From assembly GCF_000524195.1 (NCBI RefSeq), contig NW_020170437.1, positions 71,525 through 135,524 of the forward strand: a DNA stretch of 64,000 nucleotides. Direction: 5' to 3'. The translations under genes were made by a program, and so were the position numbers. Origin of the DNA: Echinococcus granulosus. Lineage: Eukaryota; Platyhelminthes; Cestoda; Cyclophyllidea; Taeniidae. Numbering within the stretch: the first letter of the stretch is position 1; each line of letters starts with the position of its first letter. Shown in pieces: positions 1-64,000 of this stretch. The notes under the pieces are model-generated. The model saw nothing but the letters and a program-made list of their open reading frames with translations, was not told the origin of the DNA and ran no database searches.

Positions 1-429
1 TTTTACTCATGCATAAACCATCTTTTTTGTAAACCAGAGAGAGCCCAATTGTGCTATATTTGATCAATTTTGAGATCCGTGGTTATTTTATCAATAAAAC
101 TACCAAAATGTATTTTCTTTTTTCCTGTAAGACCTTTTGGATTATTCCTGGATTGAGGATAATTTCCTACGAATGTGCCACCTCTTTCCTTACTTTGAAT
201 AGCGTTTTACCATTGCTTTTGCCCTTTTCAATCAGAGATGACTTAACGATTGTCCACTAATCTATCGCAAATAAATGTGTTTCCACAAAATTAATGAATT
301 GTGATTTCGGACTTGTGCATTAAATGAAGGTAAAAGTGAGGTAAGGTAATTTGGAAAAACATACGAATGGACCCCACCTATGTTTGAATTGTCGGTAAAG
401 CGGGAGGAAATATCATAAAAAAGCGTGGA

Positions 430-620
430 CTTACAGAACAGCAAATATCGGCCCATTGCTCTCAGTCAGTCCTGTCCCCGGGGTTTTAGCAAGTCGTTCG
501 CAGAGCTTCGTCAGTGAAATAATCCCCGTGGGACCTCATCCTACAGCCAAAAGGCAATGCAATGGCAGCTGTCGACCAAGTCCTGATCGACGGCATCATA
601 AGCAAAATGCAAAGGTGCAC
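430..620. other. Coding-like island, strand undecided
   Basis: GC-rich for this window and open on both strands. Minus strand: a piece reading GPTGIISLTKLCERLAK and TGLTESNGPIFAVL with a GTAAGT donor. Plus strand: from ATG 562, AAVDQVLIDGIISKMQ with an AAAG then GTGCAC donor. I cannot choose, and I recognise neither. Confidence 0.3.
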
Positions 621-1600
621 AATTATACTAAAGCATTTAAAATGTCTAAAAGTGGTGTGTTTTAAAGTCAAAATACTCCTCTCGTTAGCACTAGAATAAA
701 AGCGGTCCCTGACACCAAATCCAGTAGAAATCCGTAATACATTCATTTTTTTCACCTTTGATAAACGCCTTTTTATCCTTAAAACAATAATCTTAATAAT
801 TGTTCCGAAATTTTTTTACAGAACAGATATTGCAAATGTTTCCGGCTCAGTAAAAATTAACATTAGAATGCTAAGCGGTCATGAAAGTGTATTTTAAGGC
901 GACAGCGAATAAAATCAGGAGGTCTCGGTTGAAATGCAGGAGTCCGAGAGGTGAAGAAATCGAGTTGTGCGCCTTAGCAATGATTTTCACCGTAGAACAT
1001 ACCTGACCTTATTCACTTCCGACAATTTGAGAATGTGGTCAAAATAATGCGTAAAGGGCCAACAAAGACGTGACCTTCAATGCCCTCCGAAAAGGTGACA
1101 CACGATTCAAATCCCCAAGTTGCAATCCAATCCAAACCATCTTTAAGCATTTTGGTGTGAGATATAAAAGCCAAAAATTAATTTGTAGGTACTGGGATTC
1201 ACGAAATTATTAACGCATAATTTTTTCGCCCTTAACATGCTGCTATACACGGAAAAGGGAAGTTATGGCAATTATAACTCCAAATTTTGCACGAATAGCA
1301 TTTTTTAATGGCTTCTCCATGAATGGTCCGATAGGCACGGTTTTGAACGCACCCAATTCTTTTAACAAAACAGCATTCCACGACGCCCGCTTTTCTTACG
1401 CTAACATTTTCGCTTTAGTCTGCTATTTTAGGCTAACTGAAGATATAGGGAAAGTGTAAAAATTGACCAAATCATGCACGGAAGATTGGAAAACAGGGTT
1501 TATCATTGTGATCATTATGGCTGTAGATTTCACTAAAGTAGACCATGTAGATACAAATGAATGGAGTCAGCTGCTGTTACTACTACCTCCATGATTTCTG
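621..1600. other. AT-rich stretch, no supported gene
   Basis: Only short frames; a minus-strand piece around 1030-1150 (GLDWIATWGFESCV) is open but has no supporting splice sites that I could place. Confidence 0.4.
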
Positions 1601-1949
1601 ACGAATTCAACCCCCCGGTGTTGTGCTCATAGTGCCTGCCGGATTCACAAGCGGAAAAAAGGAAGCATCTGGGGCACCCGGGCTACCTTAAACGAAAAAT
1701 TCACTAGCAGTTGGGTAAGAAGATAACAGTTTTCCTTTTCTCATACCTTGAGTTAAAAAAGCGATGTGACTTGATTGGATTAACTGAGGCAATACCCATC
1801 ACCCGAGAATTGTATAATTACACATTATTTGGTAAAAATATAAAACTGTATAAATATAGATTCATTTTGAATGGGATAACAAACTCATTTGGTTATCATT
1901 TTGCACAGCATTTTTTTTCTCGGGATTACTATAATTGAAGCTTTTTTAG

Positions 1950-2075
1950 ACTGAAGTGAAATTCTGTTTGGTTTTGGAATGGATTTGGGAGCCACCAAGG
2001 CTGCATGCACTTCATGTGGCTGGTGTCAGCAGCACTCTCTTTACCCCCAAAGGTTTCAAACGCATTGTCCAACAG
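1950..2075 (+). CDS. Candidate internal exon of an unidentified gene
   Basis: A strong acceptor (CTTTTTTAG) and donor (CAACAG then GTACGG) bound 42 codons in phase 0/0, reading TEVKFCLVLEWIWEPPR and later STLFTPKGFKRIVQQ. An upstream piece ending at 1714 (KGSIWGTRATLNEKF, donor GTAAGA) has matching phase 0. A downstream acceptor at 2133 (GCTACAG) would add a short tail and stop. The other two frames of this stretch are open too, so the call depends on the splice sites. Family unknown. Confidence 0.33.
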
Positions 2076-2914
2076 GTACGGGGTTTACTCAAAAACGAGT
2101 AGAAAGCCGTCTTTTTCTGAACGGTGCTACAGGGCTTTCGAATTCCTACAAAATTATAACCTTTCAAAAGCTGTACATAAGCACACAAGCCTTATAAAGT
2201 GTCCTAGTATCTTTTTTAGTTGAATAGGATGTTATTAGTATTTACACCATTAAATATGCTACACATAAGGGGTTCTGTTGGAGTAGCTAAAATTGCAGCA
2301 AAAGTCATCGAGGTTACGTTCCTATCAGCCAAGGAAGGTTAAATCAAAAGAGGTCCTCCAAGTCTTATTTTGGCATTTATGGGTCTTTAAAGGAAATAGA
2401 AGAATAATTACCTATAAAAACAGCCAATGTTTTAGTTTATTACATTTGTTGGAAAGATAAAACAGTTAGTTCTGATGGCATTTTTTTTGCCTCTCTCTAT
2501 TCACATCTGTTCAAAAAGAGTTGATCCACCTGGCTAGCACCAATAAAAATATTTTTTTCGAAGGCCTACCAACTTTTAAGTAGGCTACAGTTAGTTGTAG
2601 GGTCGAATAAACGCTTAATTTTTCGACACTTTCATTACAGACTACCCTAGGTGTTATCAAAAATACCATTTTTAGGTGCTTGTCTTCAAAAAATAGAACA
2701 AATAGTTAGTTGACAGGGAGGCATTCTATATACTGAATCTTAAAATTGGTAAGAATAAATCACATCTTGTTCAGTCCCTTAAAATGACTCTGTACCTCCA
2801 TAAGACATGTCTGTATTAGAGTGTACAGTCGCTTTGTCGATTAGGTGATTCATTATCTTGCCAATTTTTCTATTCAAATGAAATGCATAAACAAAATTGC
2901 AACGAGCGTCACAT

Positions 2915-2990
2915 TCTAAGGTCCGACTCCCAGGGATGCCGTTACTTGTGTCCGCGAAAGTCCTGTGCCTTCCTTCGCCTTCAGAGCTGA
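2915..2990 (+). repeat. Possible degenerate A-unit copy
   Basis: CCTGTGCCTTCCTTCGCCTTCAG resembles the TGTCTTCTTTCATCTTCAG part of the A unit; little else aligns. Confidence 0.3.
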
Positions 2991-4677
2991 TCATGTTAAC
3001 TCCACCAGACCGTATAAAAATCATTTTAATTTGCATTTTGAATTATGCTTCAAATACAGAAAAGCAGTGCTCGCATTTACAGTGATAACTTAATACCACT
3101 CAATTCTGCTTTACCTTCAAGCCGTATGCCCGTATGTCTTCCCAAAGACCAAAAGCTAGTTTAAAAAGAACAAAAATATCCAAAATTTCGTTTGGTATGA
3201 AAAACAGTGTCACAAATCGAACTCTTTGCTGGAAAAGGCACTCTGTTACCTTACGGAAGAGCAGACTGGAGCTTCTCTTTTAAAAGGTATGGGCAAATTA
3301 TTTATACCTTAATTGGTCATATTTGTCTGATTCACTTGCTTACCTAGAAACCCTGTCACTCGAAGTGGAAGGAGCTGACGCTGGTTGGGTCGAAATGTTT
3401 GCGTTCTGACTCATATAACTTTGAATGGGAGAAGAGAGTCGTTGAAGCTCAACTTTTGTTTAAAGCATGGACCATCTCAGGAAGCGAGATTTCGCTTAAC
3501 CATAACCTTGATATTTTGTGCATTTAGAGGTATCAGCGGTGATTGCCGCTGGGATGGTCTGGGGGAGTTTAGTTAGAAAATCAGAAATTCGAACAAATTA
3601 ACTTAATGCCTCCAAGTTTTACTAATTGTCTGTTTGAGGTCGAATTCCAAAATCCCGCATCAATGTATTATTGCCAAAAACCCAATTTTTTCAGACTTTT
3701 CAACTTTTATATGGTTTCTAAAAAATACTGGGAAATAATCGAAGAGGCAGAAAAAGGCTCAACTTCACTGGTCTTGGTAAAGTTGTAAAATGTCAATTGT
3801 TTGTTTAGCTCCCGGTTTTGCTAGCAGGCCACTTAGGGACTTCGCTAATGCACCATTATTTTTATTATCAATATTTTATTGTTGGAAAATAGACACCAAA
3901 GAGAAGCAGTAGACGCGCATAAGGTATGGCTATAATCACCTTTGGTAATGTGGAATCATGCTAGACAACTAAGAGATTTGGGCTTATCCGATCCCCTACC
4001 TTCTTAGTTGTTAAAATGAAACATTGGGGAACAATACCTACGAGCAACTATTGTTAAAATCGTGATAACTTTTTTTGCATTTTCAATTCACTTAATGGGT
4101 TTTAGCGATCCAACTTACCGAAATGTTTTCCATTTAAGTTTATCCTGAAAAGTCAAATTGAGTGGGTTCTACATACCCAGGCTCGATTTATTTATCACCT
4201 ACTTCTTTTTTGCTCATTTCAGCAACTCTTTTTTATACCTGATGGGATTTAGTTAAGCCTTATTCTTAATGAACACAATTTTGGGGGATCAAATCACTAA
4301 TCCTTGCAATTACCACATTTAAGCAGTTTATGGCTTTCGATTGGCAGTAAGTAGGCCTTGCCAATTGGCCGCCACACTTTGCCCATCTACTTGCCACGGT
4401 TTGCATTAAATTTTTTTATCAAACACATAAAAAAGCACTAATAGCCTCATGATTATTATGAAAACGGCTTGGAGTCTGGACTTTAACGCCTTTTCATGTG
4501 CTTCTGACTCCCCAAAGAAAGATTTAAAAAATACTTCAAAATCAGCAGTCCCTTAAAGAGATCATTCTGACAAGTTAACCTGCAACGCTTTAATAGCTTG
4601 TTCAACTCTCATTTTTTCTAACGGCCCTCTTAGGCCTGTTCCAGCGTATGTTCACCGAACAACTTGGCATCCGCATC

Positions 4678-4778
4678 ATGCCAGAGACCCCAGGCCCTAT
4701 TGTATACTGAATGTATATACTCTACCCTAGTATTATGCCTTCATTCGTCTTTGGGGAAGGCTCGAGACTCTACATAAA
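4678..4778 (+). repeat. Degenerate A-unit copy
   Basis: Recognisable by order of motifs: CCCCAGGCCCTATTGTATAC, TATTATGCCTTCATTCGTCT, then AAGGCTCGAGACTCTACA. Clearly more diverged. Confidence 0.45.
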
Positions 4779-5936
4779 CTACCTAATAAATTATTTTAAC
4801 ACCAGCATCAATTTACGTGCATAAAAACATGCACGTAAAAGAGACGCTGTTACCAGAATGAAAAATTGGATGAAGCTCTTCCTCTTTCACTTATTTATCC
4901 TCCCTGTTGTACAAAATGAAATGAAGTCGCTCCCATTACCTATGCTAGTTAAGTGGAGATGCTCTGGATTAAAGTAGAGGTGTAAGCGGATGGTATATTT
5001 TAATTACGTCATCCGCTGAGGTGTTCTGTGCACATACAACCTTCACTATCTACTCCTGTAAACCTCAATTCGGTGCAAGGTTAAATAAAATTGTAAATTT
5101 AAGTATGCAATATTTAGATATGTATGTACCTGTCCCATAAATTGACTAAGCCGTTTAGACATAATTAATGGGATTTTTGGATTCCTTTCACCAGAGCAAG
5201 TATTGCAATAGATTGTGTGGGCTTATGAAGTCATAAGCAGAAATATGCTTCGAGATGTCTTTCATTCTCCCAGTATATTCACATATTTGTGTGAAAACTC
5301 CGGATAAGTAATCTAATTTCTGTAACACGGATTGTTTACTTCCGTTGCAAGGAAAGAGGGAAAAAGTTTTAACACCCGTCCTTTACTGGCCTATGGTGTT
5401 CTCCTGCAGCAATTCTCCAACCAGCGTCCTCATTGTGTTTCTTCACGGTCCAGCTTCCACTTATTCATGCGTTTCAAAATTCACTCAAGATGCAATTAGT
5501 GGGACAAACTTTTTCCTGCCTAAAATAGCAATCCAAGGGTGCTTTTAGTCACGTTAAGGAAGCAAATCTACGCAGCAATTTTGCCACTTTTGACACAAGC
5601 GTGTTGGGATGGATATTACTTTGCCTTCATCATAGCAGCATCTCAATGGGTCTCTTATTTCCACCATTAAGATTTCAGTTTGACAATTCTTTTGGTACAT
5701 ATACTTCATTGGTATTAATAGTAAGGCCTCGTCTGTTTCTGCTTTTTTAATTAGAGCTAAATTCCACCTTAATCTATTTTCAGTGTTTGGAATGAAATTC
5801 TGATTTTGCATACGTCCTTCCTTCCCTACGTAAGCTTGTCCAGATTAACTCAATCTCCCTATGTGAGCATATAGAGGTCAAAATGTACCCTAACCTTTTT
5901 ATTGCATCCATTTTTTTGTTCAACTCTCGATTTCGG

Positions 5937-6580
5937 TAACGGGCTGCTGAATGGTCTACTATTGTGACTTCGTCGGGTGGCCTAACCCCCTAGGCCACTT
6001 TGGTAGCCCCAAGCCCCATTGTAAGTCGACAGTACGTATTCTGCCATAGCATTATGTCTTCTTTCATCTTCAGAAAAGTTTCAAGGCACTGCATTTATGG
6101 CATCAGGAAGTAATTATGTTCTTAAAAGACATTTATACTGATTTTTCACTGCTGAATGATAGGCCTCATCTTGAAGGAAGAAGGGCATATGCTGCGGATG
6201 GGCGAATCTGTGACGATTTCCAATAGAAGAGCTGCAAATGTCATTTACCTTAGGTAACTGCCCCAGTTCAGAGGTCCGCAAGAAAGTTATTAACAAAGGA
6301 AGTGACATCAGCCTTATATATGTAAAAAATTTTATCACAGAGCTGTCTGCGGCACGTGTGTATGAAGATGTCGATGTAGTGGACACGCGACACCACCACC
6401 TCTCTACTAGCTGGATTGAACCCAGATAGATATGGCTAAGCAGCACTGGAGTGAAAACGAAGTGACTAGTAGAAATAGACGGTCTGGCCCTCAGGCTCTA
6501 AGTTCTACTGTATGCCGACAATAAATATTCTACTTCTTCTTCTTCCGTCTTCAGGAAAGTCTTAAAACGCTACACATTCT
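5937..6580 (-). repeat. Diverged interspersed repeat, arm 1 of an inverted pair
   Basis: Its reverse complement aligns by eye with 8333-8780. Shared landmarks are TATCTGGGTTCAATCCAGCT at about 6420 (TATCTGGGCTCTATCCAGCT in the other arm), ACATCGACATC, GTTACCTAAGGTA and GAAGATGAAAGAAGACATA. It contains two copies of the shorter A unit (5937-6095 and 6482-6575) around a core. Diverged, with no intact ORF of its own. Confidence 0.6.
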
Positions 6581-7051
6581 TCTTAACACACTGAATTATA
6601 CAAATAAAAACAAATTTCTTCATTCATCTGTAATCATACCCAAAATCTAGGGGGGAAGTTAAACCCAATCAAAGACTACTTTTTCCTTTTTTTATTAAGT
6701 AGACAGAAGCTTTCACATCTGTGCGACCAATAACCCTTAAGTAGCACATTCGCACTTTGTAATCAAAGTTACTTGAGTTTCACAACACCAACAACTGTCA
6801 ATCCCTTAACAATAAATGAGTGTTTAAAGTTAGTTTTGTGGTAAATATTGAATATTTGGCTTAACTTGAGTGAAAATAGTTCAGTAAAGTTCCACTTCTT
6901 AGTGGGGGCAGTTCTGAAGACTCGCCAGACGGAAGGGCGCTCTGCAATCGATTCGAGGCGTTTGAATCATGACGCTTGTCCTCCACTTTTCCCACTCATC
7001 CGACACTATCCCCTAACCCCATGTAACATCATATGAAGGAAGAGATTACTA

Positions 7052-7432
7052 ATGAATCCAAACATTAATCTCATTGAGCAATTCAAAACTCACCATTCTC
7101 GTTCACGTTCCGCTTTCCCTATTCCACAGAAGCCGTCAATGATGAAGAGGGAAATCTGTGAACGCGGCCATTCTATTGATGGTATAGGGAAAAAGATGGG
7201 TTTTATCGAACCAGAAGGTGTTATCGTCAGTGGTAAGGAGTCCGGGCAGGAAGATACGGAGTTTAAAGGTAATCAGAAGATGTCGTTAACTGACATGTTG
7301 AACTCCGATATCAGTGTGACTGAGATGAAAAAATTTCAGCGAAACGTTATCTATGCTCTTAATCGACTCATGAAAGAAGCAGAAATGGAAAATGACAAGA
7401 ATTTCCACCGACAAAATAGCCTTCCTGTGTAA
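7052..7432 (+). CDS. Hypothetical 126-aa ORF, possibly a terminal exon
   Basis: Open frame from ATG to TAA. The product is charged and hydrophilic, with no membrane segment: SSR-like basic start (HHSRSRSAF), then KREICERGHSIDG, GFIEPEGVIVSGKESG, and a helical C-terminal part NVIYALNRLMKEAEMEND. A pyrimidine-rich stretch ending in TTCCACAG at 7131 is a good acceptor, so coding may really start at 7132 (KPSMMKRE) as the last exon of a spliced gene. No family recognised. It sits between two inverted repeat arms (5937-6580 and 7772-8780). Confidence 0.4.
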   Translation: MNPNINLIEQFKTHHSRSRSAFPIPQKPSMMKREICERGHSIDGIGKKMGFIEPEGVIVSGKESGQEDTEFKGNQKMSLTDMLNSDISVTEMKKFQRNVIYALNRLMKEAEMENDKNFHRQNSLPV

Positions 7433-7771
7433 TAGAGAGGCTAACATAACTGTTCTAGTGGAATTCACCTGTAATATATGTATTTAAATGATCACATAGG
7501 AAATAAATTTGATGATGCTTAAACGCTAGTTGCTTCCCTTTATTGCATTTACCAGCCCCCTGTCTGGAAACTCATTTGTATGTATTTTTATATACTTCCT
7601 ACTTATAAATGCTAATGGAATTTTCGTGCAGAATTACATCAATCGAATCTTTTCATGGTTTTGCTTCTCAGTCGTATCTGCACCAATCGTGCGTTTACCG
7701 TTCCCGTGAAGCAATGGGAAAATATGCTAATGTAGTATTGTCTTGTTTCATACATTGTGGCAGTTTCTCTA

Positions 7772-7880
7772 GTACCTTGATACTTGCCTGAAGATGAAAG
7801 AAGACATAGTACTCGGGCGGAATACGTATTATCGAACAACAGCAGGGAATGGGGCTACCGGAATGGCCCAGATGCCAGGT
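7772..7880 (-). repeat. A-unit copy, reverse orientation
   Basis: Contains GAAGATGAAAGAAGACATAG, GGAATACGTATTATCGAAC and GGGGCTACCGGAATGGCC. The reverse complement matches the copy at 5990-6090 almost throughout. Confidence 0.6.
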
Positions 7881-8332
7881 CCCCAGGCGGAGATAAAACG
7901 GCGATGGTCTCAGTGGACCGTTGCCAAACTCGAGAATTATACAATAAATTGAAGTACTTTATAGCCTTTCTCTCTCTTTGAGTGTCATCTCTGGTGCTCT
8001 TTTGAGTTAACCTCTAGCGTCGACCCTCACAACGTAAGAACAACAACCATAAGCCAAAGCCGGTGTCCATAAGATCGTTGTATAACGGAGGAGGTGCACT
8101 ACTGAAACGTCACTGGTCCCTCTTGGCAACTCTACTGGATCTAGGGAGTCACTTTATATGGAAACTGTATTGGTGGATGAGGAAATATGCTGGTAATCAC
8201 TCTCTTCCCTTGCTAGCTGTAGGAACACCTGGTTAAAACGAAAGTCATAAAAAGGAACCGGGTTTGACATAATTTTACATAATTAAAGTTTTACATTTAC
8301 TTCTCCTTGCTATTATTTTTCCACTTCAGAGC

Positions 8333-8780
8333 TGGCCAGCCATTACCTATCTGGGCTCTATCCAGCTAGTAAGGAAGTGGAGGTATCATGTGCCTACACA
8401 TCGACATCCTCATACAGGTGCGATCGACAGCTCCGTAACTGGCTTTTCTATATGGTATAAGGCTATTATCGCTTCAGTTGTGAGTAGTTTTTCTGCAAGC
8501 CAAGGGGCTGGGGTGGTTGCCTAAGGTAGCTGCTATTTTTAGACCTTCTGCTTGAAGTCTTCACATATTCTCTCACCCAGAGCATGTAAACTTTTTCCGT
8601 CACGCTAGGGTTTCTCACCCAGCAGTAGAAATAAGGATATCTGGGTCGGATTCGCTTTTCGCTGTTACCATTGTATGGCTCCAAGGTTTACCTAGAGGTG
8701 GAAGAGGAAGTAATACTCAAGCTGAAAATGTACTATCGACGTACAGTAGTTATTGGGGTCCAAGGGCCACGCTGTACTAA
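8333..8780 (+). repeat. Diverged interspersed repeat, arm 2 of an inverted pair
   Basis: Inverted relative to 5937-6440, with the core (8333-8680) followed by an A unit in reverse orientation (about 8685-8775). The frames inside (for example the minus-strand frame ending at 8466) are probably repeat-derived. Confidence 0.55.
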
Positions 8781-9433
8781 AGCGGAGGATTAAATAAATG
8801 ATTAACGCATTGCTTGATTCTTATATCAAGCTTGATGGAAAGCCGGTCGATTTGCTCAAGTGCTCTGTTAACACTAAAAGACTTGGGTATATCTGCAGCT
8901 AGGAACTGGCCAGGCCCCGCACAATGGCAGGCAGTAGACTTGTTGTACTTGTTTGAAAACTTACGTAATTTTCACCTATTGTCCAAAGAGTTGCATAAAA
9001 TTTGGTCGCTTAGTTTAAGCACTAGCCTGTCAGTAATATTTAAATCTTATCTTCTAGCATTTCATACACATTATAAACCCCTCCATATCCAAAAGACTCG
9101 TCTAAACCTTTAAGTAGGAGATATGCAGCAGTTTTTCTGGAACAATTTCACTGCGCCTTCGATGAGTTAGATAATTCTGGTCCCAGATCACAGGCAGGTA
9201 GTTCTTTGGGTCATCCTAAGACATCCCTTTAAAGCAGCAAACGACTTAAAATTCGGCCTCCAATAATACATACATTCATTAGGGAATTTTGTTAATACCT
9301 CTTAATCCCTATTCGGTTGGACAATCAACAGGTGCTGCTGCCACATGGTTTATGCACAATTTATGGCATTTCTAGAGTTATTTACCTTACCTTTACATAC
9401 ATACGTAGTACTGTAACTATTATTTTAACTCCC

Positions 9434-9560
9434 AGTTGTGGTAACGGGCCAGGTCATGCTAATAAACCCCAAGACCTTTTGTGGGTCGACAATACATGTT
9501 CTGCCCAAGTGCTGTGTCTCCTTTCGACTTCAGGAAAGTCTCAAGACCATGCACATACTT
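9434..9560 (+). repeat. A-unit copy
   Basis: Contains GGTAACGGGCCAGGTCATG, GTGGGTCGACAATACATG and CGACTTCAGGAAAGTCTCAA, close to the copy at 5937-6095. The 81-codon frame over it is not treated as a gene. Confidence 0.6.
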
Positions 9561-12500
9561 AGACATTATCACCCTCTTTTGGTTATTATATTAACCCCAT
9601 TCTGATCTTATAAAAGAAAACCGTTATACTTACTTCCAGCAAGAAGGCTTCATTCACTCAAAAAAACTTATTTATGGTCCAGACGATTGCGGGCATCACA
9701 AATATGCATGAGCATCACCTGCGAATACGTTTTAATCCTCGAACTCCTGATTCCAGTCATTTTCGTACATTAAACTGAGTAGGTATTTCAAGTTTTAGTG
9801 AAACCTACTTTTCTTCTTTCAGTTTTATTCCAATTTGTGTCCCCAATTCCTTGTTGAAATCTCGTTCACTGGTAACCACAGATTGTGATGTTTTTAAACC
9901 ACTGGCAAGACACTTTGATAAATTATTTAAAATTTATTGCTAAACATTGCTTCTGCTGACACCGTCACAATCAGGGCTGACTCTCCCAATGTTCTATTTC
10001 AAAGGGCACTGATTTGTCCTGAAAAATTCACGTCTTCAAGTTACGCAATCCATTCTCAAATATGATCTAGCTCTAAAGGGCTAGAAAAGGCCGTATCTTG
10101 GCGACAGTCTGGACAGATTGATTTGTTCCCTATTGAAATATCTGTTTTCATTAATGCCAACAGTGGCATCACCACCACAAATTAGGGGAAATACGATACA
10201 ACAAAGGCATTTTAAAGCTCTGTTTTTCGAATCTTTAGGTATAGATATCATGGTCTTTCAGTGTGTACGTAGCTTTCTTTTAATGTGGCATCTCACTTAT
10301 TTGGGTGTAAAATATCGACATACATGGAATTTTCATCTAAAATGAGGAATTTGAGTTCGAGGAGTAGAATTTTTTTGCAAGCTTTGGAGATATGTTTTTA
10401 ATAAGGCAAGGGGTAATTTAGTGAGACTAAACTTCGTCGTTTTAACAATGCTCGAATTCGTTTTTTATCCCAAATTGTCTTTCTAAGCACAGCTACTTTA
10501 GGTCATTGGTGCGGCATTTCTTTGATAAGTAGATAGTTTGTGACTACCTGCAATCCGGCAAATATATCTGCTACTTCGCCAATAAATTTGTATTATATAT
10601 ACATATTTATATTTATATATTTTTCTTGCACGCAGGCGTAGCTGGCTTTTAACTTATCATTCGATTGTTATGTTTGCAAACGTTGCTTACAAAAAATGCT
10701 GAAGTAGGGAGGACTAAATTGTATTTTGATTACATGAAATGTGATCGTTTCCGTCCTTCACCCACGTAGGTATACAGCCACACATTTTGACTAGTTCACA
10801 AGGGATCAAATGTCCTTTCAGTTTTGTCTCCATTAAGATGATTCGCACAACCAGGCAAGTGTGCAACCGCCTAAGGGTGAATCTTTGTTCCTCTTATTCT
10901 CTATGTAAATCAGCCTCCGCGTCGGTCCAGACATGTACGCACAGTCTGATGATGACATCACAACGAAAAGTGTTGTTTATTTGCTTACTCTAAATCAAGA
11001 ATTGTTTTCAAAAAATATTCTTAATGACGATTATTCTCAAATATACTTTTTATTGCGTGAAAGCATTTTCCTATTTTATCATTTCTCATCATTTCAAGCA
11101 TAATATTTTACGTCTTCTGGGGCGGTATTCCCTTAGGCAGACGTCATATTTCACGCTAGAATATTTTCACAGTAAACTAAATATTAAACCCTTTTTTAAA
11201 CGAAATAAATTTCATATGGATAACCAAGACATTCTGCAACGGAAACTCAGTAACGACATCTAGTTTTACTACATCAAGTTGCTACTTAGGTAATATTTAG
11301 TGGATTACTGTCGCTTGACAATAAGATGTTGATGCAGAACCATTGCGTTTGACAGATCAAGAAACTTAGATAAACGCATCTGGCGCACCAGATTTGGATA
11401 CATAGCTGAAGGCTGACATCCGATTATCAGATCGGGCATCTGCTAGATGTCAGCTGAAAGCTAAATTTGAGTGAAAGCGACTTCTTATTCAGTTCTGACC
11501 AAACACCAAATGTCTTATCTCCTAATTTGTGACAAGCACGACATGGCTAAAGACCACTTTAATCGAAAGGCCTTCTAGCTTCCCGTATACTGGGTTTAAC
11601 CATAAGAGGGAAGATGTTCGAATAAATTTGATCAAAATACAGTGATTTTCTAGACACTTTAAAGCTAAACCGATAATTTTATCTAAACAATGTCTTATTT
11701 ATAGGATAAGGTTTACTCGAGACGCTGAATGTTACAGCATTTTGCTAAATTTTTTCCCAAATCCTACACCTCGTTTTATGCGGGTTCACCTCCAAGGTTT
11801 GAATGCAACGTTTCCGAAATAACAACACATCAGCGTCAAAACCTCGCACCTACAAGGCGTGTGATTGGTACCCTGCCTTTTATTTAGTCGAAGTTTTCAT
11901 CTCGAAGACCACTTGTAGAGTTAGCTAGTCTATTTTACAAGCCTTTTTTGCCATTATGGATTATGATTGATATTTTACTCAACGTATAGTACAAATAACT
12001 GCTTTTCCGGTTGATGGTGTATGATTATAGGGGAAGTGGCTGGCTATTTTAATTGGACCAAAACACTCGGGTAATTATAACCTTACCCACAACTAATAAG
12101 CAGTTCGCTTGAGCTGTCATGAAAGATGCAGTTCAGTTGTCAAAACGTGAGTAAACCAATCGTGTTTATGGGTGTGGTTCCTGTTGGTTTGAAAACCAAC
12201 TCATCATTTTGCCATTTGCCTAATAAAATCCCACAGTTACGGATGCAATATATCAGAAGAAAGGTGTTTGAAAACTAAAGTAACTAAATCATACCTCGCT
12301 TGCCGAGACAACACCTTCTCAGCACTGTATCAGCAGCATTTACCTCATGTTTTGCCTGCAAGCATTCTCCGATACTGGCGACATTAAACTAAGGCGTTAA
12401 AAGTGGTATTTGAACTGGGGTTGATTTCAGCCAATGTCCGTCATTTCTTAAACGTAACAGTTTAGATTATTTCCATAGATTTCTATGGAAATTGCTTTTG

Positions 12501-15240
12501 GAAACTTCGGGTTTTGTGGAAATAAAGGCAAGTGTCGAGTTCTTCTTCGAGAGGATCTAGAACAATTTCAGTTACCATAAATGGTTGTATAACCTCTGGA
12601 AAATTCTTATATTTATTTTAGACTAATATAGACTTAAAATGTGCTCATAAGATATATCAGCATCAATGGGAGCAACTGATTTGTCTTACCATGTAATTTT
12701 TGTTGACGATTTAGTGACATTACTGTAAGGCATGTTTGTTTGAATGTACTTTTTAGACGAGAAGCGATTAGTAAGTATGACCCTCGTGTCGGATCGGCAC
12801 CACCGGTCCCCGAGAAGGAAACGTGCCCTGAACACACCTAAATCGTGATATCTGTACCCCTTCACCTATCGCCACCCCACAAGGCACATCCTTGTCCAAC
12901 TTGTCAACTCACTCCAGGGGCTTGAAGGCAGAGGTGGGGAGTGGGAGGAAGGAGGAACACCAGTCCCATTGCATTATTGCAAAAAATATCAAAATGAATA
13001 GCTGTCTCTTTTTTAGGAAGTAAAGGCATGGTAAGTGTATGAAAGAGCAGGCAATAAATGTCACCTGTGGCAGCGCTTAAACATTTGAAGATTTCTTATT
13101 AAGGACGTTATTAAGAAATAAATGAAACCCTCCAGTTGATAGTGCGATAGCCCACATCTAGTGTTCTGGAATTATAAATTAAAATTTTTAGTAATTCACT
13201 AAAACTTTTGACTCAATGCTTACTTCACCGAAAGTTGGATCGGTTATATGCAATAATCACCGCCTTCTCTTCGTCATTGCGTTAAATTCCGGAAGATTTG
13301 TTTCCTCAGTGATTTGCCGAAATATCTGACCTGCCTGTAATGCTATTTTCGATACCTTTATCTCCGCAAGTAATCAAAATGTAGGAAACAAACAATTAGG
13401 TTGATTATCTTATCAGTCCTCATCATTTAGGGGATTTTATCAGGGAAACCCTAGAGTAGGTTCACCAACTCGCCTGCCTTCAATCATGAACCTCCATGGA
13501 CCAGGTTGACTCCTCGAACCGTAGATGTAGGTGTCACACACCGAAAGGCAGGGTAAAAAACCAATCCAATCGTCAGCAAGCGCATTGCTCTTAGCGAGAA
13601 AGGAGGATGCATTAACGAAACTACGTCTGTAAAGTACGCAGTCGACAATTATAGGTGCATTTTTGTTTTAAAGACCTATAAGGCCAATGGTTTTAACGCG
13701 TAAAATGCAATAATATGCATTGGAAATGTTTTAATGTGAAAGGTAAATTCACCAGAATTATGACATTTTCATGTGGCGAGACTTAAATGCTCATTAAGTA
13801 GCTCTTAGATTGGTTTAGCCTATTTTATTTGCATTTAATATCTATGCATATTCTTCGCATAAATAAACTTACTGCATTTGGAATATTCAATTTTGCCAAG
13901 AATAATGTGCCTCAGGCATATTTCGAGGTCTTTTTGTAATGGGGTTTAGTCCCCCAGGTCCTCCCTAAAGCGATAATAATAAAATATCATAAAAAGCAAT
14001 ATCATAATGGGGGAATAGATTGCTAATAACCTATAGAAGAAGTGAGAGGCTACAAGCGGGACTGGAGGGCGTGGCTACCAGGACGACAGAAAACACGAAA
14101 GACTGTAGTGTTCATATAGTTAGAAGTACATTAAAATAAGTATCAGTACCCCACAAAAGGTATGAAACCACATCATGCATGGTAAACCCACATTGTAGGG
14201 TTAAGTTGTTTAAGAAAAACGAGCTGATCTATGACGCATTAACTCCTATGTAATGGATACCTATAGGTCCTATTCCAACACTGTGTCTGTGTCAATTGTG
14301 GATGGGTGCAGACTCACTAATGAATACACTCTAGCTGTAGAGATAAATTTATCTTTTAGCGCTCCACACTGTAAATGTTACTACAGGTCCATAAGGTTTC
14401 TTCAGTTGTGACGCAATAATTATGGGTGTTTCTCTGAACACTACAGTGACCCGATAGCTTGTCTGACTGTGTGTTTGACTACGCCAGTAGTTCAGTTTCC
14501 GCAGTTTCTGTTTCCGTTCTGCAGCACGGCTTTTAGACCCTACCAGTAGCCATCCAACTACTCTGTACGCCAATAATATATATTCTTCCACAGTAATTTG
14601 GTTTGGTGCGACTTCAGGGAAGACTTGGGAGGCTACCAATGCAACACTTAAGAAATACGCAGCATAGGAGGTTGGCGTGGTTTGACGTAGCTGGGGAATT
14701 TATGGTTGAAATTCTAAATTATAACTACGTATAATTATTATTTTCTTTTTATCACTACGGTTAATAAATTGATGGCCGTTTAACAATGTTTCGTAACATT
14801 TGCGCAAAACCAAAAATTGAGACAAAGTGGTTATGACTACGTTTCGGCAAATCGGGACCATCAGAAATAACTCACTTCCATTTAAGCTTTTTAAAAATAA
14901 AGGTCGTGTAATTGGCGATTTAAAACCAAATTTAGTACATCTGCATTAAAGTCCATTTTAGCTGTTTACGCCATTAAATTTGGTGCTTATTATCAAACCA
15001 AAGCGATACAATTATTTTGAAGAATCAAAGTTGAGGTGGTGCTGCAGTATCTATATAAACTGTGTAATTGCAAATCTGCTCCCAAAAACACGCAATTTGT
15101 TTAAATTGTTCAGCTTAAAGTTATAACAAGACCTAGCAATACCTCTGGGCAATCTTACACTTTAGGCATCACACATGCACCACCTTAGTCGCCCCTATTG
15201 CTTTATAATATGAAAAATTAAACCGCTCCTTACGGAAGAA
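9561..15240. other. AT-rich intergenic DNA with one GC-richer patch
   Basis: No recognisable gene. 12780-12970 is GC-richer and open in several frames. 14349-14639 has a 96-codon minus-strand frame whose start resembles the A repeat. A nested hairpin is at 11412-11454. Confidence 0.45.
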
Positions 15241-15282
15241 CCAATCGGTGCTCAGTTGGTTTGCTTGTGGGGTCGCATTGGG

Positions 15283-15961
15283 ATGGTTCCAACTCTTCGA
15301 GTGTTTGCCTTCTCACTGGGAACGACACTCGTTTTTTACAAGTGTCATGGCTACCTTGGGACAGTGGTTTACGTATGTTTCTCATGAAAAAGCACTGCAT
15401 TTAGTGTGAAGGCATAAGCATGGAACCCACCATCCAACATGGCGACTACCTCCTGGTAGAAAAGCTCTCTCTTTATCGGGGCCAAATAAAGAAGTTGCTT
15501 GACTCCTTACTTAATGTTATTTTTAGCGGAGACATTGTTGTTGCAAGGCAGCTCCGTGAGTCCGGTACCTGCTGCCACATCCTCAAGCGTGTACGGGCAA
15601 CTGGTGGCGAAGCTGTAAATTACTGGAGCCCCAAATTGGCAAAATCTGTCACCGTATACGTAAGATGTGCTTGCCTCCACGGCACATCCAGTAGATCTTA
15701 GACGTGTCTTTTAATGCACAATCATGCGATTCGCTTCTGGCTTCCAATTTACTACCATTCTTGGTTATCGTTATTTTTTCTCCTACACCGCATAAGGTTC
15801 CTGAGGAACACGTTTGGCTGGAAGGTGACAATAAGCGACACTCCCTGGATTCCCGAACCTATGGGTCGGTCCCAATGGGGCACCTGGAGTATCGTGTCTT
15901 CTGTCGTTTGTGGCCACTCTCCTCCTTCGGCAGGTTCGACAAGAGAAATCACACAAGGTGA
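15283..15961 (+). CDS. IMMP1L: Mitochondrial inner membrane protease subunit 1 (signal peptidase family S26)
   Basis: Ser/Lys-dyad peptidase that removes sorting signals from proteins entering the mitochondrial intermembrane space. Exons: 15283-15372, 15405-15493, 15527-15659, 15797-15961; 158 aa, against about 166 in human. An N-terminal hydrophobic segment is followed by GISMEPTIQ, containing the catalytic Ser (residue 35), then GDIVVAR, LKRVRATGGE with the catalytic Lys (residue 80), and the box VPEEHVWLEGDN followed by DSRTYGSVP and WPLSSFG, all characteristic of IMP1. Introns are 32, 33 and 137 nt. The 33-nt intron (15494-15526) has no stop and is 3n; removing it leaves eight residues between LS and GDIVV, as in human, instead of 19. 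Its donor (GTTGCT) is unusual, so a longer form keeping it is possible. The start chosen is the ATG that gives a normal spacing to the Ser. Confidence 0.94.
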
Positions 15962-16501
15962 AATCCCACTCATCCGTACACCAAGTTTGATTTGCGGACC
16001 TACCGATCTCCTCGCTCGCCGGTGCTACTGCCCTTATTTTTCGTACCTTTGTGCAAATACATCAAGACTCACCAGTACATAAAGCTTTCTACCGTGGACT
16101 GAGTCCTGCCTACGTCGGTGATACGCACGGCTTCAAGGAATGATCTGGCAGTCGACACCTAAGACTCTCGTCTGAGGAGTTCCTATTCGGTCCCTCCAAG
16201 TTTTCCTAACTCGACTAACATTCCCACTGTTTTGTATCACAATTTTTGCCGTAGTCGTTAAAAGAGGAAACAGCGAAGGTGAATTAATGCGTGAAAAAGT
16301 TGGGCAGCAACGGTTCCAAGCCCCCCTTTAAAGTGGTGCAACCTAGTCAACGAGTTTGGAGGACGTATAAAGGCACGGAGACAAAGAAAGCGGGGTTTGT
16401 TTCCGATAAAAACATTGGTATTCTGAGCAGGAAGAGACGGATATTTCAAAGCACTGGTGTGTACATTACTAGGACCGTGAGATCCAAGAATTTAACGGAG
16501 T
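15962..16501. other. Spacer between the IMMP1L and UFM1 stop codons
   Basis: 540 bp between converging genes, holding both 3' ends. Frames here on either strand look like chance. Confidence 0.6.
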
Positions 16502-17551
16502 TCAGAAATGTCCGACGCGGTCTCGGGGAATGAGCCTCAGGTTTCCACCGTGCTTCAAAAAAACTTCACCTAGATCGGTTAGATGTTTGAGGGAATAAAG
16601 GAGTGTTTGCCGGTATTCGTTTTAGCTAAAGGCAAGTAAGCCGTCATGCAGGTTTTTTTTGTAGAGCTGGGCCACTTTAAGGCTAAACATCTAAACACAA
16701 ACTGAAAGCAGGGAACGGGTGTTCAAGACAGGTGAGCGGACAGAAGACAAAAAACCTAGGCGATCGAGAGAAACGACATACCAGCATTCTGGTTGGGGTT
16801 TATTCCTATTCCATCGTCGGTAATTATGGCACTGGTTGCCGGTGGCACGTTAAACTAAAATAGTTACGACCATTATTAGCTGTGAATTAGTATGATCTGC
16901 TAGAGAATGGCAAGCTGCGTTTTCTCGTTTGTTCCTTCAATATAACCACATTAGAAGGTATGAAAGAAACAACTTAACAGCCTCAGTAATTTAACTGGTT
17001 TATTCCAGTGAGCGATACTAGACAATCCACGTGAGTAAGGCTGTATACCTTAAAAAGCGGAGCAAGGATGAGTCACTTTTTTAAAGGACCGATAATGTGG
17101 CATGAGGTCCGGTATTTTGTGACGATAAAGGGTCGAATACCGACAAGATGTTCACGATTAACACCATAAATCAAGATAAGGAAGTCATGTAATAACAAAA
17201 CAATGTAATGCCCGAGTATTTGGATTGGAGAGGTTCAAAAGTTGCACAAGCGAGACAGATATAAGCAAGAAGGTAAAATCCCTGTATATAACGTCGTTGT
17301 CGATGTAAATTGCACATTCTCTGCATAAAGAGACTCACCTCTTCAGCAACGAATTTCAGTACTGCTGTAAATGGTGTCGAGTCGGGCACATCAAGACTAA
17401 AGAGATCTATATTTTGAATAAAACACATACATTTTGAATGGCAAGTTTGGGTCAGAAGTAAGGGTTATTTGGAACCGGACCTTCGACCTAAAATACGGAC
17501 AAAAAGTAATCTCGGGGATCTCACGCACACAAGAGGGCAGCACACTCACAT
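16502..17551 (-). CDS. UFM1: Ubiquitin-fold modifier 1
   Basis: Ubiquitin-like modifier attached to targets, notably ER-bound ribosomes, by the UBA5-UFC1-UFL1 enzymes after UFSP trims its C terminus. Exons: complement 17551-17550 (AT of the start codon, end of a mainly 5'-UTR exon), 17487-17431, 17396-17339, 16854-16782, 16569-16502. The product is 85 aa, the same as human UFM1. Segments seen: [50 protein letters not shown], then [17 protein letters not shown]. The conserved Gly that becomes the new C terminus is followed by His-Phe and the stop, so processing would remove two residues. Introns are 62, 34, 484 and 212 nt. The gene is tail to tail with IMMP1L, with 540 bp between the stop codons. 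Identity is essentially certain; the split start codon is inferred from a good donor (GAT then GTGAGT) and phase. Confidence 0.95.
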
Positions 17552-20406
17552 CGCGTTGCGTTTCTACACACCAAATCAATGTCAACACGTCAACCAACAA
17601 TGACCTTGAAATGACCTACATAGCTCTTAAATAGGATTAACTGCGAATATTTCTCTTCCCGCATTTTGAAAGAAAAAGCGGCCAAGTCCACCTAGCCAGT
17701 ATCAAACTTCCGCAATTAAGAATGTGTCACAAATGGCAGAAATACCAGAACAATCGAACCCTTCTTTCTCTTACGGTTTTTATGAAATGTCTCTACGCAG
17801 CTCTCTGATTCTCCACTTGAGCCATTTTAGGCTACGCAAACCTAAAAGAAATATGTAGGTGACCAGAAACCTATTGCTTAAAAGGGAGGAGCTACTTCAT
17901 TTCTGCACACACCTTGGAGGTACAATGGTCACTCCGTAGTGCTCCGAGTCTTTCCTCTAGTCGTAAAAAGTTAAAACTTACACAACTCTCACGCGGAACA
18001 GATGAGAGGCTATTGGTATGGTTGGAAGGCTACAACGCCCTTGCGGAATTACTATTTGCGGGGACTAAAGCGTCTGCGTAATACTAGGCGGAGTTAAACA
18101 AACTTTGAAAGCATTACACCTTTTATATTTTGATTGTAACAGATCATTCCACAGATTTACCAAACTGTTAGACAGAAATAAAGATAATACGATGGATTCT
18201 CGTTGTAGAGAGGAAGCTACCTATTTGTAAAGGCAAGCGCTGTTGATTCACTGGAGATTGTCCCACAATACCAATTTTGTTCTTCTGCAGGCCAAATTGT
18301 ATCGCGATAGAGCTTGTCAAATAAAAGTTTTTAAATGATGGATGATGTTCTAGAGTAAGCACATTCTGAATGTCAGTCGACTTTCTTCAAGCAGGAAAGT
18401 ATTGCTAAGTAATTAAGTAGAGACATCCTGAGAGCCCATAGTTTTGGATGGAAGGTCATCCCACCAGAACGGTAATGCTACCAATAGAGACTCGCGATAC
18501 GCACCTCTGTATACCAAATATCTTATTCATGCCAACCCACGTAGAATCCATTCGAGATTCCTTTTACTCTACCCCTAATAAGTTCTCGCAGCGTTCGAAG
18601 ACGCTTCAGACTTAAAAACGATAATATCTCAAGACAGGTCGTAAAAGTACCCTAAATTGGTTGAGTTGCTGGAGTCAAAGCTAGGAGTACTGGTGGCCCA
18701 AGAACGATCAAGTCCTGGACATTTTTCATGTAAGTTCAAAATCATCATGGCATCTAGCTTTGCGTGGTTAAGCTCAAGTATTACCTTAGTTAAACTATTG
18801 TCATTCCTTATGACATAAATGATGAGGCTTTTTATAGAAGACGTTATTTCATTTCAATTAACTTTAAAATAGGCTGATCAGGAGATCTACACAAAGTACT
18901 CTTGTTTGTCACCTAGAAACTACTATTCAGTCTTTTTGCGTAGCATCAATGTTGATGGGCGCGAAAAAGTGGTAATTAATATTTGGAAATTACTAACAGT
19001 AGTTTTTTGCCCTTTTGTTCTTTTCCGTTTTCATATTTTTTAAACATTTGTTTGAATTAATATAACATTGCGGGTTACCACTACATCTGCTGCCTGGATG
19101 CACTTGGAGTCGAGTTTGATCGACATGACTGCACGTGGTCCGACCTGTCGTAGTCCTGGCAGCCAATCGAAACACACTACGCTCTGGATGACTCACTTAT
19201 GACCAGAAGAGCGGTCATTACTCAGGCATAAGGCACCAGGTTACTCATAATCTAGTCTGTTTGTCAAACATGCCTTCCACGTTGCCATCGATACACGGTA
19301 CACGAGATGCATAACTTCCAGGTAGACGACTTCCCGCCATGAGTTATTCGCTGTCTGATCTCATGCCTCTTGCCCATGTTTTGAGCCACTGGACGAAACT
19401 CCTATCGCCACTGCTGCAGTGATTGTCGCCGGCCTGTGAGATCGGATGCTCATCTGGTTGGGCGTAAGACAACACCAGACAAGTTGAATAAGCATAGTTT
19501 CCCACTTGGTTTTCTGCCGCTCCCAGGGCTCTGCCCTAGTTGTGCGCTTAAGCTAGTGAGCCTAAGTCGTTGCTGCTGAGTCAAACGACCTTACAAGTGA
19601 CAGGTGCAACATTTTTTAGGAAACTATGCGAACTCAACGTTTTCGTGTGAAAAAAATGCCAAAACGAGAAAACTGGAAGAACCTTAACTAACCTGTCGGT
19701 GAGGCTTACAGAATTCCTCGATCATTTCCTAAAAATTTATTAGGCCAAACATGACAGACCACGGTTGTCTACCCTAGAAGCCCTACCTTCCTCGAGATGT
19801 ATGGACACTTGTAGGAGCACCCATGCCATTGTTGTGGTGAGAACGCTTGCTCGATAGTTAAGTACATTGACGCATTCCGTTGTGCTGTATTTCGAGAGTT
19901 GAATAATTGATGGGGAGGAAAGAATGTTGGTTAGCAGACAAACAGGAATTGAGTGAGATTTAAGGAAGCCTAGGCAATGGGACCGATCTAAGAGGTTGTG
20001 CCAAGTCTCTCATGGATTCCGATCCCGGTTGGTGGTATGACCAGCGATACACTGCTTTGTGCGTTGTTTCTCAGCACAGTAAACACTTCGGAACGAAGAG
20101 GAGTACGAGCCGTTTCTCTGGAGGACTTTGAGTTAAATTAACAATCATCTCATAATCACATTTCTTACAAAATGCGGAATTTGGACAAAAAAAGGTGTTA
20201 TCTGCTGACATTGTACTTGTGCCACTCGACAACCCATCGACTACCAGCCACTACTGTAGCTATATGTGCGATAAAATGGTCCAGCAATAGGCTTTATCAC
20301 TATAGTTTGTATTAATTGTTCGTCTTACCATTAGCCTACTTGATTTCTATCCACTTTTGCGCTTAAATCACAACAGAGCAGCCCGACATGAGGACTGAAT
20401 CTAAGC
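17552..20406. other. Region upstream of UFM1, no supported gene
   Basis: The first few hundred bases should contain the UFM1 promoter and 5' UTR. From about 19060 to 20120 the base composition is clearly GC-richer, frames are short and broken, and the block reads like old repeat or transposon debris. Confidence 0.45.
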
Positions 20407-20607
20407 TTATTCATGCGATCCATCAACGCGCTTACCATCGCCGTCCGCAGCTGGAATCTTTTGATCTAAAGTGTGCGCGAATGTGTCTCCACTAGCGTCT
20501 ATTTGGTCTGAAGCTCGCACATCGTCGATGTCTTGGTCCATCACAGGGAGGTGTGCAACAACTGACGTTGTCAATTTGAGGATTCCAAATCCCCATCCAT
20601 TAATCAG

Positions 20608-21043
20608 TATCATCACCACCATTGCTGCCAACGGTGCTGGTCTCCTCTGCCGCTCTGCCACCTCACTCACCATTGGCACCAAAATTAAGTGAATTTCCGC
20701 GCTAACCCTTCTCCTCTTTCTGCCTTTGCTTTCGCTTTTAGCTTCTTACTCTGCCCAAAATCGACTTTACTCAGGACAAATAAATGAAGAGGTTATCGAA
20801 GAATTTGGGACTGGGCCTCTCAGGCAACTCTCGGCGTTATATAGTGAGGTCCCCAATATGACAAAGATGTGCCATTATGTGACCATCAGGAATAAATGCA
20901 CAGTGGACACTTCCGTCTGCAATCTACCACATACAAAGGCAGCACAATCTGGGGATCAAATAAATGGTACCCAGGAAGTTTGCGCGATTAATGAACATTT
21001 CAATGCAAAAGCCAGTTCTTATTACGAGTCATTTTTTATGTAA
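20608..21043 (+). CDS. Candidate two-exon gene, unidentified
   Basis: A 53-nt intron (20690-20742) with GTGAAT donor and an excellent pyrimidine tract ending TTTTAG joins a Pro/Ser-rich piece (SSPPLLPTVLVSSAALPPHS) in phase 1 to a 100-codon frame. That frame contains LYSGQINEEVIEEFGTGPL and several Cys residues (MCHYV, NKCTVDTSVCN) and ends in a stop at 21041-21043. The minus strand also has a 91-codon frame over 20407-20682, so strand is not certain. Confidence 0.28.
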
Positions 21044-21180
21044 TGTGTAAAAGAAGTAAAAAAACAACAAATTTATAGTCTTGAAGGCGTAGCATATGTC
21101 ACTCGTTAATATATGTGGCACTCATTCGCTTAGCAGTTTCCAAGTTGCTGTAGGTGCGAGCCAATTGTTGCAACACTTAC

Positions 21181-21331
21181 GTTAAGTGCTACGCCCTGTT
21201 CTGCTAATCCCCAGTTATTTTGAACAAGAGCGACACGTGATTCCTCATAATATAGAATTGAAGATCTTCTTAAAAGTGATGCAGCATTGAATGCCCTTAA
21301 GCACACTGTCCAAACCACTTCTGATGACAAG
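21181..21331 (-). CDS. Candidate minus-strand exon, unidentified
   Basis: A frame reading EVVWTVCLRAFNAASLLRR, then ILYYEESRVALVQNNWGL and AEQGVALN, runs from an acceptor (GTCATCAG) to a perfect GTAAGT donor. A possible acceptor 33 nt further on (CACCTACAG) would give another 3n, stop-free intron followed by QLGNC and a stop. Family not recognised. Confidence 0.3.
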
Positions 21332-24300
21332 AGATTCTGAATTTGCAAAGTGGACAGGAAAGGAGTTCAAAGGAAGAGTTAGCGGAGCGAACAGTAAACA
21401 ACATGGCATCGATGGATTGACAAATACATACGTTAATACAAATTACAAGTCCTTGTCGTGCAATACGCCTTAGACAGCAAGAAAATTACGATCACCTAAC
21501 ATAGCCTAAGCAGCTTGGTGTGCGAACTTTGCTTGCTGATTTTAGTGACAAAACAGCATTGAGGAATGCCTAAAGCGACTCTTTTGTGACTGTGTACTCT
21601 CAATCAAAGAAGAAAATCATCAGTCCTTAATTTATTAAAAATGGCGATATGTTGGCCTAGTTGGCACGCTTGCTCTTCCATTCAGATCACCATTTCTACT
21701 AGTGAGATGAGTTTGGGTTGTGGTGGATGTCTGAAAGAGCTCGCCTCGAACGTTTTAGCAGTGGGGGCTCAGTGACTGCAATAAATCGCTAACTGGGTCT
21801 AATTTTAAACTTTTCGCTCTGACATGAGACTATGCTCACATTTTCCACTCATCTTCAACGAAATGCCGTAATTTCATTGGCCACTCTAAAAGGGTATCTC
21901 TGCCTTAATTATTAAACGTTTAAAGGAATCTTGTGAATAATTAAAGCATTTATTTGTGTACTTCAAGTATTGGCATTGGTCACTGTCGTGTGGCCACCGA
22001 ATCACCCCCTCAGAACTCACTGCTTCGCCAAATGACTGCTCGCTGCCTTACAGCAATTTACCACCAACGCTATGAATGAAGATTTTTAAGAAATTTTTTG
22101 AACTTGTAAGAATAGTGTAGGCACCAAGATTCGAATGAACAAAGGGGTGGAGAATTGCCCACCCGATTTCGATGAGAGGAGTAACAATCTTGGAATTGAT
22201 GGCATCAGCGACACTTTCACTGCAGTAATGGAGAATAGGGAAAATCTATCCAAGAAGTAGTAGCTAACGGCCAACAACTTTCGGGCTCTATTTATTCCAG
22301 GAGGGTATCTATGCCCGAATATTTCTAGTGGAAACGTTAGACACTATAGGAGGTCAGTTTAATCTTACCAGACGGAATATAAAACAGCTCTAAAACACCT
22401 CGACCTAGGTTACCTCAAATATTGATAACGAACACAATACATGTAAACAATGATGATTAAAAATATCATCAATTAGCTTGACCTTGCCCGTTAATTATTA
22501 CACAGCACTTCCGTCCCACTAACACAAAAGTACTTGCGAGGAACGTCCATGAAGCGATGCGGGTTAAATTCCCACTACAAATAAACACTTGGATGACAAC
22601 ACTGAAGTGATTCGAAGACTACGAACAGACATGTTAATTGCAGAAACTTCAGATATAACCGGACCTGGAAATTTCGGTATCAGGTATGTTAATATAAGCC
22701 GTAAAGAGCGGATCGAAGTCTTTTATCAGTAATGAAATATCTTGAGCTACCTACCAATGTTCGCAAAACACATCCTTTCGTAACCCATCTCCAGTTCAAA
22801 ATTCAATGCCACGGTTGATATTTTCTTTTAATGGTGAGGTGATGGAACAAACAAACCCGCTTTCGCAAAAGGCTTTCCAACCCTTCGGTAAGCAGTCAGT
22901 GTCTTTGCATGCAGGTTGTAAGAAATGGAGGAAGAGGGGGTAATGGGGAGCTGACTCGAGCTGTGAAGCTGTACAGAGGGATGATAGAGATGAAGGAAAC
23001 ACACCCGTGCATGCACAGGGAGACTGCGGCGAATAGACGGGAGAGAGAAAGAGGTCTCTCATGGAGGTGGGGCTGGCGAAGACTGGCTGACCAGACGACC
23101 CGAGCCTCTTCGGGTCGACCGACGGGCTCCCGACACTGCCGAGATGCTGTGCTTAAGTCGGCCCTGAGGATTGGACAAGTCAATAAGACGTGCAAATTAG
23201 ATGGAACAGAGCCAAAGATAGCGGATTAACAGCAAGCGCTTTCTGGTGCATTCAGGTGAAATAGAAATGCTGGCTAATTTTACAGTTTCGGTGTGACTAG
23301 AGTAATCCACTCATACAGCAGTACCGTGTTGCCTCAGGCTTCGTGCCAGGCTGGAAATACGGTGAGACTATTGAGGTGGTAGTAACTTCAAGTGAAAAGG
23401 TAGCATGACCAACCAATTACTTAAACAACAAATAGAAATAAACAGTTTGAAAACAGCATGAATAATGAGTTGAAAAGGGACTAGACTGCACAGAACTGAC
23501 AAGCAAATTTCATAAGCTGTCCTTGGCAAAGCATGAAAATTTGGGTTTGCTTGAAACCAGTCATTAATAGATAGAATACAAGATGGGTCAGCTTTCATGC
23601 CCTGCTCACTCGCTGGAAGTGTGACGCGCTCCAATGTGCGCATGAGATAGTCCAACCCGACGCTATGTGCAGGAGAGTCGTAAAGGTCTTGAAAACAACC
23701 TGGCACAGAAACCACCCTGGCAAGCCCCCATAGTAGTGTGCACATGGACACGCGTACGGGCACAAAGATGAAACACGAACGTTCCAAGTAAAAAGAGGAG
23801 TCAAACTCAGCGCTATTCAATCTTGCATTCCTCCTGATTTAAAGTCTTATTTACTGACGTAATACGTGAGTGTAATTTGAACACAATTTCCGCACCATAC
23901 CCCTCTTGGCAGAAAAAAAGGTTCAGAAACACCTCTTAAGGCGGTGAAAATAGCAAATCACTCCTCCCGGAAAAAAAAACTTTTATTTCACCAATTTGAC
24001 GCCCCGCGTACCCGTTTCCCTCAACAAGCACAATGATGAAGGCCTCATCGCAATAGCGCAGACATTAATATATGTGTGAAACATAACAATAGCGTTATGA
24101 TAACTACATGGACTTTAAAAGGATGTGCCTTGAGAGATTTTATGTGCAAAGCCAAAGCACGCTCATTGTGACTTGATTAGATAGGTATTGCTATTTTGCA
24201 GTGATAGAAATCAATTTACATATCGTAGGGTTTATTTTAAATAAATGATGACAATTCAATACTCGCCTGACAAATGAGGTTATTAATACTTGGATTAATA

Positions 24301-26500
24301 GTTAAACCTAGTAAATTTACTGAAATAAATCTAATGAAATAAATCCTACAAGCAAAAAAGAGCCCCACATCCCTTTTGGTATTCTCTTTAATTATTCACA
24401 CTTTCTACACGAAGCCATAAAACTAAACGCAGGAATGAAAAACAAAACACCGAGAAATAACCCAGAGGCCAGTGTGACTCAGAGGAATTACGACAGTATA
24501 CAGGCTTCCCTCTTGCACAGAAAAGCAGTTAATCAAACCACGCGAAAGTGGAGGTACGAGAGCCCACAAGTCCAGATGGATTGGTGGCCTAGTTAACCTG
24601 ATTAACATTTCCCAATGAGGTGTGATATTTAAAAAGTGATGGAAAGCGGTCATCAACGTTTCTTAAGAAGAATAGATTCTGCATGTGATTTGATAAGAAA
24701 TTTAAACTGGAAAACAACTTTCTGTTAAAAAATCTATTTGTTCTATGGTTTTTCTTAGAAATAAATATTTAACCCCAATTTAAGCATTAAATGCCATCGA
24801 GGGGTTAAAGTTTTACGCAAGAAATAATGGCCATAACACCTTTGAAAAGGCACCATCATTTAGTGAATGGATGGAAAGCAAGCATGGCGTAAAATTCGAC
24901 ATGGTGAACACGCGGCGTCCAATGAAAGTTAAAAATTTTGACCAATCGGAGCAGAAAATACATCCAGATGGAGGGGATAATGTCGATCGAAATAACCGTC
25001 TGGCGTTCACATGTGTCGCTTCTGATGCGTTTCCCCCAAGCAATGACAAAGAGAATGCTTGCAATTACGTTGTATTTCGAATGATACAATGGAAAAGGTT
25101 AGTGTGCAAGTAAATGTGTTTGCTTACGTCTGCAAAAGTAAATAGCACGAGTGGTAAGAGGTTTACATTGCCAGATTAATAGCTTATAGACCAAATGCTA
25201 GTCTGTCCATGGGGACTCGAAAGTGGAAAGACATCGGCTTTCCCTTAGGTCAGCACGTGTCACGTTTATGCGTCTAAGGTCCGTACAACTAATGCAATGA
25301 GTCACCGATTAAACTTTTATCAGTTAAAATGTTGCAGCAGCGGTCGGGGGACATGGAAATGACCTGACTGAGGAATGGAGAAAAATCCTTACAAGAAAAT
25401 ATTTCCTTAGAATATGAATAGACAAAAAATACAAGGTTACCTGGAGGGTGAAAATAACCGTTGGTCAAAAGAATATCATTAGTTCATCTAGATCACAGCA
25501 GTTGACAAAAGACCCTTTATTTACCATAAAGCAAGTTATTCACGAACCAGAGGATGTTTGGAATCTGGGCAAAACGTATATGCCTTATACCAAACAATAT
25601 CAAAATCGCAAGAGTACGTGTCGAATGCGTTAGAATATGGATGAAGCATTAATCATAATGCAATGAACTTATTAGCAAAATATGTCATCCAAGTTCACGA
25701 AATCTGGTTTAATGTTACATTGCATGCTAGGGTTTGGAGTAAGGGAAAGAAATGAACAGTGGGGAAAACAAATTAAGTACGAATGAAATAGACCACTAAG
25801 AAGGATACAGGTGTTCGCCTTTCTTCAAATAAGACTAGATACTATAGGAGGCAGGAAAAAAGATGACAGATAAAGCAGATCGGAGATCTCCAAGATCGGA
25901 TAATTTATCATATAAGAGAAACGAATGTATCACTACTGCCATCAGAGGTACCAGGTCATTCAAAAGGTAAATGCATTAATGGAAGAAACTTTGCAACGAA
26001 TTAGGAGGTACAGGGCACAATAGACTAGCACTTGTAACAGAATAAACTAGTCGTATAGTTTGCTGTTGAATTCGTTAAACGAGACAACTGACATCCGTCC
26101 TTTGCAAGCAGCCAGTCCCAGCATCTAGGTGTATTTTAGGAGAATGCGTACTTATTGTTAAAAAACATGTTTAATAAAGGTAATATTAACTTTCACTGTT
26201 TTTGACACTAGACTTTTCTCCGCAATTGCTGAGAAATTGCAATGCACGATAGACATCGGCATAAATGACAAGGCGGTTAACTATATGGGGTGCAAAGTAG
26301 ATAAAATGCTTCTCCGGATAGATTTTGCGATGAATATAGTTAGATTTGGCAGACGTTAGTCGATATGGTTTTTTAGAATGCTGTGAAGAGATGCGAACCG
26401 CATGAGCGGAGGCGCTGATTTGACATGATCAACCAAGCTGAACTTGGGGAAGAAGTGCACGAAAAAAGGCACATCCGCCACACATCCAAAAGAAGATGTA

Positions 26501-26534
26501 CACACACACACACACACACACATACACACACACA
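26501..26534. repeat. CA dinucleotide microsatellite
   Basis: About 34 nt of CA repeat with one interruption (CATA). It explains the Cys-Val run in the long minus-strand frame here. Confidence 0.95.
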
Positions 26535-27534
26535 GCAGCAGTAGGCTGTACCAACAACAAAATACTGAGTGCACGTAAACAAATTACTCATGCAAATATA
26601 CACATACGCAGACGAATACGTCCACAGCCAAATCGGAGATATGATCCCTTGGATCTTTACATGTTTGCGAATATGACAGGATGCTCCACTGCAGTAGACT
26701 CTTAAGAATCCCTCAGAACAGGCAAAGAGCAACACTTCCACTTTTCTGAGATGAGGCAGAGGGAGGAAAGAAACGAGTTTACGCACATCCAATGGGGCAT
26801 TCCGAGTGCAAACACTTAGGAGTGTAGGAGGGTGTGTGTGGAGGTCGACGCAACACTTACCGAGCGTGCAGGATAATACGACAATCTGGTAAACGAAAAT
26901 GCATTCTCGAATGAAACAGGAAAATTTTCGGCCCAATGATAAATTTATTAGAACAGGATAGTAATTATTTTGCAACCAGCTTTGCAACAGGAATCAGTTC
27001 ACAAAGGACAGAATACATAACCTCCGTTCTGGATAAACTCATCTCAATAACAATACAGTTACGTGAATAGTATTTTTAAGAACATCAGCAGCTAAACCAA
27101 GTATTTCGTGTTAAATACGTTTGATATATTTCAAGCCAACCACAGAGTACCCGTACGTCTAACACGACTGCTGATACAGAGATAAGGGAATCCGAGGCAT
27201 CATGATAATGACGAAGACCAACTCTGTGCTTTAGAATCTCAATGGATTGTGTACTGGATAGCATTCAATCCAGAAGGTGAGATGAGAGGAGATCCATCCA
27301 ACGTCTCTAATCAGAGGCCAGAAAGTGAGCTTGAAATTTCCAAAGAAATAGAGAAAATAACGCAAGGGATCATTTAACAGAGGCGAGAGGTTATTAAGAA
27401 AGGGAGAGGAGTTCAGGGAAGAGGTAGCAGAGGGGTTTTAAACTGGCGCTGTCATTCACCGACAGTGGCGAATTTCTCACCGAGGCGAGTAAGCTAGCGC
27501 TGGGGCGGTGTTAGTGCCTTTACGTCTGTGCGTG

Positions 27535-27552
27535 TGCAGCAGCAGCAGCAGC
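27535..27552. repeat. Short GCA trinucleotide repeat
   Basis: Six GCA units. Confidence 0.85.
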
Positions 27553-28267
27553 AATGTGAATAAAAAAGGGGGGAGTTAGGGGAGTCATTCTTCACCTACG
27601 TAGACGGGTACATGTCTTCGCGGCCGCTGAAATGGAGGGTGAGGCTGCAAAGAAAAATGGAGGCTGGAGCGAGTTCATAATGTGAAAAAAAAGGAGGACA
27701 CGGCAACTCCACTTGCAAGAAAAATTTCATGAAAGACAAATCACTTTGATCTGCCCTCGCCAATATGCGGTAAGGGATCACACTTGCATGTTAACCTATC
27801 CAAAGTGAGGTATGTAAAAAATCATGCGTTTTGATCCTGAAAAAAAAACGGGCACGACAAAAACATCACAAACTACCCACAAGAAATCGTTTAAAATGAC
27901 GCGCACTTTGAGAATCAAAGGAACTGGAGGAGAAATTCGGATACATTAAGGAAATAATGAAATCTGGCAAAAGTTGATGAATAATGAAATGTATAGGGTT
28001 TAGCATTGAAACAGTGGAAGTGGTGCTGCTATAAAGACACGCAAATATCCCCGGAAAGGCTAGCCAGATAGTGAGGTCAGGTTTAGTTCGTGAAATTGGT
28101 ACCGTCGGAGAGGTCATGCGGGTACAAAGTCATCAGCCAGATCATGCAAGCGAGATTTTGGATGCGGAATAACACCTAACAATTACCCGGCGACTGTGAA
28201 ATTTGTTTCACTGTCCTCACCGCAGAACGCGGTGGGATGGGAGCAGGACAACGAGTCGTTGTCACAG

Positions 28268-29082
28268 ATGGACTATCCGCAACAGGCTTTACATCGGCTC
28301 GCGAAGTACAAGAGTTCAGAGGCTCTGTATTCGAACGAAGGTAGTAGACGTGGGGTTTGGGCAGTTTTATCCCCTCCTTTAACAATGATAACAACATCGA
28401 TAGATACTTTGCCATCCGTTTACCTTGATTTTCCGGCCAGGTAAGGGGAGATTAAGTCAAATAACGAGAAGAACTTACAGAATCTGAAGTGGATTTCCGG
28501 TGGTGGTCCCCCCTTGAGATATCCCCAGATTCAATGGCGTTGAATGAATCCGCATTTTGCGATTCCTCTTCTGTGAGTTCCGTTACGTTGTCGAGGGGAG
28601 CTAAAATAAATCATGGCAAAACAGTCAAGAGCTCGAAGCAAAAGTTGAGGCAGCTGATAACAACCATAGAAAGACATGATAAACTAAAGAATAAAGCGAA
28701 TAGCTATGACCGGGACGACGATGTAGCAAACGAGTTAAATAGTCGAAGTCGCAGGCTTGTACGTAGACAAAGAAACGCCGAAAATCAATCTCGACTTTGT
28801 TGTCAAGAGCTGTGCCTGAACACAAGTCTATATGTTATCAAACTGATCGGTTGGCAGTGAATTAAAAAGCCTTGCATGATCCCATTGCAGTGGAAGGCTT
28901 TTTCTTCTTTGTATGTAATGAAGTTTAAAAAAATGACATCAGGGAGTTGAAGTGATTTGATGCCAATCACAAGTGCTGAGATGAAAGCAATCAGCATATG
29001 CTGATTCGTTTGGAGAACGAAATCATCACATTGAAAAGGGCGGCACAAAACGCCGAAAAAAATAACGCAGCAGACGATTGAC
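28268..29082 (+). CDS. Candidate spliced gene for a coiled-coil protein
   Basis: Exon 28268-28340 (MDYPQQALHRLAKYK) ends in phase 1 at AAG then GTAGTA. The acceptor at 28480 (CTTACAG) continues in the same frame, giving SEVDFRWWSPLEISPDS, a Ser-rich part, and then a Lys/Arg/Gln-rich helical segment with KSSKQKLRQLITTIERHDKL and NSRSRRLVRRQRNAENQ. A third open piece ending in TGA near 29081 (HMLIRLENEIITLKRAAQ) continues the coiled-coil character; its junction is unresolved. A-rich DNA easily yields charged peptides, and antisense frames are open, so this is tentative. No homologue recognised. Confidence 0.3.
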
Positions 29083-29099
29083 GATAATAACACCTGGAA

Positions 29100-31664
29100 A
29101 CTCAAATGCCGCCTTTCACCTTATATTAGAATGCTGTGTGGTACGTTTGGACTGTCTTTTCAAATGTACGTAAAATTGCGATAAACCATTCGCATTGATA
29201 CAGGAATGTTGATTTATTACGATCGCCTAAGAAACAGAAGTATTTAACATACGATGGCTGCACAATAAATAGCACTCCAACGAAAGATGGGCATTGATCG
29301 ACTCCCACTGTTCTAAACGAGTGAACAAACACAAGCGAACTCGAGAAAGAGCGTGGGGAAGGGGGTCATGTCCACACAAAAAGGGATTAATAAGCATAGA
29401 AACGAAGGCGTTTATACGAGAAGCCAACACGAGCAAACAGCACAGAATAAAATGTAAACTGTTCCTCTCAGTGCAGCAAGTGCCCCACCTGACATTAATC
29501 CAAAGCATACTAACCATAAAATACAAATGCACCAGAGTGGAAGACAGGGAAATGGAAGCAGCGATTATTGAAAAGCGCCTATAGAGCACGAGTGAACACA
29601 CAACAGAAGATAAAATTGCTGCTCATGCATCCACGCATTAAAAAACCACAAAAATTGTCGCATAAATGATCACAGCATTGATGTTAGTGAACAGGTGATA
29701 GGGATCACGAGGTCCTGGTTACGGCAGACGGGACTACCGTAGATGTTCGCGGCGCAATAATACCAATAACGGTATCTCAACCAATAAGACCCAAGTGTCT
29801 ATCACACAAATTACAAGTACCGTATTCAGTATTCCCAGTGAATTCACCATCGACTGAATCGGAAAAGTGATATCGCATTCCCATTGCCACCCATATCGGC
29901 CTCAAGTTTATAAGATTTGAAAATGAAGGTGGAGACATGCACGTCAAGTAGTATTTTGCAATATCTAACTNNNNNNNNNNNNNNNNNNNNNNNNNNNNNN
30001 NNNNNNNNNNNNNNNNNNNNNNNNNNNNNNNNNNNNNNNNNNNNNNNNNNNNNNNNNNNNNNNNNNNNNNGCGCAACTAAGTAATCAGAATAGAGAATAC
30101 GACTTCATTAGTCGGGAGTTTTACAAGATTAAGAGAATAAATTCATGCATTTACGTGCAGACAGGAAGTACAACAAAATGCGCAAAAGCATAATTTGTGT
30201 TCCATGATTCCCAACTCAGCTAAAGCAGAGATCTAGGCTGCAGTGCGACTAAATCCAAGTAACAAAGCTTTCGTGTCCTAACCATCTACCGTCGGTATTA
30301 AGTGAAGGCAGGATCTGGAACGTAACAGACCAGTCATCCTGATAGCGACCCAAACAAGAAATGAGGAATCATTAACGCCTCCGGTCAAGTTGGTAGAGAG
30401 ATCATTCAGTAGGGACGCCGGAAGGGCTCAAATTATAGAATTAGAGAACCAAGACACCGTTCATGACAGCTAATGCGATGTGACCCGAAAGATACATAGT
30501 TCTAAATTGAATTAAACTCGTGCGTTGGTACGGATCGCAAAGCCGCTTCGGCCTTAAATCAACGTACAACACATGGTGGGGTGACTTGGAAATGTAAAAA
30601 AACGACCTGAAGCTAAGTTAGCCTTAAATTCTTTGACAAATTAACCTAGAAACACTTCAATACGCGCACACTTGAAGATTTAAGGTTGCTTAGATTTCAA
30701 AATATCTTCAGTCGAACGGGTTATGCCTTCATCGTAGCGCATTAACAAATCAATTGACTAAATGCATAGGTGTAATCAAAATTCTCTAGTTAGTGAGTTG
30801 GGTCACTCTTAACAGCGGTACTCGCGAATTTGTAACTCGTTCATAGCCAAAACCCTGTCTCCAATGACACTGAGTCAAAAGATTATACGAGGAATAGGAA
30901 CACTTCAAATAAATGGTTGTGGACAAACTCGTAGTGAGAGAGAATCAAGGCGTAACCATTCCGATTGAATATCTTTAAACAACACGGTTAATTACCAGAT
31001 TTTTTTCATTTATAGGAAGAGGTTTCGTAAACTTCCCAACATTATGAAACCGGAGGTGTACAAGATCAGTTTCCAATATTAGTGGCGAATAATGACTAGG
31101 TGCAAAAGGCTTATGAAATAACCCTCGAAATAAATGAGGAAATGTTTTGACACAAAATATGATCTGCGCAGTTGATGCTTAGAAAACAAGAGATTGAGAA
31201 GACAAGTATCCTTTTTAAGACCATTTACGAAAAACATATTTCATAAATTTCAAATAGATACAACTCTTTACAATGCGCATCACACTAAAACAATTATTAT
31301 GAATTAAATAAAGACTCCAGAAGGGTAACATTTAAATATACCGAATGTCTTCAATTTGTGTCCATTAGAATACTTTAATGTAGGGCATCATGTAACAACA
31401 ACTTCCAATAAGAAATGCCTAAGCCCGGTGAAAACAATTAAGCGCATTCAGGAGATCACCAAGGAGCCTAGCATGTGAGGTAACTATAAAGTGAAACGGA
31501 TCTAAAAAAAACTAGGCTCAGATTTAACTTCCCTGAAAGTTGGAAGTTCTTGAAATTCCTTACCACACAATCCGGCTTATTGAATTAGCATCATCGAAAT
31601 GTCACAGTCAAATTGAAAAAAAAACAGGTATAGTTAATGGTCAAAACGAAGTATTCAATGGTGC
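29100..31664. other. Region downstream of REEP, no supported gene
   Basis: AT-rich, with the 100-N gap. A 124-codon minus-strand frame and a 96-codon plus-strand frame overlap at 29227-29601; neither is recognised. The REEP 3' end lies just below 31665. Confidence 0.45.
29971..30070. other. Assembly gap (100 N)
   Basis: Exactly 100 N. The true length is unknown, and any reading frame across it is meaningless. Confidence 0.99.
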
Positions 31665-32669
31665 CTAAGCTAATAGAAGAACTGCACAGGGTATTGTCGA
31701 TCGGTTAGATATCCCGCACTTACTTGTAGTACTGTAACGCTGACGACCTGACCGGTTTGATTGTTGAGAGGCCTGATTATATCCTTCTCTATCTGAATCA
31801 AAAAAATCATCCAGCTAACTGAGGTTCTAATAGGCACCCTTACCAATAGCGGCAACTAAAATCCAAGAGCAGCTTACATGACTGATATGTGTTTGAAGTG
31901 TCCCCACCGGGTTTCTGTAGTGCCAAAGGTCGAATGTCATCCAAACTGAGGCTCCTTTGACTTAAGTGATTTATTATGAGATCTTGACTCTACGACACAA
32001 AATCGACCGTACAACCTTAGAGAATTTTAGGGTATAAAAGAGACAAGAAACTTTGCTAGATAGTACTATGGGGATTAAAACAAAGGAAATCTCCTGGGAA
32101 GTTGGCAGGAGAGTGCGGGACCGAAAGGTGTACCTTAATCGCGGTGTGAATAGCTGTATTCGCAACATAGGTTAATCCTTTTGCGCCGAAATGCATGAGA
32201 GCGCTGCAGCTTGATTCAGCTGCCCGTTCAATGTACTGATCAATGTCCTAAAAAGTCATTTATAAAGCCATGTAACCTTTTCCTTGTTGCTGAGTCGGGG
32301 ATGAACAATTTTTCTGTATATAATGCTGGACCCCTGTGTGAAGGGTAACACGAGGTAGAGGACGAATGCAGTTTTGATTTCGTAGTAGAGTGGGAACCTT
32401 TGCATATTTAGACAAATAATAAAATACCAAGCCAGTAAAATATCCCCAACGGTTTCAAAGGCAGTGAAACAGGAAAACACGATCCAATACATAGTCAGAC
32501 GAACCTGAACGAGTAAAATTGCAGAAATGCATACCAACTCCTTCACATCCTTATACCTAAGAGCTTTGTAAGACTTATAAGCAGGATAGAGGACGCCAAA
32601 AATTGTTCTAAAGGTCTTATTAAGGGAATACTCGTACGTTATAAAGCGGCAGAACAGGGGCACGATCAT
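31665..32669 (-). CDS. Receptor expression-enhancing protein, REEP1-4 type (TB2/DP1/HVA22 family), 8 exons
   Basis: Membrane-shaping protein of the endoplasmic reticulum, which it curves through hydrophobic hairpins. Exons: complement 32669-32638, 32607-32535, 32504-32428, 32397-32277, 32247-32134, 31989-31878, 31792-31724, 31681-31665; 204 aa. Family features in order: [67 protein letters not shown], then [16 protein letters not shown] and [11 protein letters not shown], the last matching the SFSMQDL segment of REEP1-4. Introns 1-4 are 30, 30, 30 and 29 nt. The first three lack stops and are 3n, so an uninterrupted 137-codon reading frame exists. Removing them restores the exact spacing of the family, including the 21 residues from Met to LYPAY. 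The last two small exons (the Arg/Gln/Ser-rich tail and ILLLA) rest on phase and splice sites alone. A three-codon upstream ORF overlaps the start codon. Confidence 0.92.
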
Positions 32670-34380
32670 TCGAACATAAATCGAAATGTGTGTGCAGATG
32701 AGTTAAAATATTTGCGCCACCTTGACCTATAAAATCAAAAATTAGTACGACAGTAATCTAAACAAACTAGATAGGGGTAGTAATTTTTGGGCCGAATCGA
32801 AGCCATCAAATAGCTAAATAGACACTATTTTTTATATGTGAAATCAAGCCACTTAGAGTCCAATTGGGTTGCTTTGGTAACAATGAAGGCTGTCGCAACA
32901 AATTTAAACATCCTTGGCGTCATTTAACAACTTGATATCAGGCATGTTTAGCACATATAATCGCAGTTTTGACTTAAATATTCCAAAGGTTATCTTAATA
33001 ATATGTGAAATGAACTGCTCAGCTCCTCTAACCGATACAATGCATTTATTTATAATTAAATAAGGTACCAGATTTCTCCGGTTCGAAACTTAAGGAACCA
33101 CAAGCACAAATTGTTGTTGAATTAAAATTTCTCTTAAAATCAAATCGCCATCGCGTGCAAGATGATCCATCAAGCTTGTAGTAAATATCGTTATGAAAAA
33201 CCGTATGAACCCCATTTCAAGCTACCTCTTCCCCTTTTTACGAATCCATGCATATTTTTTGCGCATTTTACTACACTTTTACAGTTTTATTGTAAATCCA
33301 CCTAAAATTTGCTCAAATTTTCGATGCACCCCAGATGGTTGTTTCTTCACATATTTCCAGGTTTACAAGTTGGTGTTTCGAGGCGGTCTTGTAAGGGTTG
33401 TAGTGTATGAATTGTGAAGGATGGAGAGGGTACCTTTCTGGAAGGGTGATGATGTCGAATTGTCTCCTTCGAACCCAGAAATATGTGTCTAAACAGAAGG
33501 TCATCACAGTCGTTTTCGTTTTTGATTCGGGTAAAGAAGCACCATCGCGTGTCACCACTTTGATTTCATGTGTATCGTCTCAAGTCTTTCCTGAAGCCGA
33601 AAAAAGTCATAGTACTGGGACAGGAGCTCCATTTCAAACGAACGAGGTGCTGGGGCCATCGGAATGACCCGAGAGCCATGCAGCCCGCGAAACCAAAACG
33701 TAGAGTCGAACAACTAATCAGAGTTACACATGTGTGTCTGGGTATAGGTTCTCATCAATACTCCACACTCCTTTCTTACGTTTTAACCCTAGTTGCACCT
33801 GGTGCGCACATCTGATGTAAACATGTATAGTTGAATAAATGAGATACTCCTATCCTAAACGCCTACGTAGCACTAATCAGTGTATTTTAAATGGAGGCGA
33901 ACATATGAAGAGCTATAGGAACTTGCTGTATCTCATAACTCAAGGAGATCGAAACGAGCAAACGAATTTGAACCTAACCACTGATATCAAATGTGCGCCA
34001 TATTTTGATGGTGTACTGGGGTTTCGTTGCTGATGTGAGTTCAAATTACATTACATTCGCCTTTTGGAACATCTCTCATTATTGCCCCTCTAGTTGCCAA
34101 CGTATTCTTGCAGATCTCCAGTGTTTACGATAAGCCATTTTTTCCGCACAATTTTCGACTTATTGCCCAAAAATAGTGTCGGGAATAAAATTAAATTTGA
34201 AAAAATATCATTGCACTGCTTTGAAAAACATAGAGAATGGAGCACAGATTGTGAGTGACAACAGCAAGTCAAATTTACACATAGTAGGGTGCCCAAAATG
34301 CGTGTGCTATCACGGTTGTTTACCTCAGTGTCATGCTATAAATTATGGCACGGAGAAGGAGATGGAGAGGCGAGAAGGAT
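32670..34380. other. REEP promoter side and spacer to the PP2C-like 3' end
   Basis: Upstream of the REEP ATG on the minus strand; a possible acceptor (ATTTTATAG) about 60 nt before the ATG suggests a 5'-UTR exon. Otherwise AT-rich with an A-unit repeat (33590-33700). Confidence 0.45.
33590..33700 (-). repeat. A-unit copy, reverse orientation
   Basis: Starts TTTCCTGAAGCCGAAAAAAG, has CATAGTACTGGGACAGGAG and GGGGCCATCGGAATGACCC, as in the 7772-7880 copy. It lies in the spacer between the REEP start and the PP2C-like stop. Confidence 0.5.
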
Positions 34381-37300
34381 TTAACCGGAGCCGACTTGCA
34401 GAACGACCACCGTAGCGTGATCTAATTTGCCAGGCATTCTTTTCATCGAGTCCATGATCCAAGCTCGCCTGCGCTCCAACTCACACAACTCATCGTCCTT
34501 CTTAGCAGTTCCTACGCTTCCGCAACTACCACCGCTAGCTGCACTCCCTGGTTCGGTCTTCTCTTGCATCGAATTCTTCTTACGCATGTATCGCGAGAAC
34601 TGCGCCTTTAACTTGGTAGTTTCGGGTGCCTCGAGGAATTGGCGCTTCTGTGCTGTCACACGCTTGACGTGCCTCAGTAGGGCCTCCCCAAAGTCTGCTG
34701 CAGAAACTTCACCATTGCCGGTGTGCTCGAGCTCGTACCAAATGCGCGTGAGTTCCTTTGCCGCATACTGACGACGTTCCGGCCAGGTGAGCTCCAACTG
34801 GTCGGTGTAGTTGAGGCTGCGCGCACTCACCCCGTCGGGACTAGACAGAAGCGAATCGGGTTCTGGTGGTGTCAATGCCGGTGGTAGGGCCGATGGTGGG
34901 GGAGGCGGCGGTTTGGGCCACACCAGCAGCGCATAGGGCGTCGAGATAGGGGTCATTTTGGCCCAGTTATGGCACGCGTTTGGGTACACCTTAGAAAGAG
35001 TAGTACTGCCACTCTCAGCCTCGTTTTCGTCCACGTAGGTGATGTCTGGAGAACGTGGTATAGCGATGCGAAGGATCACTGGATCAAAGTTATCCGTCAG
35101 ACCATCAGTTCCGAAGATTATCACATCCCTTGGAGCGCAGTGCACTACTAAAAGTGCAATTAAATAGCATATTCGATTATGAGGCTCGAAATATAAAATA
35201 AGTGAAAACGTAATAACGTTCAAATTCGAATTTCTGGGTTGTGACAATGAGTCTTCGAAAATAATTGAATTCACAAAACACATAATGGGTCTTAAATTCC
35301 GTAAAATGCATTTTGTGTAAATGTCACCATTCATAAGACACTTTTACCTACGCAAAAAAATGGGTAAAAGTAACCAAAGTACATTACTTGCCGCAATCCC
35401 CTATCAACGATATTTGTCATTCGGCAAAGCCGGACCACAAAGATTTTCTCACAAATATTAGCCACAAAATACGTTACAAATTCCTGAAATCGTATCACAG
35501 AATAGCGCCATTTGCCAAAAAGGAATGAAATTTACCTGTTCCTCCAATATCAAAATGAATTAATAATTATATAGGCAAAAAGTGATCGGTTACGATCGCT
35601 CAGATCCGTTCACTAAAAGTAGAATATTTACAATGCCATTTTTTTGTCATGTACAATTTTAGGACAGCGCGGCTCATTAAATATGTCCGCCTCTGCATGA
35701 AGACCCTAACAAGCGACCTTAACGTACCCGCACACATCAGGTTCTGTAGTTCCGGCTCGCCACACTCGTAGACGGGACCAAGGGCACCACCAGCGTCACG
35801 GAAGTCTCTCTCCGGAAAACCCTCGGTCTCACAGTCCGTTTTGGCGTCTGTAGAGGACGAATGCGGGGGAACCCAGCCGGTAACCTCGACTGTGTCGGTG
35901 CCCTCACGCAGCAGGAAGGCTTGCGAATCTCCGACGGAGGCGACAATGAGGGCACTGCTGTAGCGCGACGTCTCGGGTTCCTCGATGCCCTCCTCCACAG
36001 AAGAAGATGTGGAGAGGCTCGACTGACCAGAGCGGTGGCGTCGGTGACGCTCGCTCAAGTGCACCGGCAGAAGCAGACCTACGCAGAGGGTCGTAAGGCC
36101 CCGCGTCTGCGCCGTAATATCGAGGTGAGCCTGACGGAAAGCCGCGAACAGAAGGCTAGCAGCGTCCTAAAACGAAGTGTCATTTACAAGGCTACAACTT
36201 CACGCTTTGGTTAGATTTTGAAGAGGACAGCTTCCTTGGCAATATGCACAACGTGAAATCTCGTTAGCTCTAAAGCAATAGAATTTGCAGTACGGTGCTA
36301 ATCCTCTGTTTCTGACAGTTAAACAACCAATAAGTTGTATTAAATGACATCATCTTATTTTCTACATACAGCTTAGCCGAAATTCCCCTCTTAGTTTATA
36401 TTCATTTACGCATTAAGCAGTAAGTTTTTCCAGCAGTATGTCTCAAAATCAGATAAAAAATATTCACCAAAATAGTGTAGAGTGGAAAAGTCTACAGCTT
36501 CAAATTAAAATTTAACAACAACCTAGCTTATTTTCTATTTTACGATTTAGCTTTATTGATGCACCTAATTAATTTGCAAAATTTTGTGATTTTCATAAAA
36601 CAGACCTAACGTAAGAAGAGCTACACTCATTTGTGCTCGGAATTAGTTGAATTTCCTGGACTTTTCCTTCAGCATCTTTTAAAAGTTAAGCAGGAGAATG
36701 AAAATGCAGAACTAGATTTCACTACAAATTTCAAAATAACCCAAGGAACTCTTCTTGAAATGAAGGTAGAGATCCATTGAGTCAGAGCCTAAATTGTTAG
36801 TGTTAAAGTAGTGTAATTTGTCGAATCACTTAATTAATTAAGTCTTTGCTATGCACAGAAAACTGAACAATGTAACTCGCAGCTAGAACTGCTTTGTTGG
36901 CGTGGTAAACTTTTTATTCCAAGAAAGAAAGTTGTTCCCTAAGGAGGTGCTTACAATTATACCATTGCAGCGCCGATGCATAAATCCCTTACCACGTCAA
37001 TTACTTCGAGACAATTACGCAATCCCCCGCCCTAGTCAGTTTGATCGAGGATCACTCATTTCGCACGACCCAAGTATTGCGACCGATGAAAAATGCGTTA
37101 TGTACACTGGCTCACTTCGGTATTTTCTGTCCTCAAGGGAAATGTAAAATAAACTAGGTACGAGTGAGAAGGCGACCGCCACTATCATTTGGCAGAGGTT
37201 ATTACTAAACGTAAAAAATGTGCTTTTGGTTAACTTAAACTTAAGGTATTCCACCACTAGTTCCTTTTTTACTTTAGTGATGCTCGAACGTATGGTATAA

Positions 37301-40300
37301 AGTGGACATGGAACCACTATGGGTTGAAATTAGTTCTGACACCAGGAAGCAATGAAGTGTTGCACAAGAAGCGAGGTGAACACAGAAAAGCATTCAATTC
37401 CTAAAAGTGAATTAATTTGTGGTAGTACCACTTACAAATAAATGCATCTGTGGCGGACCTAGTTGTAAGCATTCAGCACCATACCACTAAAGTACGGTGT
37501 TATCAGCGAAAATGTGCATTAAATGTGTCTTTTTGACAAACTCTACCTCCACTCAAATGATTAATACCATGACTTGGCATTAGACTTTTCAGTTACCATT
37601 GTTCTTCGCCAAGACTTACGAACACATTAAAAATGGCATGATGAAAGAATTTGAAATGATACTAGTACATTCAAGGTTATCTAACAATAGTGCAAAGTGT
37701 TCGAACCCCCTTACCATAAGTAGACTTGCGCGTAACACGCTCAATAAATAATTCAACAATATGCTTACCACTGGTTCATGCAGTTTAGGTTTCTTAATTT
37801 CAATGTCGGAGAGGTTTATGATCAGTTGAGGAAGGCAAAACTAAGTTTTTAACGCCATTGCAGCAAAACATGACGAAATATTGGGACACGAGTTTTGAAG
37901 TTATGGGCGCTGGAAGCAAAAAATGTGATGCTTGCTGAATTTTAAGAGATCTCACCAACAGCCTACATTTGTAACTACAGATTGTACTAATAATTTTTCT
38001 TACAAACAGGCAATTTGTGCATTACCCTCATTCACAATTACATTTTCTCGATCCTTCGAAAGTCGCTAATACCACTGTTCCTTTTTTTGTAAATTATTTA
38101 TTAAGTGCATGGGGCAAAGTAACAGAAATCACGGCTCATTTTACGAGTCTCCTTCCACGAAAAATGGAATCAACTACTTTTTAACACAATACCACGGAGC
38201 TAAAATTTTACTGCTTAGTCAGATGAAGCGTTGATGAAAATTTCAAGCTGGTTTTTCAAATTTCTTATGCGGCAAGCTCAAGCGTAACTCGACTAAGTTG
38301 GCAGTAAGCACAAACCCATCCAAATACTTTTTTTTAAAAATCCCCCACAGATTTCAGCAAGAATATATGGTTAGTGTGCTTTTTCTGGTTTGCAAAAAAA
38401 TACTTAAATTTATGTGCTTATTTATGCAAAAAGGCGGTCTTTATCAGGCAAACATAAGATTAACCGTTGATGGGAGCTTTCCTAGTGTGCCGGTGTCATT
38501 AGTCGCACATGTGTTGCACCCATAGAGATAGTGATGAAAGGCGATAAATAGCTATTGCGAAGAAGTCTTATTTAAACGAAATGGCCAAACATATAAGTTG
38601 TCGAATGAAACGTCATAACAAAATTCTATCAGAATAATAGCAGTTGAATAGCGTCTCCCTGTAACAGATTGCTTGCTGCTTCAAAAATGTGGATTCCAAA
38701 CAATCATGGTTTGTCAGATATCACATGAATAAACGGTTTTTGAAAACTCATTCGTAAGCTTGTAGGGTTATGGAGATTGCTAGCATAATTCAAGTTAAAC
38801 GGATACGGATTTAATAAAATTTGCACACATTTTAAATTCACTGATGTGGCGCATATGGAGTAAGAGTAGCCTAAGAGATAACTTCATCAGACTAACCTTA
38901 AATTCGCAATAGCTTATGACAAATACGAAGTCTTACTCCCGAACTGCCACAGCTACGCGGACGGCTCAAGTAGTGTGGCTTTCTTTTTTGCTTCTATCAA
39001 TGGAGGAGGGCACGTGCTATCAGCCCCAGTGCAACACAGCCATTAAGTGTTCCAAAATTTGGCGCAACGAAGACCATTAAAAATTGCACGCAGTGTTCTA
39101 GTCTTCGAAGGGCCAGACATTCTCAATAGGCAAAGGTATTTTAGCTTGGCTTTATTATACGGGAAGGTCAAAAATCTTGCACTTTCTACTTCATCCTAAA
39201 TGCCAACCAGGAATGACTCATTCGAGTCTCTAATTTACCGACCCAGGCTACGCAGCACCTCCTTGGAGTTGGGCAATTTCCTTATCGCCCACAATAGCCG
39301 CCAATAGCAGCATTTGTAGCAAGTCAACAGTTAGGAAGGTGTATTAAGAAACAGTAATTGTTTGCTATGGTAAATTTTGCTCTGAAAATACAGCTCGGAC
39401 GCTCAAATAAAGGGATATTCAGATTGTGCACACAGGGATTATAAAATACTAACAAAAACAACTGGCCCAGCTGCGTTCTCAAGTCTCAAAACGAGTGCAA
39501 AGGCAGGTTTGTAAAAAGGTGTTTCAGCAGAAAATGATTCACCGTGTAGTGTATTTGGGGAAAATTAGTTAATTCCGCATCAGTAATCGAGGTAGGATTC
39601 TAAGTAAAGCTAAAAAAATGAGAAGATCATAGCGACAACAACAAAATCACTCACCAAGCCAATGGGCTTTTGGATGTGATGAATAGCCATTGTTTTATCT
39701 GTTGTGTTGCTTCAAAACACCTCATAAATTATTGAAAGAAGATTAGACCAAGACTGGTCTTGTTAATAATACCATCAGAGTAATGCGTGCGAAATGAGCG
39801 AAGCATACTGAAGTGAGAAAGGGGAGGATTGAAGCCTACCCGAGTGTTGTGGATTTTGAGGGCTTGGGGTCCACCAAGGAGGAGGTTGGTTTCGAGGTGC
39901 TCGTAGACGGCATTAATGGCGCAGCGAGAAGCGCGCATCGCTGCTTCCCCCCAATTCACACCGTCGGCGACGGCGAGGAAGGCGCTGTTTGGTCGCACCT
40001 TCACCACAAATGCGTCAGCGATCGGGTCACCTGTGATGCGGGCTGGCAAATTAGGATACGAAACAACACCGCCCTCCCCTTAACAACAGTCACTATATAG
40101 GACTAAGGTAGTAGCTTTCAACTACACGCCTAGCTGTCTGCCCCATGAGGTCATGGGAGTCGCCAGAGGTAATATAAACTCCGTGCCAATATAACAAACG
40201 ATAATAGCTACTTTTCCTGACTTAAAGACACCATGTAAGTACAGGGAAACATAGGTAATGGTACTGAACCTATCGACGTCTCGAAGGGTTATGGAAATAA

Positions 40301-43300
40301 AGAAATGAGAATGTCAAAATTCAAAAATAAACAATTGGAAAAGTAGCTCAGAGGGTTAAACTCATCCAGCCGACGACGCAGTGTCAACACGAATGGAAGT
40401 AACTTTAGCTACTGTTATAAACCTTTGTTACTTGCGTGAGAACCCGAATTTTCACTAAGACACAAAGAAGTGTCTAGTGGAGTCCGTTGCATATCCATAA
40501 AAATTTCTCATCTTTTAACTTAATTTATGGTTGCTTTACCAGGAGAACATCTTTGAGGGAATTACTTAAGGGAAGCGCACAGCGTCAAATAAAATATTCG
40601 TTGGGTAAAATATAGGAAACCCGAATGAATGCTGTTGCTGTTCGTGCTTCCATCTGGCGGCATGACCTTCCAACCATGTTCATGACCTCCCAGCCCCTTT
40701 ATAGTTGAATAAATTTTTTATCCATAGTGATATGGCTTATTACCAGTATAGAAAAAGGCTCAGAACGCTACCGCTATTCTAAATGCGATCTCAATCTGTC
40801 GGTGGATGAAGATTTTGATAGTAAATTCACCTAATCTTGCTCAAAACCAGTTGCATTACCCCCTAAAAAAAGAATTGGCAGCAACGGTCATGACGCGATC
40901 AGATACTACCTCATTAGATTTTAGGATCCTAAGTCAGTTGGTCCATACAGTCTCAAAAGAGGGATGAAATTAATATCTTGTTGTGAGGTTTGCATATTCA
41001 AAAGCACTAAAACTTCAATTGACTCTCTAATCCAAGCACAAACTTGGCAAATTAAATAGCGCAAAAAGGCTTTAAAAGTCCAGAAAATGCTGTTTCCAAT
41101 GTCTCTATTGCGTTAGTTAAAAATAGCAGGTAGAAATTGTCAGTTTCAGGACTAGATACATGTTCCGGCGTGACCTACGTGCCGCGAAAAATTAATTGTT
41201 TGCGACGTACTTTTAACAAAACATTAACGGATTTTGCATGCATGTGTCGCAACCAACGAAGGCGGCACTCGCGACTGTGTGAGATGCACGTCTTTTACTG
41301 GGGAAAAAACTTGATAATTTTCATTTACATAGGTTAATTCGACTAAGTCATATTACAGAAATACCTTCTTCTAGTAGAAATAATGACCTTTTTCATAAAC
41401 ACAACAAATCTGATGTCACGCAGTAAATTGAAGATAAGGATATGGTAGTCGTGACCAGTATTTGCGTTAATATTTGCATTGAGCAATAAGATTTTAATTG
41501 CATAAAATGCTGGAAAATCAGCGCAAATTTAATGGACGTTATCACATATACGTAGGCACAGTATTCTTCCTAAGTGGGTTCACGGAGTATGTGTAATTCA
41601 TACCTCGGAGATAAACACAATTTCACAGTTACCATCGATGACTGTTTCCAAGACTTGCCAACTCTTCATGAATTCCTCCAAGACGGTGTATTCGTAAAAT
41701 TTTCCTATGAGGGTGTAAAAGCCCTTTTGCCTACTAATCTCAAAGGAGGGATGTTTTGTGGCCATAGATTAAGAAAGTGCGGTAGAGCCAAAACAAGCCA
41801 AATCCACATTCACAGCAATCACTAAACGAATGCATTTAGATTGAGGGGACTGTCCAAAGTTGTTAGAAATTACTCAATACACCTCAACATTAAATCTTCG
41901 CCAAGCAATAACAAAATAATAGGCATCCGAACTTAAAAACCTTCTTTTACACTGCCAAAGTTGGATGGCATTAATAGTGCTCCTGAATTCTTTTTCCACA
42001 GAAAACAATAGCACAAAAAAGACATAATATCAACAATGAGACAATCGTTCTCGGTCAGTAAATCACCTTCAAATTGAAGTGTGGAAAATGTTAAAATCTA
42101 AACTGATAGTCAAACAGGTAAAGAATAAGGGTTGCAGTCGAGAGCGACGGTAGCCTTCATAGAGTAATGATGCGTCAAAAATAAAAAACGGAAGTTTCAG
42201 CCGTTTTCCGCGCTCGCCTGGATGGGGGAGGAAACCAATGTCTGGAGGTTGCGACACAGGAGAGTTTAAGAGATTTAACAGACCAGAGAAGAAGCGAGAT
42301 TCACGACAATCACTTCTCAATAAGGACCTTGATTTTTTTACACAAAAAATGGAAGTCATCTTATGGAATTCATTTCTTGGCTTAGGGAAAGCTGTCTAAG
42401 TGGTGCGCCATATGCTCTGAACAGCAAAAGTCATTATGGGATATGAAGCCTTTAATAGTTTGCTTCTGAAAGGTAAGAGGAAATTCTACGGCCATTAAAA
42501 AGCAATGGGATGAGTTCCGGAAAATGATAACAAAAGAACTGGTAAGAAAACGTTTTTAGGTCGCTATTATTTTCAAAACAAAGTAAACGTTGAAAAAGCA
42601 ATAAATATTGTGAGAAATGCTGATATTGAGGAATCCCCAAAAATATACCGTTTTGCTGCATTGTAAAGAATAAAGAGTGGTGGACACAAAACATTGCCTT
42701 CAATTTTACCTTAAGAATATATTGGTGATAGTTTTGAACGCATATTTACACACATAATTCCCTCAAAACATGATTTGTACGAATTTTAGGGGCGCTTAAG
42801 GGAATTGTCCTTCTGATCCTACTTAAAAATCTTATTTGTTCAGCCCAAACACAGAGCAGTCATAAAAAAGAAATTCCTAACATTTTCAAAGTACCAGCAA
42901 CATCCCGGATATGCACGTGTGCTCAAGCGTGGCAAGCCAGACCTAAGGACAGCAGGAGGAGAAATTATTCATCTGCAGAACCACCTTTGAATGGCTAATT
43001 GAGAGTTCTGCTCGTTCGTGTGCACTAACCCGAGCGACCCCAGCGCGCCCACGACGCGTTGATGTGCTGAATGATAGTGAGGACGCTGGAAACTCCGTCA
43101 GATGCTTTAAGAGGTGCCGATGCCGTGGCACTATTAAGTACTCCAATCGAATAACAAAATTTTCCAAACAACCAGCAGTTAACAAATTTCTTTGTATGTC
43201 TTGCTAAAAAGAGACCAAATAAGCCAAAAATTGTTTATATAACTTTAATTTGTCTTTAAACTAAACCGTCCTTATGGCAGTTCTGTGCGAAGCACATTTC

Positions 43301-46300
43301 TTGGACTATATTAATAATCAAACAATTAAAAAAAGTAAAGGAATAGAACGAAGGTGACGCAGTTTTGTCCCATTTTTTACTCAACTTTGTATCATAGCTC
43401 TTCGCATTTCGCCTACGTTTACAGACTGTGATAGACAGAATCTGTCAAACGGCAATTCCATCAGGGCCCTACTTCAACCAATCCTGATGCACACCACACC
43501 ACTGACACTGAATGGTTCGGTACAATTAAATTCAGTAGGATTTTGCTTTATGTCATCTCCCATAATGTTATAGGTAATAAAAAATGGAGGACTTTGCTAG
43601 ATATTTTAAGGAAACCCCTAGCAAGGAGTGAATCAAAAAGTGGTTATAGCTACTGAAGTAGCTAAACAAAACAACAAGCCAAAGTGTCGATTTGCATGAG
43701 TTTAATATCAATCAGTCTGCAGATGAAAGGTATCACAGCACCATGCCTCATGTGAGATGGGAGGAGAGAGAAATACTTTGCCTTCGCTAGTCAGCCTTCA
43801 TTGCATTAGGCTCGATTGGAAAGCGAAACGTTGTAAAAACGGCAGTTCCAGTTTAGGCTTAGGCTTCTAAAAGAGGGCTTTCCTACTCAAAGATTTAGCC
43901 AATTAATAAGCACCAGAGGAGGTTAATCGGTTGTGCAAAGAATAGGATGGCAGAATACCCTCAGAAACACAAGTTCATTTTTCGATTGAGTTGCCTCTTG
44001 GTTCAAATTCAAGACTTTAAATCCGGAAGTTCATTTCGTAGCAAAAGCCTAATCACTCAGTTCTTATGACACTGTATTTTATTTTTCAATTTTATGGTAA
44101 TGTACTTTCGTTGATTTACTAAAGTTCTTAAGAGCAGGCCTCCATTTCAGCCATCGTGTGATAAATACCTGGGTGTTTTCTTCTTCAACAACTGAGTGCT
44201 AGTTTGTTATTTCTGCACAGGAATCTGCTCAAGTTAGGAAGTCATCTGAGTGAATGTGAAAGCTCTCTTTGAAAGTACATTTTCTGGCGTGTGAAACGTT
44301 GGCCCGGCTTAATTGCCAGCGCGGTTGAGTAGGTGTGTGCATAATTTGTAACCGAGCTCCAACTCCTTGACGACATCGCCCATCAATGGCTGAGTCACGA
44401 CCCCCCAACAGTGACTGGAGTGTGCGGATATAGCTGGCCATGAAACAGTAAAGGAGCAATCACCCATAATGGAAAGCTGGCACACCCACACAGGTACCGT
44501 AGTCGACGCATTCCTGTACCAACGGTAGCAGCATCGGCACGTCAACAACAAATTTCCGATGTATATGATGTTTTGAGATAATGAGAATCAGTAACCAGGT
44601 GTTATTTACTCCTGTGCATTTATTCATTTCCGTCATCCAAGTATGCGTGATGATTGGTAAAATCGTCCCCAAACACAGCATAAACTCTGTTTAGAGTTTT
44701 CATAAAACGTTGATATCTAAATAGAAGTAACCTTGAAATGCAAAGAATGCTTTTGAATTCAAACGCAGGTAAGATAACAATTTGGCTATTTTTGAAGCAT
44801 TTAGCTATAGTAGAGTACAACTAGACAAGCAGAAAGGCGTGGCGAAATCTCATCACATGTCCAGGCCAGATATTTTTTTTGACAGAAGCGAAAAAGGAAT
44901 GGAGTGAACGAAGAATGCAAAACGCGAATGCTTCTGCGGCTTGTTTATTACTACGCCTGGGTTAAAAATCGACTTTTTACTCCACTAGGCTGCAATTTTC
45001 GAGCCACTTCGTGCATGCCATTCATTTTAGCTACAAGCTACAGTTCACAAACTCCAAATGAACGGATGAATTGAAATGACAAACGCATTAAAATACCGGT
45101 CTTACCGGATGTTCGACCAGTTACTGGATTCGTATCGTATAGCGAGACCGACTTTCCAAATGCCCTAGTATGCAGGATTTCTTTCCAGTTGTCAACAAAA
45201 ACTAAAATATGAAGTAAATTTGCATAAGGTTGTTTCTTTTTGAATTACAAGGCATCATTTCAATTTAATCATATAAATTCCCCTTTCTGAATTTTTAGTG
45301 ATATTCACCCAAGCCTGAGACGATACGCTGAAGTTTCTTCCCTGACCTCGGTGGAGCCCTACTATAAAGTAAAAGCGTAAAACATTACTTTAACTTTAAT
45401 TTGCCTCCGCTATTGCTATAGTCGAGCATAAGACTAACCACTATCTAGTTTTGGCAGCGCAACCAAATCAGAAGGAAGTATGAATGCTGATCGAATGGCC
45501 AGGGAGTTTTACAAAGGAGGAGAAGGCTGGAGTTAAATCTCGATCGCTGAGAAGATTTAGAAAATCAGGATGTAAAATATGCGTTTATGCAAATGTGCTT
45601 TGCGATGGTTAGGAAATTTCGTAAATCTAAAGTCCTCTTAAAATGGGCGCGTTTGTTTATTCATATCCACTCCCTGCGAGCAATTAGAGCAAGGGGATGG
45701 TGGAACAGACAGAACAGCTGCATAATGTTACACACACAGTCGGACCTCCTCCTTCAAAAGTACTGCACTGACGCACATTGAATCTACGGTAACATCCCAC
45801 TCATACATGACGCGAATCGCTCTAGTCACAAGCAAGGCTCACCTAATAATTCCGCTCATTAAAAAAACTGCACATTCGCACAGAATGCTTAAATAATTTC
45901 ATGAGATGTTTATTGTGCAGCTTAAAGGGCATCTGAATGCTAGGGCGAATAAATAAGCGCGCCACTGTGCATTCGTCCTGGAAGCCAGTTAATCGAAGGT
46001 TCAGTCGGTGATGTACAATGAAACGAATTTACCTTTGACCCTGCGCAATCGACAAATATTTTGTCATGCTAAAAAGTTGGTTTCCCAAGATCGCAAGGGG
46101 AATATAACTGTACCCTAGTCAGGAATGCACGATCATTATTCTGCTTTCACAAGAGATTCAAATGATATTGTCTGTTTGTGCTATTGTAATAACTGGCGAG
46201 TAAAAAACCTACAATTTCCTGATTTGAAGAACTGCAAATTGTTGCCATAGCTTCACAAAGAAATTAAAGTGGTGCAGACTTTGTACAGAGCTAAATGCAG

Positions 46301-49300
46301 TACAACACCATCGAAGGCTAACTTCGCTCTTTCGTCAGTGCAATCGGCCATGGTGCGTGTATCAGGAGACCCGTACGAGGATTGTTTTAACCTTTTTACG
46401 GTAGCAGCTGGACTATAGCAAACACCTTTCTTATATTTTTATGACAGCATTTTCGCTATCTATTCGTAGCGTGTAGCACATCAAGCTCTCTGAAGTAGCA
46501 AATTATGAGTAGTCATTGCCCAACTTGCCTTATAGCTTTAAATTTGAGTTCTTTTAACAGGACAAAACATTGTGGCTTAAATATACGCGTCTAGTGAATC
46601 CAAGAAAAAAGCAATTACCGTAGATATGAAACTCTGTGTAGCCTTGAACATTTTGAGGATATGCACAAAAGAACTAGGTGGTCAGATGCATGAAGAGAGC
46701 TTCAATACGAGATTAGGAACACCTTGGAACCAAAGAGTTATTTCATCTTCAACATAAGCTAACAAGATAAGACTAAAGTAAATAACACTGGGTGATTTTG
46801 GAGTGTGAATCGAAACGTCTTATGGTTTAGTTTTTGAAATGCTGCTCACTCAATGGAAAATGCACAAACTAAGCTGCGCTGGAACATAATACTGTAAATG
46901 CGGGGACAATATAAGGTGACAGTTAAATGAGCACGTACTGCGCTAGGAGTTTTAAGTTTACTAAAAATTATTATGAAATTACAAGAGTTCGGTTATTTTG
47001 AATGGAGAGCGAACACAAATAATGTCAGTAAACATTCACACAGAGATTACGCATTCCACTTAATATCTTCGCTAACAAGGAATGTACTTACAAGCACGAA
47101 TAAGAATTGAAGAGGGTTAACTCCCTACTGTACAGAGTAGTGGTATTCATCGCTTCAATAAAGCATTCAAAGAGAAACAACAGGCTTGTGAACCACTTTG
47201 GTAAAGGTTACAAGTATTCGGATGGTCTGCCTCGTTGGGTTTTCACATTGTGCAATTGGCCGCAGGATGAAAATTGAAGGAGATCGACCCAACTCTTTTA
47301 GTAATTCCTAGTTTTAAATTAGCTTACATCAATAAATAGCGCTGGGGAGGACACATCACATATTTTATACTTTAGTTTGTCAACAATCCAAAAAATAACA
47401 AATCTTGTGAACACTACCCGTGGTATTTCCTAAATTCGCATCATGTAGGAACTTTTGAATGAAGTCTTTTGAGCATCCTATTCGGATGTCAATTAAAAAG
47501 AACTGAGGCAACCCTTATTTCCAACCGTAATTTACGAAGGATTTTCGAATGCCAAAAGGTAACCATGTGATGTGCTTGTACAAAACCTCTTATACTTGAG
47601 AAATTCACCGGTTATCTTTGGAAGGGAAAGCAGACACTCCTCCTCAGGCAACTAGATTGTTAAGGCTTTGGATTTTACAGGTATAGAAATCTAACAACCA
47701 CTGTGCATGCGACTTTTTTTGTGTGTATTTCATAAAGGAGAATAAAAGCACCACAACCTTTGGTTTTAACAGAAACCAAGCATTCGCTTTCGCAAAAGTT
47801 TTGTGTTCGCTTTTTTCCACCCAGCAGTTAAGCTGTTACGCCGTTGCAAAGTATTGCGGTTTGTCCAACTGCCTCTCCTCCCCCATTATGCCCACGTCAT
47901 AAAACAAACTGCGTGCATTCCTCATAAGGTTAAGTGTGCGCTTTGGCTCCTCAAACGCCGAAGATATGAAAAATGCAATAAACTTAAGTTGTTTCCACTT
48001 AGCCACCAAAAAACAGGTGGGCAATAAAATTTAACCCTTAGTTTTAACGTTCATTTTACAGGCCTGCAAGCAGCAAGTCTTGCGCAGCGGAGTTATAACA
48101 AAAATGAGATGGATTAACGCATTGAAAGCAACAAGCCCATATTCTCTATGTACTCCTATAAGTTCTACGCCAGGGAAAAAGTTGTCATCATCTATACCCG
48201 TTGAGAGAATTGCTCCTAAATACTGACTGCTTTGTTGACAGGCAAATCACAAAACCCGCTTTTTAGTCAAACATTTAAATAACGACTTTGGTAGGTTTAC
48301 TCCATATCACTATTCGCTCGCATCAACGTCCACAAATAAGTAAAAGTACTTGAAATCAATGCGGTGGACACCCGAAAATGGAAGGGTGGATTGTGGATGA
48401 GGATGACGCGCGCCTCGCGTGGTTACCTTGCGGCCACGAAAGGCGTAGACATTCGCAGGCCAACCATTTACTCCTAATGGACAAAAAGGCGACATTTGCC
48501 TTTCCTTCTCACAGATACCGGCCTACTCAGAGCAAAATTCCTGTGCTACTACCATGAATGACACATTTCAGAGAGTGAAAAATTTGAGGTCACATTACAA
48601 CTTAGAACATTTATCATTTCAGAAATTATAATGTAATGTTCCAGCACATCAATAAGTGCTATCGCAAAGGTGGTTAAGTTTCACCATAAGGGGGTATTGA
48701 TGATATTAAAACGAAACTTGTATGGATACTCTTAGAAAAGTGTAAGACAAACTTTCTTTTACGAGTTTAAAAATAGCCATGGCTTTCGGTACTTCAATTT
48801 TCTCAGCTCAAACATGAAACCATTTAATCCGAGCTCAGAATATGTCCAATCATAAGTACGTTTCATATACCATCTCTTTGACAGAAAATTCCACTCAAAT
48901 CTCAATAAGTATTTGAGGTTATTATCAAACAGATGATAATTATGTTGGAGATCCCAAGAAAATACAAGCGAAAACATTTGTTTAGCCAATGGGCAAACAC
49001 CAATTTATAAATGCTTGGGAAAATAAATAAGAATTACTTTTGATCCAAACATTATATCGATGCTTCCTTTAAGCATGTTAAAATCAGAATAGCTTAAGTG
49101 AAACTGATTTAAACCGCATTTGAGACACCATTATTGAACCAAATGTCAGATTTAAGGGCGCATTTGCAAAATACTTTCTTTCAAATGCAATGGAAAGTTG
49201 TTAAAGACTGGAGGTATTTGTTACTACCTACTAACCTCTGAATATTACAATATATAAGTCCCCATTTTAGATTCCGGAGACTAATAAAGCTTGTGCAGGA

Positions 49301-51050
49301 TGTTCACAGTCATTAAACCAGGATCGAAAACAAACGGTAAAGCTGAGTGTGAAAGAATTTAGTCATTTATTTAAATTATTTTCGATAACTAAACTGCTAA
49401 AAGTTTGATGTGGCTGGGACCCACCATGAGTTCCACAGACAAGAGTCTTTGAGGTGCTCTTGTCTTTCCACTCCCGAGCGGCCTGGAACCCACTGTCAGG
49501 ACCAGTCATCGCAGCTATGACCTTGCGATTGAGCAACTGTGAAGTCGCGATTCGCATAACCGCCTCTGGAGGCAGATCTTCCGGATTCGCTGCTCTCCAC
49601 AGAAGGGAATTGCCGGTATCTTCGCCAGCAGGTGGTGTCTCCTATCCACCAAGTCGCAATTATCAATCAAGAGTGATTGTGACAAATTGTGAAAATATGT
49701 AGAAATTGCTAAATGCTATTTCCGATGGCTAAAACTTAATCCAATCACTTGGTTGACAACGCACACTCTTCTGTTTTCTCCCAATTCAGACGTCAAACCA
49801 GTAACACGAAGCCCTACACATATCATCTATGCAAATAGGCTCCCGGGCCTTCCATAACCCGATGGTAAGGCTATTTTTACAGTTATCAATGTTTGAACAC
49901 TTAAAAATAGCTTAGGTATTGCACTACGTCATGCAATGTGCATCAGTCAACGTGTCCTGCTCATCCACCTCTTTCCAAAAAGGTTTAATATCAGTTTCTG
50001 TACAGAAAAGTATTATTTGAGAGACCCGATGATTTTAACCTAAAGATTTTTCTAGGAAGAAAGTGGTTAGCAGATTTCTGTGCTGAATCAAATAACAAGC
50101 AAAATATGCACCGATTCAGTCCATTTCTGGCTTAGACTAAACTGGTGGGACCCATTTTTTTCCAGTGTAAAACGGAGAAAGGAATAGCACCCTTTGATGA
50201 AATGAGTACTGTCAACGCCCGTATGTAAGAGGAAATTCCATGTAAAAAATTGATTTTCCAGTACATAGACGCAACACGTTTTATATTTTTTTATGTAACA
50301 TACTCGAGTATTCTACGTTATGGCAGGATAATGTTAAAGTGGGCACTCCAGAGATCTTTGAATGTCATAGCATGCACCATAAAGTGGCTGCACCAACAGC
50401 CCCCACTGATTCAATAAATTACTATAAAAATACCCTCATTTCCAAATTTGTAAAGTAACGGGGAGTCTTAAGCACTATAAATATTGAGTAGAGATGTTAG
50501 GCAGTGAAAGCTCATTTCAACGAGCAAATGAATGTGCGCTTTGCACATGTCATGTGGAAATAGTTTCACAAGGTTAACACCATTATGGAGGTTAGAAATA
50601 TACCAGAGCTTAGGAATTTGCTTTTCCCTTCCAGATTTAGCTAAGATGCGTTGAACGTAACATTCAATCTCGATATGGTAGAGAACAACGTATCGGGAGT
50701 CTTATCTAGAATTGTAAAACTTTGATGTACGCCAAGCTGATAAAACGGTGTGAGTTAATAGTTAATACACATACCATATAATTTGCGAAGGCCATAAATG
50801 AACATCATTTATCAAAGCCAGCACCGAATGACGTAAGGTCAAAAATATTTATTTTGCGTTAGAACTAGCAAAATGGCCGTAAGCCACCAACGGGTAATAA
50901 TGATCCTAATGAAAACATCCTGAACCCACTCACATTAAAACTGCTTGTGTAAAATGACCGAAGAGAAGAAAGTGGCTTTAACCTTCTGGAATCAAGGCGA
51001 AGAGAATCCATGTGAGAGAACTTCTGCGATTCCATCGCCAGAGCCATCAT
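34381..51050 (-). CDS. PP2C-like phosphatase-domain protein (CG9801 type), 5 exons
   Basis: Exons in transcript order: complement 51050-50934, 49641-49425, 40078-39840, 36166-35728, 35147-34381. Phases agree at all four junctions, giving 592 aa. The order of PP2C motifs identifies it: GDPIADAF then AVADGVNWGE (about residues 128-156), LTTLCVGLLLP, ASVGDSQA (267-274), FGTDGLTDNF (349-358) and LDHATVVVL near the C terminus. The canonical first motif DGHGG is DGVNWG here, as I recall for the PP2C-like family named after Drosophila CG9801; the Asp residues of the GDS, TDG and DHAT motifs remain. A proline-rich stretch and a long charged insertion separate the last two motifs. The two N-terminal exons (MMALAMES and ETPPAGED onward) are joined because donor, acceptor and phase fit, not by homology, so they are less certain. 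The gene spans 16.7 kb, with introns of 9.3 and 3.7 kb. Whether it is an active phosphatase cannot be told from sequence. Confidence 0.88.
36167..39839 (-). other. Intron 3 of the PP2C-like gene
   Basis: 3.7 kb, AT-rich, with A bias on the plus strand. An 81-codon plus-strand frame at 36902-37147 is unexplained but not recognised. Confidence 0.75.
42163..42399 (+). CDS. Candidate plus-strand exon inside the PP2C-like intron
   Basis: After an acceptor (CTTCATAG) 78 codons are open to TAA, reading SFSRFPRSPGWGRKPMSGG, then FKRFNRPEKKRDSRQ and LLNKDLDFFTQKMEV. The last stretch vaguely resembles the helical UAP56-binding motif of mRNA export adaptors, but that is a guess. It lies antisense within the 9.3-kb intron of the PP2C-like gene. 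A minus-strand frame is also open here. Confidence 0.22.
   Translation, partial: SNDASKIKNGSFSRFPRSPGWGRKPMSGGCDTGEFKRFNRPEKKRDSRQSLLNKDLDFFTQKMEVILWNSFLGLGKAV
44229..44551 (-). CDS. Coding-like island, minus strand
   Basis: A GC-richer patch with two overlapping minus-strand frames: one with QPLMGDVVKELELGYKL and NRAGN then a stop, the other with CRQGVGARLQIMHTPTQ and a stop at 44229. Plus-strand frames are broken. It lies within the large intron of the PP2C-like gene, on its coding strand, but the flanking PP2C exons already join in phase without it. Could be an alternative exon, a nested gene or chance. Confidence 0.22.
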
Positions 51051-52540
51051 TCAAAAATCCATTCAAATTGATATCAGGGCAGACTGCAAACTTTGTCTGA
51101 TGTTAAAAAAAGGAATTCGCATGATCTGTATGTTAACTGTAACACCAAAATCGCACCGATAAAGGACTTCACTTACCTAAAATTCAAATGCATTACAAAC
51201 TTAAGAAAGCATAGGATACCATTACATCGATTATGCTGTGTTATTCTATTTACCATAAGGTCTAACTACGATGGCAACTAAGCAAAAACAGCTCGCAAGA
51301 CGGTCAAGAGTGTGTTAAGTGTTGTAAAAATAATACCTTAACAAATCTTAGGCCGTATAAGTTCTCGTTTATGATACTGCCACATAAATACCAGTAAAGT
51401 TGTGCAAGATAGCAACCACATTCTGTCAAAGGATGGTAGTGAGTTCTATGCGCAATTATTAAAGCATTAAAAAAACCACGATAGGAGAGATAATTTCAGT
51501 GTAAATAATTTAAATCTGAATACATGTAGTTAGTGTAAAAAATCAAAAAATAGCTCAGTTCTTTTCTACAGACAAACCAAGCGTTAAAATTTCGTTTATT
51601 GACATAGGTCACCTTGCCTCAGATCAACAAGAGATGGAATAAATACGCAGAAAATAACTGAAACAAAAGTAGACCAAAGATGGGACAAAAAGTCGCTGCG
51701 TTGCAACCAATTCATATATTATGTAAAGCACTAATAATATTCGGGCAAAAAAGGTATAGTAGGTTAGATAAGGGAAGAATGCCGGAAACACTTCATATAT
51801 TTTGTTTGCAATTAAACCCACCAATTTGCAACACTAACCAGTTTTTAGCAGCTGTACTGGAAATTAAAGGACTAAATAAAAGGCAGCGAAAAGAGCCCCA
51901 ACTCCACTCCACATTTCTACGTAGCAAAATACAGCAACACACCTCCACTCCTCGGGCATCCAATAAGCACGATAAAGCCCAAGCAAATAGCGCACTGCTG
52001 CAATAACTACTCTAAAAAATCACTTTTGATAAGGTTAAACAAAAAACAATACCAGAAAATAACTTGCATGTTATTAACTTTTTAATTAATACCTGTGGGC
52101 TAATTTTTAAACTAATTTTCTACGGGTAAAAAAAATCCATATAGCCTAAAAAAGCTTTGCAACCCCGAATTTAGCAACAAAATAAGCTTACAAATACCCT
52201 GTTTTAAAGTTAACAAGATTAGCTAGGAATAATACTTTGGACCTGTCTAACCTCCAGTCTTTCATGGATATTTTTACTTACGATTGGGTAGGTTCTTACA
52301 ATCTGACAAGGTTGTAACTAAGTTAAATACATTAAAGTCTAGTGAAACAACTCTATCTGATTTGACAATCTATGCTCGTGGGGCTATAGCATTTCCTGGG
52401 AAAAAACCAAGCCATTTTTGATCGTTATTTTTAAAAATGTTATAGCATGGATTGTGTACAATAATGGGAATTTGCCAACTCATGGAGCACACTTAAATGG
52501 TTTTTTGTATCGGTCGCGGCATACTTTTGTAAGCCCGCTC
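51051..52540. promoter_or_regulatory. Divergent intergenic region between the PP2C-like gene and AP2A
   Basis: About 1.5 kb between two start codons facing away from each other, so it should hold both promoters and possibly a 5'-UTR intron of AP2A. No TATA box or known operator stood out. A 108-codon A-rich frame (51680-52006, +) is not convincing as a gene. Confidence 0.5.
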
Positions 52541-52561
52541 ACTTTAGATTGCCTTCTGAAG
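52541..52561 (+). promoter_or_regulatory. AP2A leader with 3' splice site
   Basis: ACTTTAG ends 14 nt before the AP2A ATG, after a pyrimidine-rich stretch. It could be the acceptor of a 5'-UTR intron or a spliced-leader addition site, both common in flatworms; sequence alone does not decide. Confidence 0.4.
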
Positions 52562-55500
52562 ATGCCGGCGCCGAAAGGGGACTCTATGCGCGGCTTGTCT
52601 GTTTTTATTTCGGATATTAGAAATTGCAAGAGCAAGGAGGCGGAAATAAAACGAATAAATAAGGAATTGGCCAACATACGCTCTAAGTTCAAGGGCAGGG
52701 TTTGTGGTTTTCAAGCTGCTCTTCTTCATTTTTGATGCACGGTTATTCTGTAATATCCATTTTGACCCCTTTCTGCGCGATACGTGTACTTTCCACTTTG
52801 TTGGGTCGATGATGCTTGGTGTGTATATTTAGCTGACTTGTTTGCAACCATTGTTCGCGTTTCACTCCCGTTGTGATTTTATGATAGGTTTCTTTTGCCT
52901 TGGCTTTCATGATTACTCCCGTATCCTTTTTGTGGATTTGTATGCTTCAGAGAATTTATTTTTTTTTGCTAGTGAATATGATACTATGCTTAATAGTTTG
53001 CACTATTTGATGCCCTTTGTTATGTCTTTAGTTGAGTGAGACCATGTCTTATTATACTTACTTCCTTCCACTTAGATTAGTGCTGATTTCTTTTTAGGAG
53101 ACAAAATGCTTGACGGTTATCATAAAAAGAAATATGTCTGTAAACTTCTCTTCATATTTCTTTTGGGCCACGACATTGACTTTGGTTACACTGAAGCTGT
53201 TAATCTGCTTTGTTCCAATCGCTATACGGAGAAGCAGATAGTACGTTTATTCTATAGCTTCGTGACACTGTCTTAGGGGTATTTATTCATCTCCGTTCTC
53301 TTGAATGATACCCATCCACTGATGAATCTGGTGATAAGTCGCATTCGTGATGACATGTCCAGCCGCAGCACGGCTTTTGTCAATCTTGCACTTCAGTGTG
53401 TGGCTAATATTGGAAATCGCGAGATGGCCGAACAATTTGGTTCGGAGATTCCCAAGCTCCTCGTTTCTGGGTACGTGTTGCTATTACCATTTTCAAATGC
53501 CCCTTTTTAGAGAAACATCAGATTCCATCAAACAGAATGCTGCTTTGTGTCTTCTGCGTCTTTTGCGTGTCGCTCCTGACCAAATGACGGACTTGGACTG
53601 GACTCCTCGGGCAATCCATTTACTAAACGATCCACACCTCGTATGGTTTTTTCCTTATTGGCTACTGGGTATTGGCTTGCTTAATGATTCACCGCATTGG
53701 AATTGCAGGGTGTTGTAACATCAGCGGTCAGTCTCATTGAGGAGCTTATCAAGAGGAATCCAGAGGAGTGCAAAAGCTGTGTTCCTCTCGCCGTCGCTCG
53801 TTTGGGCAGAGTGAGTTGCGAGGTTTAATTTGGCGCATATTCAATGCATATTTAAACCCATGTTTTTTTGTTACTACATTGCCGCTTCAGTTGTACCTGT
53901 ATTCATAAAACCCCATTCCACTTAAATTTGTCGTTGCAATTTTAGTATAATACTTAGACCATTTTTATTTCGTTGATTTTTTTTTCGTTATTTTCTGTTC
54001 TCTGCCATTGTAAGTCGTCGCCTTGGATCACTAAGGTTGTTGTGTCATCATTGTAATGTTCCCTTAAATCCGTTCATAGTATCTGCGAATAATATGCTCT
54101 TACTTAGCTTTGCTTGTTCATACATTAACCTTTAAACCCCTAATTTTCTCTCGGGAAATCGATGCCCTTATATTGCTTTCTGTAAACATACTTCGTACAT
54201 CATATATTATTTTCTGGTACGTATACTGCATCAACGATAGGCTCGTTGCCAGGCGAGCATAAACTGGATGTGCGCGTACTTGCGCATGGGTGCCTTTTAT
54301 CTTTTCCAATGTACGCTTACATTTTCAGGGATACCAACTTTAAGGCTCAGTGTACTAACTTGCTCTTGTGTTTTCCCCGTTCAGTTAATTACATCTTCGT
54401 ACACAGACCTTCAAGACTACACTTATTACTTCGTCACCGCACCCTGGCTTTCTGTGAAGCTCCTGAGGCTTCTGCAAAACTACCCTCCTCCTGGTACGTT
54501 TTACATTAAATATATCAGCCTTTCCAATGCATGTTACTTCTTCCTCTCAGTTGTTCTATGCCCTCATAAAGACCGTTAATCCTTTGTTTAGGTATTTTTC
54601 TACTAGAGACTTTTGGTAGGTTCCTTTGGTGCAGGTGCGGCTGGCATGTAAACAGTGACACATTTGTATACCGTCTACATCCTCCTGTCATTTTATTACT
54701 AAACCAAGCAAAATTTTGCATACTATATGATATCCTTCCCTATGGTTAAGGCAGGCCATGATTTTTATATGGTGAAACCTCTTCAATTGCGTTCTTTGTC
54801 AGGGCATCATGGCATGCTTTTGTAGTATAATGTTCACTTCAATACTCACCTTTCTGCGTTGCCGTTTATTGCCCGAATTTCGCTCGTAGCGTCTGTGAAG
54901 TGTGATAAAACTCATTCTTTATTGTTCGACTTAAGTGACCGATTATTGCCTATCAAGAGGATGAGGAGACTAATTTAGTAAACAAATTATTAAATCCTAC
55001 TTTGTAGAGGACACAACGGTGCGCTGTCGGCTGACTGATTGTTTGGACACCATTCTAAAGAAGGTACAAGAGCCACCCAAGTCTAAGAAGGTCCAGCATC
55101 CCAATGCAAAAAATGCGGTTCTTTTTGAAGCCATCAATCTTATTATCCACATGGACTGCGATCGAAAGTTGTTGGTTCGTGCTTGCAATCAACTTGGCCA
55201 ATTTCTTCAGCACAAGGAGACCAACCTTCGCTACCTGGCTCTTGAGTCACTTTGTCTTCTAGCTACCAGCGAATTCAGTCATGAGGCTGTTAAGAAACAC
55301 CAAGAAACCATCGTCAACGCCCTTAAGGTAATGTAAATTTTTCTCTTTCGCTTGACAATGCGATTCATGCATGTTCTTTAGATGAGACATCATTTCATAG
55401 GTTGAATATGATTAATGTATTGTCGCCATCTATGAGTATACCAGAGTTCTAGTATTAACATGCATTTAAAAATCACTACTCTATTTGATTGCTCATAAAT

Positions 55501-58500
55501 GTGTCTTTTGGCAGATGGGTGTAAATTATGTTGATAATCTGGTTTAAAAGTTCTTAAATCTTTCGTAATCGGTGATGCCAGTTTGTAACTCTGTGCTGCG
55601 CAGATAAGCAAGATTGGCATTGAATTTTTCCTATTTTAACATGAATGAATCGCTTTTTTTCTCCAAACGAGAACTTTTCTGTTGGCCCATTAATTTTAGG
55701 TTGAGCAATCGCTGCGTTATTTTAGTATGAAATTGTAGATTACTGCCATTTTTTTGCCTAAAACGACTGAGCTTTGTTTTCTTGGCACACTAAGTAAAAT
55801 TTTTCTTCACTACCTCATGGCACAGGAAATTTAAAGCACTGGCGCCTACTACTATCAGGATGTACTTATGATAAAAGGCAGTAGCATTCTGTACAAATTT
55901 TGTAAAAAGTGGAATGAATGCTCCTCTATGCCAATGTCATCGCCCGTGTGTGTTGATTAGACGGAGCGTGATGTGTCGGTGCGCCAGCGCGCAGCTGACC
56001 TCCTCTACGCGATGTGTGACCGGTCAAACGCACAGGCCATAGTTGGAGAGATGTTGTCATACCTGGAGACCGCGGACTATTCCATTCGCGAGGAGATGGT
56101 TCTCAAGGTAGCCATCCTGGCGGAGAAGTACGCTATCGACTACTCCTGGTATGTGGACACTATCCTCATGCTGATCCGCGTAGCCGGCGACTACGTTAGT
56201 GATGAGGTCTGGCACCGCGTTGTTCAGATTGTGGTCAATCGGGAGGATGTGCAAGCCTATGCTGCGAAGACTGTCTTCGATGTAAGCCACCTATTTCTCT
56301 CTTCCCTTCCTTACACCTACTTCCGGTCAATTTTCTTCTTTTCTCTATCTGTGATTATTCAGCCATGAACGGAGGCGAGTAGCCACTGCGTTCGGCATGC
56401 TTGTGTATATATTCTTCTGAGCAATTTCTGTGCATTTAGTGTCGCCTTCTTGCGTGACCGCAAAACCACATCTGCGGCGGCAGGGTGCAATAAAATTGGT
56501 GGGAGACATCCTCCCCCTCATTTGTTGCTTCGTTAGATTTTTATTTGGTACCATGTATTCTCGTCATTGCTTTTTAGGCTCTAACAGCTCCAGCTTGCCA
56601 CGAAAATATGGTTAAGGTTGGAGGCTACATCCTTGGTGAATTCGGAAACTTGATTGCCGGTGATGCACGTTCTTCGTACGTCCATTTCCTCAAAATATAT
56701 TGATAGTTTAACTAACGCCAGTTCTTAGTGCGGAACGGCGTAGCCTTGAGCTTGAACTGTTTTCCTACGTACTAATGGGACCCGTACTTTCCACTAAATG
56801 CTCTCATTTACAAAGATTCGAACTAATGTTATCACTTTTCGGCTTTCCAGACCGAGGATGCAGTTCGAGCTTATCCATAGTAAGTATCATCTATGCACAC
56901 CCACGACACGCCAGCTTCTCCTCTCAACCTACGTGAAGTTCATCAACCTCTTCCCCGAACTGAAGGAAACGATAGTTGAGGTTCTTTCACAGGATAGCAA
57001 CTATCGTAGCTCCAATGTTGAGATTCAACAGCGATCTGTTGAGTACTTAGCCCTCTCAAAGGTTGTCACTGAAGACATTCTGGTCAGTTAACACCTTTAC
57101 TGTGATTGCTGTTTCTGGATCGACATCTGTGTCAATTGTGAAATGAATGGCCTTTAATAGATTTTACAATCTTTTTCCTATTATAAACTACCAATTTCCG
57201 CAAGAAAATGTGCTTTTATGACACCTTGTTTCATCGGATGTAAAATCCGACTTGTTATTTAATTGCGCACTAGTGTTTGCGCCTTTAGTTGTAGTGTAAG
57301 ATTGCATCCAAATTTGACTTCACATATATCATGCTTGTCGCTGTTGTTGTTGTCATTTCTGTCAAATTGGCGTTGGCCTGAAAATCATTCACATAAACTC
57401 TGTCATCAAATTTTTTCTAGGCTTCATTTGATTGGGATGCTGTCGAACTTCGTTAGATCTTTGTACGTAGAAGTAAACGAAGCCTCTCAGCATTGGCTAA
57501 CTGCCGCTCAACCCTGTCTGTGATGTCAAAAGCTAGCTTCACTTTGTCTCTTTAGGCTACGGTTTTGGAGGAGATGCCTCCATTCCCCGAGCGGGAGTCG
57601 AGTATTCTGGCCAAACTGAAAGCTAAGAAGCCGGAGTCCGATGGTCTTTCCTCAAGTGTGAAGACTAGCGACCGAATTCAACAGAAGGCCACCTCTGCAA
57701 ACGACACGGAGAAGCCACCAGTGGTAAGGTTTATAGCAGCGTTTTCCTCCTCTGTCCGCCTATTGCGTTTGCACAAGTGGATTTAATGCATCTTCCCATT
57801 GGTTGGCTAAGTTGAGAGCAAGGCGTAGGTGCGGTTATGCCTCCGCTTTCTGCCCGCGAATGGGAGTAGAAAAGGGGCTCTCCTTTGCTTCATCCTTTTT
57901 CCCTTGCCTCCCAGATCACTGTTTGTAAATTTCGCGAAAGGCTTCTGTTATTCTAGCTGTGATGATTTAGGGCCTTCCAGCTTTTTATATTTGGAATGTT
58001 TAATTCTGAGATCGCTGTTTGTGGTTGTACATGGTTTTGATTTTGGGATTTCTGAAAACATTTGTTTAACGAAAGCGACATCTGCACAGCTTGTCCTGAG
58101 CAAATTCACAGGAAAATTATTCACGACACATATGTCCATGCATATGCGCACTTCCACCTTTTCAAATATTAAGTATCAAACAGAATTTCTCATTCATATT
58201 GTTGCTGAATTTAATTGCTGTAATCTCAAACATCTATCCTCATTTTCAACGCAAACCACTGAAGCGCGTAAAAATCTTGTGGTATCATCATTTCACTTGT
58301 ATTCAATATGGTCAATAATTGCTTGAATGTGATATCAAAGTTGGTTGAAAACTAGCATAACGAAGTCATGTGCCCCTTTTCATGCTTGTTCAGCCCATAT
58401 TTAGTTTTGTATCCATCCACAAAAGATTTTAAAACTTGTTTGATTAGCGTAATGCCTTTAAATTTGCCCCTTTTCATTGTTATTAACATTTTAATGAGAC

Positions 58501-60645
58501 GTATGTATATAAGATACCCTTTTTTGGAACAGATCCATTTGAGCATGTGTTTTCCTGAGTTAATTATGCCACTATTTATCGGTTCGTGTAATTGTCACCG
58601 TTGTTTTTCGTTAGGCCCCCGGAAACAACGGTACTGCAGAGGCGGATTTGTTGGGTCTCGGGTTGATCACGACCCCCGCCCCAACAACCACTGCGGAGGC
58701 CTCGAAGGCGCCGCCTGCCAGTACCAACAATCAGTTCTTGGCCGACATCCTTGGCAATGGTACAGTCGAGGCCGGCTCCAACGCTATGGTCCTCTCTCAG
58801 CCTCAGACCCGCTCCACGGCTCTCGTAGACCTCGAATCGGAATACATTAGGTCAGCTACAGCACTGCGCTTCCTTTCGAAGACCTCGTCTTCTATAGACC
58901 TTGACACTCCTGTTTAACGCTTCCTTGAAACTATTTTAAGGCTGATCTACAGGCCACAAGGTGTGCTGTTCGAGAACGCCCTTATACAGATCGGCTATCG
59001 ATCAGAGTTCCAAGGCAATTTAGGCAGAGTGCAGCTGTTTTACGGCAACAAGAGCGGCTCGGCTATCACGGCTTTTGCTTCAAAGGTGGTGTTCTCGGAG
59101 ATCTGTCCAACCACGGGCAGGAGTCCCCTCAACCTCGACCTTCGTCCTGCACCCACCACTATTGAGCCTGAGAAGCAGGTTCCGCAGGTCCTCAACATCG
59201 AATGTCTCGTCGACTTTGCTGAGATTCCTGTCCTGAGCATCAATTACTCGTAAGTCGCCTTACATTCCTTATCTTTTTATATTAAAGGAAGGGGAAGGCA
59301 TGTGTCTCTCAGCTTCTCTACGTTTATCGGGTTACTCGAAGGTGCAAGCAAAAGCCTTGTTCCTCAATGATTTACATTAATCAATTCGCGTTTATACCAT
59401 AAATATCATCTTCGAAAAGCATTACAAATTGGCTTCGACTCCTCCGACTCATCGGCTCGCCTTATTCTTTTTTCAGAAACCAGAATGGTTCGAATCAACT
59501 GTCGCTTCCGCTACCGATTTTTCTTAACAAGTTCGCTCAGTCCGCACCAATGGATCAGCCGACGTTTTTTGCTCGATGGAAGCTTCTTTGCCAGTAAGCA
59601 CTCATGGCCCAATCATACTTTATTGTTTGTGTTGTCCAAATGCATAAGAATCCTATTTTAAAGGATGACAATTTGTTTCACAAGAATCAGACATTTATTT
59701 TAGACATTATTCAGTTCCTAGCAAACCTCAAAGTCGGGTTTTAACCACATATCGGTAGTTGGCAGAATTTTATGCAGCTAAATGTGAATTGCTCCTGTAT
59801 TATTTGCATTCTGGTTTATAAGGCGTCGATGCTTTTTGTTTATATCAGACCTGGTCAGGAATGCCAAAGGGTGGCGGGAGCCAAGCTCTCCTTCAACTTG
59901 AATGACATCAAGCAACGGGTGAGTAGCAAGTGATTTTACCATGTCCATGTTCAACCACGTCCAAAAAACCACGTTACGTCGAAATTTCGATCAGGCGGCC
60001 AATCGTTGTTGTCTTTTGATATTGCCCTCTTTTTTGTGTATGCTCCCATGCCTTTCACTAGGAGTTAGCCGAAATTATAGCCAACGAAAAGTACGTGCCA
60101 CTGCCAACATTCTAGCTATCCTTTATTTTATGCACTTTTATTTTAGTGCCTTTAAATTAACTCCTAAAGTTACAGAATTGCTCATTTGACTTCTCTAGAT
60201 TTCTGGGTCAGGGCTGAGCATTCTACCAGACATTGATCCCTGCCCAACCAACATCGTGTGTGCAGGAATCGTTCATACTGCTAGTCAGCAGGTTGGCGTT
60301 CTCGCTCGAATAGAATCCAACGTAGGTTTTGCTACACCTTTGATCTGTGCCTCTTCTTTGTCTTACAGTCACTGCTAAATGTCGATTTTTATTGACAACT
60401 ATTCGATAAATTGACTCAATAAACTCATTGAAAAATAAGCCCTCTAAAGAATCTACTTCTGCTTCCCTTTCCTGTTTCGTAACGTGAAATTGGGTTTTCA
60501 CTTCTGAAAGTATTTTTTTGTTGGGAACGCTATGCAGCCTCATCAAAATCTTTATTTACCCCAGAACTTCCGCGTGACCGTCAGAAGCACTAAGGCATCG
60601 GTCTCCGACTGCATCTGTTCTATTCTGCTCACAGAGCTGAGATAA
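52562..60645 (+). CDS. AP2A: AP-2 complex subunit alpha (alpha-adaptin), 17 exons
   Basis: Large subunit of the AP-2 adaptor, which binds PIP2 membranes, cargo and clathrin accessory proteins in endocytosis. Exons: 52562-52694, 53098-53240, 53277-53470, 53511-53640, 53709-53810, 54385-54493, 55008-55327, 55961-56281, 56578-56675, 56851-57082, 57556-57723, 58615-58850, 58953-59249, 59477-59593, 59849-59918, 60199-60321, 60565-60645. All phases fit; the product is 957 aa, against about 940-980 in animals. It begins [11 protein letters not shown] and carries the N-terminal signature [20 protein letters not shown]. Residues 1 to about 600 form the helical trunk ([31 protein letters not shown]); a Pro/Ala/Thr-rich hinge follows to about 728, with DLLGLG; the ear starts at [12 protein letters not shown] and ends SILLTELR. 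Introns 2 and 3 are 36 and 40 nt and would put a stop in frame if retained. Intron 1 seems to use a GC donor. A poly(A) signal AATAAA lies at 60739. Identity is certain; individual splice sites are predicted. Confidence 0.97.
59957..60040 (+). repeat. Short interspersed repeat, copy 1, in AP2A intron 15
   Basis: About 84 bp starting ACGTCCAAAAAACCACGTTA and ending in CCCTCTTTTTTGTGTA. It aligns with 63527-63608 along its whole length with scattered substitutions. Confidence 0.7.
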
Positions 60646-60738
60646 GTGCTGTCCTATCGCCGCAGTCCTGCTGACCGACACCCAGTGTGATGCAACAATC
60701 GCACCTCGCATTTTATAATGTCTAACATTCGTCAACGA

Positions 60739-60744
60739 AATAAA
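60739..60744 (+). promoter_or_regulatory. Poly(A) signal AATAAA of AP2A
   Basis: First AATAAA after the AP2A stop, 94 nt downstream, on the coding strand. Confidence 0.6.
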
Positions 60745-61392
60745 GCTGATGATTTTGGCTCAGCACGTCCGCTGCTAGCCTCTTCAATGCTCCCTTCCTT
60801 CCCTTCTGGCGCCCTTGCGACGACTCTCCTCGTGTGATGATTTAGCCGCTGTCAGTTGATCTCTTCCTACTGATTTTTCCCTCACTTTCCGTGCAAATAC
60901 AAGAGCGTAGCACCCGCGCGCCACCTGTGTTGTCCTCCTCCCTGTGCGTGTCTGCATTCAGAAGGAAATTCCACTTCGGACGATTGCGGTCAATTTGTTA
61001 TTTAAAGCAATCCAACGATCACTCCCCTCCCTCCCATTCCTGTTCGTGTTGTGATCGACCCTACCACAACTTTCCTAATCTAGAAAAATCTCTTCGCATC
61101 AATCTGCATTCCTTAGGCGAGTTGGTTGGGTTAAGGATTAACTCTAGATACATCCAAAACGATTTATCGTATTAAAATTGCTCTGGAATCGGTGTTTTGC
61201 GAAGAGGGAAAAACAAAATACTCGAAGCGATGATGAACACGGAGAGCGACTTTACTTCCCCCCCTAAGGTGTACTGACGAGTGTTCATATTCACAAACGC
61301 CACTGCAGTTCAGTCAGCAGAATCAAATCAGCAAGTTCTGAGCTATTTAATAATCACGATATCTACAGATATATAGAAGGCTGGGTACACGG

Positions 61393-61702
61393 CTACTGCT
61401 GTTGGGATCGCGCTATCATTTGTTGCAGCCGATTACGGAGAAACACTGAAACATCGATGTAGCGTTCCGCACAATTTTTGAGGCAATTGGCTCGTTTATC
61501 GTCCAGTTTTGCACCAGGAGTGCCAGTGTAGCAAAGGTCCCAGCAGCGACTAGTTAATTGAGAAACTTGGTTTTGGAATTCGGCCTGAGTCTGAAGCTGT
61601 TGAAGTGCCAACTTCATTTCAGCTTCACCTGCTATATTGGATGTTGATGACTGAAATGATGAGTCATCGCCAAAACTTGTGTTTGGGGACGAAGAATCGA
61701 AT
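61393..61702 (-). CDS. TIMM8: Small Tim chaperone of the TIMM8 type (main exon)
   Basis: Chaperone of the mitochondrial intermembrane space that, with a Tim13-type partner, escorts hydrophobic precursors to the TIM22 and TIM23 machinery. The exon encodes the twin CX3C motif: CWDLC, a spacer of 15 residues containing GAKLDDKRAN, then CLKNC. It is followed by AERYIDVSVFLRNRLQQM, which matches TIMM8 better than TIMM9, 10 or 13. The first Met in this exon is at 61617 (74 aa, slightly short). The frame stays open upstream to an acceptor (TGTCACAG before 61702), adding a Ser-rich stretch FDSSSPNTSFGDD, so a further 5' exon is likely. One candidate begins at the ATG at 62015 (MKTDFFTILNE), but I could not fix a convincing donor. 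The stop is at 61393; the gene is tail to tail with AP2A. Confidence 0.88.
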
Positions 61703-62015
61703 CTGTGACAATCAAAGATAGATTACATTCTTGGACATGAAAATTTTGGCGCGCCAATGAAACAATGTGGCTCAACACTACCACTAGGCGAAAGTGGGTG
61801 AAGCAATGTTTATAATCACTTCTAGAATGTCCGCCTGCACATGAAAAAGAATGAAAAATACTACCACTCTGGAATCTTTCAAGAGATTTTCCTAAAATAC
61901 ACTTGGAACAAGCGACACCCACCCGTAAGACATGACCACGCAGCCACCGGATTGCTAAGTGGCCCTCTTCTAATTCGCGGGTCTCGTTAAGTATTGTAAA
62001 AAAGTCAGTTTTCAT

Positions 62016-63141
62016 CCTATGATTAGCAAACCTAAATATGCCTACTCGCTTTGAACCTCTATCGATTCCATTTCATTGTTTAAGCTCAAAATTTTTTTTG
62101 CTTAAAATATTTCAAAGTGAGTCTAACTGCAACTAAAGGGACTCAAGCGAAGTGCAATCCCCTAAATGCACACTTTGGGACTTTTATTTTTTCCTCTGCT
62201 CTTGATGATGTAATCGATTTGATTCACAAAACTCATGTTTACGGTTGTTTTCTTGTTTGACGAAATTCAATCACATCGGAGAGCAACTAGCCTACTTTCC
62301 ATTAAATGAAAGCAGCAGCAGATTTTGTGGTTTTTTGGATGGTTGATTAATTTGCACTAGTGCAAAAGACTTCTTTTTTAGAAATTTTACTTTTGTAAAT
62401 GCTTTTGATCATGGTTTCTTGTGAACGACACACAAGTCAGAACTGCCTCCATGGCACTGTTTTGAGGAAGTGCGGAATATTTTTAGCGAAGGTCCAATGT
62501 TTTTTCAATAAAGTTCTTTCAGACAGGCGAATGTTCAAGAAAACTTTTTGTATTTGTTAATACAACAGGAATGTTAGCAAGTTGAGGGTGCAAACTGAAA
62601 AAAAATTAATTGGTCTGTAAAAGCCCATATTTCTGCATAATCCATGTCGGTCAATAATTCTATAATAAGTTTTGGTGAATTTTGTTTGTATGATTCAGTC
62701 GGTTGCTGTGTCCCGGGCTATTCCTGAAGCCGTAGTAATGCAATGCCAGCTCGAAGGGAGGGCTGTTATAGTGTAGAGCTGTGCCATTGAGCGAAAGTGC
62801 AATCTGGGGTGGATGAATGCCTTGTATCCTTAAGCTTGGTTGCTTAGATCCTTTCAACAAAGGCAATCGGGATTATTTTATTCACGGTTAACATGCAAAT
62901 ATAAACCAGTCTCATGGTACACATGGGCTAGTTGTTTTTCCATGTATATTTCAGTCATCAGCAGATGCTATGATCTATCAACGCCTTGTTTGTAACGTGG
63001 AAGTAAACGTCGTAAACGTAGGCTCGTCGACTCTCGCAGTCTTTCTTTTTGTTGAGAGCGTAACTTATACAGAAGATATAGGACAATTCACCTTTCAGAA
63101 ATGCTATTCATTACATTCTGGCGTTGGGTTGATGTGACAGG
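62016..63141. other. Spacer between TIMM8 and the unidentified minus-strand exon
   Basis: AT-rich. A minus-strand frame at 62660-62866 (IHPPQIALSLNGTALHY) is coding-like but not recognised and might be a further exon of the gene at 63142-63486. Confidence 0.45.
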
Positions 63142-63486
63142 TCACTTGGTAACATCAATATGAGGTGACAATTTTGACCTTGGTAGTGGTAAATCTGATA
63201 GTTTGCTTTTTGGGTCTATCGTTCTTGATGATGATCCATAATTTGGGAGTTTCTCCGACTTGTTTTTGGGTGTGACCCTTTTTGGCGACGTCGAACCTAG
63301 ATAGGCAATGCAATAATGCAAAGGAGCTTCAGGTAGAACAGGACAAGTTTCCAACAGTCTGGTGAGATGTTTTTTACTTCTATTCGATTGAAAATGTTTT
63401 CCCGTATACTCCAATTGACACTTCTGCATAGATTGAATCTTTTCCCTCAAGATTTGTCTCAAATTCCTCAGCGTTTGACTATCATC
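63142..63486 (-). CDS. Terminal exon of an unidentified gene
   Basis: On the minus strand an acceptor (TTAATTAG at 63494-63487) opens a frame of 114 codons ending in TGA. It begins DDSQTLRNLRQILREK, predicted to be helical and possibly coiled coil, and continues with a Lys/Ser/Pro-rich, probably disordered tail (LSDLPLPRSKLSPHIDVTK). I do not recognise the family. The 5' part would lie further right, possibly beyond the window edge. A short interspersed repeat lies just upstream (63527-63608), which fits an intron. The exon could also splice onward near its stop, where AAGTGACC offers a weak donor. Confidence 0.4.
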   Translation of the reverse strand, partial: DDSQTLRNLRQILREKIQSMQKCQLEYTGKHFQSNRSKKHLTRLLETCPVLPEAPLHYCIAYLGSTSPKRVTPKNKSEKLPNYGSSSRTIDPKSKLSDLPLPRSKLSPHIDVTK

Positions 63487-63526
63487 CTAATTAAGGTGAA
63501 TTCTTGGCTAACATCACACATCGTCT

Positions 63527-63608
63527 ACGTCCAAAAAACTACGTTATGTCGGAATTCCGATCAGGTGGGCAATGGCTGTTGTCTCTTGACATTGTCCTCT
63601 TTTTTGTA
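63527..63608 (+). repeat. Short interspersed repeat, copy 2
   Basis: Starts ACGTCCAAAAAACTACGTTA and ends TCCTCTTTTTTGTA; same orientation as the copy at 59957. Confidence 0.7.
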
Positions 63609-64000
63609 TACTGCCATCCTGGCATAAAACAGAAAGTTCACTTTTGCGTATACACAGTGGAACGATTGAATGCTGTCGTCATTGAGGATGGAGTCGACCT
63701 TGCAGTCAACCATCGCTAACTTGATAAGTACCATTTGTCCGCATTAATCTGTCTGGAGCATTTATTGCCAACTTTTCAACAATCAAACGACTAAGGGTGA
63801 GACGTAAATCTAAAAATAAGTGGCACTTTGTCTCAAATGCTCAAAAGAGAAAAGCGAGGTAGTAACCCCTTGCCTTTTGTGATTAAACGGGTTTACCCAT
63901 CAAACATATTTCGTGTAGTGCATCTGAACAAGTCAAGCTTTCATCCAAACTCATTATTTTAGCGTATAAGTTCGATAAAAAACGCTATGATTTATTTACT

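Follow-up and report, generated by a model that had tools for sequence, protein, structure and literature searches.

A REEP-type gene of the TB2/DP1/HVA22 family in Echinococcus granulosus very likely has, as its first four coding introns, four consecutive microintrons of 30, 30, 30, and 29 nt. The reading preferred here, to which we assign a probability of about 0.9, is that the gene is an ordinary member of its family, that the four introns are flatworm microintrons that are constitutively spliced, and that three of them are multiples of three in length (3n) and free of in-frame stops by chance. The gene lies on the minus strand of the stretch of DNA that was analysed (64 kb; hereafter the window), which belongs to a genome of 103.6 Mb in 272 contigs.

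The preliminary description had proposed four introns of these lengths, and all four were found (Table 1). Inspection of the letters confirmed that introns 1–3 are 3n, contain no in-frame stop, begin with GTA, and end with AG. It also confirmed a single read-through frame of 137 codons from the first ATG, closed by a stop inside intron 4. All four microintrons have GT-AG boundaries, with GTT at the start of intron 4. U12-type introns carry the donor motif RTATCC, which is absent from REEP introns 1–4. Removal of the four microintrons yields a product of 139 residues up to intron 5.

Table 1. Features of the REEP-type gene, in positions of the window.
Feature	Position	Strand	Description
REEP coding exon 1	32638..32669	-	ATG at 32669; Met start aligned with the N-terminus of homologue P0001
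Intron 1	32608..32637	-	30 nt, phase 2, 3n, without in-frame stop, GTACGA...TTTAG; weakest support among the four
Intron 2	32505..32534	-	30 nt, phase 0, 3n, without in-frame stop, GTATGC...TTCAG
Intron 3	32398..32427	-	30 nt, phase 2, 3n, without in-frame stop, GTATTT...CAAAG
Intron 4	32248..32276	-	29 nt, phase 0, frame-breaking, GTTACA...TTTAG; holds the read-through stop
Intron 5	31990..32133	-	144 nt, first beyond the microintron class (spliced aligner)
Intron 6	31793..31877	-	about 85 nt, tentative; placed by eye from likeness to the C-terminal part of P0001
TB2_DP1_HVA22 (PF03134) match, unspliced	32298..32585 (= G000:C216:103822-104109)	-	72.2 bits, over cut-off

A homologue search with the spliced product returned five proteins (P0001–P0005) at an E-value of 0.001 among seven candidates, including proteins of Rodentolepis nana (P0001), Taenia asiatica, Hymenolepis microstoma, and Mesocestoides corti (P0004). 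Once all four introns are taken out, the REEP product aligns with the R. nana protein across 139 residues without a gap, at 91% identity and 258 bits. The restoration of the protein is exact. Left unspliced, the same gene reaches 165 bits against P0001, with three gap openings totalling 30 residues; with intron 1 alone kept, it reaches 250 bits, with a single 10-residue gap exactly at the splice site. Orthologues containing the ten-residue insertions had been named in advance as the observation that would speak against introns. They were sought, and none of the five homologues has such an insertion at the sites that it covers. Intron 1 is covered by P0001 only. P0001 and P0005 span the site of intron 2, P0002 reaches it with a single residue, P0003 does not reach it, and in the M. 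corti model it falls in a disturbed stretch. All five homologues span the site of intron 3, where P0005 has one extra residue.

For introns 2 and 3, domain scores point the same way. Against Pfam TB2_DP1_HVA22 (cut-off 27.2 bits), the unspliced sequence scores 74.5 bits and the fully spliced 139 residues score 98.7 bits, a full domain match in which no difference from the family was found. Removal of intron 2 raises the score to 82.4 bits (+7.9), of intron 3 to 90.8 bits (+16.3), and of both to 99.4 bits (+24.9). Removal of intron 1 alone gains nothing (74.8 bits, +0.3) because it lies outside the domain. The earlier view that spliceosomal introns interrupt a REEP gene here, and that three of them escape a reading of open frames, is supported. 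Introns 2–4 are near certain to be real. We infer that all four segments are spliced out in vivo, and constitutively.

The wider occurrence of such introns was sampled in conserved domains of the same genome. Protein kinases supplied a list of 139 matches, and 90 loci (some with several matches) were aligned to a profile bootstrapped from this genome's own kinases; the 86 loci at 80 bits or more were used, and 67 of these bear introns. Six kinesin and 14 Ras loci were added. They were chosen for closely spaced matches, some with stops inside, and are therefore biased to microintrons and perhaps also to 3n introns that contain stops. With the intron penalty set at 9 bits, 196 ‘introns’ were obtained for GT-AG and 172 for a TG-GA control, and this setting was therefore given up for one of 14 bits. 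Without splice-site weights, 36 of 158 introns fell within 25–40 nt, compared with 10 of 123 for the TG...GA control, which also imitates true introns and, since it still yields 123 ‘introns’, leaves single predictions not proven one by one. The donor and acceptor weights of the aligner reward consensus, and the consensus seen in the sampled microintrons is therefore partly built in.

Microintrons form a broad class in these loci. Among kinase introns, 39 of 165 measure 25–40 nt, with a mode of 34 nt, and a second, broad group lies at 75–88 nt (25 of 165). The three families together give 205 introns, of which 63 are microintrons of 28–40 nt (median 34 nt; 12 at 30 nt or less). By length, these number two at 28 nt, five at 29, five at 30, three at 31, six at 32, seven at 33, ten at 34, seven at 35, six at 36, four at 37, two at 38, and six at 40. 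In loci L100, L060, and L095, the aligner predicted introns of 13, 15, and 18 nt; these were taken as artefacts but remain within the total of 205.

The class is also clustered and ordered within genes. Adjacent pairs of microintrons occur 25 times, compared with 11.1 expected, a count reached in none of 2000 shuffles. A microintron is followed by a longer intron 24 times, and the reverse order occurs six times; none of 2000 within-gene shuffles reaches this difference, and the same holds for kinases alone (18 vs. 4; 0 of 2000). The branch-site motif yTnAy gives no signal, being present in 39 of the 63 microintrons compared with 40.2 in shuffles, and positions -4 to -9 are still rich in T and C. 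Of the 87 intron-bearing loci, seven have at least three microintrons (kinases: 5 of 67), namely L012, L031, L036, L082, L091, L103 (two of 29 nt, one of 34 nt), and L104. The REEP introns are the short end of this broad class. They agree with it in length (29–30 nt), in their GT-AG boundaries, and in standing four in a row, and their placement ahead of introns of 144 nt and, tentatively, about 85 nt matches the order in the sampled genes.

What sets the REEP gene apart is the absence of stops from three 3n microintrons in a row. In the sample, 18 of 63 microintrons are 3n, and only 2 of 63 are both 3n and stop-free. In-frame stops are present in 16 of 18 3n microintrons vs. 25 of 45 non-3n ones (Fisher p = 0.018), and in kinases alone in 10 of 12 vs. 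12 of 27 (p = 0.037). When the 3n introns are instead compared with their own other two frames, the figures are 16 of 18 vs. 22 of 36 overall (p = 0.057) and 10 of 12 vs. 16 of 24 for kinases (p = 0.44). In this small and partly biased sample, with its weaker alternative control, the excess is a hint of retention surveillance as in ciliates. Among the first 10 of 29 matches of a literature search, judged by title and abstract opening, no paper dealt with stops in the short introns of flatworms; a planarian splicing study was one of the ten.

The REEP triple can be set against these rates. Under neutral sample rates, three stop-free 3n microintrons would be expected with a frequency of 0.0014 per gene with three microintrons, and at the observed rate (2 of 63), of 3e-5 per gene. 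The second figure, much the lower of the two, counts against chance. With three or more microintrons in 7 of 87 loci and a gene number of about 10,000, taken from H. microstoma, the rates give as a rough inference about one such gene per genome (neutral) or 0.03 (observed rate). Since about one is expected under neutral rates, chance is an adequate explanation for the triple.

An alternative is that introns 1–3 are optional coding introns, similar to exitrons, and that their partial retention gives isoforms of REEP in which as many as three segments of 10 residues are inserted. All three preserve the frame and lack stops, and on visual inspection two of the peptides that they would add seem hydrophobic. 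Such a reading would place the inserts in and near the membrane hairpin, with transcripts that evade nonsense-mediated decay and with splicing of intron 4 obligatory; this elaboration, like the general proposal, is improbable. The splice-site scores of REEP introns 1–4 are 1.4, 2.9, -0.3, and -0.2, so that introns 3 and 4 have weak sites; the sampled microintrons have a median of 2.3, with 2 of 63 below zero, but they were found with the same splice-site weights, and the sample therefore leans to strong sites. Optional retention would also fit the stops carried by most other 3n microintrons (16 of 18, above) and the published finding that no form of alternative splicing is commoner than retention, which makes up 39 and 42% of events in Echinococcus and 22% in Taenia hydatigena (PMC5440512, PMC8384839). 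Against it stand the homologues, which lack the insertions at the covered sites (for intron 1, in P0001 only), and the Pfam cost of retention, which is 8.6 bits for intron 2, 17.0 bits for intron 3, and none for intron 1. The rate calculation weighs against it as well, as chance yields about one such gene per genome at neutral rates. An extended form has an equally slim chance of being correct: selection would keep stops in tapeworm 3n microintrons, leading to the destruction of transcripts that retain them, and REEP would be the exception, with optional in-frame inserts that vary a membrane-shaping protein in a lineage whose alternative splicing is most often intron retention.

Constitutive splicing remains the preferred reading, and for intron 1 it has to be weighed against the possibility that one or more of the segments, most plausibly this one, is always translated, giving the gene fewer introns and a longer N-terminus. 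A purpose-written spliced aligner was run against P0001 alone with a varying intron penalty. Introns 4 and 5 were retained in the solution even at 40 bits, introns 2 and 3 appeared at their exact coordinates up to 16 bits and were gone at 18, and intron 1 was accepted up to 12 bits and lost at 14. From 14 bits upwards, the aligner favours an unremoved intron 1, part of which then matches the N-terminus of the R. nana protein with no gap; the frame is open there, and the segment lies outside the Pfam domain. In the region of intron 6, other splits were obtained at low penalty. When a profile of four proteins was used instead, intron 1 stayed unspliced and intron 3 was taken as an insertion, misses that may be due to extra columns in that profile. 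Permanent translation of intron 1 is nonetheless a very improbable reading. The 30-nt GT-AG removal at 32637 (exactly 32637-32608) ranks at the top of 2160 in-frame removals, nine of them GT-AG, and is tied with its own 1-nt shift. It also gives a distance from Met to LYPAY equal to that in P0001. Although the case for it comes down to 12–14 bits, a Met start, and a GT-AG boundary, intron 1 is very likely to be real.

The suggestion that the uniform 30 nt marks a distinct class of introns whose length is held tightly constant in this genome draws on the run of three 30-nt introns and a 29-nt one, with a probability of 0.0013 for four of 30 nt or less in independent draws from the sample, but it was rejected as scarcely credible on the length histogram, in which the 63 microintrons spread over 28–40 nt with no spike at 30 nt (5 there, 10 at 34). 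Nor is 30 nt close to the known lower limit, as had been supposed: introns of 15 nt are reported in Stentor and of 18–21 nt in the Bigelowiella nucleomorph, and Dicyema also has shorter ones (PMC12316389, PMC2222250).

Short introns of this kind are known from other flatworms. Published peaks near 36 and 73 bp in Taenia and Echinococcus (PMC5036155) agree with the present sample in length range and abundance of the first class, and the second, broader class (about 73 bp there) lies at 75–88 nt here. That report places its peak-1 introns in the direction of gene 3' ends, whereas the microintrons of the conserved domains sampled here precede longer introns. The REEP microintrons very likely belong to this class already described for tapeworms. 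In Opisthorchis felineus, microintrons are reported to peak at 37 bp, to be clustered, and to be biased to the 5' end, and short introns are reported for other flatworms too (PMC6530080). Clustering and placement before longer introns are alike here, although the median is 34 nt. The same report describes the loss of other splicing signals, in line with the lack of branch motif excess in our sample, and frequent loss of the polypyrimidine tract, in contrast to the T- and C-rich positions -4 to -9 seen here (PMC6530080). It gives microintron sites as close to consensus, to be compared with the REEP scores above, which are on the weights of this analysis, and its microintron section holds no discussion of stop-free 3n microintrons (PMC6530080).

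Comparisons beyond flatworms are partial. Ultra-short ciliate introns of 3n length are described as carrying in-frame stops more often than non-3n ones, as is the case here, and the pattern has been interpreted as surveillance of retained introns (PMC5014332, which cites Jaillon 2008). Unlike in ciliates, 3n lengths are not clearly depleted in our sample (18 of 63), and the REEP gene opposes the stop trend. Dicyemids are a case of animal introns mostly shorter than 35 nt, with a mean of 26.2 nt (SD 1.9) for 16 introns (PMC2222250); here, in contrast, just 39 of 165 kinase introns, roughly one in four, are microintrons.

Under the preferred reading, the gene would draw on a general flatworm type of intron, GT-AG in its boundaries, about 28–40 nt long, and set in runs upstream of longer introns. 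Recognition of the REEP microintrons would most likely follow intron definition, the major spliceosome would remove them constitutively, and the three that are both 3n and stop-free would have come about through chance of composition and length. In human systems, about 50 nt from the 5' splice site to the branch site is reported to be needed for efficient splicing, and Smu1 and RED to assist the splicing of short introns (PMC6692369). An intron of 30 nt is far below that distance, and how an animal spliceosome handles such introns is therefore a real question. This genome contains a RED_N match at 5e-62.

The stop-free triple is in itself a curiosity, of practical use to those who annotate genomes, and offers a hint of surveillance that is weak so far. 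Gene finding based on open reading frames reads stop-free 3n microintrons as protein, and exons in flatworm gene models may therefore be broken or carry ten residues that do not belong there. The REEP model of M. corti (P0004) looks disturbed in the microintron region. If the stop bias of 3n microintrons were true genome-wide, it would show that the intron sequences of these animals are moulded by surveillance against retention.

Several other features were noted. Rfam and tRNA scans of the 64-kb window gave no match, and the neighbouring open reading frames at 34381-35334, 35600-36064, and 58368-58850 had no Pfam match at an E-value of 0.01. Open frames on the minus strand at window positions 34381-36064 carry FGTDGLTDN and DHATVVVL, which we take to be typical of PP2C-type phosphatases. 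A second REEP-like match, with its frames read, lies elsewhere in the genome at G000:C108:63657-63797 (L002). Two COX1-like fragments (L003 and L004) at G000:C84:42156-43243, on a contig of 106 kb, each contain a TGA read as a stop and may represent mitochondrial DNA copied into the nucleus. A pair of Ras-like matches at G000:C134:134478-136599 and 178851-180972, about 44 kb apart and with equal spacing and scores, represents either a recent duplication or an assembly repeat.
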